Shown one piece after another: positions 1-64,000 of a stretch of DNA of 64,000 nucleotides. The notes below the pieces were generated by a model. That model was given only the letters and a program-made list of their open reading frames with translations. It did not search any database and was not told where the DNA came from. Source of the stretch: an uncultured Opitutia bacterium (lineage in GTDB: Bacteria > Verrucomicrobiota > Verrucomicrobiia > Opitutales > Opitutaceae); the NCBI GenBank assembly GCA_903877135.1, contig CAIRCN010000014.1, forward strand, positions 62,001-126,000, given 5' to 3'. The stretch's first letter is position 1. The number at the start of each line of letters is the position of its first letter. The translations under genes were made by a program, and so were the position numbers.

Positions 1-2
1 AG

Positions 3-413
3 TTCCGGCGCGTCTTCGAAAACGCCAAGAAGGAGCGCGGCGTCACCGGCGAGCGCTTCCTCCAGCTCCTCGAGACCCGCCTCGACAGCGTCGTCTATCT
101 CCTCGGCCTCGCCAAGAGCCGCGCCGCCGCCCGCCAGTTCGTCAACCACGGCCACATCCGCGTCAACGGTCACAAGGTCGACATTGCCAGCTACAACGTG
201 CAGCCGGGCGACGAGATCGAGGTCAAGAACTCGCCCGCCTCCCGCCAGCTCGCCACGCGCTGCCTTGAGGAAAACCGCATCCGCAATGTCCCCGGCTGGC
301 TCACCATGAACGCCGAGGCCTTCAAGGCCGTCGCCAATCGTCTGCCCACCCGCGACGAAATGGAACAGGGCGTCAACGAACAACTCATCGTCGAGTTCTA
401 CTCGCGCTTCTGA
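3..413 (+). CDS. rpsD: 30S ribosomal protein S4, 3' part (5' end outside window)
   Basis: C-terminal 136 residues of ribosomal protein S4, which nucleates 30S assembly by binding 16S rRNA and represses its own operon in many bacteria. The frame is open from base 3 to the TGA at 411-413. The S4 RNA-binding core is visible (LETRLDSVVYLLGLA, then SRAAARQFVNHGHIRVNG), and the end VEFYSRF is typical of S4. It lies 55 bp upstream of rpoA in the usual rpsD-rpoA-rplQ order. The N-terminal part lies before the window, so only the start is missing; there is no sign of damage. Certain identification. Confidence 0.97.
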   Translation, partial: FRRVFENAKKERGVTGERFLQLLETRLDSVVYLLGLAKSRAAARQFVNHGHIRVNGHKVDIASYNVQPGDEIEVKNSPASRQLATRCLEENRIRNVPGWLTMNAEAFKAVANRLPTRDEMEQGVNEQLIVEFYSRF

Positions 414-468
414 GCCCGCTCTCCATCACACTTCTTCACTTCTCCCTTAACCGTCAGGGTTCATCACC

Positions 469-1470
469 ATGCCAAAACGCCTCGGAAAGTTCGAACTGCC
501 CAACAAACTCACCAAGGTCGAGGAAGGCGCCACGCCAACCTACGCCAAGTTCATTGCCGAGCCCTTTGAGGCCGGTTATGGCCACACCGTCGGCAACTCG
601 CTCCGCCGCGTCCTCCTCAGCTCCATTGAGGGCGCCGCGATCTCGTCGATCAAGATCGACAGCGTGAACCACGAGTTCCAGTCCATCGACGGCGTCGTCG
701 AGGACGTCACCGACATCGTCCTGAATCTCAAAAAGATTCTCATCGTCTCCCAGAAACGCGAACCCATCACGCTCCTGATCAAGGTCACGAAGTCTGGCGC
801 GGTCACCGCCGCCGACATTCAGGCCGACGCCAATATCTCCATCGTCAACCCCGATCAGGTCATCTGCACCCTCGACCAGAAGCGCACCTTCGAGGCCGAG
901 ATCGAGATCAAGACCGGCCGCGGTTACTATCCCGGTGAAGCCAACAAGAAGGAGGAGCAGGCCATCGGCGTCATCCCAATCGACTCCCTCTTCTCTCCTG
1001 TCCGCCTCGTGAAGTATTCCGTCGAGGCCACCCGTGTCGGCCAGATCACCGACTACGACAAGCTCGTCCTCGAAATCTGGACCGACGGCCGCATCACCCC
1101 CGACGACGCCCTCAAGCAGTCCGCCTCGATCCTCAAGCACCACCTCGACGTGTTCGACCGCGTCAGCGAGGAGACCTTCGAGTTCGACAACCAGCAGAGC
1201 GAGGTCAGCGAGGAGCAGAACAAGCTCCGCAAGCTCCTCAACATGTCGGTCAACGAAATCGAGCTTTCCGTCCGCGCCGCCAACTGCCTCAACAACGCCA
1301 ACATCACCACCGTCGGCGAGCTGGCGATGAAGACCGAGCAGGAGATGCTCAAGTATCGCAACTTCGGAAAAAAATCCCTCAACGAAATCAAGGAGAAGCT
1401 CGAAGCCCTCGGTCTGTCGCTCGGTATGAAGTTCGACGAGCGCCTCCTCGACACGAAGAAGGAACCCTGA
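469..1470 (+). CDS. rpoA: DNA-directed RNA polymerase subunit alpha
   Basis: 333-residue alpha subunit, the dimerising scaffold of RNA polymerase and contact point for activators and UP elements. The N-terminal domain shows the EPFEAGYGHTVGNSLRRVLL signature near residues 25-45. The C-terminal domain starts after about residue 245 and contains VNEIELSVRAANCLNNANI and the helix-hairpin-helix region with FGKKSLNEIKEKL, which binds DNA. Length is normal for the family. It sits between rpsD and rplQ as in most bacteria, so it is very probably co-transcribed with ribosomal genes. ATG start preceded by a short leader after rpsD. Confidence 0.98.
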   Translation: MPKRLGKFELPNKLTKVEEGATPTYAKFIAEPFEAGYGHTVGNSLRRVLLSSIEGAAISSIKIDSVNHEFQSIDGVVEDVTDIVLNLKKILIVSQKREPITLLIKVTKSGAVTAADIQADANISIVNPDQVICTLDQKRTFEAEIEIKTGRGYYPGEANKKEEQAIGVIPIDSLFSPVRLVKYSVEATRVGQITDYDKLVLEIWTDGRITPDDALKQSASILKHHLDVFDRVSEETFEFDNQQSEVSEEQNKLRKLLNMSVNEIELSVRAANCLNNANITTVGELAMKTEQEMLKYRNFGKKSLNEIKEKLEALGLSLGMKFDERLLDTKKEP

Positions 1471-1559
1471 GTCATTTCAATTTCGGTGCTCGCGCCGTCC
1501 GCTGCCGCGCAACGCTGCGACCGGATTGCCGATCGGGCACCGCTTAAAACCAAAAAACA

Positions 1560-2081
1560 ATGCGTCATAACAAACACCACGCTTCCTTGGGAGTGACCGT
1601 CGAGCACCGCCGGGCGATGATGTCCAATCTCGCCGCCGCGCTCATCACCCACGGTCGCATCCAAACCACTTTGGCCAAAGCCAAGGCCCTCCGGCCCTTC
1701 ATCGAGAAGGTCATCACCAAGGCCAAAAAGGCCGCGGGCAAGGCCGAGCGCAAGGACGCCATTCACCTCCGCCGCCTCGCACTCAGCGACGTGCGCGACG
1801 AGACCGCCGTCACCAAGCTCTTCAACGAAACCGTCAAGGAATTCGCCAACCGCCCCGGCGGCTACACCCGCATCTACAAACTCGGTCAGCAGCGCCTCGG
1901 CGACGCCGCAGAGCTCGCGCTCATCGAGTTCGTGAAGGCCGAGGATGTCGGCTACACGAAGTCGAAGGGCAAGCGCGCTGCCAAGGGCAAGAAACCCAAG
2001 GTCGCTCCCGCCGAGTCCGCCCCGGCCGCGACCACGGAAACCGTTACTGCGGCTCCGGACGCGCCTGCCGCGCAGGCTTGA
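1560..2081 (+). CDS. rplQ: 50S ribosomal protein L17 with extended Ala/Lys-rich tail
   Basis: L17 of the large ribosomal subunit. It begins with the family hallmark MRHNKHHASLGVTVEHRR and continues with the conserved NLAAALITHGRIQTT. Typical bacterial L17 is roughly 115-130 residues; this one has 173, the extra part being a basic then Ala/Pro-rich, low-complexity tail from about residue 138 (SKGKRAAKGKKPK followed by Ala/Thr/Pro). Such tails are often disordered and species-specific. Last gene of the rpsD-rpoA-rplQ run and followed by a good terminator. Confidence 0.97.
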   Translation: MRHNKHHASLGVTVEHRRAMMSNLAAALITHGRIQTTLAKAKALRPFIEKVITKAKKAAGKAERKDAIHLRRLALSDVRDETAVTKLFNETVKEFANRPGGYTRIYKLGQQRLGDAAELALIEFVKAEDVGYTKSKGKRAAKGKKPKVAPAESAPAATTETVTAAPDAPAAQA

Positions 2082-2124
2082 GGACCGGGCGCGCGTCCCC
2101 CCGGACACGCCCTGCATTTTTCCA

Positions 2125-2159
2125 CGCGCTGAAGTTTACCTTCGGCGCGTTTTTATTTT
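2125..2159 (+). terminator. Rho-independent terminator after rplQ
   Basis: Ten-base stem CGCGCTGAAG / CTTCGGCGCG with one G-T type mismatch, loop TTTAC, then TTTTTATTTT. It lies 43 bp after the rplQ stop and closes the ribosomal/rpoA operon. Confidence 0.85.
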
Positions 2160-2170
2160 AGCTTGCCCCT

Positions 2171-2398
2171 ATGTTCGATCTGACCGTCGCCACCGTCGTT
2201 TACGGCCTGCTGGTCGCTGCGCTGTTTCTCGGCCTGTGGTTGTATTACGACCGCCGCGACCACCGGCGCTTCGAACGCGAGCGCCGCAAGACGACCTTTC
2301 ACTGCATCCGCTGCGACCACCTCTACACCGCCCGGGCCAGCGTCGAACTCAGCCCCTGTCCCCGCTGCGGCCACGAGAACGCCCGCCTGAAATTCTGA
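2171..2398 (+). CDS. small membrane-anchored zinc-ribbon protein
   Basis: 75-residue protein of unknown function. Residues about 4-25 form one hydrophobic segment (VATVVYGLLVAALFLGLWL), followed by a basic stretch (YYDRRDHRRFERERRK). The C-terminal half has two CxxC knuckles, CIRCDHLY and CPRCGHEN, which together make a zinc ribbon expected to face the cytosol. It follows the rplQ terminator directly, so it has its own transcription start or depends on read-through. Codon use matches its neighbours, supporting a real gene. No specific partner can be named. Confidence 0.7.
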   Translation: MFDLTVATVVYGLLVAALFLGLWLYYDRRDHRRFERERRKTTFHCIRCDHLYTARASVELSPCPRCGHENARLKF

Positions 2399-2499
2399 TG
2401 CCATAACACCGGAATGCGCCTGTGGGCGCGACAACGCGCTGATCTCTCTTGCGGTCGCTCCGGGATTAGCGTTGTCCTGTTCCTTTCCCACCACGCCAC

Positions 2500-4041
2500 A
2501 TGCCTCAGACCATCGCTGTCCTTGATTTCGGTTCCCAGCTCACCCAAGTCATCGCGCGGCGCATCCGCGAGTGCCAAGTTTACTCGAAAATCTACCACTT
2601 CTCGACGCCGGCCGCGCAATTGCGGGCCGACGGCGTCGTGGGCATCATTCTCTCGGGCGGCCCGCAAAGCGTCTATGCGAAGACCGCGCCGCATCCCGAT
2701 CCCGTCATCTTCACCCTCGGCGTGCCAGTGCTCGGCATTTGCTACGGCGTGCAACTCATGGGCCATTTCCTCGGCGGCAAGGTCGCCCACAGCCAGGCGC
2801 GCGAATACGGCCACGGCCACCTAACTATCAAAAAACCCGGCAAGCTCTTCGCCGGGTTGCCACGCCGGCTGCGCGTCTGGAATTCCCACGGCGACAAGCT
2901 CACCAAACTCCCGCCCGGTTTTGTCGCCACCGCCGTCTCCGAGAACTCGCCGTTTGCCGGCATCGAGGACGCCAAGAGGGGTTTCTACGGCATCCAGTTC
3001 CACCCCGAGGTTTTTCACACCGAGCGCGGCGTGGATATGATCCGCAATTTTCTCCTCCGCGTGTGCGTCGCGCAGCAGGACTGGACGACGAAGGATTTCA
3101 TCGCGCACACGGTGGCGGAAATCCGCGCCAAGGTCGGCAAGTCGCGTGTCATCCTCGGCCTCTCGGGCGGAGTGGACTCTTCGGTCGCCGCGGCGCTGCT
3201 GCACAAAGCCATCGGCCGCCAGCTCACCTGTGTCTTCGTGGACAACGGCCTCCTCCGCAAGGGCGAGCGCGACTACGTGCAGCAGCTCTATGGCCGGCAT
3301 TTTCATATCGACCTGCGCGTCGTGGACGCCTCGCGGCTGTTCCTGCGCCGGCTCAAGGGCGTCACCGAGCCCGAGAAGAAGCGCAAGATCATCGGCCGCA
3401 CCTTCGTCGGGGTGTTTGAGAAATCCCTGAAGTCGATCAAGGGCAGCGCCGAGTTTCTCGCCCAGGGCACGCTCTACCCCGACGTCATCGAGAGTGTTTC
3501 CATCGGCAACAACCCGGCCTCGCTCATCAAGACCCACCACAATGTCGGCGGCCTGCCCGCGCGGATGAAGCTCAAGCTCGTCGAGCCACTGCGCGAGCTG
3601 TTCAAAGACGAAGTCCGCCGCGTCGGTGCCGCGCTGGGCCTGCCGAAGGAGGTCGTTTGGCGCCAGCCCTTCCCCGGTCCCGGTCTCGGCGTGCGCGTCA
3701 TGGGCGAGATTACCGAGCAGAATCTCGAAATCCTCCGCAACGCCGACCATGTGCTGCAGGAGGAAATGATGGCCTCGGGCCACTACTGGAAAGTCTGGCA
3801 GTCCTTCGCGGTGTTTCTGCCCGTGCGCACCGTCGGCGTCTTCGGCGACGAGCGCACCTACGACTACGTCATCGCCCTCCGCGTCGTCGAGAGTGTCGAT
3901 GCCATGACCGCCGACTGGGCCAAGCTCCCGCACGACCTGCTGCAGAAAATCTCCAGCCGTATCACCAACGAGGTCCGGGGCGTCAGCCGCGTAGTCCTCG
4001 ACATCAGCTCCAAGCCCCCTGCGACCATCGAGTGGGAATAA
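2500..4041 (+). CDS. guaA: GMP synthase (glutamine-hydrolysing)
   Basis: 513-residue cytosolic enzyme converting XMP, ATP and glutamine to GMP in purine synthesis. The N-terminal class I glutamine amidotransferase domain has the nucleophile motif [12 protein letters not shown] and the catalytic pair in [11 protein letters not shown]. The ATP-pyrophosphatase domain has the P-loop-like [15 protein letters not shown] (about residue 220). The C-terminal dimerisation domain has [15 protein letters not shown] and ends PPATIEWE, the standard GuaA terminus. Full length. ATG chosen because the family N-terminus IAVLDFGSQ follows immediately. Confidence 0.98.
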
Positions 4042-4092
4042 TCTCGCAACGCGGTCTTTTCACGCGCGCAAAACTTTCCCAAACTCCCTCCC

Positions 4093-4845
4093 ATGACCAA
4101 ATCCCGCTTCCGCCTTTTCTTCCCTACTTTGCTGTCGCTGGTGGTGTGCGCGGTCTCCGCCCGGGCTGAGTTGCCCATCATCGCCAAGGCGCGGGCTTAC
4201 TTGGGCACCGAAGCCGCGCTCAAGGCCGTCAAGTCCATCCACTATCTTGGTGCGCTCACCGCCGCCGACCCGGCCGACAAGACGCAGGTCGCGATCGAGA
4301 TCATTTTCCAAGCCCCTTTCCGGCAGCGCATCACCGCCACGTCAGGCAAAGGCGTCGAGATCACTGCGCTCGACAACTACGATGCGTGGCAGCGCACCCA
4401 GGAGCCGAAAGATCCGGCGCGCTGGAGCCTCCAGTTGCTGGGCAAGGACCAGATCAAGCGCCTCCGGGCCAACACCTGGCAGAACCTCGCGTTTTTCCGC
4501 GGTATCGAGCGTGAAGGCGGCAAGGTGGTCGATCAGGGTGCGGTCACTTTGGACGGAGTCGCCTGCCGCAAAATCGCCTTCATGCACTCCGACGCCATCG
4601 TGTTCACCCGTTATTTCGACCAAGCCACCGGCCGACTCGTGCTCACGGAAACCGAGTCGGGGGGCAGCATTCGCGAGCAGGGCGAGATCATGGTCAACGG
4701 CGTCCGGTTTCCCAAAACCATCACCAACACCAGCAAACTGCCCGACGGAGGCACGCAGCAGATTAACATCACCTTTTCCAAGATCACCCTGAACGAGACC
4801 TTCCCCGACAGCCTTTTCGCGATTCCGTCGCTCTCGACGAAATGA
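4093..4845 (+). CDS. secreted protein, possibly LolA/outer-membrane lipoprotein-sorting-like
   Basis: 250-residue exported protein. The N-terminus is a clear Sec signal peptide (KSRFRLFFPTLLSLVVCAVSARA, cleavage likely after ARA). The mature part is rich in alternating beta-strand-like segments (VAIEIIFQAPFRQRIT, VARYFDQATGRLVLTE-like strands, GEIMVNGVRFPKTITN), and the end (ETFPDSLFAIP) recalls proteins annotated as outer-membrane lipoprotein-sorting. That fold assignment is inference; no lipobox cysteine is present. It lies between guaA and hisD on the same strand with a 51-bp gap on the guaA side. Confidence 0.6.
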   Translation: MTKSRFRLFFPTLLSLVVCAVSARAELPIIAKARAYLGTEAALKAVKSIHYLGALTAADPADKTQVAIEIIFQAPFRQRITATSGKGVEITALDNYDAWQRTQEPKDPARWSLQLLGKDQIKRLRANTWQNLAFFRGIEREGGKVVDQGAVTLDGVACRKIAFMHSDAIVFTRYFDQATGRLVLTETESGGSIREQGEIMVNGVRFPKTITNTSKLPDGGTQQINITFSKITLNETFPDSLFAIPSLSTK

Positions 4846-4889
4846 CTGCTCGCGCTTGCGGCAGTGTCCGCTGAGTTTTCCCTGCTGCC

Positions 4890-6182
4890 GTGCGCCTACT
4901 GAAATTCACTGAAAAAGACTTCGCCGACGAACTCGCCGCGTTTTGCCGCGGTGCCGTCGTATCGCGTGAAATCGCCGACTCGGTCGCCGCCATTTTGGCC
5001 GATGTCCGGACGCGGGGCGACGAGGCCGTCGTCTACTATGCGGCCAAGTTCGACGGCGCCAAGCTGCGCGCCCGCGAATTCCGCGTGCGCCCCGCCGATC
5101 TCGCCACCGCGGCGAAACGCCTCTCGGCCGCCGAGCGCCGCGCCCTCGTGGCCGCGCTCGACAGCATTGTGGCATTCAACCGCCGCGGCCTCGCCCAAGG
5201 CTGGACGGCGCGCAACCCGCATGGCGCGCTGGTGGGTGAGAAATTTGACCCCATCCGCCGCGTCGGCCTCTACGTGCCCGGCGGCCAGGTGCCGCTCGTT
5301 TCGACGGTGCTGATGACCGTCGCTCTCGCGAAGATCGCGGGCTGCCCCGAAGTCGCGGTATTCACGCCGTCGGACGCCACGGGCAAAGTCGCCGGCGGCC
5401 TCCTCGCCGCGCTGCACCTGCTCGGCGTTGACGAGGTCTATCGCGTCGGCGGCGTGCAGGCGATCGGCGCCATGGCCTTCGGCACCGCGACGATTCGGCC
5501 GGTGGACAAAATTTTCGGCCCCGGCAACGCCTACGTCTGCGAGGCCAAGCGCCAGGTCTTCGGCACCGTCGGCGTCGATTCGCTGCCCGGCCCGAGCGAA
5601 GTGATGATCATTGCCAACGAACACGCCCGCGCTGACTATGCCGCTGCCGACCTCCTCGCGCAGGCCGAGCACGGCTCCGGCCGAGAAAAAATCTATCTCG
5701 TCGCCACCTCCGCCAAGATCATCGCCGCCATCGCCGCGGAGGTCGAGGTGCAGTTGCCCCTGATCACACGCGCCGAAAAAACGCAGCGCGTCCTGTCCGA
5801 AGGTTTCCTCGCCATCGAGGTGAAAACTCTCGCGCAGGCCGCCGAGGTCGCCAACTACGTCGCCTCCGAACACCTTGAACTCCTCGTCGGTGACGCGGCG
5901 GCCGCCAAGCTGACGAAGGCGATCACCACCGCCGGAGCGATCATGCTCGGCAACCACACGCCGACCGCCCTTGGCGATTTCACTGCCGGCCCGAGCCATG
6001 TGCTGCCGACGGGCCGCGCTGGACGTTTCTTCAGCGGACTGCGCGTGGCCGACTTCCAGCGCCGCACCAGCCTCATCCGCTACGACCGGGCCAGCGTCAA
6101 AAAGGGCGAGCCCGTCGTCGCCGCCTTCGCCGCGATGGAGCGCCTCGACGCCCACGGCCGCTCAGTCAAAATCCGCCTGTGA
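4890..6182 (+). CDS. hisD: histidinol dehydrogenase
   Basis: 430-residue zinc enzyme catalysing the last two oxidations of histidine biosynthesis (L-histidinol to histidine, NAD-dependent). Recognisable blocks are YVPGGQVPLVSTVLM, the GPGNAYV and GVDSLPGPSEVMIIA loops, QAEHGSG (substrate/zinc region) and HTPTALGDFTAGPSHVLPT. GTG start at 4890; no ATG gives the conserved N-terminus. Its stop overlaps the start of hisC by 4 bases (GTGA), so the two are translationally coupled. First gene of a hisD-hisC-hisB-hisH run. Confidence 0.96.
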   Translation: MRLLKFTEKDFADELAAFCRGAVVSREIADSVAAILADVRTRGDEAVVYYAAKFDGAKLRAREFRVRPADLATAAKRLSAAERRALVAALDSIVAFNRRGLAQGWTARNPHGALVGEKFDPIRRVGLYVPGGQVPLVSTVLMTVALAKIAGCPEVAVFTPSDATGKVAGGLLAALHLLGVDEVYRVGGVQAIGAMAFGTATIRPVDKIFGPGNAYVCEAKRQVFGTVGVDSLPGPSEVMIIANEHARADYAAADLLAQAEHGSGREKIYLVATSAKIIAAIAAEVEVQLPLITRAEKTQRVLSEGFLAIEVKTLAQAAEVANYVASEHLELLVGDAAAAKLTKAITTAGAIMLGNHTPTALGDFTAGPSHVLPTGRAGRFFSGLRVADFQRRTSLIRYDRASVKKGEPVVAAFAAMERLDAHGRSVKIRL

Positions 6183-7282
6183 ACCCGTCCGACCTCGCGC
6201 TTCCGCACGTCGCGAAGCTTCACGCCTACACGCCGGGCCTGCAGCCGACCGAACCCGGTTGGGTGAAACTCAACACCAACGAGTGCCCTTATCCGCCGAG
6301 CCCGCGCGTCGCCGAGGCCCTGCGCAGCGAGATCGGCGACGACGGCGCCTCGTTGCGGCTCTATCCCAACCCGAAGAGCCTCCCGCTGCGCGCCGCCGTC
6401 GCGTCGCTCCACGGCCTCCGCGAGGAAAACGTCGTCATCGGCAACGGCTCCGACGACATCCTCAACCTCCTCATCCGCGCGTTCTGCACGCGTGACGCTG
6501 CCACCGGTTACACCTTCCCCAGCTACTCGCTCTACCCGGTGCTCGTCGAAATCCAGGACGGCCGCAGCGCCGTGATCCCGCTCGACCGCTCGATGGCGCT
6601 GCCGTTTGAGCGCATCGCCGCCTCGACCGCGCGCGCGTTTTTCCTCACGTCGCCCAACGCCCCGACCGGCGTCGCCTTCGCCAACGCCGACCTCGAGCGC
6701 ATCCTCGCTACCTTCCGCGGCCTGCTCGTGGTTGACGAAGCCTATGCGCCTTTCGCCCGCGAAAATGCCATTCCGCTCCTCGCGCGGCACCCGAACCTCG
6801 TCATCGTCCGCACGCTCTCGAAGGCCTACGCACTCGCCGGGATCCGCGTCGGCTACGCCCTCGCGCATCCCGGGATCATCGACGTGCTCGACCGCGTGCG
6901 CGACAGCTACAACGTCAACCGGCTCTCTCAGGCCGCAGCCGTCGCCGCCCTCGGCGATCCCGGCTACTATGCCACCGTTGTCGAGCGGATCAGGGCGACG
7001 CGCGACGCCGCCGTGAGCGCGTTCGCCGCCCGCGGCTGGTTCACCTATCCTTCGCAGGCCAACTTTATTTTCACCGAGCCGAAAAACGCCCACGGCGAGA
7101 GCGGCCCGGTGGTCGCCAAGGCCGCCTACGACTTCCTCTGCGCCCGGAAAGTGCTCGTCCGCCACTTCCCGAGCCACGCCTTGACCGCAGCGTTTCTCCG
7201 CGTCAGCGTCGGCACAGACGCGGAGATGCGCGTCCTCAACGACACCCTTGACGCATGGCTAAAGGCACTTCCCAACGCATAG
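6179..7282 (+). CDS. hisC: histidinol-phosphate aminotransferase
   Basis: 367-residue PLP-dependent fold-type I aminotransferase converting imidazole acetol phosphate to histidinol phosphate. Seen: [13 protein letters not shown] near the N-terminus, [15 protein letters not shown], the cofactor-binding VDEAYAPF region and the lysine motif [16 protein letters not shown] that forms the Schiff base. GTG start overlapping the hisD stop by 4 bases. Its 3' end overlaps hisB by 28 bases. Full length for the family. Confidence 0.95.
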
Positions 7283-7860
7283 CGACCGTCACCCGCAAGA
7301 CGGCCGAAACCGACATCGCGCTCACCCTCGCGGTGGACGGCACCGGCACGGCGAAGATCGACACCGGCGTGCCGTTCCTCGACCACATGCTCACGCTCTT
7401 CGCCAAGCACGGCCTCTTCGACCTCACCGCGAAGGCCAAGGGCGACACCGACGTGGACTACCATCATACCGTCGAGGACGTCGGCCTAGTGCTCGGCCAG
7501 GCCTTCAAAGAGGCGCTCGGCGGCAAGCTCGGTATCCGCCGCTACGGCTGCTTCATCCTCCCTATGGACGAGTCGCTGGCCCGCGTCGTCGTCGATGTCG
7601 GCGGCCGGCCCCACTTGGTTTACAACGTGGAGTCGCCCACGATGTTCGTGCGCGATTTCAATATCATCCTCGTGAAGGAATTTTGCCGCGCGTTCAGCAA
7701 CGCGCTCGGCGCCAACCTGCACGTCGAACTCCTCTACGGCGAGGAACCGCATCACGTGGCCGAGGCAATCTTCAAGGCCTTCGCCCGCGCGCTCGACGCC
7801 GCCACGCAGATCGACCCCCGCACCGCCGGCCAGTTGCCCTCGACCAAGGGTATGCTGTAG
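7255..7860 (+). CDS. hisB: imidazoleglycerol-phosphate dehydratase
   Basis: 201-residue manganese enzyme dehydrating imidazole glycerol phosphate. Hallmark metal-binding blocks are visible: [32 protein letters not shown] and [16 protein letters not shown]. It is the monofunctional form; no histidinol phosphatase domain is fused. The start lies inside the hisC reading frame (28-base overlap). The TAG stop at 7858-7860 sits inside the left arm of a REP-like palindrome, so the C-terminal Met-Leu end is adjacent to an inserted element. Confidence 0.96.
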
Positions 7861-7924
7861 GAGCGGCTTTACGCCGCGATGGAATTGCATCGCATTCGGG
7901 TCGCGGCATAAAGCCGCTCCTACA
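7856..7924. repeat. REP-like palindromic element, copy 1
   Basis: Two 24-base arms, left 7856-7879 (TGTAGGAGCGGCTTTACGCC then GCGA) and right 7901-7924, reverse complements with one mismatch, separated by 21 bases. A second copy lies at 24321-24381. The inner part of each arm is itself a GCGGC...GCCGC hairpin. The outer TGTAGGAGC end resembles bacterial REP sequences that are moved by RAYT-type transposases; no such transposase is in the window. The element supplies the hisB stop codon and ends one base before the hisH start codon. Confidence 0.85.
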
Positions 7925-7925
7925 C

Positions 7926-8561
7926 ATGTCCACCATCGCTGTCATCGACAACGGAATCTGCAACCTCCGCAGCGTCACCAAAGCCCTTGAGGTGATCGGC
8001 GCGGTGCCGCGCGTCGTCCGCACGCCCGCCGAGGTCGCCGCCAGCGGTGCCACCGGACTCGTGTTGCCGGGCGTCGGCGCGCTACGCGACTGCGTAGCCT
8101 CGCTCCGCGCCACGGGTCTCGCCGCGACGGTGCGGGACTGGATCGCCACCGACCGGCCGTTTCTCGGGGTCTGCCTCGGCATGCAGGCACTATTTGAAAA
8201 TTCAGAGGAAGGCAGCGTCACCGGCCTGGGAATCTTGCCCGGCCGCGTGGTCCGGTTCCGCCGCCCGTCCGAGTTCAAGATCCCGCATATGGGCTGGAAC
8301 ACCGTGCGCTTTACGCAGCCCCATTCTCCTCTCGCCTCCGGCCTCGCGCCTGACGGCGAAGCCTTCTATTTTGTCCACAGTTATTACTGCGTGCCGACGG
8401 ACCCCGCGCTCGTGCTCGGGGAGTGTGATTATGGCGGCGCCTTCTGCGCGGCGATCGCGCGCGGGCGTTGCTTCGCCACCCAGTTTCACCCCGAAAAGAG
8501 CCAGGCCAAGGGCCTGCAGATCTACCGGAATTTCGCCGGGTTGGCCGCCACTGGGACATAA
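7926..8561 (+). CDS. hisH: imidazole glycerol phosphate synthase, glutaminase subunit
   Basis: 211-residue class I glutamine amidotransferase that supplies ammonia to HisF. Motifs: the N-terminal [11 protein letters not shown], oxyanion-region VLPGVGAL, nucleophile loop [11 protein letters not shown], and the His-Glu dyad in [13 protein letters not shown] near the C-terminus. The ATG at 7926 gives the family N-terminus; an upstream extension would read through the repeat. hisF does not follow; the next gene is citrate synthase, so HisF, HisA and the rest must be elsewhere. Confidence 0.95.
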
Positions 8562-8664
8562 CTTTTTCACCTCGGCGCACGCTGTGGGCTTATTTTCGGC
8601 GGTTCCGGCTCTGTTGGCGCGCAACGCGCTTGGCAAGCGTCCCGCAATCGCTTCATTTCAGTTT

Positions 8665-9966
<1,302 letters not shown>

Positions 9967-9992
9967 CCCCGGTTCGTCAGCCGGAGAAAGTC

Positions 9993-10760
9993 TCAGGCGG
10001 CCGGCCCGGTCGCCTTTTTCTTTGGCTCCGGGTGGAAGAGATCTTCGGTCGCCAGTGCCGTGAGTTCCTTTAGTCCATGGATGAGCCGCCACATGGCCAG
10101 CATCATCATGATCATGCTGGGCACGACGATCACCGGCCAGCTCAGCAAGTGCATCTTCGCCAGCTCGGCGTTGAACTCTGCCGTGCCGCCCGGGCTTTTC
10201 AGCAGGTAGCGGGCAAGGACGTAGGCCAGCGCGGCGCTAATGAAGAACGCTGCGGCCACGATGAGCGTGCATTGCCGCAGCAGCCCCGCGAAACGCTGCT
10301 CGTTGCCGCGGTCCCGTAGCGCCGCCTCCACGCGCGCCACATCCATCACGGCATCGTTGAATAGCAGCGTCTTCACGAAGGGCTCGCGCGACCGTAGGGA
10401 AATCAGCAGCGCCAGCCCGATGAGCGAGGGGATGGCGGCGTCTTTCACGGCGAACCACTGCCCGTCGAGCTTGAGCAGGCCCAGCACGCCGCTCAGCAGC
10501 ACGCCGATGAAACCGAGCACCGAGATGAAGTTGGTTTTTTTCCGGGCGACAAAGTCATAGACGCCGTAGCTGAGCGGAAAAAGCAGCGCGAGCACGAGGC
10601 CCCACGCCGGTCCGAGCCGGGTTTCCTTGCTCAACTGCGCCATGATGACTGCGGGGATCGCAATGTTAAATGCGAGGTTCACGAGCATGTTTTCCCGCGG
10701 GGCCGGCGGTCGCGGCTGCGCGGCGGGAACGGGGCTGGCGCTATCTGGCGGTGTGGTCAT
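9993..10760 (-). CDS. multi-spanning membrane protein, VC0807-like
   Basis: 255-residue inner-membrane protein with about six hydrophobic segments: LVNLAFNIAIPAVIMAQL, WGLVLALLFPLSYGVYDFVA, FISVLGFIGVLLSGVLGLL, AAIPSLIGLALLISL, a long pair near ALIVAAAFFISAALAY and WPVIVVPSMIMMMLAMW. The N-terminus is Pro/Ala-rich. The pattern (conserved N in the first helix, YDF before a basic loop) resembles proteins called VC0807 family, function unknown. Start at 10760 is preferred; a frame open further upstream adds 31 residues lacking membrane character. Convergent with gltA, divergent from pdxJ. Confidence 0.65.
   Translation of the reverse strand: MTTPPDSASPVPAAQPRPPAPRENMLVNLAFNIAIPAVIMAQLSKETRLGPAWGLVLALLFPLSYGVYDFVARKKTNFISVLGFIGVLLSGVLGLLKLDGQWFAVKDAAIPSLIGLALLISLRSREPFVKTLLFNDAVMDVARVEAALRDRGNEQRFAGLLRQCTLIVAAAFFISAALAYVLARYLLKSPGGTAEFNAELAKMHLLSWPVIVVPSMIMMMLAMWRLIHGLKELTALATEDLFHPEPKKKATGPAA
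9995..10019 (+). terminator. probable terminator after citrate synthase
   Basis: GC-rich hairpin (AGGCGGCCGG paired with CCGGTCGCCT, one mismatch, very short loop) followed by TTTTT. It lies within the last codons of the convergent gene on the other strand. Confidence 0.55.
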
Positions 10761-10815
10761 TTCGTTTTTGCGTTGGAGAATCACCGGCCGCTTAATGGCG
10801 TCAAACCTTCGCCCC

Positions 10816-11559
10816 ATGATTCTCCTCGGCGTCAATATCGACCACTGTGCCACCCTGCGGCAGGCGCGCTACCGGCAAGCTGTTGCCACCGCCGGCGGCG
10901 CCATCGAGCCTGATCCCGTCACGCTGGCCGTCCTGGCCGAGCGGGCTGGGGCCGACGGCATCACCGTGCACCTCCGCGAAGACCGCCGGCACATCCAGGA
11001 GCGCGACGTCTGGCGGCTCCGTGAGACGATCGCCACGCGCCTCAACCTCGAGATGGCCTGCACGCCGGCCATGACGGCCTTCGCGCTCCAGCTGAAGCCC
11101 GACTCCGTCTGCCTCGTCCCCGAAAACCGCGAGGAAATCACGACCGAGGGCGGGCTCGACGTCGTGGCCAACCGCGACCGCGTCCGCGCCGTCGTGGACG
11201 CCATGAACGCCGCCGACATCAAAACCAGCCTCTTCATCGACCCCAACGAGCCGCAGATCGAGCTCGCGGCGCAGCTCGCGGCCCCTTGGGTCGAGTTGCA
11301 CACCGGTTCCTATGCCAACGCCTTTCACACCTCGTCCCGCGCGAAGGAACTCCAGCGCCTGCGGCTTGGCTGCGCCCGTGCGCACGACTGCGGCCTCACG
11401 GTCAACGCCGGGCATGGCATCAATTACGTCAACATCGCCGAGGTGCGCACGCTGCCGCACCTGCACGAGCTCAACATCGGGCACAGCATCGTGAGCCGCG
11501 CCCTGTTCGCCGGGATCGAGGAAGCGGTCCGCGAGATGAAAACCCGGATGAACGCATGA
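10816..11559 (+). CDS. pdxJ: pyridoxine 5'-phosphate synthase
   Basis: 247-residue TIM-barrel enzyme joining 1-deoxyxylulose 5-phosphate with 3-amino-2-oxopropyl phosphate to make pyridoxine phosphate. Conserved blocks: LGVNIDHCATLRQARY at the N-terminus, GITVHLREDRRHI, VCLVPENREEITTEGGLD, and LHTGSYANAF plus VNAGHGINY toward the C-terminus. The ATG at 10816 precedes the family start exactly. It overlaps acpS by 4 bases (ATGA), a conserved pdxJ-acpS coupling in many bacteria. Confidence 0.96.
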   Translation: MILLGVNIDHCATLRQARYRQAVATAGGAIEPDPVTLAVLAERAGADGITVHLREDRRHIQERDVWRLRETIATRLNLEMACTPAMTAFALQLKPDSVCLVPENREEITTEGGLDVVANRDRVRAVVDAMNAADIKTSLFIDPNEPQIELAAQLAAPWVELHTGSYANAFHTSSRAKELQRLRLGCARAHDCGLTVNAGHGINYVNIAEVRTLPHLHELNIGHSIVSRALFAGIEEAVREMKTRMNA

Positions 11560-11975
11560 GCGGCGGCCCGGCCATTGCCCTGCCGCCCGGCGGCGTCCTC
11601 GTGGGGATCGGTTGCGATCTGATCGAGGTGGAGCGGATTTGCGGCGTGCTGGAGCGGCACGGCGAGCGGTTCCTGCACCGCGTGTTCACCGCGGACGAGC
11701 GCCACTATTGCTCGAAGCTCGGCCACCCCTACAAGCACTATGCCGCGCGCTGGGCCGCCAAAGAGGCGGTGTCGAAGGCTTTCACTACCGGCATCGGCCC
11801 GCATCTGGAGTGGACCTCCGTGTCCGTCTATCACGGCGCGCGCAACGAGCCGCTGGTCCGGCTCGACGACAAGGCGCAGGCGCTGCTGGCGCAAGTTGGC
11901 GCGACAGGCGTGCTACTTTCGCTCTCGCACACGGAAACACACGCCATGGCGGTGGCCGCCCTGGTGCGTAGCTGA
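11556..11975 (+). CDS. acpS: holo-[acyl-carrier-protein] synthase
   Basis: 139-residue phosphopantetheinyl transferase that loads the CoA arm onto acyl carrier protein (an acpP is present at 55.3 kb). Metal/CoA-binding motifs are clear: VGIGCDLIEVERI and the second, RWAAKEAVSKAF, with the closing LSLSHTETHAMAVAAL strand. The N-terminus has about 14 extra residues compared with the usual MI.GIG start. Start codon overlaps the pdxJ stop by 4 bases. Confidence 0.93.
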   Translation: MSGGPAIALPPGGVLVGIGCDLIEVERICGVLERHGERFLHRVFTADERHYCSKLGHPYKHYAARWAAKEAVSKAFTTGIGPHLEWTSVSVYHGARNEPLVRLDDKAQALLAQVGATGVLLSLSHTETHAMAVAALVRS

Positions 11976-11980
11976 CGCCC

Positions 11981-12520
11981 ATGGATGACACCGACGCTCC
12001 GCGGCCTCCGTCTGCACGGCAACTGTCCAAGACTCCGTCGTGGATTTTGCTCGGTTTCATTCTTGGCGCTGCATTCGTCTGGTTGCTTCCGACCGACGAG
12101 CAAAAGACCGAGGCGCCGCGCCGGCGGGAGCCAACGAAAGCGGTCGCTGCTGCCGGTGAGCACGCTAAACGCGATCTCACCACGATTGAGGCAGTCTTCG
12201 CCGAGTGGGGGAGCCATGCCGTTTGGGAGCACGACCTGACGGAGGTTGCCCTCTGGGACTCGGAGACGAAGGCATTCAACCATTATTACGAGGTGCTCCG
12301 CAGTGGAGGCAATTTCTACTACCGGCCGCTCGACCGTCTGACCCGGCCTATTCTTACCCACGGCGTCAAGGATCCCGACTGTCCGCTACGTTTCACGGAG
12401 ACGGAGGCGATGCGGCAGGAATGGCTGCACGAGAAGGCGCAGGAAGATTGGAAGGCCATCACTAATTCGATCCAGAAGCCATCGGCACAAATGCCGATCG
12501 ATCCGAGCGGCAAACCCTGA
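11981..12520 (+). CDS. single-pass membrane protein of unknown function
   Basis: 179 residues, not recognised. A short cytosolic N-terminus (DDTDAPRPPSARQLSKTPS) precedes one hydrophobic segment (WILLGFILGAAFVWLLPT). The rest, predicted outside, has Thr-Ile-Glu-rich helices, WGSHAVWEHDLTEVALWDS, and YYEVLRSGGNFYYRPLDRLTRP. It lies in a same-strand run with 5-bp spacing to acpS and 2 bp to nnr, so it is probably co-expressed, but the neighbours do not suggest a function. Confidence 0.6.
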   Translation: MDDTDAPRPPSARQLSKTPSWILLGFILGAAFVWLLPTDEQKTEAPRRREPTKAVAAAGEHAKRDLTTIEAVFAEWGSHAVWEHDLTEVALWDSETKAFNHYYEVLRSGGNFYYRPLDRLTRPILTHGVKDPDCPLRFTETEAMRQEWLHEKAQEDWKAITNSIQKPSAQMPIDPSGKP

Positions 12521-12522
12521 TC

Positions 12523-13971
12523 ATGATCGCCGCGAGCCATCCCATTCTCTCCTGCGACGAGGCGCGCAGCCTGGAGCAGGAACGCTTTGGCGGCAACGAG
12601 GCGAAGGAGTGGGCGGCGATGCAGCAGGCCGGTCGCGCGGTGGCGGAGGCGGTGCTGGCAGATTTTTTGGAAATCGGCGGCTTCCCCGCCGCCGGCCGCC
12701 TGCTCGTGCTCGTGGGCAAAGGCCACAACGGCGGTGACGCGCTGATCGCTGCGGCGGAAATCCTCGCCAAATATCCGCTGGCCACGGCCGAGGCGTTTTT
12801 CGTCTTTGGCGAACGGCCGTTGCGTCCACTCGCCGCGCGGGCGTGGCGCGATCTGGCTCAAATCGCCGGGGGCCGTGTGACGGCGGGAGTCGCGCCCGCT
12901 TGCGGTTACGACCTCTGCCTCGATGGCATTTTTGGTTTCCAGTTTCGTCCGCCGGTCGAGCCGAGCGTGGCGGAATTCATCGGCCGCGTGAATGCGCTGC
13001 CCATCCGTCTGCGCGCCGCGGTCGATCTGCCGAGCGCGGGGCTCTATTGTGCCGATATTACCTATGCCACCGGCTCGGTGAAGACGCCGCTCCTCGATCA
13101 ACCGAAAGCCGGCCGGCTGCGGTATCTCGACCTTGGTTTCTTTGGCGACGAAGCGCCCGGCGCCAATCGCGTGCTCACGTCCGCAGTGCTGGCACCGCTC
13201 ACCGCGCTTCGATCCCCGGCCACCGACAAGCGCACCTACGGCCACGTCTTCGTGCTCGGTGGTTCTATGCATTATCCCGGCGCGGTGCTGATGACGGTGT
13301 TGTCCGCGCTGCGCAGCGGCGTCGGGCTCGTGACCGCGTTCGTGCCCGAATCGCTGGTGCCTGCCTATGCGGCGCGCGCGCCGGAGGCAATGTGGGTCGG
13401 CTGGCCGGAGGCGCCTGAGGGCGGCCTCGCGCTCGAGGGTTTTCATCTCCTAGGGGAGCGAATTGACCGCGCCACGGCGCTCGTGCTTGGCCCCGGCCTC
13501 GGCCGAGAACAGGAGACACTCGCGCTGGCGGCGGAAATTGTGAAATCGGTGACCGTTCCACTGGTGATCGACGCTGATGCGCTGCAACCGGACATAGTGC
13601 GCGCGGGCAAAGCTGCGCGCGTGCTCACGCCGCACGCCGGAGAATTCGAACGGATCACTCGAGCGAAACCCTCCAGCGCGACGCTGGTGCGGAAAGGCCC
13701 GATCACGCGCGTGTGCGACGGACCGACGGTTTATTACAGTCTTTTCGGAGGACCGGTGCTGGCTCGCGGCGGGAGCGGCGACTTGCTGGCGGGTCTGATC
13801 GGCGGGTTGCTGGCGCAAACTCCCGGCGACCCGGTGCTCGCCGCCTGCCGCGGCGTTGTCTGGCACGGACGTGCGGCGGATCTGTTGGCGCGCGACAAGG
13901 GCCAGGTGGCGGTGAACACGACGCAGTTGCTCGACTATTTACCGGCGGCGCTGCGGATCAATCTGCCATGA
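12523..13971 (+). CDS. nnr: bifunctional NAD(P)H-hydrate epimerase / ADP-dependent dehydratase
   Basis: 482-residue repair enzyme for damaged NADH/NADPH hydrates. The N-terminal YjeF epimerase domain (about 1-215) has GKGHNGGDALIAA and a cofactor-like AAVDLPSAG region. The C-terminal ribokinase-like dehydratase domain (about 225-480) has FVLGGSMHYPGAVLM, VLGPGLGRE, VIDADAL, LTPHAGEF and the catalytic ARGGSGDLLAGLIGGLL. The fused arrangement matches the E. coli type. Ends with ATGA overlap into dprA. Confidence 0.93.
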   Translation: MIAASHPILSCDEARSLEQERFGGNEAKEWAAMQQAGRAVAEAVLADFLEIGGFPAAGRLLVLVGKGHNGGDALIAAAEILAKYPLATAEAFFVFGERPLRPLAARAWRDLAQIAGGRVTAGVAPACGYDLCLDGIFGFQFRPPVEPSVAEFIGRVNALPIRLRAAVDLPSAGLYCADITYATGSVKTPLLDQPKAGRLRYLDLGFFGDEAPGANRVLTSAVLAPLTALRSPATDKRTYGHVFVLGGSMHYPGAVLMTVLSALRSGVGLVTAFVPESLVPAYAARAPEAMWVGWPEAPEGGLALEGFHLLGERIDRATALVLGPGLGREQETLALAAEIVKSVTVPLVIDADALQPDIVRAGKAARVLTPHAGEFERITRAKPSSATLVRKGPITRVCDGPTVYYSLFGGPVLARGGSGDLLAGLIGGLLAQTPGDPVLAACRGVVWHGRAADLLARDKGQVAVNTTQLLDYLPAALRINLP

Positions 13972-15092
13972 ATGTGGAGCTGACCGAGCGACAGGCGCTG
14001 CTAGTGCTGAACGCGCTGCCCAATATCGGTCCGATCACGCTCAACCGGCTGCTGGAGGAACTCGGCGGCGACCCGCGAGCGGTGTTTTCCGCCGGGGCGC
14101 GTCGGCTGGAAATGGTCCGGGGCGTCTGCCCGGTCATCAGCGCAACGATCGGCGCGTGGCAACAACACTTCGATCTGGCTCGTGAGGAGGAACGCATGGC
14201 GCAGAGCGGGGCGGACTTCATCACGACGCACGACGCCGGCTACCCGAAACTGCTCCAGGAAATCAACGATCCGCCCATCGCGCTCTACCGCAAGGGCCGC
14301 TACGAGTTCGGGCAGCCATGCATCGCTATCGTCGGCTCGCGGCGGACGACGCTCTACGGTCAGACCACGGCGAAAAAACTTGCCGCTGAACTGGTGCGGC
14401 TGGGTTTCTGTATCGTCAGCGGGCTCGCCCGTGGCATCGACACCGCGGCGCACGAAGGAGCTCTCTCGGTCGGCGGAAAGACCGCCGCGATCCTCGGCTG
14501 CGGCATCGACATCATCCACCCGCCGGAAAACTTGGAACTCTACCGCCGGATCGAGGCGGAGGGCGTGATTCTCTCGGAGTTTCCCTTCGGTCGCCGCGCC
14601 GACCGCCAGAGTTTCCCCATGCGCAACCGCGTCGTGGCGGGCATTTGCGAAGCGACCGTGGTCGTTGAAACCGACGTGGCTGGTGGCGCCATGATCACTG
14701 CCCGCTTCGCCGGTGAGCAGGGGCGGCTGATCTATGCGGTGCCTGGGCGGATCGACCAGCCGACTAGTGCGGGTTGCCACCAGCTCATCCGCGACGGCGC
14801 CACTCTGCTCACGGGCGTTGACGACATCCTGTCGGAACTGAACTACCTCGACGGTCTGCGCCCGCAGCCGATTCCGGACAAGGAAGGTGCGCCGCCCGCG
14901 GCGCCGAGCGGGTTGTCGCCGGACGAGGCGACCGTCATCGCATGCTTTGCCGGTGGGGCGATTCTAACGCCGGACGCCCTGGCGACCCAAACGGGATTGC
15001 CCGCGGCAAAGGTGTCGGCGACGTTGATGATGCTCGAACTCCGTCGGTTCGTCGCCAAGCGCGCCGATGGCGCATTCGAAGCGCGCAGTTAA
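13968..15092 (+). CDS. dprA: DNA-processing protein DprA
   Basis: 374-residue protein that loads RecA on incoming single-stranded DNA during natural transformation. An N-terminal helical/HhH-like part (NALPNIGPITLNRLLEELGG) precedes the Rossmann DprA core, with IVGSRRTTLYG, CIVSGLARGIDTAAHEGAL, AILGCGIDIIHPPEN, SEFPFGRRADRQSFPMRNR and DVAGGAMITARFA. The C-terminal part (about 310-374) looks like the winged-helix DML1-type domain. Start overlaps nnr by 4 bases. Other competence genes are not in the window. Confidence 0.94.
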   Translation: MNVELTERQALLVLNALPNIGPITLNRLLEELGGDPRAVFSAGARRLEMVRGVCPVISATIGAWQQHFDLAREEERMAQSGADFITTHDAGYPKLLQEINDPPIALYRKGRYEFGQPCIAIVGSRRTTLYGQTTAKKLAAELVRLGFCIVSGLARGIDTAAHEGALSVGGKTAAILGCGIDIIHPPENLELYRRIEAEGVILSEFPFGRRADRQSFPMRNRVVAGICEATVVVETDVAGGAMITARFAGEQGRLIYAVPGRIDQPTSAGCHQLIRDGATLLTGVDDILSELNYLDGLRPQPIPDKEGAPPAAPSGLSPDEATVIACFAGGAILTPDALATQTGLPAAKVSATLMMLELRRFVAKRADGAFEARS

Positions 15093-15100
15093 TCTTACCC

Positions 15101-16180
15101 ATGAACTCATCCATCGATCTCTCCACCATCTTTCTCAAACGCCAGGCCGAGTCGCGCTCGCTCTCGGCGGAAAATTTTCGCGGCGAAAAGGGCGCCGGCG
15201 GCATGGCCACCAAGGAAACCTCGCTGCTCCCCATCGCCGTCGAGCAGGGCCACCACCTCGGGCGCGGCTGGAAAGCCTCGCCGTGCCTGTCCATCAAGTC
15301 CGGCGAGACCGTCACGATTATGGACAATGCCGGTCCGGGCGTCATCCGGCACATGTGGATCACCTTCGACCAGAAGCTGCGCCGGCAGGTCATTCTCCGC
15401 ATCTATTGGGAAGGGCAGGAGCATCCGTCCGTGGAGTGCCCGGTCGGCGACTTCATGTGCCAGTCGTGGGGGCGCGACCAGAACATCACCGCGCTGCCGG
15501 TCAACGTGAACCCGAAGGGCGGCATGAACTGCTTTTTCCCTATGCCGTTCCGACGCCACGCGCGCATCACCGTGCAGAACGACTCGCCCGTCGATCTCGC
15601 GCACTTCTTCTACACCATCAACTACACGCTCGAACCTGTGCCGGAGGACAGCCTCTACCTGCACGCGCAGTTTCGCCGGACGAATCCCGTGCCCTACAAG
15701 GAGGTTTACACGATTCTCGACGGTGTGCGCGGTCACGGGCACTACGTTGGCACGTTCATGAGCTGGCAGCAAAACACGTCTGGCTGGTGGGGCGAGGGCG
15801 AGATCAAGATGTATCTCGACGGCGACCGCGAGTGGCCGACGATCTGCGGCACGGGCACCGAGGACTATTTCGGTGGCGCTTGGTGTTTCGACGAGAACAA
15901 TTTCTCGGCGCCCTTCTTCGGCTTCCAGCACGTCGTCGGCAAATCCCTTCAGACCGGGGCGCGGATGACGCTGTATCGCTTTCACCTGCAGGACCCGGTG
16001 TTCTTCAAGCAGGATCTGCGCGTGACGATGCAGGCGCTCGGCTGGCGCGAACACGGCCTGCCGAATACACGCTACCACGCCTTGCAGGACGACATCGCGT
16101 CGGTGGCCTACTGGTATCAGACGCTGCCCGGCGCGCCGTTCCCGCCGCTGCCGGACCGCGACGCGCGCGAGATCGTCTGA
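15101..16180 (+). CDS. DUF2961 / GH172-type glycoside hydrolase
   Basis: 359-residue protein of the DUF2961 family, now glycoside hydrolase family 172, whose known members act on arabinofuranosides or fructofuranosides. Seen: ENFRGEKGAGGM near residue 25, LGRGWKASPCLSIKSGETV, PGVIRHMWITFD, the NCFFPMPF strand, and GTGTEDYFGGAWCFDEN, which carries the conserved acidic residues. No signal peptide, so probably cytosolic. ATG at 15101 lies 8 bp after dprA. Substrate cannot be read from sequence. Confidence 0.88.
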   Translation: MNSSIDLSTIFLKRQAESRSLSAENFRGEKGAGGMATKETSLLPIAVEQGHHLGRGWKASPCLSIKSGETVTIMDNAGPGVIRHMWITFDQKLRRQVILRIYWEGQEHPSVECPVGDFMCQSWGRDQNITALPVNVNPKGGMNCFFPMPFRRHARITVQNDSPVDLAHFFYTINYTLEPVPEDSLYLHAQFRRTNPVPYKEVYTILDGVRGHGHYVGTFMSWQQNTSGWWGEGEIKMYLDGDREWPTICGTGTEDYFGGAWCFDENNFSAPFFGFQHVVGKSLQTGARMTLYRFHLQDPVFFKQDLRVTMQALGWREHGLPNTRYHALQDDIASVAYWYQTLPGAPFPPLPDRDAREIV

Positions 16181-16211
16181 CAGAGATAACGGCAACTCGC
16201 GTTAATCAACC

Positions 16212-18893
16212 TCACGCTTTGCGGTGGATGACTTGTGGGGCGGTTTCCATCTGGCCGCGGGTGACGCCGAGCTGGTTGAGGAGTTTCAGCTCGCGCCAGA
16301 GGTCGGCGCCGCTGATTTCGCCGCGCAGGAGCTGGCCATAGCGCGTCAGCGTGTGGACGACTTCGTCGGGCGGCTCATTGACGAACTCCACGCGGAAGCT
16401 GCGCGCGCCGCGGGCGAGGAGGCGGGCGACGTATTCGGCGCCGGTTTGGGCGCGGTTGTTGAACACGGTGTTGCGGCAGCCGACGTCGGCCTTGAGCGGG
16501 AGTTCGGCACCGACACGGTCCCGGAGGGTGACGCGGCGGGTGTCGCAGGGCCGGCCGCAGTCGCGGTAGTCCTTGCCGGTGGTGAGAAACGCGCAGAACA
16601 CGCAGTGCTCCATGTGAAACATCGGCATATGCTGATGGATGGTGATGTCGAACCACGCGCCGGGCGCGGCGAGGAGGAGCGCCTCGAGCTGGGCGTGGTT
16701 GAGGTCGTAGCTGGCGGTGACACGCTCGAGGCCGTGGTTTTTTAGAAAATAGCCGGCGGTCCAGGGGTTGGCGACGTTGAGCGAGAAGTCGCCGCGCTTG
16801 CGGTCGGCGGCGAAGAACGCGAGGTGGTCGTAGTTGCGGACGAGGTAGCCGTCGGCTTCGCAGGAACGGACTTGGCGGAGAATCCACTCTTCGCCGGGTT
16901 TGAAGATGCGGGGCGGGGCGACCCAGATGCTGGAGGTAAGTTGAGAGTTGAAAGTTGAAGGTTCGGAGTTCTGCAGCGTGCGGAAGCGGGCGACGGCGTC
17001 GCGGTAGTGCTTGGGGTTTTCGAATTCGCAGTAGAGCGTTCGCGCACCGGCGGACCAGGCGGCGTCGAGCTGGTCAAGGGCGCGGATGACGGCGATCAGC
17101 TCCGGCGGCGAAGCTGCCGGAGCAGTTGAAGGTGGAAAGTTGAAAGTTGAAGGGGAGGAATCCGTGACGGTCCAGCGCAGCGGTGCGGTGCGGAGAGTTT
17201 CGATGGCGGAGACGGTTGCGCGGCGGAGGCGGTTTAATTCGCTGACGGGAAGAATGACGTCGCCTTCGAGGTGGGAGGTGAGGGCACCGAGCTGGAAGGG
17301 AGTGCCGCCGAGGCGGCCGAGCTGTTCGCGCAGGCGCTCGGGGGTAAGCGGTTGTTTCGCGGCGGGGGCGAGGGGAAGGGCGGAGGCGGTTTTGACGACG
17401 TGGCCGTGGCCGTCGTTGGCGATGAGCGTGAGCGGCGCGCCGGCGTGGCCGTGGACTTCGAGTGCGAGGGGGCGCTGGAAGCGGATCTGGTCGCCCTCGA
17501 ACGTGGCGCGCAGCTCGCGGTCGAGCGCGGGGTCGTTGGTTTTCCAGACGAGCTGGCCGGGGCGCACGCGGCGCCAGTCGATGTCGCCGTGACCGAAGCG
17601 GAAGGTGGTCTCGGGGCCGCGAGCATCGACCTGATAGACGCGGCCGCCTTCCTCGCGCTCGTCGGGGTGGCCGGCATCGAAGACGATGCCGTCGCCGGGC
17701 TTGAGCGGCGCGGCGAGGCGGAGCGAAACGGATTCGTTTTGCACGCGGGTGACTTCGCCGAGGAAGACGCCGCGCTTGGTGCCGAAGCGGGCGTGGACGA
17801 GCGCCTGGTTGTCGGTGCCGCAGAACCAGCCGGGGGCGAGGCCGCGGGAGAAGGCCATCTGCAGCTCGTAGCTGGCGGCGGATACAGGTGCGGCCGAGTT
17901 GACAGTTGAAGGTTGAGAGTTGAAAGACGGAGCGACGACGGCGACTTCGCTGCCAGGGTTCCGGCTTTCAACTTTCAACTTGGAGCTTTCAACGCCGCAA
18001 AGCTCGTCGAGAGCCTGGCGGTAAACGCGGGTGATGCTGGCGACGTATTCGGCGGATTTGAGGCGGCCTTCGATTTTCAGCGAGGCGACGCCGGCGCGGA
18101 CGAGCTCGGGGAGAACTTCGAGCCCGGAGAGATCCTGCGGGCTGAGAAGGTAGCGGCGGTCGCCGAGGGGGACCTGCTGGCCGTCGGCGATGAGATCGTA
18201 GGGGAGGCGGCAAGCCTGGGCGCATTCGCCGCGGTTGGCGGAGCGGCCGCCGAGCGATTCGCTGGTGAGGCACTGTCCCGAGTAGGCGACGCAGAGCGCG
18301 CCGTGCACGAAGACCTCCAGCGGCATGGCCGCTGGAGGAGTTGAAAGTTGAGGGTTGAAAGTCGAAGGATCGAGGCGTTGCGCCGTTTGGATCGCGGTTA
18401 TGTCCGCTAGGGAGTTTTCGCGGGCGAGGACGACGAGTTGCGCGCCGAGATCGCGGGCGAAGGCGACACCGGCGGCGCTGGTGATCGTCATCTGCGTGGA
18501 GCAGTGAATCGGAAAGTCGGGCGAGAGCGCGCGAATTAGGCGGCAGAGACCGACGTCTTGCACGATGGCGGCATCGACGCCGGCGGCGATGATGGTGCGC
18601 GCGAAGTCGGTGGCGTCGGCGAGCTCGTTGGCGAAGACGAGGGTGTTAAAAGTGACGTAGCCTTTCACGCCGCGACGGTGGAGAAACGCCATCAGCGCAG
18701 GGAGGTCGGCCTGCGTGAAGTTCTTGGCGCGCATGCGGGCGTTGAAGCGCTCGAGACCGAAGTAGATGGCGTCGGCGCCGTTCTCGACGGCGGCGCGCAC
18801 GCAGTCCCAGTCGCCGGCCGGCGCGAGCAATTCCGGGCGCGCGAGCTGGCGCGCCGGAAGGGCATTGGAGTTGGCGAGCGGCGCGGCAGGCAT
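16212..18893 (-). CDS. U32-family peptidase-like protein (RlhA-like) with repeat-derived insertions
   Basis: 893-residue U32 family protein; the closest recognised relatives are the long bacterial forms (E. coli RlhA/YdcP type) linked to 23S rRNA hydroxylation, with a DUF3656-like middle and a second barrel half. N-terminal motifs: ELLAPAGDWDCVRAAVENGADAIYFG, IVQDVGL, HCSTQMTI, LEVFVHGALCVAYSGQCL and the cysteine set RGECAQACRLPY. C-terminal half has MFHMEHCVFCAF, DCGRPCD and ADVGCRNTVFN, giving further Cys for a metal or Fe-S site. It is longer than usual because five ~30-base heptamer tracts interrupt the frame at residues about 176-186, 301-311, 323-333, 581-591 and 643-652 without breaking it. 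Last gene of a lysR-MFS-U32 run. Confidence 0.88.
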   Translation of the reverse strand: MPAAPLANSNALPARQLARPELLAPAGDWDCVRAAVENGADAIYFGLERFNARMRAKNFTQADLPALMAFLHRRGVKGYVTFNTLVFANELADATDFARTIIAAGVDAAIVQDVGLCRLIRALSPDFPIHCSTQMTITSAAGVAFARDLGAQLVVLARENSLADITAIQTAQRLDPSTFNPQLSTPPAAMPLEVFVHGALCVAYSGQCLTSESLGGRSANRGECAQACRLPYDLIADGQQVPLGDRRYLLSPQDLSGLEVLPELVRAGVASLKIEGRLKSAEYVASITRVYRQALDELCGVESSKLKVESRNPGSEVAVVAPSFNSQPSTVNSAAPVSAASYELQMAFSRGLAPGWFCGTDNQALVHARFGTKRGVFLGEVTRVQNESVSLRLAAPLKPGDGIVFDAGHPDEREEGGRVYQVDARGPETTFRFGHGDIDWRRVRPGQLVWKTNDPALDRELRATFEGDQIRFQRPLALEVHGHAGAPLTLIANDGHGHVVKTASALPLAPAAKQPLTPERLREQLGRLGGTPFQLGALTSHLEGDVILPVSELNRLRRATVSAIETLRTAPLRWTVTDSSPSTFNFPPSTAPAASPPELIAVIRALDQLDAAWSAGARTLYCEFENPKHYRDAVARFRTLQNSEPSTFNSQLTSSIWVAPPRIFKPGEEWILRQVRSCEADGYLVRNYDHLAFFAADRKRGDFSLNVANPWTAGYFLKNHGLERVTASYDLNHAQLEALLLAAPGAWFDITIHQHMPMFHMEHCVFCAFLTTGKDYRDCGRPCDTRRVTLRDRVGAELPLKADVGCRNTVFNNRAQTGAEYVARLLARGARSFRVEFVNEPPDEVVHTLTRYGQLLRGEISGADLWRELKLLNQLGVTRGQMETAPQVIHRKA
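16939..16968. repeat. heptanucleotide repeat tract A inside the U32 gene
   Basis: Thirty bases of degenerate AGTTGAA heptamers on the plus strand. Read on the minus strand it codes for a Ser-Glu-Pro-Ser-Thr-Phe-Asn-Ser-Gln-Leu peptide at residues about 643-652. Multiple of three, so the frame is kept. Confidence 0.85.
17124..17153. repeat. heptanucleotide repeat tract B inside the U32 gene
   Basis: Thirty bases of AGTTGAA-type heptamers (one heptamer degenerated to GGTGGAA). It codes for PSTFNFPPST at residues about 581-591. A hairpin (CTCCGGC / GCCGGAG) lies directly next to it at about 17099-17122, as for tract E. Confidence 0.85.
17897..17926. repeat. heptanucleotide repeat tract C inside the U32 gene
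   Basis: Thirty bases of AGTTGAA-type heptamers coding for SFNSQPSTVN at residues about 323-333. It is in opposite orientation to tract D, 37 bases away, so the two form a long inverted pair. Confidence 0.85.
17964..17993. repeat. heptanucleotide repeat tract D (reversed) inside the U32 gene
   Basis: Same heptamer family but inverted (GCTTTCAACTTTCAACTTGG at its start on the plus strand). Because of the reversal it codes for a different peptide, VESSKLKVES, at residues about 301-311. Confidence 0.85.
18339..18368. repeat. heptanucleotide repeat tract E inside the U32 gene
   Basis: Thirty bases of AGTTGAA-type heptamers coding for PSTFNPQLST at residues about 176-186. A near-perfect palindrome (CCTCCAGCGGC / GCCGCTGGAGG, 18314-18337) abuts it, encoding the PPAAMPLE stretch. 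Confidence 0.85.
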
Positions 18894-18932
18894 GGGAGAA
18901 TTCTAGCGGAGGGGCAGTTACCGGAAACTGCG

Positions 18933-20189
18933 TCAATCGAGCGCGACCGGGCTTGGGGCGATGGCGTGGCCGGGGCGCGAGGCATGGGGCGCGATTGCGC
19001 GGAGGCGAGAGGCCATATAGAATGTGATGCCGAAGAATACGACCGAAATGAGTCCGACGCGGGGATAGCCGACGAGATGGCCGGTGGCATTGGTGGTCAC
19101 GAGGATGCCGGCGGTTAGGTTGGCGAGTCCGCCGGCGGCCTGTTGCACGGCGGAATTAACACTCATGAAACCGCCGCGGTAGCGGGCCTCGACGGCATTG
19201 GTCAGCATCGCCATGGCGGGAGTGAACCGGCCCGACATGGTGACCATGAAGCATGACGTGACCAGCATGGCGACTCCGATGGGTGCAGCGGGGAGATTGG
19301 TGAGCGTGAGCACGACGAGCGAGGCGAAGAATGTGAGCCAGCCGAGGACGTGGAGTTTCTCGTGTCGATCGGACAGCCGGCCGACGAGAGGAGTGGTCGC
19401 AAAAGTGCAGAGACCGCCAGCGGCATAAATCAACCAGAGGTGTGACTCGGAAACGCCGACGTTGGCCACCATCGAGGGCGCGAGGAAGGGGATGACGATG
19501 CCACCGGCGAACACGAGCGCGGCGCTAAGGAAAAATCCGCGTTGGTGGATGGGATGGGAGAGGATGGCCTGCATCTGGTGCCACGGATGGGCCGGTGCGT
19601 GCAGGGCGTGCAGGCGCGGCAGCAGCCGAGCCCCGAGTGCCAGCACCAAGGCGCTGACGGCGCCGAGCAGGTAAAAGGGCGCGTGCCACTCGAAGAGTTC
19701 CGCCAGCAGCAGGCCCATGGGCACGCCGAGCACCGACGCGATGGGGAAGGCCGCCGTTACGATGCCCATGGCGCGCCCGCGTCTTTCCGGCGGAATCACG
19801 TCTCCTACCATGGCGGTCAAGACTGAACTCGACACTCCGCCGAAGGCACCGGCAGCGAAGCGCGCGATCAGCAAGGCGTGATAATTGGGCGCCAGCGCGC
19901 AGGCAAAGGTGGCGATGCCAAAACAGCCGTAGAGGACCAGTAGAGCGTGTTTCCGATCGAAACGGTCGAGAAAGAATCCGCCAACAAACCCCGTCAGGGC
20001 CGCGGCGATGCCATAGGCTGCGACGAGGTGGCTGAACTGCCCGGGCGTGATGCCGAACACCCGCATGAGGTGCGACCCCAGCGGCATGATGATCATGTAG
20101 TCGAGGATGTGCGTGAACTGCACCGCCGTGAGCATCAGCAGAATGGCGCGCTCCTTGCCAGGCGTCTGGGCGTGGGTTGCGGTGGACAT
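18933..20189 (-). CDS. major facilitator superfamily transporter
   Basis: 418-residue permease with about 12 membrane helices. MFS signatures: the first helix with FTHILDYMIIMPLG, the loop-2/3 motif GGFFLDRFDRKHALL, GAFGGVSSSVLTAMVGDVIPPERRGRAMG (helix 5 region typical of drug/sugar efflux) and the second-half repeat VGRLSDRHEKLHVLG. Substrate unknown; drug or metabolite efflux is the usual guess for this subfamily. It is 41 bp downstream of a LysR regulator on the same strand, suggesting that regulator controls it, and 39 bp upstream of the U32 gene. Confidence 0.88.
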   Translation of the reverse strand: MSTATHAQTPGKERAILLMLTAVQFTHILDYMIIMPLGSHLMRVFGITPGQFSHLVAAYGIAAALTGFVGGFFLDRFDRKHALLVLYGCFGIATFACALAPNYHALLIARFAAGAFGGVSSSVLTAMVGDVIPPERRGRAMGIVTAAFPIASVLGVPMGLLLAELFEWHAPFYLLGAVSALVLALGARLLPRLHALHAPAHPWHQMQAILSHPIHQRGFFLSAALVFAGGIVIPFLAPSMVANVGVSESHLWLIYAAGGLCTFATTPLVGRLSDRHEKLHVLGWLTFFASLVVLTLTNLPAAPIGVAMLVTSCFMVTMSGRFTPAMAMLTNAVEARYRGGFMSVNSAVQQAAGGLANLTAGILVTTNATGHLVGYPRVGLISVVFFGITFYMASRLRAIAPHASRPGHAIAPSPVALD

Positions 20190-20230
20190 GAAGGGCGCGA
20201 ACGTGGAGGCTTTTTAGCAAACCGCAACCG

Positions 20231-21133
20231 TCAGGCGGGTTCAGGCTCCATGTTGGCTTTGGCATGCTCGCGTAGGAGAGTGAGGAACTGCTCGGCTCCG
20301 CGGCTCTGGTAGCGCTGGAGATGGCGGATGACAACGACTTCACGGATCGGCTCGCTGCCGGTCAGACGGAGGTAGGTCAAAGTCTCACGGTCTCCGTGCT
20401 GGCGAGCGAGCTGGGGCAGAATCGAGAGGCACATTCCCGTGCCCACGAGAGTTTTGAGGGTGCTGACTTGGGCACAGCGATAGCGGACCGTGGGCGAGAA
20501 GTTGTGATCGCCAAAGAAGGTCCGAATTTGAGCGGCGAGGGCACTGGATTCACCCATAGTGGCAAAGGCTTCGTCAGTCAGATCGTTGATACTGATTTCC
20601 TTGCGGCTGGCGAAGGGATGATTTTTCCCCGTGACCAAGAGCAGGGGTTCGATCATCAGCGGTTCAATGGAGACACGGGAATCTTTTACGGGCAGGGTCA
20701 CAATGGCCAAGTCCAGTTCACCCTCGACCACGCCCCGCACCAGATCACTGCGAAAATCCTCGCGCAGATCGATTTGCAGGTTCGGATGGTCGCGCCGGCA
20801 CTTGGCGATCAAAGGCAGGAGTAGGTAGGGGGCGACGGTCTGAATGGCCCCGACTGTGATGCGGCGATCAAGTGAGGGATGATCGCTCAGCTCCTTGGCA
20901 GCGTTTTCGACTTCGTAGATGATCCGGCGGGCTCGTTCGATAAAGACCTTGCCAGCTTCCGTGAGGACAGCGCGGCGGCCAAGCCGATGAAAAAGCTTGT
21001 GGCCGACCTCGCGTTCAAGATTTATAATCTGCTGGCTCAATGATGGTTGACTAATATTACAGCGCTCGGATGCACGGGTGAAATTGCCGGTGTCGGAGAT
21101 CGCGACGGCGTAGCGAAGTTGGCTTAGTTCCAT
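20231..21133 (-). CDS. LysR-type transcriptional regulator (OxyR/CynR-like)
   Basis: 300-residue regulator. The N-terminal winged helix-turn-helix is typical: ELSQLRYAVAISDTGNFTRASERCNISQPSLSQQI, then LEREVGHKLFHRLGRRAVLTEAG. The effector domain from about residue 92 is of periplasmic-binding type (RRITVGAIQTVAPYLLLPL). No obvious paired redox cysteines at OxyR positions; Cys109, 212-ish and a few others exist but I cannot assign them. The divergent intergenic region holds palindromes fitting a LysR T-N11-A site, suggesting autoregulation and control of the small gene at 21238. Confidence 0.9.
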   Translation of the reverse strand: MELSQLRYAVAISDTGNFTRASERCNISQPSLSQQIINLEREVGHKLFHRLGRRAVLTEAGKVFIERARRIIYEVENAAKELSDHPSLDRRITVGAIQTVAPYLLLPLIAKCRRDHPNLQIDLREDFRSDLVRGVVEGELDLAIVTLPVKDSRVSIEPLMIEPLLLVTGKNHPFASRKEISINDLTDEAFATMGESSALAAQIRTFFGDHNFSPTVRYRCAQVSTLKTLVGTGMCLSILPQLARQHGDRETLTYLRLTGSEPIREVVVIRHLQRYQSRGAEQFLTLLREHAKANMEPEPA

Positions 21134-21183
21134 AGAAGGAAGCTATGGAATACATAGGAATACACGATTTCAACTATTGAAAT
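21128..21183. promoter_or_regulatory. putative LysR operator region (three palindromes)
   Basis: Between divergent lysR and the small membrane gene. TTCCATA/TATGGAA arms (21128-21134 and 21144-21150, overlapping the lysR start codon); TATGGAATACATA (21144-21156), a T-N11-A box with palindromic ends; and a perfect ATTTCAA-CTA-TTGAAAT palindrome (21167-21183). These spacings fit LysR-type recognition and activation sites. The region is markedly AT-rich relative to its surroundings. Confidence 0.6.
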
Positions 21184-21237
21184 ATTGAGTTATCATAACC
21201 ACACCAACTTCCCCGTGGAGGTTGTCATCAAACAAAT

Positions 21238-21420
21238 ATGAACAAGAACATCATCATCCTCGCGGTCACCCCTGGCGTCATCGCCTTGGCCGCACTCGTG
21301 CTTTCCATTCGTTCCCATGTGAGTGCAGACTCCCTCGTTGGCTTCGGTTGCGTGCTCATGCTCGCGGCCATGGCCACAGTGGAGTATCGCATCAATTGGA
21401 AGCGAATCTTCAGTCGCTGA
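21238..21420 (+). CDS. small two-helix membrane protein
   Basis: 60-residue protein with two hydrophobic stretches (IIILAVTPGVIALAALVLSI and LVGFGCVLMLAAMATVEY) joined by a short polar turn, and a basic C-terminus (RINWKRIFSR). Function unknown. It is divergent from the lysR gene and followed by a strong terminator, so it is a monocistronic unit; its own terminator and plausible operator support a real gene despite its size. Confidence 0.65.
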   Translation: MNKNIIILAVTPGVIALAALVLSIRSHVSADSLVGFGCVLMLAAMATVEYRINWKRIFSR

Positions 21421-21450
21421 TTCCGCGACTGAAAGCGTAACACCTCGCAA

Positions 21451-21479
21451 GGGGCCCGGTAACTCGGGCCCCTTTTTTT
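21451..21479 (+). terminator. Rho-independent terminator
   Basis: Perfect 8-base stem GGGGCCCG / CGGGCCCC with loop GTAACT followed by seven T. It closes the small membrane protein gene and isolates it from the ECF sigma operon downstream. Confidence 0.93.
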
Positions 21480-21595
21480 GGCCGGACCCCGCCGTGGGCG
21501 GGCGGCGGCGGTTTTTGGGCGCAATTTTCTGGCGTTCATTTAGACAAATCAGCCGGGTCATGACGCTTAATAGGAAAACGACGCACCCTCAACAC

Positions 21596-22111
21596 ATGGA
21601 GGACGCCCACGCTCATGATTCTTGGAAAACATGGTTTCAGCTCCACGGCCCGAAACTGCTGCTTTGCGCACGGCAGTGGACACGCTCGCTGGCGGACGCC
21701 GAGGATGTCGTGCAGGAAGCGTTTGTGCGCTATTGGCGGCACCAGCGCGGGCTCGGCGGAGATCCCATGGGGCTGCTCGTCACCTCCGTGCGGCGGGCGG
21801 CGATTGACCAGGCGCGGCGGGAGTCTCGACGCACAGTGCGCGAGCAGTTGGCTGAGGAAGGTTTTGATCAGTCCAGCCCCGTCTTTGAACCGTTACTTGA
21901 AGGCGACGATCGCCGGCAGGCAATCGAGGCGGCGTTGCGGCGTTTGCCAGCTGAGCAGCGCGAAGTGCTCGTGCTCAAGATTTGGGGTGAGCTCACTTTG
22001 GAGCAAATCGCCGCTCAGCTCGACCTTTCACCGAACACCGTGGCGTCGCGCTATCGCTATGCGCTGGCTGCACTGCGGAAAGAACTGACCGTTGCCGACT
22101 GCCATGGATGA
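21596..22111 (+). CDS. ECF-family RNA polymerase sigma factor
   Basis: 171-residue sigma-70 family factor with region 2 (LADAEDVVQEAFVRYWRH) and region 4 (LRRLPAEQREVLVLKIWGELTLEQIAAQL followed by SPNTVASRYRYALAALRK). Region 3 is absent, as in extracytoplasmic-function sigmas. An alternative ATG at 21560 adds 12 residues; neither has a convincing ribosome site, and the shorter form was chosen because sequence conservation begins near it. Its stop overlaps the next gene by 8 bases, which suggests that the downstream membrane protein is its regulator. Confidence 0.9.
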   Translation: MEDAHAHDSWKTWFQLHGPKLLLCARQWTRSLADAEDVVQEAFVRYWRHQRGLGGDPMGLLVTSVRRAAIDQARRESRRTVREQLAEEGFDQSSPVFEPLLEGDDRRQAIEAALRRLPAEQREVLVLKIWGELTLEQIAAQLDLSPNTVASRYRYALAALRKELTVADCHG

Positions 22112-22553
22112 AGAATATCTAGAACTCGAAGCCGAACTGAAGCGCCTGCGCCCGGTCGCGCCGCCGCCCGAACTGGCGGCACGCATCGGCGTCGAACTGG
22201 GCGCCCGCCGCCGGCGCAACATGTGGTGGGCCTGGACGGCGCTGCCAGCGGCGGCGGCACTCGTGTTCTTGCTGGGCCGTCCCGAGCACCCTACCGAACC
22301 TTCGGCCGTGGCCTCCAGCCGTGTGTTCGCGCCGATGATTGTGAGTCCGACTTTCAAGCCGGTTGCCGCCGAAAATGTACTGCTGTCAGCGCGAGATGAA
22401 GGACTCGTCAACCTGCCAGATGGCTCGACCGCCCGTCGCGTCCGCCAATCTTACATCGACACGATCACATGGAAAGACCCGCGCAGCCAAGCCTCCCTCA
22501 AGTGGAGTGTGCCACGCGAGGAAGAGCGGGTCGTGCCGGTCGTTTTCCAGTGA
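22104..22553 (+). CDS. single-pass membrane protein, possible anti-sigma factor
   Basis: 149 residues. A short cytosolic helical N-terminus (DEEYLELEAELKRLRPVAPPPELAARI, ending in basic RRRR), one membrane helix (MWWAWTALPAAAALVFLLG), then an outer domain with conserved-looking VNLPDGSTARRVRQSYIDTITWKDP. Size, topology and overlap with the ECF sigma gene fit an anti-sigma factor, but there is no zinc-binding HxxxCxxC motif, so the role is inferred from context only. Confidence 0.6.
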   Translation: MDEEYLELEAELKRLRPVAPPPELAARIGVELGARRRRNMWWAWTALPAAAALVFLLGRPEHPTEPSAVASSRVFAPMIVSPTFKPVAAENVLLSARDEGLVNLPDGSTARRVRQSYIDTITWKDPRSQASLKWSVPREEERVVPVVFQ

Positions 22554-22586
22554 AACTCCACCCAAGAATAAATCAGAATCCTCATC

Positions 22587-23606
22587 ATGAAAAACTCCCT
22601 GTGCTACATCGCTCCCTTGTTCGGGTTCATTACCATCTCGCCGCTCCTCCTGGCCCAGGAACCGCCCAATCCACCGCCCAAGGAACAGCGCGAAATGCGC
22701 GTGATCGTCAACTCGGACGACGAGGCGCCAAATGTCCATCGTGAGCAACGCCGGATTATGCTCCGCGGTGGCAAACACGAGATGGAAACGGTGACTTTCC
22801 TCGGCGTCGAAACGAGCCCGGTGGGTCCGACAGTCTCGGCGCAACTCAATCTGCCGAGCGGCAGCGGCCTGGTCGTGGGCCATGTCGTTCCGGCCAGTCC
22901 GGCGGCGGCCGTGCTCAAGATGCACGATGTTCTCCTGAAGCTGGACGACCAGATCCTCATCTCGCAGCGCCAGCTCGCCGTGCTCGTGCGCAATCACAAG
23001 GAGGGCGACGAGGTCACACTCACCTACGTCCGCGGAGGCAAGGAGGCCACGGTGAAAGTGAAGCTGGGCAAGCACGAGGTGCCAAAATTTGCCGCCGCCG
23101 AGGTAGGGGCTGGCCCATTAGCTTTCGCGTTCAATGGCGAAGAAGGGGAGATGCCTCCGCTCGGCCGGGTCGAAATGGACCGCATGCTTTCGATGATGGA
23201 TGGGCCCGGTGGCCCCGGCATGCGTCGCCTGCACGTCGAGCGCGGCGAGGGTCCCGGCGACCGCACGATCTCTGTCACGGTCAACACCGGCAACAGCAAC
23301 ATGGTATTTAACGACGAAAAGGGCTCGCTCGAGCTCAAGATGGCCGACGACAAGAAAAGCCTCGTCGCCAAGGGCCCCAAGGGCGATGTCTTGTTTTCCG
23401 GCCCGGTGAACACGCCGGAGGAACGCAAGGCCCTGCCCGCCGATTTGCGCGAGCGGCTGGAGAAACTCGAGTCGATGCACGAGTTCAGCTTCAAGACGGA
23501 CGACGATTTCAAACCCGGCGCGGTGAATAACGTGCGCCCGCCGGGAACCAAAATCCGCTTCCTGCTGCCCGCTGAGCCGGATCGCCTGCCGCCGCCGGCA
23601 TTCTGA
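22587..23606 (+). CDS. exported PDZ-domain protein
   Basis: 339 residues with a Sec signal peptide (LCYIAPLFGFITISPLLLAQ). A PDZ domain spans about residues 70-155: FLGVETSPV, GSGLVVGHVVPASPAAAVLKMHDVLLKLDDQ (the carboxylate-binding and ligand groove pattern), then DEVTLTYVRGGKEATVKVKLG. The rest (RTISVTVNTGNSNMVFNDEKGSLELKMADD, PADLRERLEKLESM) is unrecognised and no protease triad is visible. Third gene of the sigma operon, so it may present periplasmic or surface protein ends to the signalling system. Confidence 0.8.
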   Translation: MKNSLCYIAPLFGFITISPLLLAQEPPNPPPKEQREMRVIVNSDDEAPNVHREQRRIMLRGGKHEMETVTFLGVETSPVGPTVSAQLNLPSGSGLVVGHVVPASPAAAVLKMHDVLLKLDDQILISQRQLAVLVRNHKEGDEVTLTYVRGGKEATVKVKLGKHEVPKFAAAEVGAGPLAFAFNGEEGEMPPLGRVEMDRMLSMMDGPGGPGMRRLHVERGEGPGDRTISVTVNTGNSNMVFNDEKGSLELKMADDKKSLVAKGPKGDVLFSGPVNTPEERKALPADLRERLEKLESMHEFSFKTDDDFKPGAVNNVRPPGTKIRFLLPAEPDRLPPPAF

Positions 23607-23628
23607 ACGCGCGGGAACGTGGAAAACA

Positions 23629-23658
23629 AAACGCGAAGCCATACAGCTTCGCGTTTTT
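23629..23658. terminator. bidirectional terminator between convergent genes
   Basis: Nine-base perfect stem ACGCGAAGC / GCTTCGCGT, six-base loop, TTTTT on the plus side and TTTTGTTTT on the minus side. It serves the PDZ gene and the convergent DUF4199 gene. Confidence 0.9.
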
Positions 23659-23679
23659 CCTTTTCGAACAAGGATAATC

Positions 23680-24219
23680 TCAGGCCACCACCGGCGGCTC
23701 GGCGCTGGTGGCTTCGCGTTTCAAGAACGCCGCCGTGATGAGGGAAATCAGGGTGCCGAAGCACATGCCGCCGATGAAACCGAAGACGGCCTGAATGGCG
23801 GGGTGCATCATTTTGCGCATCATGGCCTCGGCCTGTTCGATCTTTGCGCTGCTCATGCCGGCGGCCTCCCATTTGTCGATCTGGGCCTGCATGAGGATGT
23901 CGGTCATGTGCGGGTTGATGATCTGGGTGTAAAGGAGGTTGGTCGCGATGCCGAACAGGGCACCGAAAAGCACGATCATCACACCAGTCCCGAGCGCGCG
24001 GCCGTAGCCGAATCCCTCGGTCGCGGGGACTTCCGCGCGGCGGGCTTTCGTGCCCAGCACGATCACGACTATGCCGATGACGAGCCCGCCCCCGCCCCCG
24101 ATCCACTGGGCCGACTGCAATTTGACGGGATCAGTGTGGAAACCGAGCAGGAACAGCGCGAGCGTCAGCAGCGCTCCCGCGATGGCCATGACCAAGCCGT
24201 AGGTGAGGTAAGTTTTCAT
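23680..24219 (-). CDS. DUF4199-like membrane protein
   Basis: 179 residues with four hydrophobic helices: LTYGLVMAIAGALLTLALFLLG, WIGGGGGLVIGIVVIVLGT, GVMIVLFGALFGIATNLLYTQIINP and the last, AVFGFIGGMCFGTLISLITAAFL. A charged soluble stretch (DKWEAAGMSSAKIEQAEAMM) lies between helices 3 and 4. The arrangement, with FGYGRALGTG and the NP motif, matches the DUF4199 family, function unknown. Monocistronic, convergent with the PDZ gene. Confidence 0.75.
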   Translation of the reverse strand: MKTYLTYGLVMAIAGALLTLALFLLGFHTDPVKLQSAQWIGGGGGLVIGIVVIVLGTKARRAEVPATEGFGYGRALGTGVMIVLFGALFGIATNLLYTQIINPHMTDILMQAQIDKWEAAGMSSAKIEQAEAMMRKMMHPAIQAVFGFIGGMCFGTLISLITAAFLKREATSAEPPVVA

Positions 24220-24320
24220 GCGCCCTCCAGCATGACGGCTCCGCCGACGAAAACAATGCCGCAGTGACTGGCGGCAACCGGGCGGGATGGGTGGTGCGCG
24301 GTCAGCGGCGGTTGTCGAAT

Positions 24321-24381
24321 TGTAGGAGCGGCATTATGCCGCGATGGTTTGACCGAATCGCGGCGTAAAGCCGCTCCTACA
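24321..24381. repeat. REP-like palindromic element, copy 2
   Basis: Arms 24321-24344 and 24358-24381, reverse complements with two mismatches, 13-base spacer. Same family as 7856-7924: the right arm here matches the left arm of copy 1 exactly when reversed. It lies in the non-coding gap between two minus-strand genes. Confidence 0.85.
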
Positions 24382-24422
24382 GTTTTCTCCGGCGGCGGTG
24401 CGACGGGAAGGAAGCGCGTCGT

Positions 24423-24665
24423 TCAGGCGACGAGCCGCATGCTCTCGGGTGAGACGGCGCGGGTTTTCGCGAGACCGTGGGAGGCCGGGCCAAACGGCTG
24501 CCAGAGCGGTCGGCGCGGCGCATAGTCGCGGACGACGACAAGGAGCATGAGCACGGCGGTGGCGAGGGCGAAGAGCGGCGCGACGGGCCGGTCTGTGGAA
24601 AGCGCGAGCGCGCAGTTGGCGAGGCCGAGGAGTGAGGCGGCGGAGAGAAGGCAGATGAGTTTCAT
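24423..24665 (-). CDS. small hydrophobic exported or membrane protein
   Basis: 80 residues, unknown. Two hydrophobic stretches (KLICLLSAASLLGLANCALAL and VAPLFALATAVLMLLVVV); the first could be a signal peptide with a Cys (ANC) that weakly resembles a lipobox. The basic tail has WQPFGPASHGLAKTRA. Start at 24665 is preferred over an upstream ATG that adds a basic, non-hydrophobic leader. Confidence 0.5.
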   Translation of the reverse strand: MKLICLLSAASLLGLANCALALSTDRPVAPLFALATAVLMLLVVVRDYAPRRPLWQPFGPASHGLAKTRAVSPESMRLVA

Positions 24666-24776
24666 GGCGATGTTATGTGGTGGTGTTGACACGCCAATAA
24701 CCCGCCGGACGCGGAAAAGTTTCACGGCACGCCGCACCTTTGGAGGAGCGGGCGGGCGCCGTGATGAAAGGCGGGC

Positions 24777-26045
24777 TCAGCGGCAGAGGAAGGCTTGCAC
24801 GAGGCGGTCGTCGCCGTCGTTGGGCGCGGGGGTGAGGTCGAGCGCGGCGCAGAGCAGGTTGTAAACGTTCACGTTTTCGACGGGGTCGAAAACGGAGCCG
24901 TCGGACTTGAAGGAGGGGCCGTTCGCAATGAGGATGCCGCGCATGCTGGGCAGGGCGGGGTCGTAGCCGTGCTGGCCTTTGAGGAAGGTTTTGAAGCGCT
25001 TGAGCTGAGTCTCCAACTGCGCGCGGCGCATGATGTGCCAGCCTTCGTCGGGCACGATCCAAATAGGTGGCACGCGCGGGTTGCGCGGATCGACGTGAAA
25101 CCGGACCGGCAGGTCTGTGGCGCGGTAGGCCTTGGCGTGGACTGTGAGTTTGGCGAGCGCCTGCATGACCGAGTCGTTGGTCGCCGGGGCGAGCGGGCGG
25201 AGGCCGGCGCAGGTCTCGTCGAAGTCGATCTGCACGGTGGCGAGATCGAGGTAGTCGTCGAACTGGAGCACCCGGTCGGGGCCGCACGAGGTCATGCCGT
25301 GGTCGGAGACGACGACGACGTTCGGGGCGACGTGCTCGGCGTGGAGCCGCTCGAGTATTTCTCCGATGCGGCCGTCGAGGAGTTTGACGGCGGCGGCGAG
25401 CTCGGGGGAGTCGGGGCCAAAGCTGTGACCGGTGGAGTTGGTTTCCTCGAGGTAGAAGGTCACCACCGCGGGACGCCGGTCGGCGGGGAGTTTCATCCAG
25501 CCGACGAGTTCTGCGAGGCGTTGCGCGAAGGGAATCTTGTAGTTGAAGGGCTGCCAGTAGGTCGGGCGCGCGCCCGCGATCTGCGCCTCGGAGCCGGGCC
25601 AGAACGCGCAGGCGCTTTTTCGGCCCTGTTTCACGGCGGTGATCCAGATCGGCTCGCCGCCCCACCAGCGGTCGTCGTGCGCGGAATCGGGGCGATTGTA
25701 GTGAAAAAAGGCGCCGAGGGTCGGGTCGAAGCAGTGGTTGTTGATGATGCCGTGGTGCGAGGGATAGAGGCCGGTGACGATGGCGTAGTGATTCGGAAAC
25801 GTGTTCGAAGGATAGACGGGGATTAGCCCGCGGGCGGAGACGCCAGTGCGCATGAGCTCGCGAAGGTGAGGAGTCTCGGCCGTATGCAGGGCGCAATAGT
25901 CCCAGCGGAAGCCGTCGCACGAAATCAGCAGCAGCGGGGGCGTGGACTCTGCAGGTGCCGCCGGAGGGTCGGCGTAACCCGGGAGAGACAGAACCAGGAG
26001 AGCCAGCGCCAGAGCGCCGCCGAGGAAGCGGGGGGGATTTTTCAT
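24777..26045 (-). CDS. exported nucleotide pyrophosphatase/phosphodiesterase-like alkaline phosphatase
   Basis: 422 residues with signal peptide (LGGALALALLVLSLPGYA). Family motifs of the NPP branch are complete: metal ligand in LLISCDGFRWDY, catalytic Thr in YPSNTFPNHYAIVTG, EETNSTGHSFGP, VVVSDHGM, and the late histidine in the KGQHGYD region followed by RGILIANGPSF. These bind two zinc ions and cleave phosphodiester bonds of nucleotides or phospholipids. Periplasmic. Substrate not determinable. Overlaps the Smr gene by 4 bases, so smr and this gene are coupled. Confidence 0.9.
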   Translation of the reverse strand: MKNPPRFLGGALALALLVLSLPGYADPPAAPAESTPPLLLISCDGFRWDYCALHTAETPHLRELMRTGVSARGLIPVYPSNTFPNHYAIVTGLYPSHHGIINNHCFDPTLGAFFHYNRPDSAHDDRWWGGEPIWITAVKQGRKSACAFWPGSEAQIAGARPTYWQPFNYKIPFAQRLAELVGWMKLPADRRPAVVTFYLEETNSTGHSFGPDSPELAAAVKLLDGRIGEILERLHAEHVAPNVVVVSDHGMTSCGPDRVLQFDDYLDLATVQIDFDETCAGLRPLAPATNDSVMQALAKLTVHAKAYRATDLPVRFHVDPRNPRVPPIWIVPDEGWHIMRRAQLETQLKRFKTFLKGQHGYDPALPSMRGILIANGPSFKSDGSVFDPVENVNVYNLLCAALDLTPAPNDGDDRLVQAFLCR

Positions 26046-26332
26046 TGATGCAAAGTGACGAGCGTCGCGCCCCACGAGCCGGTATGCTCATCGCCGAGGC
26101 GAAATGAGAGCACGAGGGGCGAGCGGCGTAGCAGGGCGTGAACGGTCTCACGCAGGGTGCCGGTGCCCTTGCCGTGGACGATGCGCACGGTGAGGAGACC
26201 GCGGGCGCGGCATTCGGCCAGGTAGGTGGGGATGAGTTTGCCGAGGTCGCCGGGCCGAAACGTGTGCAAATCCAACTCGTCGGTGATGGGCAGCGGCACC
26301 GGCGGATCGTCGGGCGGCGGGGACGGGCTCAC
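26042..26332 (-). CDS. stand-alone Smr-domain protein
   Basis: 96 residues consisting of one small MutS-related (Smr) domain, a nuclease-type fold that cuts branched DNA or RNA. Both motifs are visible: ELDLHTFRPGDL and the VRIVHGKGTGTLRETVHALL loop with the HGKG signature. The N-terminus is Pro/Asp-rich. It overlaps tatA upstream and the phosphodiesterase downstream by 4 bases each, forming a compact tatA-smr-NPP operon. No MutS2 domains are attached. Confidence 0.88.
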   Translation of the reverse strand: MSPSPPPDDPPVPLPITDELDLHTFRPGDLGKLIPTYLAECRARGLLTVRIVHGKGTGTLRETVHALLRRSPLVLSFRLGDEHTGSWGATLVTLHQ

Positions 26333-26703
26333 TGGTTGGGGGAGGCGCCGCGGTCGAAAAGCGGGGGCGACGGCAGTGGTGTGGGTGGGGGCAGGTTCGG
26401 GGGGAACGACGTCGGCGGGGGCGGCGGCGCCGGGACTGAGGGATATTTGGGGATGGCGTCGAGAATCTCCTTGGACAGAGGCTGCACCGACGGCCTTTCG
26501 GGCACTTCGTCCATGGCTCGCTTGATTTCGCGCTCGACGTCGCCGGCGGCTTTTTTGAATTCGCGGATCGTCTTGCCGATGCCCCTAGCGAGCTGCGGCA
26601 TCTTGTCTCCGCCGAAGAGCAGCAGGACGACGAAGATGAGCAGCATCATCTCGCCGCCGCCGAAATCCGGCAGGAGGGCGAGGGGAGGCGGCATGGGACA
26701 CAT
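26329..26703 (-). CDS. tatA: twin-arginine translocase subunit TatA/TatE-like
   Basis: 124 residues. One membrane helix (MMLLIFVVLLLFGGDKMPQLARGIGK) with the family FG hinge and the following amphipathic helix (TIREFKKAAGDVEREI). The Pro-rich tail from about residue 85 is variable. TatA oligomers form the pore for folded proteins. The ActB iron-sulfur subunit in this window carries a Tat-type signal, so TatA is directly relevant to building that complex. tatB/tatC are not nearby. Two start codons (26703, 26694) are equally plausible. Confidence 0.88.
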   Translation of the reverse strand: MCPMPPPLALLPDFGGGEMMLLIFVVLLLFGGDKMPQLARGIGKTIREFKKAAGDVEREIKRAMDEVPERPSVQPLSKEILDAIPKYPSVPAPPPPPTSFPPNLPPPTPLPSPPLFDRGASPNQ

Positions 26704-26832
26704 GGCGGTAGTGTGGGCTGAAATGGGGAAAAATGTAACGGGAAAAATTGCGGACAGCTAAGGAGGGGCATATGCCGCATTTTCGCGGGCGGACCGATTG
26801 CGAATTTTCCCGATTAGTGCCTATTTGGGCCC

Positions 26833-27663
26833 ATGGCCATCGCCTCACCCCCGGTCACCAGTCAGGAAACCAGCCCGCTGAGGGAGCAGTTTGCCCGCGA
26901 GGGCTTCGCCTTGGCGCGCGGCCTCTTTTCGCCGGCGGAGGTGGAGGAGCTTCGCAGCCTTTTCGCGCGGATGCACGCCGAGGGCGTGCCTAGCCATTAC
27001 GAGCCGCGCAAGCCGGCCGACGGCGTGGAAAATCCCGACGACCCGCTTTTCCAGTATCCGCGCGTAATGATGCCGCACCGTTTCAATGCCCGTGCCAAGG
27101 ACTACATGCTGCATCGGGGTGTGGTGCGGCACCTGCGGGAATTATTCGGCGAGGACCCCGTGGCGGCCCAGAGCATGTTCTATTTTAAGCCGCCCGGGGC
27201 ACGAGGCCAGGCGCTGCATCAGGACCAGTTTTACCTGCTGGTTGAGCCCGGGACCTGTGTCGCGGCGTGGACGGCGATCGACGATTGCGACGCGGAAAAT
27301 GGCGGCATGCTCATCGTGCCGAAAACGAACGAGCTCGAAGTCGCGTGCCCTGACACGGCGGACCGCAGCGAGAGCTACACGTCCCACTTTGTGCCCGTGC
27401 CGAAGGGCCACAGGGCGCAGCTCGTCGAGATGAAGGCGGGTGACACGCTGTTCTTCAACGGCAGCCTGATCCACGGCTCGGGCCCGAACCGCTCGAAGAC
27501 GCGCTTCCGCCGCGCGTTCATCTGCCACTACGCTTCGGGCAACGTGCAGAAGATTTCCGGCAGCTACCATCCGCTCACGCGTCTCGACGGCACGACTTAC
27601 GAAGTAACGGCGCAGACTTCGGGCGGACCCTGCGGCGAAGGCTGGAAGGGTTCGCTGCACTGA
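26833..27663 (+). CDS. phytanoyl-CoA dioxygenase family oxygenase
   Basis: 276-residue Fe(II)/2-oxoglutarate-dependent oxygenase-like protein. The HxD half of the facial triad is in ALHQDQFYLL, followed by AWTAIDDCDAENGGMLIVP typical of the PhyH family; the distal His and 2-oxoglutarate Arg are in GSLIHGSGPNRS. All metal ligands are intact. Cytosolic. Substrate unknown; relatives act on lipids and many secondary metabolites. Divergent from tatA and followed by a convergent Rieske gene. Confidence 0.9.
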   Translation: MAIASPPVTSQETSPLREQFAREGFALARGLFSPAEVEELRSLFARMHAEGVPSHYEPRKPADGVENPDDPLFQYPRVMMPHRFNARAKDYMLHRGVVRHLRELFGEDPVAAQSMFYFKPPGARGQALHQDQFYLLVEPGTCVAAWTAIDDCDAENGGMLIVPKTNELEVACPDTADRSESYTSHFVPVPKGHRAQLVEMKAGDTLFFNGSLIHGSGPNRSKTRFRRAFICHYASGNVQKISGSYHPLTRLDGTTYEVTAQTSGGPCGEGWKGSLH

Positions 27664-27743
27664 ACCGGGCGGGAGGCCGGAGCGATTGCAAGGGCGGTTG
27701 AGGACAACAGCCCCGACCGGCGCTGACACGCCAAGGATCGGGC

Positions 27744-28052
27744 TCAGGTCTCGATCTCGATCTGCCCGCCGTTCACGAAAACGGGGAAACACTGCAACGC
27801 GTCGATGCCCTGAAGGCCGACTGGTCGCCCGGTGGTGACATCGAACTTGATCGCGTGCAGCGGACAAGTGACGCAGGTGCCGCGCAGCGGGCCGGCGGCA
27901 AGAGAGGCGCCAGCGTGGGGGCAGACATCGTCCATCGCGTGGAGGCGACCGTCGATGTTGAAGAGCGCGATGCGCCGGCCGGCGATTTTGAAGGCGCGCT
28001 TGGACCCCGGGGGAAAGTTGTCGAACGGCGTGACGGGGTGGCGTTGAGGCAT
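27744..28052 (-). CDS. Rieske [2Fe-2S] ferredoxin-like protein
   Basis: 102 residues. Both halves of the Rieske cluster motif are present: CPHAGASLA and CPLHAIKFD, giving the Cys-His/Cys-His ligands. The size and spacing match soluble ferredoxins such as the small subunit of assimilatory nitrite reductase or oxygenase ferredoxins, not the membrane bc1 type. It may donate electrons to a non-haem oxygenase; the convergent phytanoyl-CoA-type oxygenase is 2-oxoglutarate dependent and does not need one. Confidence 0.9.
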   Translation of the reverse strand: MPQRHPVTPFDNFPPGSKRAFKIAGRRIALFNIDGRLHAMDDVCPHAGASLAAGPLRGTCVTCPLHAIKFDVTTGRPVGLQGIDALQCFPVFVNGGQIEIET

Positions 28053-28091
28053 GGCGGCAAATCTTCGGGTAAGTGGCGAAAGGCCGTCGGC

Positions 28092-29012
28092 TTACCGGAT
28101 GGCGATCGCCACCGTGAACGTCTGGGTTTTTGCGGGCTCGACGAAGTGCAGGCCGACTTTGTTTTCCGGCGCGTTGGGCGGGCCCATCCACGGCTCGACA
28201 CAGTAGTAAGGCGCGGTGGTGGACTCGCTCCACGTCACAAAAGTGGCGTCGGGCGCAGGCACCCGGGCCGTGCCGATTTGGACCATGACGTCACCCGCGT
28301 TGCCGCGCTCGCCGAAGACCACGGTGTTTTCGCGCAGGCCGAGATGGATCGTGTCGCTGAGTTCGGGGTTGGCGAGGCTCTCGGTTTCCCTCAATTCGGG
28401 GCCCGACACGAGCGGGCCCTTCGGGTCGTGCCGCACGCGACGTGTCGCTGGGATGCGGATGATGTAGTCGCCGCGCGTCAGCCCCTCGGTCCACGGCACC
28501 GTGAAATAAAAATGATGGCCCGCGCTCCAGGGCAGCGGTGTGTGGCCAAGGTTGTTTAAGCTTAGCTCGCAGATCAGGCCGAGCGGCTCGAAGCGATAGC
28601 GCACCATGAACTCATAGTCGAAGGGATAGGAGGCCTGCGCCTCCGCTCCAGGCAGGAAGAGCGCGGTGAAACCGTAGGCATCGGCGTGGGTGACCCGGAA
28701 ATCGCCCTGTCGCGCGAGCCCGTGCATCGGCATCGGGCGGCGCACGCCGTCGGGTGCCCGCCAGAACTGAAAGTCACTGTGGTCGTAGGACCGAGCGTTG
28801 AAGGGAAACAAAATCGGATTGCCACCGCGCACATGGTGGAAGTTTTCCAGCGAGGTCAGTTCGGGCCAGTAGAGCACGTCGCGCACCGAGCCGTCGCCCA
28901 GGGTGAGGTTCCAGTTCATCAGCCGCGCGCCCATTTCGGGCAGGGCGAGAAAAGTGGACTGGCCGACGCGCCAGCGGGTGAGGGTGTGACCGAGGTAGGA
29001 AATTTTCTCCAT
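28092..29012 (-). CDS. aldose 1-epimerase family protein
   Basis: 306 residues of the galactose mutarotase-like fold. Seen: VRGGNPILFPFNAR, MPMHGLARQGDF (catalytic His region), FEPLGLICELSLNNLGHTPLPWSAGHHFYF with the second His, and CVEPWMGPPNAPEN near the end. Interconverts alpha and beta aldoses or modified sugars; the exact sugar is not readable. Lies 39 bp upstream of the Rieske gene on the same strand; shared transcription is possible but no functional link is evident. Confidence 0.85.
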   Translation of the reverse strand: MEKISYLGHTLTRWRVGQSTFLALPEMGARLMNWNLTLGDGSVRDVLYWPELTSLENFHHVRGGNPILFPFNARSYDHSDFQFWRAPDGVRRPMPMHGLARQGDFRVTHADAYGFTALFLPGAEAQASYPFDYEFMVRYRFEPLGLICELSLNNLGHTPLPWSAGHHFYFTVPWTEGLTRGDYIIRIPATRRVRHDPKGPLVSGPELRETESLANPELSDTIHLGLRENTVVFGERGNAGDVMVQIGTARVPAPDATFVTWSESTTAPYYCVEPWMGPPNAPENKVGLHFVEPAKTQTFTVAIAIR

Positions 29013-29154
29013 GTGGCGGCGTTTGTCTAACGGTGGCGCGGCGGCGCGGGCAAAGGTATTTTATCTACCGGGGCGGAAAATTAGAAACGCGGCGGCGGAT
29101 TCTAACGTGTCGGGGCTTGCGCGGGCCGGGGGAGGCGGTAGCGTCGCGGCAGCA

Positions 29155-30582
29155 ATGCAACGATTCCTCCTCCGAATTCTCCTCGGTTCGCTGGTGCTGG
29201 CCGGTCTCGCGGCCGGAGCGCCCACCGGAGAACCGTTGCCGCCGGCCAAGAAGTCGGTGGTGGTGATCCCGGTGCGCGACGAGATCGCGCGGCCCGTGCT
29301 CTACATTTTGCGCCGCGGGCTGAAGGAGGCGATTGACCAGAAGGCCGACGTGATAGTGCTCGACATCAAGACGCCGGGCGGCGCACTCGACGTGACGTTC
29401 GATATCATGGAGGCGCTGGAGAAATTCCACGGCAAGACGGTGGCCTACGTAAACAACGAGGCGATGTCGGCCGGGGCGTTCATCTCGGCGATGACCGACG
29501 AAATCTGGTTCACCCCCGATGGCATTATCGGCGCCGCCGCGCCCGTGACCTCGACCGGGCAGGACGTGGACAAGACGATGAAGCTGAAAATCACGAGCTA
29601 TCTGAAGGCCCGCATGCGCGCCATCAGCGAGGGCAAGGGCTACCGGGGCCAGGTGATCTCCGCGATGATCGACGAGGACGCGGAGCTGAAAATCGGCGAC
29701 AAGGTTTTAAAGGGAAAGGGCGAGTTGCTGTCGCTCACGGCGAAGGAGGCCAGCGCGACTTATGGCGAGCCGGCCAAGGCGTTGCTGGCCGCCGGAATCG
29801 CGAAGGATGTCAGGGCGCTGCTCACCCAGAAATACGGCGCGGAACGGTTCACGGTGAAAACGCTGGAGATCACGTGGTCAGAGCGGCTCGCGGTTATACT
29901 GAACTCGCTCGCCCCCGTGCTGCTCGGGCTGGGGATGCTGGCGCTGTTCATCGAGTTCAAGACGCCGGGCTTCGGGGTGTTCGGGCTGATCGGCGTCGCG
30001 TTGCTCGCGGTGGTGTTTTTGACGAACTATGTTGCGGGGCTGTCGGGGAACGAGCCGCTGATCTTTTTTGGGCTGGGTGTGCTGCTGGTGATGCTTGAAC
30101 TGATTTTCTGGCATTCGGCGGGATTTCTCGGGGTCGCGGGGGTCGCGCTCATGATGGGGTCGCTCCTCTGGTCGATGGCGGACCTGTGGCCGAACGAGCC
30201 GATCAGCATCGCGTGGTCGGCGGACGCGTTTGCGCGGCCGATGCTGAACTTCGGGCTCGGGCTGGCCATCGCGGTCGCGCTCTTCATGGCGCTACTGCGC
30301 TTCCTGCCGAAAGGCTGGGTCTGGGACCGGTTCGTGGTGCAATCCACGAGCGGGGGCGTGGCGCAGGTCGCCGGGCTCGCGGCGGAGGCGGCGAAGGGGC
30401 TTGCCGCGCTGGCCGGGCAGCGCGGTGTGGCCGTGACGGCGCTGCGGCCGGGCGGGCAGGTGGAGGTTGGCGGGCGGCGCTACGAGGCCAAGGTTGAAGT
30501 CGGCGCGATCGACCGCGGCGCGACCGTCGTGGTGACGGGCTGCTCGGACTTCGCGCTCACGGTGGAAAAGGACAACGCATGA
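29155..30582 (+). CDS. long NfeD-family membrane-bound serine protease
   Basis: 475 residues: signal peptide, ClpP-like protease domain (about 35-230), membrane block of four to five helices (about 240-390), then a soluble OB-fold NfeD domain. Protease features: VIVLDIKTPGGALDVTFDI, the nucleophile motif NEAMSAGAFISAM and the IGAAAPV loop, with the Lys general base in the SYLKARMRA helix. The C-terminal part has VALRPGGQVEVGGRRYEA-type strands. Relatives cleave stomatin-type proteins. Overlaps the short NfeD gene by 4 bases, and FloA follows. Confidence 0.92.
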   Translation: MQRFLLRILLGSLVLAGLAAGAPTGEPLPPAKKSVVVIPVRDEIARPVLYILRRGLKEAIDQKADVIVLDIKTPGGALDVTFDIMEALEKFHGKTVAYVNNEAMSAGAFISAMTDEIWFTPDGIIGAAAPVTSTGQDVDKTMKLKITSYLKARMRAISEGKGYRGQVISAMIDEDAELKIGDKVLKGKGELLSLTAKEASATYGEPAKALLAAGIAKDVRALLTQKYGAERFTVKTLEITWSERLAVILNSLAPVLLGLGMLALFIEFKTPGFGVFGLIGVALLAVVFLTNYVAGLSGNEPLIFFGLGVLLVMLELIFWHSAGFLGVAGVALMMGSLLWSMADLWPNEPISIAWSADAFARPMLNFGLGLAIAVALFMALLRFLPKGWVWDRFVVQSTSGGVAQVAGLAAEAAKGLAALAGQRGVAVTALRPGGQVEVGGRRYEAKVEVGAIDRGATVVVTGCSDFALTVEKDNA

Positions 30583-31043
30583 ACCTCATCGCCCTGCTCT
30601 TCATTCTCGGTCTCGTGTTCATGTTTTTCGAGGTGTTCACGCCTGGGCCGGTGTTTGGCATCCTCGGCGGATTGACGCTGATGGGCGGCATCGCGGCCGC
30701 AGCGATGAAGTATGGCGGCACCGGCGGCCTGCTCGCGGGCCTCGGCGCGCTCGCGGCGGTGAGTGCGACGCTCTACGCGGAGCTTGTGTGGCTGCCGAAG
30801 ACGCGCTTTGCGCAGAAATTTTCCGTGCGCTCGACGAGCGGCGCCACGATTCAGCAGCAGGCCGTCGATGCCATCATGATTGGCAAACTCGCCGAAGCCG
30901 TAACCACGCTCGCGCCGAGCGGCTACGTGCAGTTGGAGGGCAAGCGTTATGAGGCGTTTTGCCAGACCGGGCACGCGGCGCGCGGCACGCAGTTGCGCGT
31001 GACCGGGCTCGACAATTTCCGTCTCATCGTCACCAAAATCTGA
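30579..31043 (+). CDS. short NfeD-family membrane protein
   Basis: 154 residues with two or three helices ([36 protein letters not shown] and [20 protein letters not shown]) and a soluble C-terminal OB fold ([25 protein letters not shown]). It lacks the protease domain of its neighbour. Together with the long NfeD upstream and FloA downstream it forms a conserved three-gene set for organising membrane microdomains. Overlap with the upstream gene shows coupling. Confidence 0.9.
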
Positions 31044-31050
31044 AAACTCC

Positions 31051-32052
31051 ATGAATCTACTCACCATCCTCGGCATCATCGGTGCCGTCATTGTCCTCGT
31101 TATTCTCGGGCTGATTTTCTCCTTCATCAGCGTCTGGGTAAAAGCCTTTCTCAACGGTGCGCGCGTCGGCATCGTCAACCTCGTCGGCATGCGGTTCGGC
31201 GGCGTGCCCTACAGCATGGTGGTCGATGCGCGCATCACGGCGGTTAAGGCCGGCATCGAACTCACCACGGACGAAATCGCCGCGCATTATCTGGCGGGCG
31301 GCAACGTCATCCCCGCCGTGCAGGCACTGATCGCGGCAAACAAGGCCGGCATCAAGCTCGACTGGCGCACGACGTGCGCGATCGACCTCGCGACGAAAGG
31401 CTCGGAGAAATCCGTGGCCGAGGCGGTGCGCACCTCGGTTGATCCGAAGGTGATCGACTGCCCCAACGCCGCCAGTGGCCGCACGACGATCGACGGCGTG
31501 GCGAAGGACGGCATCCAGGTGAAGGTGAAGGCGCGCGTGACGGTGCGCACGCACATCGAGCGTTTCGTCGGCGGCGCGAAAGAGGAGACGATCATCGCGC
31601 GGGTAGGTGAGGGCATCGTTTCGACGATCGGCGCGGCGAATTCCTACAAGGACGTCCTTGAGGCGCCCGACAGTATTTCCAAAACCGTGCTCGCGCGCGG
31701 CCTCGACGTGGGCTCGGCGTTCGAGATTCTTTCGATCGACATCGCCGACGTGGACGTGGGCGAGAACGTCGGCGCGAAGCTCCAGCAGGCGCAGGCCGAG
31801 GCGAACAAGAGCATCGCCCAGGCGCAGGCCGAAATCCGCCGCGCCGCCGCCGTCGCTGTCGAGCAGGAAATGAAGGCGCGCGTGCAGGAGATGCAGGCCG
31901 AAGTGGTGCGCGCGCAGGCGGAGGTGCCGAGGGCGATGGCCGAGGCGTTCCGCTCCGGCCGGCTCGGCGTGATGGATTATTACAAGATGGAAAACATCCA
32001 GTCCGACACGGCTATGCGGCAGAGCATCGCCCGTCCCGAGGAGAAGAAGTGA
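31051..32052 (+). CDS. floA: flotillin-like protein FloA
   Basis: 333-residue scaffold of bacterial lipid-raft-like microdomains. An N-terminal hairpin of hydrophobic residues ([25 protein letters not shown]) anchors it to the inner face of the membrane; the PHB-like domain has [22 protein letters not shown] and [21 protein letters not shown]. The C-terminal half carries the coiled coil with repeated QAQAE and [24 protein letters not shown]. Length and sequence match the FloA/YqfA type. Confidence 0.94.
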
Positions 32053-32087
32053 GCCAGTCGTGCTGACAAACCGGCAATCTGCATACC

Positions 32088-32669
32088 GTGAACTGGGTTT
32101 TTGAGCACATCCAAGTGATCGTCGCCATCGCGGCGGCGATCGCTTACATGCTGAACCGCGGCAAGCAGGTGCCGGAAGGCGGCGCGGAGGAGGCGGGCGA
32201 AGATTCGGAGCGCGCGCGGCGGATTCGCGAGGAGATCCGGCGCAAGATCGCGGAGCGCCGCGCAGGGGCGCCCGCGCCGCTGCAGCAGGAAACCCCGGAG
32301 GAGGCGCCGCCCGTGAACCGGGCGCCCAGCGTGCCCCCGCTCGATCCTTTTGGCGGCCCGGCGCGCCGCCAGCTCCCGACGTTGCGGCGACCCGAGCCCG
32401 TGCAGCCCGAGCCGCAGATGACAAGCGCCGAGATGTCCGCCGTGCTGGTACGGCAGGAGCAGCTCGCCGGACAAATGCGCGAGTTGGAGCGCACCCGCGG
32501 GGTGCAGCAGCGTCGCGCGGAGGAGATCAGCACCGCGGCGGCCGTGGCGGCGTTGCCGGCCGCACCGGCGAGTCGCAGCGGCTTGCTGGCCGACCTGCGG
32601 CAGGCGCAGAATTTGCGGCGGGCGATTTTGCTGCGCGAGGTGCTCGGCCCGCCAGTGGCGCTGCGGTAG
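32088..32669 (+). CDS. membrane-anchored, low-complexity protein of the floA operon
   Basis: 193 residues, unknown function. GTG start (no in-frame ATG near the N-terminus). One N-terminal membrane helix (VFEHIQVIVAIAAAIAYML) then a charged, Arg/Glu-rich coiled segment (ARRIREEIRRKIAERR), a Pro-rich linker, a second helical part (QLAGQMRELERTRGVQQRRAEE) and a conserved-looking tail LRQAQNLRRAILLREVLGPP. It is 35 bp after floA, so it is probably a FloA-associated protein; that link is inference. Confidence 0.65.
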   Translation: MNWVFEHIQVIVAIAAAIAYMLNRGKQVPEGGAEEAGEDSERARRIREEIRRKIAERRAGAPAPLQQETPEEAPPVNRAPSVPPLDPFGGPARRQLPTLRRPEPVQPEPQMTSAEMSAVLVRQEQLAGQMRELERTRGVQQRRAEEISTAAAVAALPAAPASRSGLLADLRQAQNLRRAILLREVLGPPVALR

Positions 32670-32853
32670 CCTTGTGGGAACTCCCCGATGCCGTTGGCCC
32701 TATTGTTGTAGAAAAGCCGGAGTTCTTAGCCGGAAAATGCCCATTGCAGCGTTCTCGGGCGACCGATGAGTGATGGCGTGTTCGTGAAGGGCGGAGCGGG
32801 ACAGTGTTGGGGTGGGTGGTGGCCGGCTGATTAGCGGCGCAGCGCCGGGGGAC

Positions 32854-32885
32854 TTGGCGCAGCAGAGAATTTTATGGTAAAATTC
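32854..32885 (+). promoter_or_regulatory. candidate promoter and palindrome upstream of the ACIII operon
   Basis: The 294-base gap 32670-32963 holds no gene. Near its end, TTGGCG (32854-32859) and TAAAAT (32878-32883) are spaced by 18 bases. A perfect GAATTTT/AAAATTC inverted repeat with a five-base loop (32867-32885) overlaps the -10. The palindrome could be an operator; it does not match the FNR consensus. The rest of the gap shows nothing recognisable. Confidence 0.4.
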
Positions 32886-32963
32886 AGTCGGAAATTTAGG
32901 TTTACAACCGAAACACCGCCCCGTTCCTTGGCGGGCGCTTCAACCTATTTTACGGCATTTCTT

Positions 32964-33143
32964 GTGAGTCACGACCCATCGCGCAAAAACTTTCTCGGCA
33001 AACTGATCGGCTTGGCGGCCCTGGCGGGGCTTGCCCCGAGGTTGCTTGCGAAAATCCCCTCTGCCACCCTGTCGCCCGCCTCCCCCGCCGTGACCGTCCG
33101 CGCGGAGCCGCGTGCCGTCGCCCGCCGTGGTCGCGCCGCCTGA
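32964..33143 (+). CDS. short protein with Tat-like signal upstream of actA
   Basis: 59 residues from a GTG at 32964 (a longer ATG frame from 32874 begins inside the promoter palindrome and is less likely). SRKNFLGKLIGLAALAGLA resembles a Tat signal in which one arginine of the pair is lysine, followed by a basic, Arg/Pro/Ala-rich tail. No cysteine. Placed 15 bp before actA, so likely part of the respiratory operon. It could be a leader peptide or a vestigial cofactor subunit. Function unknown. Confidence 0.45.
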   Translation: MSHDPSRKNFLGKLIGLAALAGLAPRLLAKIPSATLSPASPAVTVRAEPRAVARRGRAA

Positions 33144-33158
33144 CCTCCACCCCTGGCC

Positions 33159-33812
33159 ATGTCGCAACTTTTCCCGAAATCGGCGAACAAACTGCCGCTC
33201 CAGATCGCGATCTACCTGGTCGTGCTCGTCGGCCTCGCGACGGCGGGCGTGACCTATTACATGACGCCGAAATACACGCGCGTCGGTTACGCGCCTGTGC
33301 AGCCGGTGCCCTACAGCCACGCGCTCCACGTCGGCCAGCTCGGCCTCGACTGCCGTTACTGCCACAGCAACATCGAGCAGTCCGGCTATGCCAACATCCC
33401 CACGTCGCAGACGTGCATGAACTGCCACAACCAGGTGAAGAAGGACAGCCCCCTCCTCGCCGTCGTGCGCAAGAGCTACGAGACGGGCGAGGCGGTGCCC
33501 TGGGTGAAGATCCACCAGGTGCCGGACTATGTTTATTTCAATCATGCCGTGCACGTGAACCGCGGCGTCAGCTGCGTCGAGTGCCACGGCAAGATCAACG
33601 AGATGGAGGTCGTCGCCCACGCCCAGCCGCTGAGCATGGGTTTCTGCCTCAACTGCCACCGCGACCCCGCGACGTTCGTGCGCGAGAAGGCCGACATCTA
33701 TAACCTCGATTCACCCACGATTGCCGCCAGGGCGGGCCCGGAAGCTGGCAGCAAGTTTGTGCATGACTGGAAAATCAAGCCCCCGCAAAGCTGCACCGGC
33801 TGTCATCGATGA
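33159..33812 (+). CDS. actA: alternative complex III subunit ActA, pentahaem cytochrome c
   Basis: 217-residue periplasmic cytochrome held by an N-terminal membrane helix (LQIAIYLVVLVGLATAGVTYY). Five CxxCH haem motifs are visible: CRYCH, CMNCH, CVECH, CLNCH and CTGCH, with distal histidines in the conserved SHALH and NHAVH segments. Alternative complex III is a quinol:cytochrome c (or oxidase) oxidoreductase replacing the bc1 complex. Five haems is the usual ActA number. Overlaps actB by 4 bases. All actA-F genes follow on one strand with minimal gaps. Confidence 0.94.
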   Translation: MSQLFPKSANKLPLQIAIYLVVLVGLATAGVTYYMTPKYTRVGYAPVQPVPYSHALHVGQLGLDCRYCHSNIEQSGYANIPTSQTCMNCHNQVKKDSPLLAVVRKSYETGEAVPWVKIHQVPDYVYFNHAVHVNRGVSCVECHGKINEMEVVAHAQPLSMGFCLNCHRDPATFVREKADIYNLDSPTIAARAGPEAGSKFVHDWKIKPPQSCTGCHR

Positions 33813-36800
33813 AACGCAAATTTGAACATCCCGCCCCGTCCGAGCGCGAGCTGACCGGCCCGAAATACTGGCGCAGCCTCGACGAACTGGCCGCCACGCC
33901 CGGTTTCAAGGCGCAGTTGGAGCGCGAATTTCCCGACGGTGCCTCGCTGCCCGACGGTGTCGACCGCCGGCATTTCATGAAAATCATGGCGGCATCCTTC
34001 GCGCTCGGCGGGCTCAGCCTCGCCGGTTGCCGCCGTCCGGAGAAATTCGTGCTGCCCTACGGCAAATCCGTCGAGGGCGTCATCCCCGGCCTGCCGCGCT
34101 ATTTCGCCACCGCGATGCCGCTGCGTAAGTCGGCCATCCCGCTGCTCGCCGAGACGCAACAGGGCCGCCCGACCAAGCTTGAGGGCAACCCGACCTACGC
34201 GCCCCACGGCGGCGCCAGCTCGCTCCTCGCCCAGGCCTCGGTCCTCGACCTCTACGATCCCGAGCGCGCCACCGCGCACACGCAGGACGGCGCCGTGCTC
34301 GACGCTGCGGCGGTCAACGCCCTGCTCGCCAAGATCGGCGCCGACTATGCCGCGACCAGCGGCGAGGGCCTGGCCTTCCTCGCCGAAGAATCCTCCTCGC
34401 CCACGCGCTCGCGCCTCGTCGCGCAGTTGAAGCAGGCGCTGCCCCGCGCCATCTGGGCGGAATACGAGCCGGTGGCCGACGAACCGCCGCTGACGGCCGC
34501 GCAGTCTGCGTTCGGCCAGAACGTCAAACCCCTCTACCGTTTCGCGAAGGCGAAGCGCATCGTCTCACTCGACGCCGATTTCTTCCACTCCGAGGCGGGC
34601 AGCCTCTACTACGCCCGCGAGTTCGCCAAGGGCCGCCGCGTGGCTTCCCGCGAAGACGCGGAGAAGATGAACCGCCTCTACGTCGCCGAGAGCGGCTTTA
34701 CGCTCACCGGCGGCATGGCCGACCACCGCCTGCGCCTCGCGAGCAGCCACATGCTGGCGCTGGCGGCGGCGCTGGCGGTCAAGGTCACCGGCAGCAGCAC
34801 GTTTGCGCCGCTCGCCGAGGGCCTCGACGTCAAGGCCCAGTGGATCGAGGAGTGCGCCGCCGACCTGCGCGCGCACCAAGGCGAGAGCCTCGTGGTTGCA
34901 GGCGCGCACCTGCCAGCGCAGGTCCACGCGATCGCCTACGCCATCAATTCCGCCCTTGGCAACATCGGTGCCACTGTCGATTTCGTTACCGTGGAAGCCC
35001 AGGGCGCCACCAACATCAAGGGCCTTGCCATCGCCATCCGCGCCAACCTAGTGAAGACGCTGGTCGTCCTTGGCGGCAATCCCGCCTACAACGCCCCGGC
35101 CGATCTCGACTGGGTGGCGTTGCAGAAATCGGTCCCGCAGGTCGTGCGCTTCGGATACTACCGCGACGAGACGTCGGCGCTCGCCGGCACGCACCTCGCC
35201 GCCGCGCACTACTTGGAATCGTGGGGCGACGCTCGCACCGTTGACGGCACGGTCGTGCCGGTGCAGCCGATGATTCTGCCGCTGTTTGGCGGGCAGACCG
35301 AGATCGAGGTGCTCGCCCGCATTGGCGGCCTCGCCAACGCCGATCCCTATGCGCTGGTTTTCCAGACGATCACCGCGCTCGCAGGCGGCGACGCCGACAA
35401 GACGTTCCGCAAATTCCTCCACGACGGCCTGCTCGAAGGCTCGGCCTACGCGCCCGTCCCGGTGGCGTTCAATGCCGACGCGGTCTCGGCGCTCTTTGCC
35501 AAGGCAGCCAAGTTCGAGGCGCTGTCGAAAGACAACCTCGAGGTGCGCTACGTCACCGACCACAAGATGGACGACGGCCGGTTCGCGAACAACGGCTGGC
35601 TGCAGGAGTGCCCGGACCCGATCACCAAGATTTCCTGGGACAACGCCATCCTCATCAGTCCGCGGCTGGCCCGCGAGATCGGCGTCTATCCGCAGGGCTC
35701 GTTCCTCCAGATCGCCCGCATCGAGGGCGTCGAGAGCGATCCGATGGGGCGCGAGAATTCCCACGTCGCCGAGATCACCGTCGGGGGGCGCAAGATTCGC
35801 GGCCCGATCCATGTCCAGCCCGGCCTCTCGAATTACACGCTGATCCTGCCGCTCGGCTACGGCCGCACGAAGGCGGGGCATGTCGGCACCGGCGCGGGCT
35901 TTGATGTTTATCCGCTCCGCACCACCGGCGCGATGGCGTTCGCCACCGGCGCCACAATCACACTGACGGGCGCGAAGATGGTGTTGGCGAACACACAGGC
36001 GCACTGGTCGATGGAAGGCCGCGACCTCGTTCGCGAGGCCAACGCGACCGGCCCGGACAGTTACGCGGAAAATCCCGCATTCGTCGAGGAGGTTGGCATG
36101 GAGGCCGAGACGCCTTCCACGATAGGGGAGGAGGGGAGGAAAATGACGCCCGCCCAGCGCGCCACACTGCTGCCGCGCGGCAACTCGCTCTACAAGACGC
36201 CGGATTTCCAGGGCCTGGAGCAATGGGGCATGTCGATCGACCTCAACACCTGCACCGGCTGCAATGCCTGCGTGGTGGCGTGCCAGGCCGAGAACAACAT
36301 CCCGATCGTCGGCCGCGAGCAGGCGATCCGCGGCCGCGAGATGCATTGGATCCGTCTCGACCGCTACTACTCAGACGGCCGGGCTGACGCCGGAGCCTTT
36401 GGCGGCGATAATAACCGCGAGATTCCCGAGGATCCCCAGGTCTCGCTGCAACCCGTCGCCTGCATGCAGTGCGAGCTCGCGCCCTGCGAAATGGTCTGCC
36501 CGGTCAACGCCACCGTCCACGACGACGAAGGCCTGAACACCATGGCCTACAACCGGTGCATCGGCACCCGTTACTGCGCCAACAACTGCCCCTACAAGGT
36601 CCGCCGTTTCAATTATTTCGACTGGAATCAGCGCCAGCTCGACAGCCTCTATCTCGGTCCGGTCGGACCGCAGGGGATGCCTGAGCTTGTCCAGATGGCG
36701 AAAAACCCTGAGGTCACCGTCCGCATGCGCGGCGTGATGGAAAAGTGCACCTACTGCACGCAGCGCATCCAGAACGGCAAGATCCAGCACAAGGTGAAAA

Positions 36801-37174
36801 CTGCCCAGGCCGGCAATCCCGCGGACGTCATCGTGCCCGATGGCACGATCAAGAGCGCTTGCCAGCAGGTGTGCCCGGTCGAAGCCATTGTGTTCGGCAA
36901 CATCCTCGACCCCGAGAGTGTCGTCTCGAAAGCCAAGGCCCTCTCACAGGATTACTCGCTCCTCGGCTATCTTAATGTCCGTCCGCGCACCACGTATCTT
37001 GCAAAGCTGCGCAACCCGAACCCACGCATGCCCGACTATGCCGCCCTGCCGCTCAGCCGCGTGGAGCACGACCGGAAAAATCATCCTGGCGAGGCCCACC
37101 CGGCCGCGGAACCCAAAACCGGCCGAGAGCATGCCGCGCAACCGGTGAACCCAACCTTCGGAGGACTTAGCTGA
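33809..37174 (+). CDS. actB: alternative complex III subunit ActB, molybdopterin-like / iron-sulfur fusion
   Basis: 1121 residues. Near residue 50 is a Tat-type signal ([23 protein letters not shown]), exporting a folded subunit. The N-terminal large part is homologous to molybdopterin oxidoreductases but the family carries no molybdenum site. The C-terminal quarter binds four clusters: [42 protein letters not shown], and CTYC plus CQQVCPV, giving three [4Fe-4S] and one [3Fe-4S] in known members. Quinol oxidation electrons pass through these to ActA/ActE haems. Shares one base with actC (TGATG). Confidence 0.94.
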
Positions 37175-38598
37175 TGGCCCACGCCCAACACGCAGCCGCG
37201 CCGGCCATTCTTCAGGAAGTGAAACCCGCCGTGGTGCCCCGGGCGGTGCTCGTCCAGAACAACCGCAGCTTTGCATGGATCACGGATAAAATCTGCGGCA
37301 TCATCGAGGGCAAGACCCCCACCTGGTGGTGGGTCTGCTTCATCGTTGCGTGCTTTGTCGCGTCGTTCACGGTCGCAGGAATCACCTACCTCGTCGCGAC
37401 CGGCGTCGGCGTGTGGGGCCATCGCAGCCCGGTCAACTGGGGCTGGCCGATCGTCAACTTCGTCTTCTGGATCGGTATCGGCCATGCGGGCACGCTGATC
37501 TCGGCCATTCTGTGTCTGCTGCGCCAGAAGTGGCGCACGTCGATCAACCGCGCCGCCGAGGCCATGACGATCTTCGCCGTCGTCTGCGCTGGCATCTTCC
37601 CGGTCTTTCACGTCGGCCGCGTCTGGTATGCGTGGTTTCTCTTCCCGCTCCCGAACTCGAACCTGATCTGGCAGAACTTCCGCTCGCCGCTCGAGTGGGA
37701 CGTGTTCGCCGTCTCGACCTACGGCACGGTGTCGGTGCTGTTCTGGTATGTCGGGCTGATCCCGGACCTCGCGGTGCTCCGCGACCGTTTCTACGCGACG
37801 GGCAACAAGACCCGCTCGTTCCTCTACGGCCTCTTCGCCATGGGCTGGCGCGGCTCCAACCGCCACTGGAGCAACTACGAGATGGCCTACCTCATCCTGG
37901 CCGGCATCGCCACGCCGCTCGTGCTCTCCGTGCACACCATCGTGTCGTTCGACTTCGCCGTCTCGCTCATCCCCGGGTGGCACACGACCATCTTCCCTCC
38001 TTACTTCGTTGCCGGGGCCATTTTCTCCGGCTTCGGCATGGTGCTGACGCTCATGCTGCCCCTGCGCGCGATCTACCACCTCGAGGATCTGATCACGCAG
38101 TATCACATCGACTGCATGTGTAAGATCACCCTGGCGACCGGCACCATGGTCGGCTACGCCTACGCGATGGAGTTCTTCATCGCGTGGTATAGCGCGAACC
38201 CCTATGAAGGCTTCACCTTCATCAACCGCGCCTTCGGTCCCTACGCCTGGGCCTACTGGATCATGATCACCTGCAATGTGGTCACGCCCCAGCTCTTCTG
38301 GTTCAAGCGGGTGCGGACGAACACCACGCTCGTCTGGGTGCTCTCGATCTTCGTCAACGTCGGCATGTGGTTCGAGCGCTTCGTGATCATCTGCACCTCG
38401 CTCACCCGCGACTTCCTGCCGTCGAGCTGGGGCTATTTCAGTCCGACGATCGTGGATATCTTCACGTTCTTCGGCACGTTTGGCGTGTTTTCCGTGCTGT
38501 TCCTCCTCTTCATCCGGTTCCTGCCCATCATGCCGATGGCGGAAATTAAGGCCGTCACGCAGCAGGCCGACGTGCACTCCGGCTCCGACCACCACTAA
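37174..38598 (+). CDS. actC: alternative complex III subunit ActC, NrfD-like quinol-site membrane protein
   Basis: 474 residues with about ten transmembrane helices; the NrfD/PsrC superfamily subunit that contains the quinol-binding site and a proton path. Hallmarks: [82 protein letters not shown] and [20 protein letters not shown]-like stretches. Length normal. Starts within the actB stop. Confidence 0.95.
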
Positions 38599-38610
38599 CC
38601 GCCCCGTCCC

Positions 38611-39144
38611 ATGTCCGCCCAACCCTATGGCTTGATCGCCACGTTCGAGACTCCCGCGGAGGTTTACCATGCGGCAGAGCAGGTGCGCGACGCCGGTTAC
38701 AAGCACTGGGATGTCATCTCCCCGTGCCCCATCCACGGGCTCGACAAGGCGATGGGCCTCAAGCGCTCCATCGTCCCGCGCATCTCACTCGCCGGCGGCA
38801 TCACCGGCTTCATCACCGGCATGACGCTGATCTGGTGGACCGACGCCTTCGACTATCCGCTTATCGTCGGCGGCAAGCCGCTGTTCAGCCCGATGTTCGC
38901 GTTCCCGGTTTCCTACGAGCTGACAATTCTCTTCACCGCCTTCGCGACGATCATCGGTATGTTTGTCGTCAACGGCCTCCCCATGCACTATCACCCGGTG
39001 CTCAAATACGACAAGATCCGGCGCGGGATGGACGACCAATTCTTCATCGTCATCGAGGCGCGCGATCCCCGTTTCAACGCCGCCAACACCGGCGTCCTGC
39101 TGCAGAAAATCGGCGGCAAGGAAATCACGGAGCTGGAGCCCTGA
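38611..39144 (+). CDS. actD: alternative complex III subunit ActD
   Basis: 177-residue DUF3341-type subunit. The cytosolic N-terminal part (GLIATFETPAEVYHAAEQVRD, DVISPCPIHGLDKAMGLKRS) is followed by two membrane helices (GGITGFITGMTLIWW and FAFPVSYELTILFTAFATIIGMFV). It has no redox motifs and stabilises the membrane arm. Family-typical length and position after actC, 12 bp apart. Confidence 0.92.
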   Translation: MSAQPYGLIATFETPAEVYHAAEQVRDAGYKHWDVISPCPIHGLDKAMGLKRSIVPRISLAGGITGFITGMTLIWWTDAFDYPLIVGGKPLFSPMFAFPVSYELTILFTAFATIIGMFVVNGLPMHYHPVLKYDKIRRGMDDQFFIVIEARDPRFNAANTGVLLQKIGGKEITELEP

Positions 39145-39147
39145 GCC

Positions 39148-39783
39148 ATGCGTAACGTTTACCTCGTCACAGCGTTTCTCGTGGTGCTCACGCTTTCCGT
39201 GCTGGGCTTTCGCGGCACTAAGTTCACCCATCCGCCGATGGACGTGTTTCCGGAGTGGGCGTTTCCGAGCATGCGCCACCAGCCGAAATACAAACCTCAG
39301 TCGGAGAGCCAATTCTTCGCCGACGGGCGCACTGACCGCCCGTTGCCCGCTGGCGTTGTCTCGCGCGACCCGCTCCGCAACGACGACGCGCTCTATCTCG
39401 GCAAAGCTGCCGACGGCACCTGGCTTCGCGGTTTCCCTGCGGCCGTCACCGTCGATGGCAAACTCATCGCCCGCGGCCGAGAGCGGTTCACGATCTACTG
39501 TTCGCCCTGCCACGGTGCGCTCGGCGATGGCAACGGCATCACGAAACAATACGGCATGGGCGCCACGCCCACCTACCATGACGACCGCCTCCGCCAGATG
39601 GCCGAGGGCGAAATCTTCAACACCATCACGCGCGGCAAAAACAACATGCTGTCCTACGCCGACAAACTGAAACCCGAGGACCGCTGGGCGGTGATCCTGT
39701 ACGTCCGTGCGCTCCAACGTGCGCAAACCGGCGCAGTGTCCGATGTCCCGGCCGCCCACCAACCGGAGCTTGGCCTAAAATGA
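39148..39783 (+). CDS. actE: alternative complex III subunit ActE, monohaem cytochrome c
   Basis: 211 residues with an N-terminal hydrophobic signal/anchor (NVYLVTAFLVVLTLSVLGF), then MDVFPEWAFPSMRHQPKYKPQ and one CxxCH motif (YCSPCHGALGDGNG). ActE accepts electrons from the ActA haems and hands them to a soluble or oxidase-bound cytochrome. The start is 3 bases after the actD stop. Overlaps actF by 4 bases. Confidence 0.93.
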   Translation: MRNVYLVTAFLVVLTLSVLGFRGTKFTHPPMDVFPEWAFPSMRHQPKYKPQSESQFFADGRTDRPLPAGVVSRDPLRNDDALYLGKAADGTWLRGFPAAVTVDGKLIARGRERFTIYCSPCHGALGDGNGITKQYGMGATPTYHDDRLRQMAEGEIFNTITRGKNNMLSYADKLKPEDRWAVILYVRALQRAQTGAVSDVPAAHQPELGLK

Positions 39784-41021
39784 GCACGCCCGCCGCCTCC
39801 GCCCCAGTTCATTCGACCGCCGCCCTCGCCCAAAAGGCGCTGGTCATCGGTCTCGCGGGCATCGTCCTCACTGCGCTTGGCATCTTGGTTTCCGGCCCGC
39901 AGGCCGTGGCCTACTCCTGGCTGGTGGGCATTTCGTATTGGACGGCGATCGCCATCGGCATGCTCCTGATGGTGCTGATCCACCACATTTTCGACGCCTC
40001 CTGGTCAGTCGTCCTCCGCCGCCAGCTCGAACACGGCCTCTCCGCCTTTAAGTGGCTCGCGCTCCTCTTCCTCCCGCTGGTCCTGGCGACGCTCTTTTAC
40101 CGGCTCGATCTCGTCTGGCCGTGGATGAATCCGGCGCACGCGCTGGCTGGCCACGAAACCGTCGCGGGCGACATTCTCTACACGAAGAAGTCGAGCTTCC
40201 TAAATCTGAAGACCTTCATCGGCATGACGGCGCTGTTCTTCGTGGTCTGGATCTGGCTTTCCGCCCGGCTGCGCAAGGCCTCGTTCACTCAGGACGCCGA
40301 CGGCGACGTCAAGTGGACGCGCATGAACCGCGTCACCGCCGCCATGGGCCTCCCGCTCGCGGCGCTCACGCTGACCTTCGCGGCGATCTACTGGATTAAG
40401 AGCCTCGAATACCACTGGTTCTCCACGATGTATGGCGTGTGGTTTTTCGCCAACTGCTTCCGTGGCGCCCTTTCTGTCAGCGTGCTCATCATGCTCTGGC
40501 TCTGGCGGCGCGGCGACTACAAGGGCATCCTCAACAACAACCACCTCCACAGCGTCGGCCAGCTCATGCTCGCCCTCACGGTGTTCTGGGCCTACGTGAC
40601 CTTTTCGCAGTATTTCCTGATCTGGAACGCCAACCTCCCAGAGGAAACCTTCTGGTATAACCTCCGCGAGTATGGCGACTGGTGGGGCACCGGCCTCGTG
40701 ATCCTCTTCGGCCACTTCGTCGTCCCGTTCCTCCTGCTGCTCTCCTACCGCTTCAAGGTTACCCACCGCACGATCCGCCGCATCGCCCTTTGGATTCTCG
40801 CTGTGATTTTGATCGACCTTTGTTACAACATTCTCCCGGCCATCAAGGACGCCGCCGGCCACCCGAAACCCTTCCTCTCGTTCAATCTCCTATGGGTGCT
40901 GACCTCCGTGATCGGCGTCGGCGGCATCTGCTGTTGGTCCTACTTCCGCAGTTTTCCGACCGCCAAACTCATTCCGATCCGCGACCCGCGCATCAACGAG
41001 TGCCTGACCCACCATGAGTGA
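39780..41021 (+). CDS. actF: alternative complex III subunit ActF
   Basis: 413-residue membrane protein of the NrfD superfamily, paralogous to ActC, with about ten helices: YSWLVGISYWTAIAIGMLLMVLIHHIFDASWSV, WLALLFLPLVLATLFY, FLNLKTFIGMTALFFVVWIWL, WFANCFRGALSVSVLIMLWLW, HSVGQLMLALTVFWAYVTFSQYFLIW and WWGTGLVILFGHFVVPFLLLL. It contributes to the membrane domain and proton path. Overlaps the following small gene by 8 bases, linking ACIII to the CcoN-like block. Confidence 0.93.
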   Translation: MSTPAASAPVHSTAALAQKALVIGLAGIVLTALGILVSGPQAVAYSWLVGISYWTAIAIGMLLMVLIHHIFDASWSVVLRRQLEHGLSAFKWLALLFLPLVLATLFYRLDLVWPWMNPAHALAGHETVAGDILYTKKSSFLNLKTFIGMTALFFVVWIWLSARLRKASFTQDADGDVKWTRMNRVTAAMGLPLAALTLTFAAIYWIKSLEYHWFSTMYGVWFFANCFRGALSVSVLIMLWLWRRGDYKGILNNNHLHSVGQLMLALTVFWAYVTFSQYFLIWNANLPEETFWYNLREYGDWWGTGLVILFGHFVVPFLLLLSYRFKVTHRTIRRIALWILAVILIDLCYNILPAIKDAAGHPKPFLSFNLLWVLTSVIGVGGICCWSYFRSFPTAKLIPIRDPRINECLTHHE

Positions 41022-41346
41022 GCCATCCTCCCAGTCCGCCCCGTTCCCCCTCGTGCTGACCGTGCTGGTCGGCTTCGCCCTGTTCCTCCTAGTCGTGGCC
41101 TTTGTCTATGTGCCGAGGCAGACCGGCACGTTCGTCGGCGACGGCATCCGCACAGCCGAACAGCGCCAGGCCAACCTCGCTGCGCTGCGCGCCAAGGAAC
41201 TCAAGCAGGCCACCACCTACGGCTGGGCCGACCAAAAGGCCGGCATCGTGCGCCTGCCGCTCGACCGCGCGATGGAACTCACCGTCCGTGATTTCGCCGC
41301 AAAACGGCAAACCCAGCAAATTCGTGACCTGCCTTCGCACTATTAA
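41014..41346 (+). CDS. small membrane protein between actF and the CcoN-like gene
   Basis: 110 residues: one membrane helix (FPLVLTVLVGFALFLLVVAFVYV), a charged helix (RTAEQRQANLAALRAKELKQ) and a periplasmic tail with YGWADQKAGIVRLPLDRAMELTVRDFAAK. The 'WxDxxxGIVRLPLDRAMEL' pattern recurs in small respiratory-operon proteins of other bacteria. No cofactor motif. It overlaps actF by 8 bases and precedes the CcoN-like gene by 11, so it is likely a subunit or assembly factor. Function not known. Confidence 0.75.
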   Translation: MSEPSSQSAPFPLVLTVLVGFALFLLVVAFVYVPRQTGTFVGDGIRTAEQRQANLAALRAKELKQATTYGWADQKAGIVRLPLDRAMELTVRDFAAKRQTQQIRDLPSHY

Positions 41347-41357
41347 TTTTTGATGCG

Positions 41358-42767
41358 ATGAACACCGCCTCCCAAGCCGAAGTCAGCGAAATCGACCCCT
41401 CCGCACGGTGCACGTTGACGCTGTTGATCGCCACCGCGCTCTTCTGGCTCGTTGTGAGCGGCGTGCTCGCGCTGCTCAATTTCATCCAGGCCTTCACCCC
41501 GACCTTCCTCGCTGACTGCCCGCTTTTCACCTACGGCCGCCTCCGGGCCCTGCAGGAAACCGCCTTCCTCTACGGCTGGGCCGCCAACGCCGGCGTCGCC
41601 GTCGCCCTCTGGCTCCTCGCCCGCCTCGGTGGCGCGCCCCAGCGCTCGCTCAACTGGACGCGCGCCGGCACGGTTTTCTGGAACGTCGGCGTCCTCGCCG
41701 GCCTGATCGGCATCGCGTGCGGCGAGGGCAGCTCCGCCGCCGGTCTGCACCTGCCGGGCTACATCCAGCCGCTCCTTCTGGTCGCGTTTGGCGCGATGGC
41801 CGTCCCCGGTGTCCTCGCGTGGACCGGCCGCAGCCGGCCCGTGACCTTCGCGGCGCAGTGGTATGCGGTCGCGGCCCTGTTCCTCTTCCCCTGGCTCTTT
41901 TCCGCCGCACAGGTGACGCTGCTCTGTGCGCCGGTGCGCGGTGTGCTGCAGGCCATCGCTGGCGGTTGGTTCGTGCAAGGCCTCTGGACCCTCTGGCTCG
42001 CGCCGCTCGCCCTCGCCGCGGCCTATTATCTCCTACCGAAGATCACCGGCCGCGTGATTCCCAACTACGATTTCGCCTCGTTCGGTTTCTGGACCCTGCT
42101 CGTCGTCGGCGGCTGGACGGGCGGGCGCCACCTTGTGGGCGGGCCGGTTCCCGCTTGGGTCGTCACCGTCGCCATCGTGTCCTGCACGCTGCTCCTGATC
42201 CACTACCTCGTCGTCGCCATCAATCTCCGCGGTGCGTTCGGCCAGCCGGGCGTCGTGCTCAAGTTCGTCGGCTTCGGCCTCGCCGCCTATCTGCTCGGCG
42301 GCCTCGCCGACGCTGTCACCGCGATGCGCAGTGTCGCCGTGCTCACGCAGTTCACCTGGTTCGCGCAGGCGCAAAGCCAGCTCGCCCTCGGGGGCGCCTT
42401 CTCGATGATCGTCTTCGGCGCGATTTATTTCCTGACGCCCCGCATCACCGGCCAGGCCTGGCTCTCCACGCCGCTCATCCGCGCCCACTACGCCGCCGCC
42501 GGGCTCGGCACCGTCGTCCTCATCGGCAGCCTCGCCGCCGCCGGCTGGGTGCAGGGCCACGACCTGGCCAACGCCAGCGTCTCTTTCGCCGACATCGCCG
42601 TCCACACGCGCCCGTGGCTCCAGACGGCCGCCGCCGCGCAGGCGCTGCTCGTCGTCGGCAACGCCCTCTTCGCGCTGCACTTCCTCCGCTCGGTCTGCCC
42701 CTGTAACGCCGGCGCCACGACCCTTCCCTTCCGCCAGCCTCCGACGATGGAGGCGTCCGCATCATGA
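41358..42767 (+). CDS. CcoN-like haem-copper oxidase subunit I lacking five of six metal-ligand histidines
   Basis: 469-residue, about 12-helix protein aligning with cbb3-oxidase subunit CcoN throughout (TYGRLRA..ETAF, AAYYLLPKITGRVI, FGAIYFLTPRITGQ). The redox sites are gone. In helix 2 the low-spin haem His is Gln66 (LRALQET for LRPLHT). The copper His of GHNAVGF is Gln207. The HH pair of GPHHLHY is Arg257-His258. The HVH pair that binds the two haems is Gln339-Ser340-Gln341. The position equivalent to the cross-linked Tyr before HH is Gly251. So it cannot bind haem b, b3 and CuB in the usual way. The reading frame is intact and coupled to neighbours. Probably a structural or quinone/proton-related partner of ACIII; the role is inference. 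Confidence 0.85.
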   Translation: MNTASQAEVSEIDPSARCTLTLLIATALFWLVVSGVLALLNFIQAFTPTFLADCPLFTYGRLRALQETAFLYGWAANAGVAVALWLLARLGGAPQRSLNWTRAGTVFWNVGVLAGLIGIACGEGSSAAGLHLPGYIQPLLLVAFGAMAVPGVLAWTGRSRPVTFAAQWYAVAALFLFPWLFSAAQVTLLCAPVRGVLQAIAGGWFVQGLWTLWLAPLALAAAYYLLPKITGRVIPNYDFASFGFWTLLVVGGWTGGRHLVGGPVPAWVVTVAIVSCTLLLIHYLVVAINLRGAFGQPGVVLKFVGFGLAAYLLGGLADAVTAMRSVAVLTQFTWFAQAQSQLALGGAFSMIVFGAIYFLTPRITGQAWLSTPLIRAHYAAAGLGTVVLIGSLAAAGWVQGHDLANASVSFADIAVHTRPWLQTAAAAQALLVVGNALFALHFLRSVCPCNAGATTLPFRQPPTMEASAS

Positions 42768-43405
42768 GAAACGGCCTGATTTTTTTCGTTGGCCTGTTTG
42801 CCGCCCTGCTCGCCTCGTGGGCCGGCGTCGTCCTTGGCTCCAACGCCCAGCTCGGCCGCCTCGCGCCCTACTACGACGAGAACGAAGGCAAGGCCTTCCC
42901 CGAGCGCGCCCCCGGCCTCGCCGCCCGCGGCCAGTTGGTTTACGATGACCTCGGTTGCGCCGCGTGCCACACCCAGCAGGTCCGCCGGCCCGGTTTCGGC
43001 AACGACAAGGCCCGCGGCTGGGGCGACCGCCAGAACGTCGCCCGCGACTACATCCACCAGACCCGCGTCCAGCTCGGCGCCAGCCGCCTCGGCCCCGACC
43101 TCGCCAACGTCGGCGCCCGCAAGCCCCCCTACGACGCCGAGGATTTCCTCAAACTCCTCTACACCGGCAACGGCGGCATGCCCGCCTACCGATTCCTCTT
43201 TGAGACCCGCGCCGTCGTCGGTCAGGTATCCGCCAAAGCCCTCCACTTCACCGGTGCTCTCGCCCCCGCCGCCGGCCGCGAACTCCTCCCGACCCGCCGC
43301 GCCGAGGCGCTGGTCGCCTACCTGCTCAGCTTGAACAACGCCTACGAATATCCCGAGGCCCGCCCCGTCGAGCCGGCCGCCGCCCAGGAAGGGACCAAGC
43401 CATGA
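42764..43405 (+). CDS. ccoO: CcoO-like monohaem cytochrome c
   Basis: 213 residues: an N-terminal membrane anchor (LIFFVGLFAALLASWAGVVLG) and one c-type haem, CAACHTQQVRRPG at Cys65-Cys68-His69, the CcoO signature CxxCHTQ. The axial Met is probably in GNGGMPAYRFLF. About 40 residues after the haem includes LGASRLGPDLANVG, also typical of CcoO. It overlaps the ligand-less CcoN-like gene by 4 bases, keeping the ccoN-ccoO order. In a normal cbb3 oxidase CcoO passes electrons to the binuclear centre; here no such centre exists, so it must pass them elsewhere. Symbol by homology only. Confidence 0.85.
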   Translation: MRNGLIFFVGLFAALLASWAGVVLGSNAQLGRLAPYYDENEGKAFPERAPGLAARGQLVYDDLGCAACHTQQVRRPGFGNDKARGWGDRQNVARDYIHQTRVQLGASRLGPDLANVGARKPPYDAEDFLKLLYTGNGGMPAYRFLFETRAVVGQVSAKALHFTGALAPAAGRELLPTRRAEALVAYLLSLNNAYEYPEARPVEPAAAQEGTKP

Positions 43406-44064
43406 GCGCCCCGTCCCCCCACGATCCCCGCCTCGAACAGGCCGGCGCCACCGACGAGAGCCTCCTCGCCGCCCACGAACAGGCGCTCGGCAAGAAGCCC
43501 GACGACAAGGCGCACTACAAGCTGCTGCCGCTCGCACTGCTGTTCATTTTCAGCGGCATCATCTTCTACGCCGGCACCTATCTCAACCATTACTCCGGCG
43601 GCTACAGTGCCGCGGTCTTCGACGAGAACGGCCATCCCGCCGCCGGCGCCGCGCCCGCCAAGATTGATCCCCTCGTCCTCGGTAAGAAAAACTACGAGCT
43701 CGTCTGCACCACCTGCCATCAGGCCACCGGCTTGGGCGTTCCCGGTGTCTATCCGCCCTTGGCCGGCTCAGAGTGGGTCAACGGTTCCGAGGAGCGGATG
43801 ATTCGCATCGTGGTTTACGGCCTCAAGGGCCCGCTGCACGTCAAGGGCGCCAATTTTGGTGCTGCCGCGATGCCCGTATTCGGCAAGGTCGCCGGCTCCG
43901 GCTACAACTGGAACGACGAAAAAATCGCCGCCGTGCTTTCTTACGTGCGCCAGGAATGGGGCAACAAGTCCGCTCCCATCACCGCTGACAAGGTAGCCGC
44001 CATCCGCGCCAAGGAAGGCGACCGCAAGGAATGGGCGCAGGACGAACTGCTCAAGCTACCTTGA
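43402..44064 (+). CDS. membrane-anchored monohaem cytochrome c (CcoP-position)
   Basis: 220 residues with a cytosolic N-terminus, one helix (LLPLALLFIFSGIIFYAGTYL) and a periplasmic class I cytochrome c domain: CTTCHQATGLGVPGVYPPLAG at Cys102-Cys105-His106 and probable Met ligand in GAAAMPVFG. It is similar to CoxB/CcoP-type donor cytochromes but has only one haem (true CcoP has two). Overlaps the CcoO-like gene by 4 bases. Last gene of the respiratory operon; no clear terminator follows. Confidence 0.88.
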   Translation: MSAPSPHDPRLEQAGATDESLLAAHEQALGKKPDDKAHYKLLPLALLFIFSGIIFYAGTYLNHYSGGYSAAVFDENGHPAAGAAPAKIDPLVLGKKNYELVCTTCHQATGLGVPGVYPPLAGSEWVNGSEERMIRIVVYGLKGPLHVKGANFGAAAMPVFGKVAGSGYNWNDEKIAAVLSYVRQEWGNKSAPITADKVAAIRAKEGDRKEWAQDELLKLP

Positions 44065-44688
44065 GCGTCATCGCCGCTCGGGCGCGGTTTTCCGCCGGCC
44101 GTGTCGCCTTGTGTCCCGGTGCGGATGCTCAGTGCCGCCTGTGCGCTCAACTGTGCGCGGACTGACCGAGAAACCGGCGTCGCGCCGAGTCGTTTCCGAG
44201 AGGCTCTCTTTGGAGCTCTATATGTTCGTGCCAAACAATCAGGGACGCGTCGGAGAGCCACTCCACGACCGCTGTGATAGCCATCGGCATGGCCCTCATC
44301 GGGGTGCCGTGCCCGAGTCCATGTCCCGCAACCACCAGCCGAAACAGACCCTGAGGTAATCGAAGGTTATGTCTTTTGTGGCATTCATTGGACGACGCGG
44401 TGGGCATCGCCCTCATGCTACCGCATCAAAATTCCCCGAAGCCACGCGCAATTTCCGCGTTAGATTGGGCAAGCGACGCACAGACGCTACTGGCGAACGC
44501 GACTAAAATACACCCGTGTCGCGCGTTTTGCCACCTGGTGAAACTCATCCCGCTGACAAGCGGAGTGGAGGGCACGGCGTTATCCCTTGCGGCGAGGCCT
44601 TGCGCCCTGTCATGCACCAACGAGCGGTTCTGACCCGTAAATCCGACCCGAAGCCCGTTGACTCCGCGAGAGTCGAAGGAGCGTCCTG
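44065..44688. other. 624-base region without a supported gene
   Basis: Between the respiratory operon and the signalling operon. Short frames at 44111-44359 and 44376-44633 show no recognisable protein and no ribosome site, so I do not call them. Short palindromes occur (for example GACTC-cgcga-GAGTC near 44660). The composition is less GC-rich and less codon-like than the flanks, so it may hold promoters and decayed sequence. An AAGGAG ribosome site (44677-44682) precedes the kinase start. Confidence 0.5.
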
Positions 44689-46551
44689 ATGATCCGCAAA
44701 ACTGTAGGGCGCAAGCTGACGACCGCCGTGGGTCTCACTGTGCTGCTGATCGTCAGCGCTTTTGCCTACGTCAACATCCGTTCGCACGAGGAAAGCCTAC
44801 TCGCGGAGGTCGAGCGCCACGCGATCCAGATCAGCCAGACGGTGAAATCGAGCACCGAGTATGACATGCTGCTGAACGAGCCCAACCGCATCCACGAGAT
44901 CATCCGGCGTCTCGGCGAGGAGGAGAGTATCGAGCGCATCCGGATCATGAACAAGGCCGGCAAGATCACTTACTCGTCCGATGTCCGGGAGATTGGAAAG
45001 ACCGTCAACTCCCGGGCGGAGAGTTGCAGCCGCTGCCATGACGTCGATCCGCCGCTCGAACGTCTCGAAATGAGGGCGCGGACCCGTGTCTTCCGGCGTC
45101 CGAACGACAGCAGCCGGGCGCTGGGCGTTATCACGCCGATCTACAACCAGCCGTCGTGCTGGACGGCGGACTGCCACGCGCATCCGAAATCGCGGAAGGT
45201 CCTGGGCGTCTTCGACGTCGTCATGCCGCTCGCGGCGGTCGACGCGGACCTGCGCGTCGGGCGCATCGAGATTGTTGTCTTCGCGGCCAGCGCCGTCCTC
45301 GCGCTGAGCCTCATCACCGCTTTTTTTGTGCGGCGCTGGGTCAGCGAGCCGGTCAAGCAGCTGGTCGCAGCGACCCAGCGCGTGGCCGGCGGCGATCTCA
45401 GCCAGGCCATTGACGAGACGCGCCGGGACGAACTCGGCCTGCTCGCGCGGTCCTTCAACCACATGACGCGGAAGATATCGGAGGCGCGCCTGCAACTCGT
45501 GCAGTCCGACAAGCTGGCCTCGCTTGGCCGCCTCGCCGCGGGCGTCGCCCACGAGATCAACAACCCCCTGACCGGTGTGTTGACTTACAGCAGCATGATG
45601 CTCAGACGGGCGCGCACACCCGACGAGCAGGAAGACCTCAAGGTCATCGTCCGGGAGACCATCCGCTGCCGCGACATCGTCAAGAGCCTGCTCGACTTCG
45701 CCCGCCAGAGCGTGCCGACCAAGCGGGAGTCTAACATCAACGAGGCGATCCTGCGGGCCAGCTCGGTCGTAGAGCGCCAGCTCTCGCTGAGCCGCATCGT
45801 TGTCATGAAGGACCTGCAACCCGGCCTCCCGCACCCGGTCATGGATTCCAACCAGATGGAGCAGGTGTTCATGAACCTGATCGTGAATGCGGCGGACGCC
45901 ATCGGTCCGGAAGGCGGCAAGATCGTCCTGCGCTCGTCGGCTGTCAGCCTCTCGCCGGTCGGCGTCGTGCAGATCAAGCACGCGGTTTGCCCGAAGCGGC
46001 ACAACCTGATCGATGGCGAGGTGCGGTTCGAAGGCAAACCCTCGATCCGGATCAAGGCGCGTTGCGATGGCCAGGAGGGCTTCATCCACTTTGATCCGGT
46101 GTATGGAAACGCCGCGCACCGCCACGGGTTCATTTGCGACGACCAGAAGAAGGCCCAGTTTGTATGCCCCGAATGCTCGACCTCCCTGGTCAGCGAGGGC
46201 CGGACCTGCCCGCGCTGCGGTGGTCCCGTCCTGACCTTCGAGGCCCCGCCGAAAGGCTTCGTGGAAACTTGCACGCGCAAGAAATGCGGCTGGCAGCGCT
46301 GGATGGATATCGACGCGGCCGGCGACCGGGAATTCATCGAGATTCAGGTTCGCGACTCCGGCTGCGGCATCTCCGCCGAGGAGTTGGTGAAGATTTACGA
46401 GCCGTTCTATTCCACGAAGGGCGCCAAGGGTACGGGTCTCGGGCTCTCGGTGGCGTGGGGCATCATCGACAGTCACAACGGCTCCATCAAGGTGGAGAGC
46501 ATGGTGGGCAAAGGCACCACGTTCACCGTCCGAATACCGGTCAAACCATGA
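44689..46551 (+). CDS. c-haem sensor histidine kinase with zinc-ribbon insert in the ATPase domain
   Basis: 620-residue membrane kinase. N-terminal helix (about 12-30); an outer sensing domain to about 190 with two haem-like motifs, CSRCH (113-117) and the wider CWTADCH (157-163, Cx4CH); second helix 193-214; HAMP; HisKA with VAHEINNPLTG (phospho-His289); HATPase N box around Asn400 (NLIVNAADAI), G1 DSGCGIS (556-562), F box YEPFYSTK, G2 GTGLGLS. Between N and G1 lie about 155 residues instead of the usual 30-40. The insert (about 420-547) has Cys434, 459, 483, 493/496, 507/510, 528 and 533, forming a zinc-ribbon-like unit (CPEC...CPRCGG). Good AAGGAG site at 44677. Operon with two regulators by ATGA-type overlaps. 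Confidence 0.9.
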   Translation: MIRKTVGRKLTTAVGLTVLLIVSAFAYVNIRSHEESLLAEVERHAIQISQTVKSSTEYDMLLNEPNRIHEIIRRLGEEESIERIRIMNKAGKITYSSDVREIGKTVNSRAESCSRCHDVDPPLERLEMRARTRVFRRPNDSSRALGVITPIYNQPSCWTADCHAHPKSRKVLGVFDVVMPLAAVDADLRVGRIEIVVFAASAVLALSLITAFFVRRWVSEPVKQLVAATQRVAGGDLSQAIDETRRDELGLLARSFNHMTRKISEARLQLVQSDKLASLGRLAAGVAHEINNPLTGVLTYSSMMLRRARTPDEQEDLKVIVRETIRCRDIVKSLLDFARQSVPTKRESNINEAILRASSVVERQLSLSRIVVMKDLQPGLPHPVMDSNQMEQVFMNLIVNAADAIGPEGGKIVLRSSAVSLSPVGVVQIKHAVCPKRHNLIDGEVRFEGKPSIRIKARCDGQEGFIHFDPVYGNAAHRHGFICDDQKKAQFVCPECSTSLVSEGRTCPRCGGPVLTFEAPPKGFVETCTRKKCGWQRWMDIDAAGDREFIEIQVRDSGCGISAEELVKIYEPFYSTKGAKGTGLGLSVAWGIIDSHNGSIKVESMVGKGTTFTVRIPVKP

Positions 46552-47366
46552 GCTCTGTGCGTGACATTCTCGTGATCGACGACGAGCCGGTGGTCCTGCA
46601 GGGCGTGGAGCGAATCTGCCGCGGCGAGGGCCTGGCCGTCGACACGGCGACCGGCGGCGTGACCGGCCTGCAGCAACTCGAAAAACACGCCTACCGGCTG
46701 ATCCTTTGCGACATCATGATGGAGGACCTGGACGGCTTCGGGTTTCTGGCGGAGTCCCGCCGCCGGGGCAACCGCTCGCCCGTCGTCCTCGCCTCGGGCT
46801 ATTCCACCGGCGAGAATGCGATCCGCTCCCTGCAGTGCGGGGCCTTTGACTACGTCGCCAAGCCGTTTACTGCGGACGAGCTCATGGCCGTCATCCGGCG
46901 GGCGCTGAATTACAGCTCTCTGCTGGCGGAGAACCCGGAGGCGTTGCCGGCGACCGCGCCTCGCGCCGAAAATATCCACCGCCTCGGCCGCGTGAGCTGG
47001 GCGGCGTCAAAACTGGAGGGCACGGTGGTCATCGGCGTCGACGATCTCTTCGTCAATACGATCCAGGGACTGCGGAGCGTCGAACTCGCGCCCGTTGGAG
47101 CCTATCTTGTGCAGGGGACGGGCTGCGCGACGATCGTCTCGACCGACGGCCTCGCCCACAGCGTCATGTGCCCGGTGAGCGGACAGGTGCTCCAGGCTCA
47201 CGCCGAGGCGGCGGCGAATATTTCCATGATCGAGAAGGACCCGTTCGGAGCGGGTTGGCTCTACCGGCTGCTGCCCTCCGACTTGGAATACAGCTTCAGG
47301 TGTCTTACTTTCCCGTCGGATCCAATTGATCAGTGGCAAGTGCATCAAAAAGGAGAAACATCATGA
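46548..47366 (+). CDS. response regulator with GcvH-like C-terminal domain (1)
   Basis: 272 residues. The receiver (1-125) has the acidic pocket VIDDEP, phospho-acceptor Asp55 in ILCDIMM and Lys105 in AKPFTADEL. It has no DNA-binding domain. Residues about 147-250 match the glycine-cleavage H protein fold: RVSWAASKLEGTVVIGVDDLFVNTIQG, VELAPVGAYLVQG, CPVSGQVLQAH and DPFGAGWLYRL. In real GcvH the lipoyl Lys lies 11 residues before the G of PVSG; here that residue is Gly201, so no lipoyl group can be attached. Overlaps the kinase by 4 bases. Confidence 0.88.
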   Translation: MSSVRDILVIDDEPVVLQGVERICRGEGLAVDTATGGVTGLQQLEKHAYRLILCDIMMEDLDGFGFLAESRRRGNRSPVVLASGYSTGENAIRSLQCGAFDYVAKPFTADELMAVIRRALNYSSLLAENPEALPATAPRAENIHRLGRVSWAASKLEGTVVIGVDDLFVNTIQGLRSVELAPVGAYLVQGTGCATIVSTDGLAHSVMCPVSGQVLQAHAEAAANISMIEKDPFGAGWLYRLLPSDLEYSFRCLTFPSDPIDQWQVHQKGETS

Positions 47367-48532
47367 TTATCGGCATTTTTATTATCTTCGCCCTTATTGC
47401 TTTCGCTGTCGATCTGGCGGCGCGCAAAATTCTCGAGCGCGTCCGCGTCCGACGCCGGCTCCTGGAGCGTGAGGAGGCGCTCGCGGTGAGCCTGAAACTC
47501 AATTTCTTAAGCGAGGCCCCGACGCTCAAGCGCGCCGAGGTCGACAACCCCGGCGCCCGCATCCTCTGCGTCGACGATGAGGAGATCGTCCTGGACAGTT
47601 TCCGCAAGATTCTCGTCCTGGACGGCTACTCGGTCGACACAGTGCAGACGGGACCCGAGGCGCTGGGGCTCATCCAGACGCGCCACTACGATTTTGTTTT
47701 CACCGACCTGCGGATGCCAGCCATGGACGGTGTCGAGGTGGCGAAGTCCGTCAAGCACATGCGCCCTGACGTCGACGTGGTCATCATCACCGGCTACGCG
47801 ACGGTCGAGACGGCGGTCGAGTGCATGAAATCTGGTGCATTGGATTACGTGCAGAAGCCTTTCACCGAGGACGAACTGCGGGCGTTTGTGCGAAAGGCAC
47901 TGATCAAGCGGCAAGACCAGATCGCGAAGCGGTTACTGCCGAAGATCCGCATCACGCAAGGAACCGAATCGGGCGCCATCCTGGCGGGCGAATTTTCCAT
48001 CCCCGGCGGCGTGTGGATTTCCAAGGGCCATTGCTGGGCCAGCCTGTCGGAAGACGGCGCAGCTAGGATTGGCATGGATGATTTTGCAAAGAAACTGATC
48101 GGCCGCGTGGATGCCTACGAAATGCCTGCGCCCGATGCCATGGTGCGGGCGGGGCAGCCGTTGTTTGCAGTCCGCCAAGGCACCCGCCGTATCCAGTTTC
48201 ACGCCCCCGTCAGCGGTCGCGTGGTCCGGGTCAACCCCGCCTTGCCGGCTATGAAGCAAAGACCGGGTGTGAGCCCTTATCACAACCACTGGGTCTGCGA
48301 GATCGCCGGAGAAGATCTGGGTGTTGAAATCCCGACGCTCAAGATTGGCAGTTCGGCAGTGGCTCTGTTTCAGGAAGACATCGGTCGGTTCACCGGCTTG
48401 ATGCGCGATGTGGCCAAGTCGGAGTATCCTGGAGACGTCGCGGACCACGTCCTGTGCATCGGCGCGCTGGAGGCATTGACGGATGACCAGTGGAATCGGG
48501 TGGCCGGAGACTTTTTTGGCAGATCCGGTTGA
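47363..48532 (+). CDS. membrane-anchored response regulator with GcvH-like domain (2)
   Basis: 389 residues. An N-terminal membrane helix (IIGIFIIFALIAFAVDLAARKIL), then a receiver (about 64-183) with VDDEE, Asp115 in VFTDLRMPAMDG and Lys165 in YVQKPFTEDEL, then a GcvH-like domain (about 215-320: GGVWISKGHCWASLSEDGAARIGMDDFA, QPLFAVRQGTRR, APVSGRVVRVNPAL). The lipoyl-Lys position is Thr274. A last unrecognised part (320-389) has LGVEIPTLKIG and ALEALTDDQWNRV. RBS AAGGAG at 47349-47354 decides the start; ATGA overlap with the previous gene. No output DNA-binding domain. Confidence 0.88.
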   Translation: MIIGIFIIFALIAFAVDLAARKILERVRVRRRLLEREEALAVSLKLNFLSEAPTLKRAEVDNPGARILCVDDEEIVLDSFRKILVLDGYSVDTVQTGPEALGLIQTRHYDFVFTDLRMPAMDGVEVAKSVKHMRPDVDVVIITGYATVETAVECMKSGALDYVQKPFTEDELRAFVRKALIKRQDQIAKRLLPKIRITQGTESGAILAGEFSIPGGVWISKGHCWASLSEDGAARIGMDDFAKKLIGRVDAYEMPAPDAMVRAGQPLFAVRQGTRRIQFHAPVSGRVVRVNPALPAMKQRPGVSPYHNHWVCEIAGEDLGVEIPTLKIGSSAVALFQEDIGRFTGLMRDVAKSEYPGDVADHVLCIGALEALTDDQWNRVAGDFFGRSG

Positions 48533-48879
48533 CTCTGTTTTGCCGCGGGCGACCCTCTTCGGCTGGGCATTATGCAGCGTCTGCGGCACAACGCAACTGC
48601 CTGACATCACAGTGGACCGTGCGATTCTGCAATAGCACTGCCCAGATCGATTCGGATTTGTCGTGTGGCAATAGGCACGAATCTGGCACACATCGTCAGA
48701 CTACGCTGTTGCGGTAGGGAACTTATCCCCAAACTGACGGCCCTTTTTGTATCGGAAAATGGAGGGCATGGTGCCTGACTTCGGCCAAGGCTGCGTCGGG
48801 CATGACAACGGATGTCCCTATCAACCGGACAGGTTGATCACAAGATGAGTGACGATGGAAGACCTCGGGTATGTAGCCG
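48533..48879. other. 347-base region without a supported gene
   Basis: Convergent gap between the signalling operon and hldD. It holds a perfect 7-base inverted repeat ATCAACC-ggaca-GGTTGAT (48820-48838). A T-run CCCTTTTTG near 48750 has no strong stem. Nothing else recognised. Confidence 0.4.
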
Positions 48880-49896
48880 CTACGCGTCCAGTTTCTTGTC
48901 CGGCACCAGATAGTTCTGCACGTAGTCGCGCACGGCGTCGGCGAGCGGGGTCATCGGACGGGTGTAGCCGGTCGCACGCAGCTTCGCGATGTCGGCTTGC
49001 GTGAAATATTGATATTTGCCGCGCAACACCTCGGGCATGTCGATGAATTCAATCGCCGGCTCGCGGCCAAGTGCCGAGAAGATGGCGCGGGTGAGCGTGA
49101 GCCAGGTGTTGGCCTCTCCGCTGCCGAGGTTGTAGAGGCCGCCCGCGGTCTTGCCCTGAGGGTGCGCCGCGAAGTGAAGCGTCATCTCTACGGCGTCCTT
49201 CACGTAGAGGAAATCGCGCTTCTGCTCGCCGTCTTTGAATTCGGGTCTGTGACTCTTGAACAACTGCACGCGGCCGGTGGCGAGGATCTGCTGGTAGGCC
49301 TTGTTCACGAGCGAGCGCATGTCGCCTTTGTGATCCTCGTTCGGGCCAAAGACGTTGAAATACTTCACGCCGGCGATGTGCTTCAGCCAGCCCTGTCGCT
49401 GCGCGTGGAGGTCGAAGAGATGCTTCGAGTAGCCATACATGTTCAACGGCCGGAGGCGGCCTAGGTCCTCGCTGCGGTCGTCCATGCCCTGCCCGCCGTC
49501 GCCATACGTGGCGGCCGAGGAGGCGTAGATGAACCGCGCCCCGTGCTCGAGCGACCAGGCGGCGAGCGCTTTGGTGACATTGTAGTTGTTGTCGATCAGG
49601 TAGCCCGCGTTGCGCTCCGTGGTCGAGGAGCACGCGCCGAGGTGAAACACGGTTGAGAACCGGCCAAAGGCGATGGGGTTCCTTGCGAGATGATCGCGGA
49701 AGACGTCGGCTTCGACGTAGTCGGCAAATTTCAGCGGCACCAGATTGCGCCATTTCTCGTCGGAGCCGAGCAGGTCGGTGATGACGATGTCGGTGTGACC
49801 GCGCTGGTTGAGCGCCCAGACCAAGGCGCTGCCGATGAAACCCGCGCCGCCTGTGACCAGAATCCGTCCGTTGAGAGTGCTCATGGTGTTACCCAT
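48880..49896 (-). CDS. hldD: ADP-L-glycero-D-manno-heptose 6-epimerase
   Basis: 338-residue short-chain dehydrogenase/epimerase that makes the heptose precursor of lipopolysaccharide inner core, so the cell very probably has LPS. Seen: ILVTGGAGFIGSALVW (NADP site), FHLGACSSTTERN, YASSAATYGDG and the catalytic YGYSKHLFD, plus VKYFNVFGPNEDHKGDMRS typical of HldD. Start at 49896 overlaps proC by 8 bases; 49884 is a valid alternative (STLNGRILV). Confidence 0.94.
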   Translation of the reverse strand: MGNTMSTLNGRILVTGGAGFIGSALVWALNQRGHTDIVITDLLGSDEKWRNLVPLKFADYVEADVFRDHLARNPIAFGRFSTVFHLGACSSTTERNAGYLIDNNYNVTKALAAWSLEHGARFIYASSAATYGDGGQGMDDRSEDLGRLRPLNMYGYSKHLFDLHAQRQGWLKHIAGVKYFNVFGPNEDHKGDMRSLVNKAYQQILATGRVQLFKSHRPEFKDGEQKRDFLYVKDAVEMTLHFAAHPQGKTAGGLYNLGSGEANTWLTLTRAIFSALGREPAIEFIDMPEVLRGKYQYFTQADIAKLRATGYTRPMTPLADAVRDYVQNYLVPDKKLDA

Positions 49897-50695
49897 CTTT
49901 TGAGAGTTCCGCGGCGCGCGCTTGTGCCGCTAGAATTGTCTCGCGCATCGTGGCGCGGAAATTGCCCGCCTCCATTTTTTTCAACCCAGCGAGCGTGGTG
50001 CCATTGGGAGAAGTGACCTGGTTACGCAGCGTTTCCGGATCAACGCCACGGCGGGCGAGCAGGCGCGCAGCACCGAGCACTGTCTCGACGGAGAGCCGGG
50101 CAGAAATTTCTGCCGGCAGGTTCGCCGCGATCCCGGCGTCGCGGAGCGCAGCCACAAACTCGAAGAGAAATGCCGGGCCGCCCGCGCTCAGCGCTGTTAC
50201 CGCATCCATGTGCTCTTCGCCGATAGGCAGATGCTGGCCGAAGGCGCCGAGCAGCGCCGCAACCGCCGCGGCGTCGGTGTCCGTCAGCGGGTGCAACGGG
50301 CAGTAGGGCGTGATGGCGGCGCCGATCGCCGCCGGTGTGTTGGGCATAGCGCGGACGAGATTGCGCGCTAGCGCGAAAACCCGCGCGAGCGTGGCGAGGC
50401 GCTTGCCGGCCAGCACCGAGATGACGAGCCGGCCCGCGGTGAGCTCGGCCAGCCGCGTGTCGGCGGCGGCGAGGTGCTGGGGCTTGAAGGCCACCACCAA
50501 CAGGTCGGCGCCGTCGAGCAATTCGTCGAGGGTCGTCGCCTGAACAATGCCGGTGCGCACCGCAAGGGCGCGAGCGCTGTGGCCCGAGGCGGTGAAGCAC
50601 GCGAGGTCAGATTTTGCGGTCGCCCCTTGCGCGATCAGTCCGTCAACCATGGCGGCAGCCAGATTCCCGGCCCCGAGGAAGGCGATTTTACTCAT
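49889..50695 (-). CDS. proC: pyrroline-5-carboxylate reductase
   Basis: 268-residue NADPH enzyme making proline in the final step. IAFLGAGNLAAAMVDGLIAQG (dinucleotide fold), VVAFKPQHL, RAMPNTPAAIGAAITPYCP and the C-terminal TALSAGGPAFLFEFVAALRDAGIAANLP with TSPNGTTLAGLKKME, all standard. The ATG at 50695 is preferred; the frame continues upstream by 25 residues into the previous gene's end. It overlaps the REC-kinase gene by 8 bases. Confidence 0.94.
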   Translation of the reverse strand: MSKIAFLGAGNLAAAMVDGLIAQGATAKSDLACFTASGHSARALAVRTGIVQATTLDELLDGADLLVVAFKPQHLAAADTRLAELTAGRLVISVLAGKRLATLARVFALARNLVRAMPNTPAAIGAAITPYCPLHPLTDTDAAAVAALLGAFGQHLPIGEEHMDAVTALSAGGPAFLFEFVAALRDAGIAANLPAEISARLSVETVLGAARLLARRGVDPETLRNQVTSPNGTTLAGLKKMEAGNFRATMRETILAAQARAAELSKDG

Positions 50696-51821
50696 CGCTA
50701 ATTTTACGTCCGCGCCGCGATTCGAGCGGATGATGCAGGACGGCGCTGGTGCCGCCGCCGGGGCGGTCAAGCAGGGAAACTTCGCCCCCGAGGTTGCGCA
50801 GGGTATGGCGGGCGATGGTTAGGCCCATGCCGACACCGACAGTGCGTTTTGAGCTGATGAACGGCTCGAAAACATGGTCTCGAATTTCCGAATCGATGCC
50901 ATGGCCATGATCCTCCACACGGATCTCGATGAATTTGCCCTCGTCAGGTTTCTCAAAGAGGCTGGTGCGAATCGAAATGGGATGCGGCTCGGTCGGCTTG
51001 TTGTCATAGGCTTCCCAAGCGTTGATAAGCACCTTGGCCAGCATTTCCTCGAAGACCTCTAAATTAGTGTCGAAAGCGAGTTCGCCAAGCGGGTTGTCGA
51101 TGTTGACGGGAGCGGTGAGTTTATACTCGCTCTGAAAACGTAGCACGCTGCTGTCGAGGAGTCGTTGGAGATTGCCTCTCGAGAGAGGCGGGCGAGACTT
51201 TACTACCAGCGAGCTGAGCTGCTTGATGATAGAAACGATGCGCTGCACTGCTTCCTCAACGTGGCCGGCATTCTTTTTAACCTGCTCCGGTTTGTCGTAG
51301 TAGGCCTTGATGAGGTCGAGATAGCCGATGACTACGCCGAGAAGGTTGTTCAGATTATGGGCAATACCCTGCGTCACGGCGCCAATGGTGGCCGCGCGGC
51401 GCGCCTCGACCAAGCGCCGCTGCAAGTCCACCATTTCCCGGTTGACGGCGACGACACGCAACTGCGTTTGGACGCGTGCCATTGTTTCGTCGAGGTCGAT
51501 GGGTTTGGTAATGTAGTCCACCGCCCCGACGCTGAGGCCCTCGATCTTGCCCTCCTTGGATGTGCGTGCGGTGATGAAGATAACGGGGATCGAGCGTGTC
51601 ACTTCGTCGGCCTGCAGGCGCTGGCAAACCTCGATACCGTCCATGTCGGGCATCATGACATCGAGGAGGATGAGATCGGGTTTTTCCTTTTTGACGAGAT
51701 CGAGCGCCTCAAGGCCGTTATAGGCGGCGACGACACGGAGACCGGAACGCTCCAATTTCCGTTTCAGCAGCTGGACGTTTATCGGCTGGTCGTCAACGAC
51801 GAGGATGGTGGGCGCGGCCAT
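50688..51821 (-). CDS. receiver-first histidine kinase, cytosolic
   Basis: 377 residues with reversed order: receiver domain (1-125) with ILVVDDQPIN, Asp53 region LILLDVMMPDMDG and ITKPIDLDE, then a dimerisation region with GIAHNLNNLLGVVIGYL (His in the HNLNN motif) and an ATPase domain (VFEEMLAKVLINAWEAYDNK, EDHGHGID, FEPFISSK, VGMGLTIARH). No membrane segment or HAMP, so it is a soluble two-component hybrid fed by some other kinase. Short overlap with proC, and 36 bp after folD on the same strand. Confidence 0.88.
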   Translation of the reverse strand: MAAPTILVVDDQPINVQLLKRKLERSGLRVVAAYNGLEALDLVKKEKPDLILLDVMMPDMDGIEVCQRLQADEVTRSIPVIFITARTSKEGKIEGLSVGAVDYITKPIDLDETMARVQTQLRVVAVNREMVDLQRRLVEARRAATIGAVTQGIAHNLNNLLGVVIGYLDLIKAYYDKPEQVKKNAGHVEEAVQRIVSIIKQLSSLVVKSRPPLSRGNLQRLLDSSVLRFQSEYKLTAPVNIDNPLGELAFDTNLEVFEEMLAKVLINAWEAYDNKPTEPHPISIRTSLFEKPDEGKFIEIRVEDHGHGIDSEIRDHVFEPFISSKRTVGVGMGLTIARHTLRNLGGEVSLLDRPGGGTSAVLHHPLESRRGRKISDE

Positions 51822-51856
51822 TGGGGCAGGAAAACAATCCGCCGGCCGGGTGCAAG

Positions 51857-52732
51857 CTAGTGCGCGCGGGCCTGCCGATAGGCCTTCATGGTGTTTTTCA
51901 TCAGCATCGCGACCGTCATCGGGCCGACACCGCCAGGGACGGGCGTGATTTTGCTCGCGAGCATGGAGACGGTGGGGAAATGCACGTCGCCGGTCAGGCG
52001 GTAACCACTCTTTTTCGTCGGGTCGGCGACGCGGTTGATGCCCACGTCGATGACGACAGCGCCGGGTTTGACCATGTCGGCGGTGACGAACTCGGCGCGG
52101 CCGATGGCGGCGATCAGCACGTCGGCCTGTCGCGTGATGGATGGTAGGTCTGCCGTGGCAGAGTGGCAGATGGTGACGGTGGCGTTGGCGCCGGGCTGCT
52201 TCTGCACCGCCAGCAGGGCGATCGGCTTGCCGACGATGAGGGAGCGGCCGAGCACGACGACGTGCTTGCCCTTCAGGTTGACGCCGCTGCGGGCGAGCAA
52301 CTCCATGATGCCGGCGGGCGTGCAGGCGACGAAGCCGGTAGCATCTTCCTGCGCGACCTTGCCGAGATTCACGGTGTTGAAGCCGTCAACGTCCTTGTCG
52401 GGCGACACGCGCCGAAAGACGGCGACCTCGTCGATGTGCTTCGGCAGCGGAGATTGCACGAGGATGCCGTCGACAGTCGGGTCGGCGTTGAGCTCGTCCA
52501 GCAGGGCAAAAAGCTCGTCCTGCGTGATCGTGACCGGCGGCAAAATCACGCGGCTGGTGAGCCCGATCTCCTTCGCGGTCATTTCCTTCTTCTTCACATA
52601 CGACATTGAGGCGGGATCGTTACCCACGCGCACTAGCGCAATGCAGGGAGGGCGGCCGGCGAGCGCCGCGACCTCGGCTTTGAGTTCCGCGACAATGGCT
52701 GCCGCGATTTGGTTACCGTCGATCAGTTCCAT
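51857..52732 (-). CDS. folD: methylenetetrahydrofolate dehydrogenase / cyclohydrolase
   Basis: 291-residue bifunctional folate enzyme interconverting 5,10-methylene- and 10-formyl-THF. Active-site Lys in [16 protein letters not shown], substrate motif [15 protein letters not shown], cofactor loop [16 protein letters not shown], and the end [29 protein letters not shown]. Start at 52732 ([10 protein letters not shown]); a further ATG adds four residues. Full length. Confidence 0.95.
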
Positions 52733-52816
52733 AGGCACAAGCATCCACGAATCGCACGGAAGACACGAAGCGGGAAATCACTTTCGAGAGCTTAGTGAAT
52801 TTCGTGATAAAACAGA

Positions 52817-53638
52817 TTACCGCAACTGCAGGCTCTCGACGGCGATCACGATTTCCTTGCCATCGGCGGTGGCCTTGGCGGCGCCGTAAACGACGACCAG
52901 GTGGTCGGTGTATTTCTCGATCTGCTCGGTGAGGAGAAGCTTGCTGACGTCAATATAGGCGAAGCGCACGCCGGCCTCGTCGTTGAGCGCCCAGTCGTAG
53001 GGGCGGCGCGGGTGGAACGGGCTGCGTGTAGAAACGAAACGGCCTTGGAAAAGGCGGGGCAAGGTGCTGGAACCACCGTCGCCAAGATTGACCATCGGAG
53101 CCGGCCGGCCCGCGGTGGTGACGCCGTAGGCGACAGGCGTGATCGGGGCGGGGGAGACCGAAATGGTGCTGCCGGTAGCGACGGCCGGCGTCGTGGCGAT
53201 CGGCGGCAGATAGCCGGGCACGCCGCCGATCTGGATGTAGCCAACGATCTTTTTCGCGAGGCGAATCTGTGTCCACTTGCCCTGCAAGCCGGTGATTTCG
53301 GCCTTGTCGCCCGGTTCCATAGTGGTGAGCACGCCTGCTTCCGGTTTCGGGGCGAAGTGGATGGGCGCGCCTACACGCACGTCGAGGCTCTTCTGGATGT
53401 CGCGGTTGAGCACGTAGCCCTCGAACGGTCCGGGCAACTCGACGGCCAGCCAACCGGCCGGCGTGGTCGAGACGGTATTGGGTGCGACTGCGGGTTCGGA
53501 GCCGGCTTTCAGAAACGTGATCGCGGGCGACGCGTCGCTGGGCTGGGTGTGCACCGCCGTCGTGGCGGTGAGGGGTGCGGCGGCGAGCGAGCCGGCCGCG
53601 GCGAGCAGCGTGGCGAGCAGGGCGAGTTTAGTCTTCAT
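52817..53638 (-). CDS. exported SH3-like domain protein
   Basis: 273 residues with signal peptide (KLALLATLLAAAGSLAAA). Two segments look like bacterial SH3 repeats (VHTQPSDASPAITFLKAGSE..VELPGPFEGYVLNRDI and GVLTTMEPGDKAEITGLQGKWTQIRLAKKIVGYI). After a Thr/Pro/Ser-rich linker comes a conserved-looking unit (PRLFQGRFVSTRSPFHPRRPYDWALNDEAGVRFAYID). It probably binds the cell wall or surface; role not known. It is 11 bases overlapped by the pseudouridine synthase gene. Confidence 0.65.
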   Translation of the reverse strand: MKTKLALLATLLAAAGSLAAAPLTATTAVHTQPSDASPAITFLKAGSEPAVAPNTVSTTPAGWLAVELPGPFEGYVLNRDIQKSLDVRVGAPIHFAPKPEAGVLTTMEPGDKAEITGLQGKWTQIRLAKKIVGYIQIGGVPGYLPPIATTPAVATGSTISVSPAPITPVAYGVTTAGRPAPMVNLGDGGSSTLPRLFQGRFVSTRSPFHPRRPYDWALNDEAGVRFAYIDVSKLLLTEQIEKYTDHLVVVYGAAKATADGKEIVIAVESLQLR

Positions 53639-54428
53639 GGATGTTTTCGGATTTTGCGGCGGTGGCCTCGAGGGCGGCGTGCGGTGTGAACGGCACCTGG
53701 AAGAGCAATTCGATCTCCTTGCTAGAAAGTTGTTTCACCGCGTGCAATGGGATTCCTTTCAGACGCAACGCGCCGATTTGGTAGCGTCGCAGGCGTTTCA
53801 CGTCGTAACCGAGAGTGGTGAAGAGCTGGCGGATTTCGCGTTTCTTGCCATGGTGCATGTGGACGTCGAGATTCGTGGACGCGCCGGCGGGGCTGGGGTT
53901 GATGAGCGCGGCGCGCTCGACCTTCAGGCGCTCGCCTTCGATCACGATGCCCTTCACGAGCAGCGCCAGCCGGCTGGCGGGGTAGGGCTTCTTGAGGATG
54001 ACGTGGTAGCGCTTCACCACGAGGTTCGACGGGTGCATCAGGCGGTGGGCGAGGTCGCCGTCGGTCGTGAGGATGAGCAGGCCCTCGCTGTCCTTGTCGA
54101 GGCGACCGGCGCAAAAAAAACGATACCGCGCAAAGTCGCGCGGCAGCACCGTGAAAATGGTGTCGGCGTTGAACGGGTCGTCGTTGGTGCAGACGAGGCC
54201 GCGGGGTTTGTTCATCGCGAGTGTGATGCGCGGCTGGGCGGTGGCCCGCACGGTTTTGCCGCTGGCGGTCACGCGGTCGGAGCCCGGCACGATTTTCTGG
54301 CCGAGGACGGCCTTGGCGCCGTTCACCCAGACTTCGCCCTGCGCGATCATAGCCTCGGCGGCGCGGCGGGAGCACACTCCCGCGTCGGCGAGGTATTTTT
54401 GCAGGCGAATGGGCTCGGCTGATGACAT
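53628..54428 (-). CDS. 23S/16S rRNA pseudouridine synthase (RluB/RsuA family)
   Basis: 266 residues. N-terminal S4-like domain (IRLQKYLADAGVCSRRAAEAMI, VWVNGAK), then the catalytic domain with LAMNKPRGLVCTNDD and the catalytic Asp in GRLDKDSEGLLILTTDG, and LDVHMHHGKKREIRQLFTTLGYDVKRLRR. This is the RsuA/RluB/RluE/RluF branch; RluB is likely but not certain. Start at 54428 (MSSAEPIRL). It is divergent from fabG. Confidence 0.9.
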   Translation of the reverse strand: MSSAEPIRLQKYLADAGVCSRRAAEAMIAQGEVWVNGAKAVLGQKIVPGSDRVTASGKTVRATAQPRITLAMNKPRGLVCTNDDPFNADTIFTVLPRDFARYRFFCAGRLDKDSEGLLILTTDGDLAHRLMHPSNLVVKRYHVILKKPYPASRLALLVKGIVIEGERLKVERAALINPSPAGASTNLDVHMHHGKKREIRQLFTTLGYDVKRLRRYQIGALRLKGIPLHAVKQLSSKEIELLFQVPFTPHAALEATAAKSENIHED

Positions 54429-54559
54429 GGGCAAAGGAGAGTGGGCGGGAAAAGTCACGGCCCTGCAAGCTTGTGTGCGGAGGCCGTGACGGCGGACGCG
54501 TCGGCGGCGCGGATTTTCCTTCCGGCGGGGAGTCGTTTCGTTCTTTCTCTTTCCCCATC

Positions 54560-55309
54560 ATGCCGACCTTCAATAATCGCACTGCTCTCGTTACCGGCGC
54601 TGGCCGCGGGATTGGCAAAGCCATCGCTGAGACGCTCGCCCGGCAAGGAGTGAACGTCATCTGTGTCTCCAAGTCGGCCGATTCCTGCGGTGCGACCGCC
54701 GCTGCGATCAGCGCGGCGGGCGGGAGGGCGAAGGCTATCGCGGTGGATGTGGCCAATGGCGCGGCCGTCGCGGCGGCCGCCGAATCGTTGCTGAAGGAAT
54801 TTCCGCTTATCGACATCCTCGTCAACAACGCCGGCATCACGCGCGACGGCCTGCTCTTCCGCATGAGCGAGGCGGATTGGAACGACGTCATCGCTACCAA
54901 TCTGTCGAGCTGTTTTCACTGGACGAAACCGCTCGCCCGCCCGATGACGCGCGCCCGCTGGGGCCGGATCGTCAACATCACTTCGGTCAGCGGCATCATG
55001 GGCAACGCCGGCCAGGCCAACTACTCTGCGGCCAAAGCCGGCATGATCGGGCTCACCAAGACCTTGGCGCGCGAGTTCGCCGGCCGCAACGTCACGGTCA
55101 ACGCCGTCGCCCCCGGTTTTATCAAGACGGACATGACGTCGGAGTTTGTGAACAACCCTGAGGTCTCGGCCAAGATTCTGGAAGCTGTTCCGCTGAAACG
55201 ATTCGGCGAGGCGGCCGACATCGCGAATATGACCGCTTTCCTCTGCTCCGAAGAGGCGGGCTATATCACCGGGCAAGTTTTTGCCGTTGACGGCGGCATG
55301 GCGATGTGA
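54560..55309 (+). CDS. fabG: 3-oxoacyl-[acyl-carrier-protein] reductase
   Basis: 249-residue short-chain dehydrogenase reducing beta-ketoacyl-ACP in fatty-acid elongation. [16 protein letters not shown] (NADPH), NNAGIT, the catalytic Ser in [24 protein letters not shown] (Tyr and Lys of YxxxK included), and [11 protein letters not shown]. Followed by acpP and fabF in order, forming a fatty-acid operon (no fabD or fabH here). ATG at 54560 matches the family start. Confidence 0.95.
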
Positions 55310-55341
55310 ACCCTCCAAACCACTTACCCCTTTTTTACATC

Positions 55342-55605
55342 ATGGCCGACCAAAAATCCATCGAACAGCGCGTCAAAGAGATCATCATCAACCAGCTTAA
55401 CGTGAACGAAGAGCAGGTGACGCCCACCGCCTCGTTTCTCGACGACCTTGGCGCAGATTCGCTCGACACGGTCGAACTGATCATGGCGTTCGAGGAAGAG
55501 TTCAAAGACGAAATCAAGGGAGAAATTCCCGAGTCCGACGCCGAGAAACTGCAGACCGTTGGTCAGGTGATCGACTACATCAAGGGTAAGGCCGGTCAGG
55601 CCTGA
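55342..55605 (+). CDS. acpP: acyl carrier protein
   Basis: 87-residue acidic carrier of growing acyl chains in fatty-acid synthesis. Phosphopantetheine attachment Ser in [19 protein letters not shown], helix pattern typical ([15 protein letters not shown] at the start). It follows fabG by 32 bp and is followed by a hairpin-plus-T-run before fabF. It is the substrate of AcpS at 11.6 kb. Confidence 0.97.
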
Positions 55606-55626
55606 ACTGGCGCGTGTCTTAATTTT

Positions 55627-55680
55627 GGCGTTCCGTCGGTTTCCCGGGGGGAAATATCTGGCGGAACGCCTTTTTGTTTT
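55627..55680 (+). terminator. hairpin with T-run between acpP and fabF
   Basis: Outer 9-base perfect stem GGCGTTCCG / CGGAACGCC with a nested TTTCCC/GGGAAA hairpin inside, then TTTTTGTTTT. It stands 22 bases after the acpP stop and just 15 before fabF, so it probably ends most acpP transcripts and reduces fabF expression. Confidence 0.85.
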
Positions 55681-55694
55681 CGGAAATAGTCGTC

Positions 55695-56960
55695 ATGCCC
55701 ACTGAGCTGATGGAATCGCCGTCCACGCAACGCCGCGTCGTTGTCACGGGCCTCGGCGTCGTCACTTCGCTCGGACACGACGTCGCCTCGTTCTGGGCCA
55801 GCCTGACTGCGGGACGCTGCGGCGTTCGGCGTGTTACACTGTTCGATCCCTCGGCATTCGCCTGCCAGATTGGCGCCGAGGTGCGCGACTGGGTGGCGGC
55901 CGAGCACATGGATCCCAAGGAGGCGCGGCGCAACGACCGCTACACGCACTTCGGCTTTGTCGCCGCGACGCAGGCGGTGAAAGACTCCGGACTCGACTTG
56001 GCGAAAGAAAATGGCGACCGCGTTGGCGTGATGGTGGGGTCAGGCATCGGCGGCATGTATACTTACGAGTCGCAGCTGAAGGTGCTCGCCGAGCGCGGCC
56101 CGCGCAAGGTGTCGCCCTTCACCATTCCCTCGCTTATCGGCAACATGTGCTCGGGGCTCGTCGCGATCGAATTGGGCGCCCGCGGGCCGAATTTCGGCCT
56201 CGTTTCCGCCTGCGCCACCGGCACCCACGCGATCGGCGAAGCCGCCCACACGATCCGCCGTGGCGACGCCGACATCATGGTCGCGGGCGGCAGCGAGGCC
56301 TCGATTACGCCCTTTGCCTACGCGAGCTTCTGCGCGATGAAGGCCATGAGCACCCGCAACGACTCACCGCAAACCGCTTGCCGGCCGTTCGACGCGAGCC
56401 GCGACGGTTTCATCATGGGCGAGGGAGCCGGTATTCTGGTGCTCGAATCGCTGGCGCATGCCCGGGCGCGCGGGGCACGCATTTATTGCGAGCTGGCTGG
56501 CTACGCGGCTACATGTGACGCCTTTCACATCACGCAGCCTGACCCAGAAGGGAAGGGGCTCTCGATGGCGATGAAACGCGCGCTGTCGAGTGCGGCGGTC
56601 GCCCCGGAAGAGATCGACTACATCAACGCCCACGGCACCTCGACTCCCTACAATGACAAATATGAGACCCTCGCGATCAAGCAGGTCTTCGGCGAACACG
56701 CGCGGAAGCTGACGGTGAGCTCGACGAAATCCATGACGGGTCATTTGCTGGGCGCGGCGGGCGGCATCGAGTCGGTCATTTGCGCCAAGACGATCGAGAC
56801 GGGCGTGATCGCACCCACCATCAATCTGGAGCAACCCGACCCGGATTGCGACCTCGACTACGTGCCCAACGCCGCCCGGCCGGCCGCGATTCGCACGGTG
56901 ATGAGCAACAACCTCGGCTTTGGCGGCCAGAACGCCGTGGCGATATTTCGCGCTCTTTAA
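55695..56960 (+). CDS. fabF: 3-oxoacyl-[acyl-carrier-protein] synthase II
   Basis: 421-residue condensing enzyme. RVVVTGLGVVTSLGHDV at the N-terminus, active-site Cys in FGLVSACATGTHAIGEA, the two catalytic His in INAHGTSTPYNDKYE and STKSMTGHLLGAAGGIE, and the SNNLGFGGQNAV end. Start at 55695; MESPSTQRR five codons later is also possible. Read-through of the preceding hairpin is needed for co-transcription with acpP. Confidence 0.95.
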   Translation: MPTELMESPSTQRRVVVTGLGVVTSLGHDVASFWASLTAGRCGVRRVTLFDPSAFACQIGAEVRDWVAAEHMDPKEARRNDRYTHFGFVAATQAVKDSGLDLAKENGDRVGVMVGSGIGGMYTYESQLKVLAERGPRKVSPFTIPSLIGNMCSGLVAIELGARGPNFGLVSACATGTHAIGEAAHTIRRGDADIMVAGGSEASITPFAYASFCAMKAMSTRNDSPQTACRPFDASRDGFIMGEGAGILVLESLAHARARGARIYCELAGYAATCDAFHITQPDPEGKGLSMAMKRALSSAAVAPEEIDYINAHGTSTPYNDKYETLAIKQVFGEHARKLTVSSTKSMTGHLLGAAGGIESVICAKTIETGVIAPTINLEQPDPDCDLDYVPNAARPAAIRTVMSNNLGFGGQNAVAIFRAL

Positions 56961-56974
56961 CCGAGCCGGTAGGC

Positions 56975-57847
56975 TCAGCTTCCGCCGACGGCCCGGCAGA
57001 GTTCCCGTAGCCCGGCGAGATCGACAGCGGGCTCGCCATGGCGGCGGCAGGTTCCGGCGAGCCATGCGCGGACGGCGTGGGCGGCAGAGGGCTTGGCTGC
57101 AAACGGCAGCGCGCTGCGCATGAATTCTGCGTCGCGGGCGTCGGCGATCGCGAGGTAGCGCGTGTGCTCGGCGAGGCCGTGGGCGAGGACGGCCGGAAGA
57201 TCGCGGAACCATTGCGTGTAATGAAAGCCGGCTTGGTAGAACCCGAGCACGAGTGGGAAAATTCTCCGGGCGTTCGGCCGCACGGCGAAATGCAGCGCGG
57301 TGAGTTCGGGGAAATCTGTGCCAAACACACCCACACCGATGCGCGGCTCGACCTCAGCACTGACGGTGGTCGCATAGCCGTGCGTGGACCCGAACGAAAA
57401 TCCCATGAGATATTCGTTGGCAATCTGGCTGGCGCCACCGTCGAGCCCAAAAACGAGTTCGGCCGTGGTGTCGCTGTGGGTGTTGTCGTATTCGAGGTAG
57501 CCGCAGACGACCGGGGCATAACGTAATTTTTCTCCGTCAGGATCGGTCGAGAGAGCGAACGGCGTGGCGAGTTTGAGCACGAGCGGGCCAATCATCCATT
57601 TGTCGCCGGCCCAGCCGAGAAAGCGGCCAAAACGGCCCTTGGGCAGAGGTTGCGGACCGTCGGTAGGCGGCGTGAAAAACGGGAGCAAACTCCACGGTTC
57701 CTCACAGCTCGGCCGGCAGCCGATCAGGACGTTCTGCGCGACGGGAGCGACAGTAGGCAGCGCAAAACCGGCTGGGGCGCTGGCGGGGCCGAGGTTAAAG
57801 CTTACATTGGCACCGAGTGGCGCGTGAGGCGTGGGACTGAGGTTCAT
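56975..57847 (-). pseudogene. truncated GH52 (beta-xylosidase-like) protein, N-terminal domain only
   Basis: 290 residues whose start matches the N-terminal beta-sandwich of glycoside hydrolase family 52: PTPHAPLGANVSFNLGPASA, QNVLIGCRPS, LLPFFTPP, ALHFAVRPNARRIFPLVLGFYQAGF and the Tyr/Phe-rich YTQWFRDL. Full GH52 enzymes are about 700 residues, with nucleophile and acid in a C-terminal helical barrel that is entirely missing here. The reading frame ends 15 bases from fabF on the other strand, so nothing remains of the barrel. Either a decayed gene or a domain kept for binding. Overlaps the hybrid kinase by 4 bases. The family assignment rests on motif memory, not a search. Confidence 0.65.
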
Positions 57848-59646
57848 GCAGGCGCTTCGGGCCGCAGCGCCAGCCACTTTTCCAGGCAAAGGCGGAGCTG
57901 TTCCTGATGCACGGGCTTGGCCAGAAAATCGTTCATGCCTGCCGCCTCGCAGGCAGCGCGGTCGGAGGCCATGGCGTTGGCCGTGAGCGCGATGATGTGC
58001 AGTTGCTCGCGGCTGAATTTGCGGCGGATTTGCCGCGTGGCCTCAAAGCCATCCATGCCCGGCATCTGGCAGTCCATCAGCACGGCATCCCACGGCCCGT
58101 GCTCGGCGGCGGCCACCGCTTCGGCGCCTCCGCCAACCACGACGCAGTCCAGGCCCAGCCTCTGCAGGAGGAGTTGGATAACGCGCTGGTTGATGCGGTC
58201 GTCTTCGGCGACTAGCAGGCGACCGATCAAGGGCTGGCTTGGTGAAGAAAGTGCAGCGGCCGGAGCCGGTTCCAAGCTCGTCTTGAATGGCAGTTCGAAG
58301 CTGAAATTCGAACCTTTGCCCAGAGCGCTGGTCACGGTGATTTGTCCGCCCATGTGTTGCACCAAGCGCTGGGAAATGGCTAGGCCAAGGCCGGTGCCGC
58401 CAAAACGCCGGCTCATCGAACTGTCACCCTGCGTGAAGACTTGGAACAGCTTTTCCCGGGTGGCCTCGCTCATGCCGATACCCGTGTCGCACACGCTGAA
58501 GCGCAGGGTCACGGAAGCGGGCTCGCGCTGGACGATGCTCACAGCGATTTCGACGCGCCCGTGCTCGGTGAACTTGATAGCGTTGCCGCTGAGGTTGAGC
58601 AAAATTTGTTTCAGGCGCACCGAGTCGCCGACCACATAATCCGGCAGATCCGGCGGCAGACGAAGGGACAATTCGAGCGACTTTTCCGTGGCCCGCGGCC
58701 GTAGCAGAGAAAAAACATCCTTCACGGTGGAGGACAGGTGGAAGGGGATGACCTCGAAATCGAGCTTGCCGCTCTCAATCTTGGAAAAATCGAGGATATC
58801 ATTCAGCAGCCGCATGAGCGCTTCGGCTGAAGTGCCGGCGATCTCGACTTGCGCCTTTTGGTCTTCGGAAAGAGGGGAATTTTGCAGCAGCTGGAGCATG
58901 CCCATGATCCCATTCATCGGGGTGCGGATTTCATGGCTCATGGTGGCGAGGAAATCTCCCTTGGCCTGGCTTGCAGCCTCGGCGCGATCCTTGGCTTTGC
59001 TGAGTGTCACGACCAGCTCCTCGTTTTCAAAAATCAACCGGAAAAGATGCTTCACCGAGGCATGGTGCAGGTGTGCGGTGTGCAGCAGAAAGACGGCGTA
59101 GATGACAGTAATCAACAGCAGGCCATAGGCCCCGGTGTCGGGCAGCAGGTAAAACCGAATCAGGATGGGCGTGAACGTGCAGACCACATAAAGCCAGTAA
59201 CTCACGAGGACCGAAGCCAGCGAGCGCGCAGCCCCGGCGGCCATGCCAACGAGGATCAGCGCAACAAGCAGCCGAGGCAGGAACTCCGCGCAGTCAAAAT
59301 AATACCAACCGGCCAGGCCCCAAGCTATGCCGGCGCCGCCGAGACCGAGCAGAAAAAACAGCCTCCAGAGCGGCAACTCCCCCGGGGCCGGCTGGCGATA
59401 CTTGTAGGTCAGGTTAATTCCGAGGCGGACGAGCGAGATCAGTAGAATGGCTCCAAACCAGAGATGGTTAAGCCGGGCGGGGAAGTAGGGACCCACCACG
59501 ATCATCAGGATCACGGCCAAGGCGAAATTAGAAAACAGCCCGAAGCTGGCCGACCGGTAGAGGATCCGCGTCATCTCGGCCTCAACCTTGCGCTCGATCA
59601 TCGGATTGATCGCGGATGTTGTATTAGACGAAACTGGCAGATCCAT
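57844..59646 (-). CDS. hybrid sensor histidine kinase / response regulator, six-helix sensor
   Basis: 600 residues. About six membrane helices in the first 200 (MIVVGPYFPARLNHLWFG, ILLISLVRLGINLTY, LWRLFFLLGLGGAGIAW and others), ending in a histidine-rich loop HTAHLHHASVKH. HisKA: ATMSHEIRTPMNGIMGML (phospho-His in SHEIRTP). HATPase: LKQILLNLSGNAIKF, DTGIGMS, FGGTGLGLAIS. C-terminal receiver (about 475-590) with AEDDRINQ, Asp in VLMDCQMPGMDG and LAKPVHQEQL. Signal unknown; no haem motif. Start at 59646 chosen over longer open frames upstream. Confidence 0.9.
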   Translation of the reverse strand: MDLPVSSNTTSAINPMIERKVEAEMTRILYRSASFGLFSNFALAVILMIVVGPYFPARLNHLWFGAILLISLVRLGINLTYKYRQPAPGELPLWRLFFLLGLGGAGIAWGLAGWYYFDCAEFLPRLLVALILVGMAAGAARSLASVLVSYWLYVVCTFTPILIRFYLLPDTGAYGLLLITVIYAVFLLHTAHLHHASVKHLFRLIFENEELVVTLSKAKDRAEAASQAKGDFLATMSHEIRTPMNGIMGMLQLLQNSPLSEDQKAQVEIAGTSAEALMRLLNDILDFSKIESGKLDFEVIPFHLSSTVKDVFSLLRPRATEKSLELSLRLPPDLPDYVVGDSVRLKQILLNLSGNAIKFTEHGRVEIAVSIVQREPASVTLRFSVCDTGIGMSEATREKLFQVFTQGDSSMSRRFGGTGLGLAISQRLVQHMGGQITVTSALGKGSNFSFELPFKTSLEPAPAAALSSPSQPLIGRLLVAEDDRINQRVIQLLLQRLGLDCVVVGGGAEAVAAAEHGPWDAVLMDCQMPGMDGFEATRQIRRKFSREQLHIIALTANAMASDRAACEAAGMNDFLAKPVHQEQLRLCLEKWLALRPEAPA

Positions 59647-59704
59647 AGGATAGGCCCAATTTGCCCGAAATTGTCGCGGGCGGAAGTGAATTCCGCCACA
59701 GGCG

Positions 59705-59743
59705 GACAATAAAAAGCCCGCGACAGACGGTTTGTCGCAGGCT
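59705..59743 (-). terminator. terminator of rpmB
   Basis: Stem of 11 bases (AGCCCGCGACA / TGTCGCAGGCT, one mismatch) with a 7-base loop at 59715-59743, followed on the minus strand by TTTTTATTG. It lies 21 bases beyond the rpmB stop. Confidence 0.85.
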
Positions 59744-59764
59744 GAAAAAACAGGACGGACGAAC

Positions 59765-59995
59765 TCAGGCCTTTTGCACGAGACCGGCCTTGATCGCCTT
59801 GACGGAGACCAACATGCGTTTGGTGCCGCCATTGGGCAGCTTGACGCGGATGCGCTGAAGATTGGGGCGGAACTTGCGCTTCGTGATGCTAGTCACGTGC
59901 GTGCCGATGCCGCCGCTCTTCTTCGACTGACCCTTGCGGTTGATGATCGAGCCCTTGACGGGACGGCGACCGGTGATTGCACAGATTCTGGCCAT
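59765..59995 (-). CDS. rpmB: 50S ribosomal protein L28
   Basis: 76-residue large-subunit protein: ARICAITGRRPVKGSIINRKGQSKKSGGIGTH, then KRKFRPNLQRIRVKLPNGG and the end VSVKAIKAGLVQK, standard L28. Monocistronic with its own terminator; no rpmG next to it. Length normal for the family. Confidence 0.96.
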   Translation of the reverse strand: MARICAITGRRPVKGSIINRKGQSKKSGGIGTHVTSITKRKFRPNLQRIRVKLPNGGTKRMLVSVKAIKAGLVQKA

Positions 59996-60105
59996 GGTGA
60001 ATTCGAGTTGGTTAAAGGGTCAGAGGTAAAAGGCGGCGTTGCGACGAAGCAAGGGCAATTTTGCCCACTGGGAAAAAGCGCTGACCGGGTCGTGTGCCGC
60101 CACGC

Positions 60106-60261
60106 TCAATTGACGACGTAGAACTCGATCACCAACTCGCCGGCAGCTGTGCCGGAGCCGAAACCTTGCACGGTGTAAGCGCCGGGGTCGAGCGTGACGA
60201 GAAGCGCGGCGTCGGGCTGGTCGCTCCAGTTGTCGTTCGTCGCGACAATGCTAGGGCCGTT
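60106..60261 (-). pseudogene. 3' remnant of a secreted-protein gene (C-terminal beta domain)
   Basis: The minus strand carries a 51-codon end of a reading frame with no start: it is preceded by TAA at 60267-60265 and reads NGPSIVATNDNWSDQPDAAL then LVTLDPGAYTVQGFGSG...ELVIEFYVVN before TGA. The pattern NDNW ... ALLVTLxPGAYTVQxxGxGxxxG is that of the C-terminal sorting/beta domain on many verrucomicrobial secreted proteins. The upstream part is deleted or replaced by non-coding sequence. Family is recognised from memory; no search was run. Confidence 0.6.
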
Positions 60262-60501
60262 TGTTTACAACGACGACGTCTGCTGACCCGGTTGGAAATG
60301 AAACCAATTCGCGATCTGGAAGCTTGTCAGAATGAGTGGGCCGGAAATTGCCCGTAGGTCGCAGGACACAACGATATTCGCCGTTACGCGAAGTTCACGC
60401 CATTTGCCTGAGTCCCGGTCGGTAGCTGTGAGGTTCCGATTCCTTGCACTCAGGTGTGAATAACTATTCGCGATTTTCCCGCGATATCGGCTTGACCTAT
60501 G

Positions 60502-60535
60502 TGGGTTAAAATGGGTTGAAATGGGGCACTCTGGG
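60502..60535 (+). promoter_or_regulatory. MraZ operator (four TGGG repeats) upstream of mraZ
   Basis: TGGG occurs at 60502, 60512, 60522 and 60532, exactly ten bases apart (TGGGT-N5-TGGGT-N5-TGGGG-N5-TGGGG). MraZ is known to bind TGGGN repeats with 5-base spacers in this promoter position. A TTGACC (60492-60497) just upstream is a possible -35. So MraZ probably represses its own cell-division operon here. Confidence 0.85.
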
Positions 60536-60557
60536 GCAAGTAGCGATCCCCTCCAAA

Positions 60558-61007
60558 ATGGCGCAACCTGGCAAAGCATTCTATACCGGCCTTTTCAGGC
60601 ACACGCTTGACGACAAAGGTCGGCTCACGATCCCGTCGGCGTGGCGGTATGTGCACGAGGAGAGCGACTCGTTTCTCGCTCTGCCCGTGGCCGGCTACAT
60701 TGCCGTGCTGCCGCCGGCCGAGGTCGAAAAAATTTACGCGCAAATTGCGGCGATGAAACTGAAGGATGCGGCTACCCAGGCGTCGGCGGCGAAATTTTTC
60801 TCCGAGACGCAGTCGTTCTCATTCGACAAGTCCGGTCGCGTGATCCTCGACGCCGGGTTGCTGGAGCGCACCGGCATCAAGCGCGACGCGGTCCTCGTCG
60901 GCTCCCTCACGAAGTTCAACATCTACTCGCCCGCGCGTTGGGAGCAGGAGCACAAGCTCGCCGCAACGCAGGACGACGGCGGTCTCCTGCATCGCCTTGA
61001 CATCTGA
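60558..61007 (+). CDS. mraZ: transcriptional regulator MraZ
   Basis: 149-residue dimer-of-dimers DNA-binding protein with two SpoVT/AbrB-like halves, first gene of the division and cell-wall cluster. Seen: GLFRHTLDDKGRLTIPSAWR in the first half and ETQSFSFDKSGRVILDAGLLERTGIKRDAVLVG in the second, each with the GR..IP/L core. The ATG at 60558 is preferred because an upstream one at 60516 lies inside the operator repeats. Confidence 0.92.
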   Translation: MAQPGKAFYTGLFRHTLDDKGRLTIPSAWRYVHEESDSFLALPVAGYIAVLPPAEVEKIYAQIAAMKLKDAATQASAAKFFSETQSFSFDKSGRVILDAGLLERTGIKRDAVLVGSLTKFNIYSPARWEQEHKLAATQDDGGLLHRLDI

Positions 61008-61009
61008 CC

Positions 61010-61234
61010 ATGAGCCGCGCCGTCAAGACCTTTCGCGCGCCGGCCGCACCGCGCAAGACCGCGGGCGTGGCGACGGGCCGGAACTTTCCCGCGTGGATTG
61101 ACGGCGATGCGCGGGCGGTGGCGTGGCCCGCGATGGTGGAGCCGCGGGTGCGCGACAACCTCGTGCTGCGCATCGTCGCCAAAGGAAAAAACGTTCATCC
61201 GCGAACTTCGTCCGATGTGCGCCGCGCCAGCTAG
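61010..61234 (+). CDS. small ORF between mraZ and rsmH
   Basis: 74 residues, unrecognised and basic ([40 protein letters not shown]). Starts two bases after the mraZ stop and ends 16 bases before the preferred rsmH start. Codon use resembles neighbours, so it may be real, but with no homologue recognised and no hydrophobic or cysteine features, low confidence. Confidence 0.4.
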
Positions 61235-61250
61235 CCAACTCGTCCCGACC

Positions 61251-62171
61251 ATGACGCCCGGCCATCACCCCGTCCTCCTCGCCGAGGTCTTGGGGTTCCT
61301 CGCTCCGCGCGCCGACGGCCGCTTCCTCGACTGCACATTTGGCGGTGGCGGTCACTCACGCGCACTGCTCACGGCGGCACCCGGCGTCAACGTCATCGCC
61401 CTCGACCGCGACCCGGCGGCGCAACCGCGGGCCGATGTGTTGCGGGAGAAGTTTGCCGGCTGTTTTGCGTTGATCGACCGGGATTTTGGCCGGCTCGCCG
61501 AGCTGCCGGTCGAGGGATTTGACGGCATCCTGTTCGATCTCGGCGTGTCGTCCTTCCAAGTCGACGACGTGGAGCGGGGCTTTTCCTTCCGGCAGGATGC
61601 GCCGGCCGACATGCGCATGGATCCGCGCAGCGGCGTGGCGGCCAGCCAGTGGCTAGAGACGGCGACCGAGGAGATGCTCGTGCGCGCCGTCCGCGATTTC
61701 GGCGAGGAACAACACTGGCGCCGTGTTGTGCGCGCCATTCTCTCGGCGCGTGGCACGGGCGTGTTGGCCCGCACTGGGTCGCTCGCGTCGCTCATCGCCG
61801 AGGCGATCCCGGCCCGCGACCGCCACGCCTCGCGCATCCACCCGGCGACGCGCGCGTTCCAAGGCATCCGCATCGCGGTAAACGACGAGATCGGCGCCAT
61901 CGAACGCGCGCTGCCGGCGGCGTTTGCCAAGCTCGCGCCCGACGGCGTGCTCTGCGTGATCAGCTTCCACTCGCTCGAGGACCGGCCGGTGAAGCAGTTT
62001 TTCCGCCGCCAGTGTGGCCAGCCCGAGAGCGCCGATGACGCCACGCCGCAGGATTATCGCGTGAAGCTCGCCGAGCCGCTGACCCGCCGGCCGGTGACGC
62101 CAGGCGACGTGGAGATTGCCGCCAACCCCCGCAGCCGGTCCGCCAAGCTCCGCGCGCTGCGCAAACTCTGA
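61251..62171 (+). CDS. rsmH: 16S rRNA (cytosine-1402-N4)-methyltransferase
   Basis: 306-residue SAM-dependent enzyme (MraW). N-terminus [13 protein letters not shown], the SAM loop [44 protein letters not shown] and the end [16 protein letters not shown] at 61251 fits the family start; an ATG at 61215 would add 12 residues and overlap the small ORF. Standard second gene of the dcw cluster. Confidence 0.93.
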
Positions 62172-62207
62172 GCCGGTTTCCCCGCCACTTTCAACCCCGC
62201 CAACCCA

Positions 62208-62597
62208 GTGCGCACCTCCACCAATCACGCCTTCGTCAACCAGTTCCTCGTCTATACGCTCGTCACCATCTGCTTCAGCGGCTCCATCGGCCTTGGCACC
62301 GTGTGGATGCGTCACCAGATTTCGCTTACCGCCAACGCCAACCGCGCGCTCGAGGCGCACATCGCCGAAGTCCAGCGGCACCTCGCCGAGGCCGCCACCG
62401 CCATCGAGGGCGAGCAGGACTCGGATGTGCTGTTGCAGCGCAACGCCGCGTGGCACCTCGGTCTTGTGCCGCCAAGTCAGGCGCAGGTCGTGCACCTGGC
62501 CGAGGATCCGGTCATGCATCTCGCCACCAAGCGCGACCGCGGCCTCTTCGGCGACGGCCGGGTGGCCATTGCGTTTCCGACCGCGCTCCGGCGCTGA
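62208..62597 (+). CDS. ftsL: FtsL-like divisome protein
   Basis: 129 residues in the FtsL position between rsmH and ftsI. GTG start. One membrane helix (QFLVYTLVTICFSGSIGLGTVWM) with a short cytosolic N-terminus and a helical outer part (NANRALEAHIAEVQRHLAEAATAI) that could form the expected coiled coil. Sequence conservation in FtsL is low, so the name rests on place, size and topology. Confidence 0.7.
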   Translation: MRTSTNHAFVNQFLVYTLVTICFSGSIGLGTVWMRHQISLTANANRALEAHIAEVQRHLAEAATAIEGEQDSDVLLQRNAAWHLGLVPPSQAQVVHLAEDPVMHLATKRDRGLFGDGRVAIAFPTALRR

Positions 62598-62606
62598 ACG
62601 CTTTCC

Positions 62607-64000
62607 ATGTCCAAGGGCTTCGCGTCCAATTACCGCATTGTCCTGCTTGCCGTTGGCATGCTCGGGTGCTTCGGCGTCCTGGGCACGCGACTGGTCTTTT
62701 TGCACGCGGTGGACCGCGAAAAATACCTGAACGTCATCGACCGCGCCCGCCGGCAGATCATCGTCGAAAAGGCGCGCCGCGGCGACATTCTTGACGCGCG
62801 TGGCAGCATCCTCGCCACCAGCCGCTCGCTCATCGTCCTCGGTGTCGATCCGCAGTCGCTGCGACGCGAGGATCAGAAGAAATGGCCGCAGCTCGCCGCG
62901 CTGATCGGGCTGCCACTCGCGGAGCTCACGCGGATCTTCAACACCAAGACGCGTCCCGCCGCCCCGATCTCGGCGCCAACGGCCACGCCGGCCGCGCATA
63001 CCGCGGGCTTCGTGATCAATTTTCCCTCGCTGACGGCAGATTCTTCCTCGGCCACACCGGTCGCTCCCGCCGCCGCTGCGGCCGATTCGGCCCCCGTGGC
63101 CGACGACGACACCGAGGTTGAAGAACAGGCGGACGAGAAAGGCGCGCACCAGATCCGCTGGGCGAAACTCAGTGAGTCAGTCGAGGAATCAACCTACGCG
63201 CAGGTCCAGAAACTCGGCGTCAAGGGCGTTTACGGCAGCCGCGTTTACCGCCGCGCCTATCCGCACAACGCCCTCGCGGCGCATGTCATCGGCTATGTCA
63301 ACAAACAGGGCGAGCCCGCCGCCGGCATCGAGCACTACGCCGACTTTTACCTGCACGGCCGCGACGGCTGGCGCGAGGGCGAGCGCGACGGCCTCCGCCG
63401 CGAGCTCGCGCAGTTCCGCACCCGCGAAGTCCCTGCCGCCGACGGCTACTCGGTGACGCTCTCGATCGACGCCACGGTGCAACATATCGCCGAGGAGGAG
63501 ATGGATTACCTCGCGAAAAAATTTCAGCCTGAGAAGGCGACGATCATCGTCAGCGACCCGCAGACGGGCTTCATCCTAGCACTCGCAAACTACCCGACCT
63601 TCAACCTTAACGAATATAACAAAGTCCCGAAGGTCGAGCAGGGCGCCCTGCGCAACATCGCTGTCGCCGACATGTATGAACCGGGTTCCTGCTTCAAGAT
63701 CGTCGCGGCGTCCGCCGCGTTGAACGAGGGGCTGGTGACGCCCAACACGATGTTCGACTGCTCGCTCTCGAAGGTCGACTACCGGGGCAAGTCGCGCAGC
63801 CTCGCGCCCGAGGACCACCATTTCGAGAATCCGCACGCGGTGCCAGTTTGGCAGATCATCAGCTACTCGAGTAACCGCGGTGCGGCGCAGCTCGCGATGC
63901 TGATGGGCGAGCAGAAATTCTACGACTACGCCCGTGCGTTCGGTTTTGGCCAGCGTAGCGGATTCCCCGTGGGTGGTGAAATTGACGGCATGATGGCGCC
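62607..64000 (+). CDS. ftsI: cell-division penicillin-binding protein, FtsI/PBP2-type (5' part)
   Basis: First 464 residues of a class B transpeptidase that cross-links septal peptidoglycan; the frame is open to the window end. An N-terminal membrane helix (YRIVLLAVGMLGCFGVLGTRLVFLH) and the pedestal motif ARRGDILDARGSILATS. The first active-site motif is S361-C-F-K364 (EPGSCFKI; usual FtsI has STFK) and the second is S421-S-N423. The KTG box lies beyond the window. Residues about 116-176 are a low-complexity Ala/Pro/Thr then acidic insert in the pedestal, absent from typical FtsI. Confidence 0.92.
   Translation, partial: MSKGFASNYRIVLLAVGMLGCFGVLGTRLVFLHAVDREKYLNVIDRARRQIIVEKARRGDILDARGSILATSRSLIVLGVDPQSLRREDQKKWPQLAALIGLPLAELTRIFNTKTRPAAPISAPTATPAAHTAGFVINFPSLTADSSSATPVAPAAAAADSAPVADDDTEVEEQADEKGAHQIRWAKLSESVEESTYAQVQKLGVKGVYGSRVYRRAYPHNALAAHVIGYVNKQGEPAAGIEHYADFYLHGRDGWREGERDGLRRELAQFRTREVPAADGYSVTLSIDATVQHIAEEEMDYLAKKFQPEKATIIVSDPQTGFILALANYPTFNLNEYNKVPKVEQGALRNIAVADMYEPGSCFKIVAASAALNEGLVTPNTMFDCSLSKVDYRGKSRSLAPEDHHFENPHAVPVWQIISYSSNRGAAQLAMLMGEQKFYDYARAFGFGQRSGFPVGGEIDGMMA

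Follow-up and report, generated by a model that had tools for sequence, protein, structure and literature searches.

The window analysed here is a 64,000-nucleotide stretch of contig CAIRCN010000014.1 (positions 62,001 to 126,000) from an uncultured Opitutia bacterium of the Opitutaceae. On its forward strand lies a gene cluster in the order actA-B-C-D-E-F-orf110-N-O-P. It begins with genes for an ActA-like multihaem cytochrome c (33159–33812; PF14522, E 5e-16) and an ActB-like Fe-S protein (33809–37174; PF12838, E 7.5e-18), both assigned also from position and homologues. These are followed by genes for the NrfD-like membrane subunit ActC (37174–38598; PF03916, E 3e-26), ActD (38611–39144; PF11821, E 4.3e-65) and an ActE-like monohaem cytochrome c (39148–39783; PF13442, E 4.6e-11). 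The ActF-like membrane subunit (39780–41021) gave no match above the cut-off in the Pfam search of the window proteins and is named from its place in the cluster and from homologues at the same place. The presence of actA to actF in order, with ActF assigned by position only, corresponds to an alternative complex III (ACIII) locus.

A 110-aa protein with one hydrophobic segment (residues 5–42) is encoded next, at 41014–41346 of the same strand. It gave no match in Pfam or NCBIfam searches, and we name it a candidate ActG by analogy only; many loci have a homologue in this same place, behind actF and ahead of N. The sequence-only reading of this DNA, which had placed N directly behind actA-F, was therefore right about the shared cluster and wrong about immediate adjacency. 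As in cbb3-type clusters, genes for CcoO- and CcoP-like haem c proteins stand behind N. O is a CcoO-like monohaem cytochrome c (42764–43405, +; PF02433, E 1.2e-9) in which the CXXCH motif and Met139 are kept, and P is a CcoP-like monohaem cytochrome c (43402–44064, +; PF00034, E 2.9e-10) with an N-terminal hydrophobic segment (37–63). Both score under the NCBIfam cut-offs (O against ccoO, 36.3 bits with a cut-off of 200.65), and the N/O and O/P overlaps are both ATGA. Further behind P, at 44689–48532, are genes for a 620-aa HAMP-HisKA-HATPase sensor kinase and two tandem response regulators; each of these fuses a receiver domain with one resembling glycine-cleavage protein H (PF01597), which is an uncommon combination.

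N itself (41358–42767, +) is an open reading frame of 469 aa with an ATG start, joined to the O gene through the ATGA at 42764–42767. PF00115 covers its residues 22–427, corresponding to profile positions 5–433 of 436 (E 1.2e-32; 113.7 bits, cut-off 34.8), and the closest PDB chains are those of CcoN, 9g6b (E 2.3e-12) and 3mk7 (E 2.3e-11). The NCBIfam ccoN model TIGR00780 reached 83.5 bits, below its cut-off of 583.15, and profile comparison with the intact cbb3 subunit of the same genome gave a probability of 98.3 over 350 columns. The nearest named relatives are proteins of uncultured Opitutae (60–68% identity), and the nearest fetched one (locus L058) is 69% identical. As an AlphaFold2 model built with four relatives as input was of low confidence (pLDDT 41, pTM 0.35), a probable retention of the fold is read from the alignment, the profile match and the count of 12 helices predicted in this model.

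The metal ligands were mapped in a MAFFT family alignment including CcoN of P. stutzeri, with the numbering of 3mk7. Out of the six histidines of the low-spin haem, haem b3 and CuB, N keeps only H258; H60 is replaced by Q66, H207 by Q207, H257 by R257, H345 by Q339 and H347 by Q341. The column of Y251, which we take to be the cross-linked Tyr of the active site in 3mk7, holds G251. A complete, CcoN-like protein with an intact frame coupled to a CcoO-like gene, with these same five His replacements and a Gly instead of the Tyr partner, is what the sequence-only reading had described, and the alignment reproduces its residue list without change. A shift of register does not restore the sites: none of the seven histidines of N (131, 258, 282, 377, 401, 416 and 441) is placed to rescue one, and the six His and the Tyr of canonical relatives occupy the same alignment columns. 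Given this ligand loss, O2 reduction by the N protein of the window is very unlikely.

Relatives were collected at three depths. N matched 50 of 57 genomes (its own included) at E ≤ 0.001 and 175 of 273 genomes of the order, the matches including other oxidases in both searches; with a canonical query, 131 of 188 genomes of the class matched at E ≤ 1e-30, and 13 near loci with 1.5 kb flanks plus 60 mostly distant loci were read from these. The state counts omit partial (L056, L057, L087) and duplicate (L034, L035) loci and copies away from act genes (L043, L088, L089), and retain L036 and L037. Two states of the locus were found, in ratios that do not stand for prevalence, as the loci were hand-picked and those of the class were chosen towards low identity: of 129 rows at order level, 47 retain the Tyr and the full set of six His (canonical) and 82 have lost two to six His (lost), while the 73 class-level loci comprise 14 canonical, 58 lost and one with a single change (L196). 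Among the order-level lost rows, two His are missing in 1, three in 5, four in 4, five in 40 and six in 32, and no row keeps both low-spin His. Loss on this scale among the order-level rows, and the recurrence of the window's six ligand letters in L058, show that the N of the window is neither a lone gene nor a product of chance.

The replacements differ between lineages. Written as the six ligand letters, the pattern of the window clade, shared by many rows of family f1, is QQRHQQ, and other genera of its own family have ANSRRW and AHSRRW. FGARRF and YGARHF occur in f8, QQASQQ in f19, QQHHHN in three rows of f2, and LNTYHW and AYVQQQ in f11, one in each of two genera. Replacement residues in lost rows include Gln, Ala, Arg, Phe, Tyr, Trp, Ser and others. 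The sequence-only reading had expected a clade with conserved Gln; Gln is one outcome among many, and loss recurs in several lineages. In f2, f8 and f35 every sampled member is a lost form with an intact frame.

Some loci deserve separate mention. The N protein of L196 reads HRHHHH with the Tyr kept, which may mark loss at a very early stage or else a mistake in the alignment or the sequence. In f36 (L200, L201, L202) the pattern is HNQRYH; the low-spin haem His pair is kept and the active-site ligands are gone, a possible intermediate. A gap of about two residues lies at or next to the CuB pair 257–258 in the class-level lost loci L207, L213, L219–L221, L227, L235, L250 and others. Genome G014 carries a second canonical N (L043) as a 999-aa open frame, with an A-type COX1 in the same stretch and no act genes found around it.

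As far as the genes were found, all 128 order-level loci and 71 of the 73 class-level ones have the gene order and strand of the window; in the two exceptions (L215 and L217, f30) the sequence that best matches P is found ahead of N, behind actF, and not after O. By gene order and co-conservation, N may be a physical part of ACIII. The lost proteins themselves keep much of the canonical sequence: canonical rows have 155 columns with an invariance of 95% or more, and in 72 of these, often Gly, Pro, Trp or Tyr columns, 70% or more of the lost rows show the same residue. Columns kept in fewer than 20% of lost rows include H60, H257, H345 and H347 as well as R57, W203, S240, Y251 and H337; of the remaining two ligands, H207 persists in 17 of the 82 lost rows and H258 in 26, the latter including the window. 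We assume functional roles for R57, W203 and S240, the last presumably as a K-path residue. Ala at position 240 is the sole column state conserved in at least 80% of lost rows that is absent from canonical ones. As 83% of lost rows have Ala at this position and 12% Ser, and a single row of the 82 retains Tyr251, the proton-translocating role that had been considered for N is disfavoured, and proton translocation by N appears unlikely.

No internal stops occur in the N matches listed from the 57-genome and order searches; in the class search, genome G404 has a 743-aa frame with an internal TAG. Omega of N is 0.06–0.26 in the 22 lost pairs of closest relatives, a set of overlapping pairs, whereas over all 481 lost pairs with dS of 0.1–1.5 its median is 0.53 (maximum 1.21), compared with 0.18 (maximum 0.47) in 38 canonical pairs. 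The low dN/dS expected for a functional pseudo-oxidase was thus obtained among close relatives and not over the whole set. As omega of deep pairs is saturated, the case for selection rests on the close pairs; saturated dS may inflate the values of lost pairs, but constraint on lost N is weaker. Relative to ActB, the median dN of N is 2.22 in lost and 0.80 in canonical pairs (about 2.8-fold), that of O 1.90 and 1.22, and that of P 2.02 and 1.58, whereas ActC (0.42 and 0.38) and ActF (1.07 and 1.19) are nearly unchanged. Low omega in close pairs, set against the raised overall omega and dN, indicates that constraint on lost N is relaxed but real.

The haem-binding motifs around N are maintained as well. 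Among the ActA homologues counted, all 66 from lost loci and 40 of the 41 from canonical loci have five CXXCH motifs. Among lost rows, with L196 placed among the non-canonical ones, CXXCH is kept in 137 of 139 O and 137 of 137 P proteins, and the axial Met column of P in 134 of 137. In O this column holds Met in 60 of 60 canonical and in 100 of 139 lost rows, the other 39 including Cys (13) and His (10), and the haem c potential of O may be shifted in lost loci with Cys or His there. The O proteins of L051, L055, L167 and L168 (f2, f18) are 374–388 aa long and have two CXXCH motifs instead of one. With purifying selection in close lost pairs, a conserved gene order and retained haem motifs, the description of N as a maintained pseudo-oxidase tied to ACIII by gene order holds.

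We then considered which other oxidases are encoded alongside lost forms. The genome of the window has three PF00115 genes, namely N (114 bits), an A-type-like gene (524 bits) and a cbb3 gene with all ligands (380 bits), together with one cytochrome b family gene; no bd oxidase was found in it. All 31 genomes with a full lost N among the 57, this one included, hold another PF00115 gene or a contig-end piece of one, whereas by hand count 2 of 16 canonical relatives (G041, 80% complete, and G046) have only the ACIII-linked gene. The ligands of these further genes were read in the genome of the window (cbb3) and in L080. Among loci with 800 or more bases available behind P, the module is followed by an A-type COX1 in 20 of the 117 lost ones and in none of the 45 canonical ones, an association that amounts to few independent events as it is confined to four families (f35, f53, f30 and f65). 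In 17 of these 20 loci the COX1 gene starts no more than 240 bases from P; in L203, L215 and L217 it starts 716–823 bases behind the last module gene found. In the window, no oxidase gene adjoins P.

Our results suggest that the lost subunit now serves as a structural mount for the neighbouring cytochromes and is not an oxidase. We consider it probable, though well short of certain, that N is a redox-dead membrane scaffold of ACIII carrying the two c-type cytochromes O and P. The ancestor would have been a working ACIII–C-type oxidase unit, and the change would have run from there to the lost state more than once, where another oxidase was present. N would keep a CcoN-like framework and most likely could hold neither low-spin haem, nor haem b3, nor CuB; as the ligands, the Tyr and the K-path Ser have been lost, we propose that it neither reduces O2 nor pumps protons. 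Selection would have retained it as a membrane scaffold docked to ACIII and bearing O and P, which would take electrons from the haems of ActA and ActE and deliver them to another oxidase that is intact, perhaps, in some lineages, the A-type enzyme encoded just behind the module. Taken as a whole, the interpretation given in the sequence-only reading is partly supported; a structural or docking role for N is what we infer.

Other explanations have to be weighed against this one. The module may be decaying slowly, having become obsolete after another oxidase took over and being passed on with the rest of the cluster, with selection acting only against toxic or disruptive changes. The higher dN of the three module proteins in lost lineages, the other PF00115 gene in every lost genome checked and the many non-Met residues at the axial position of O would fit such a course, but we regard it as unlikely in view of the low omega of close pairs, of N matches listed without internal stops, of c-type motifs kept almost everywhere and of three families (f2, f8 and f35) sampled exclusively as intact-frame lost forms. 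That N acquired a new active role, by binding a different cofactor or ligand where the haems used to sit, or by sensing or conducting something, also has a small probability: replacements are often fixed within clades, as QQRHQQ in f1 and QQHHHN in f2, but they differ between clades, and A240 is the only new conserved state. Quite improbable is a partial redox function, for example one low-spin haem or one copper site. The low-spin pair of f36 and the H258 of 26 order-level lost rows speak for it; the lack of any order-level lost row with both low-spin His, and the single ligand left in the window, speak against it.

The last rival is a single ancient dead clade, formed by one loss and spread by transfer. 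The counts of losses range from 4 to 18 between trees. A tree of ActB, ActC and ActF (112 rows, 68 lost) needs 17 state changes (Fitch), and at least 13 once branches with SH-aLRT below 90 are collapsed in favour of one loss; a class-wide tree of ActB and ActC (165 rows, 121 lost) needs 15. The tree of N with ligand columns omitted (107 rows) needs only 4 and places 56 lost rows in one group, which speaks for a single loss. Fast-evolving lost rows may be drawn to one another in N trees, and transfer may distort the Act trees. By identity, 26 of the 82 lost rows are nearer to a canonical row than to any lost row from a different genus; for the other 56 the lost row is equally near or nearer, which again favours a single origin. 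L094 and L095 group with the window clade by N and elsewhere in the family by ActB, ActC and ActF, an incongruence that points the same way and possibly reflects recombination or transfer of N-O-P. Against a single origin, the clearest case, which does not depend on any tree, is that of f11 g90, whose four N proteins are 60–62% identical to canonical f11 proteins and reach no more than 49% with lost rows from other genera. N of f24 g66 is 56–57% identical to canonical rows compared with 49–51% to lost rows of other genera; both group with canonical rows of their own family in the Act and N trees. An N tree of 41 rows needs 6 changes and rejects a single lost clade (AU p 0.0136), a value that is indicative only, as the rows were hand-chosen after the larger tree had been seen. 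A single loss is hence the least probable of these readings, and very improbable in itself; ligand loss arose more than once, apparently independently.

The lost form extends to Verrucomicrobia with particulate methane monooxygenase (pMMO). In f35, which is probably the methanotrophic Methylacidiphilaceae, PF02461 (AMO/pMMO) was found in 12 of 12 genomes listed, of 2.2–2.5 Mb; one f35 genome (G305) has PF02461 and gave no N match in the class-level search. All 10 f35 loci read have an ACIII-linked N with SESHFV or ADAHQV/T/I and an A-type COX1 within 240 bases of P. In published work on methanotrophic Verrucomicrobia, the genes beside ACIII are called a cbb3 oxidase and linked with a high affinity for O2 (PMC6688271). 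Two papers locate both cbb3 and aa3 genes alongside ACIII (PMC8498564, PMC11102522), and another counts cbb3 as one of the terminal oxidases (PMC10205796). By its ligand letters, the ACIII-adjacent "cbb3" gene of pMMO-bearing Verrucomicrobia is a lost form, though it is counted as an oxidase in these papers. In the portions of the open-access literature retrieved, no report of ligand loss in an ACIII-linked CcoN was found. A haem-copper oxidase classifier is described as discarding sequences without the six His (PMC3084760), a filter that may explain why the lost group was missed.

Compared with known systems, N shares with CcoN of cbb3 (C-type) oxidases the full-length COX1 profile, the closest PDB chains and the CcoO/CcoP-like genes that follow, and differs in lacking, in the window, five of the six His and the Tyr. 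The ACIII-linked C-type oxidase of Opitutaceae and verrucomicrobial methanotrophs has the same gene arrangement and is the published parent system; in the available passages of PMC8498564 it is treated as an oxidase and ligand loss goes unmentioned, whereas many members here lack the ligands. The ACIII-aa3/caa3 supercomplexes of Flavobacterium johnsoniae and Rhodothermus marinus likewise combine ACIII with adjacent oxidase genes and, according to excerpts of PMC5928083 and PMC8552683, transfer electrons directly to the adjacently encoded, active oxidase. Here a ligand-lost C-type module stands in that place and is itself followed by an A-type COX1 in four families.

Haem-copper oxidase genes are routinely taken to prove that O2 is reduced, and CcoN to indicate respiration with high affinity at low O2. 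In the lost form met across this class, pMMO-bearing genomes included, a CcoN-like gene accompanied by its cytochromes very probably cannot encode an oxidase. A broader reading, to which we would give somewhat less than an even chance, is that the ACIII-bound catalytic subunit was gutted many times and turned into an obligate adaptor, on which cytochromes are mounted and through which a different, functional oxidase is recruited. If true, such recurrent pseudo-oxidases would range over the class that holds Opitutae and methanotrophic Verrucomicrobia, and the published "high-affinity cbb3 oxidase" beside ACIII in the latter would be one of these adaptors. The family would then offer a natural experiment on what ACIII-oxidase assembly needs from an oxidase subunit besides catalysis.
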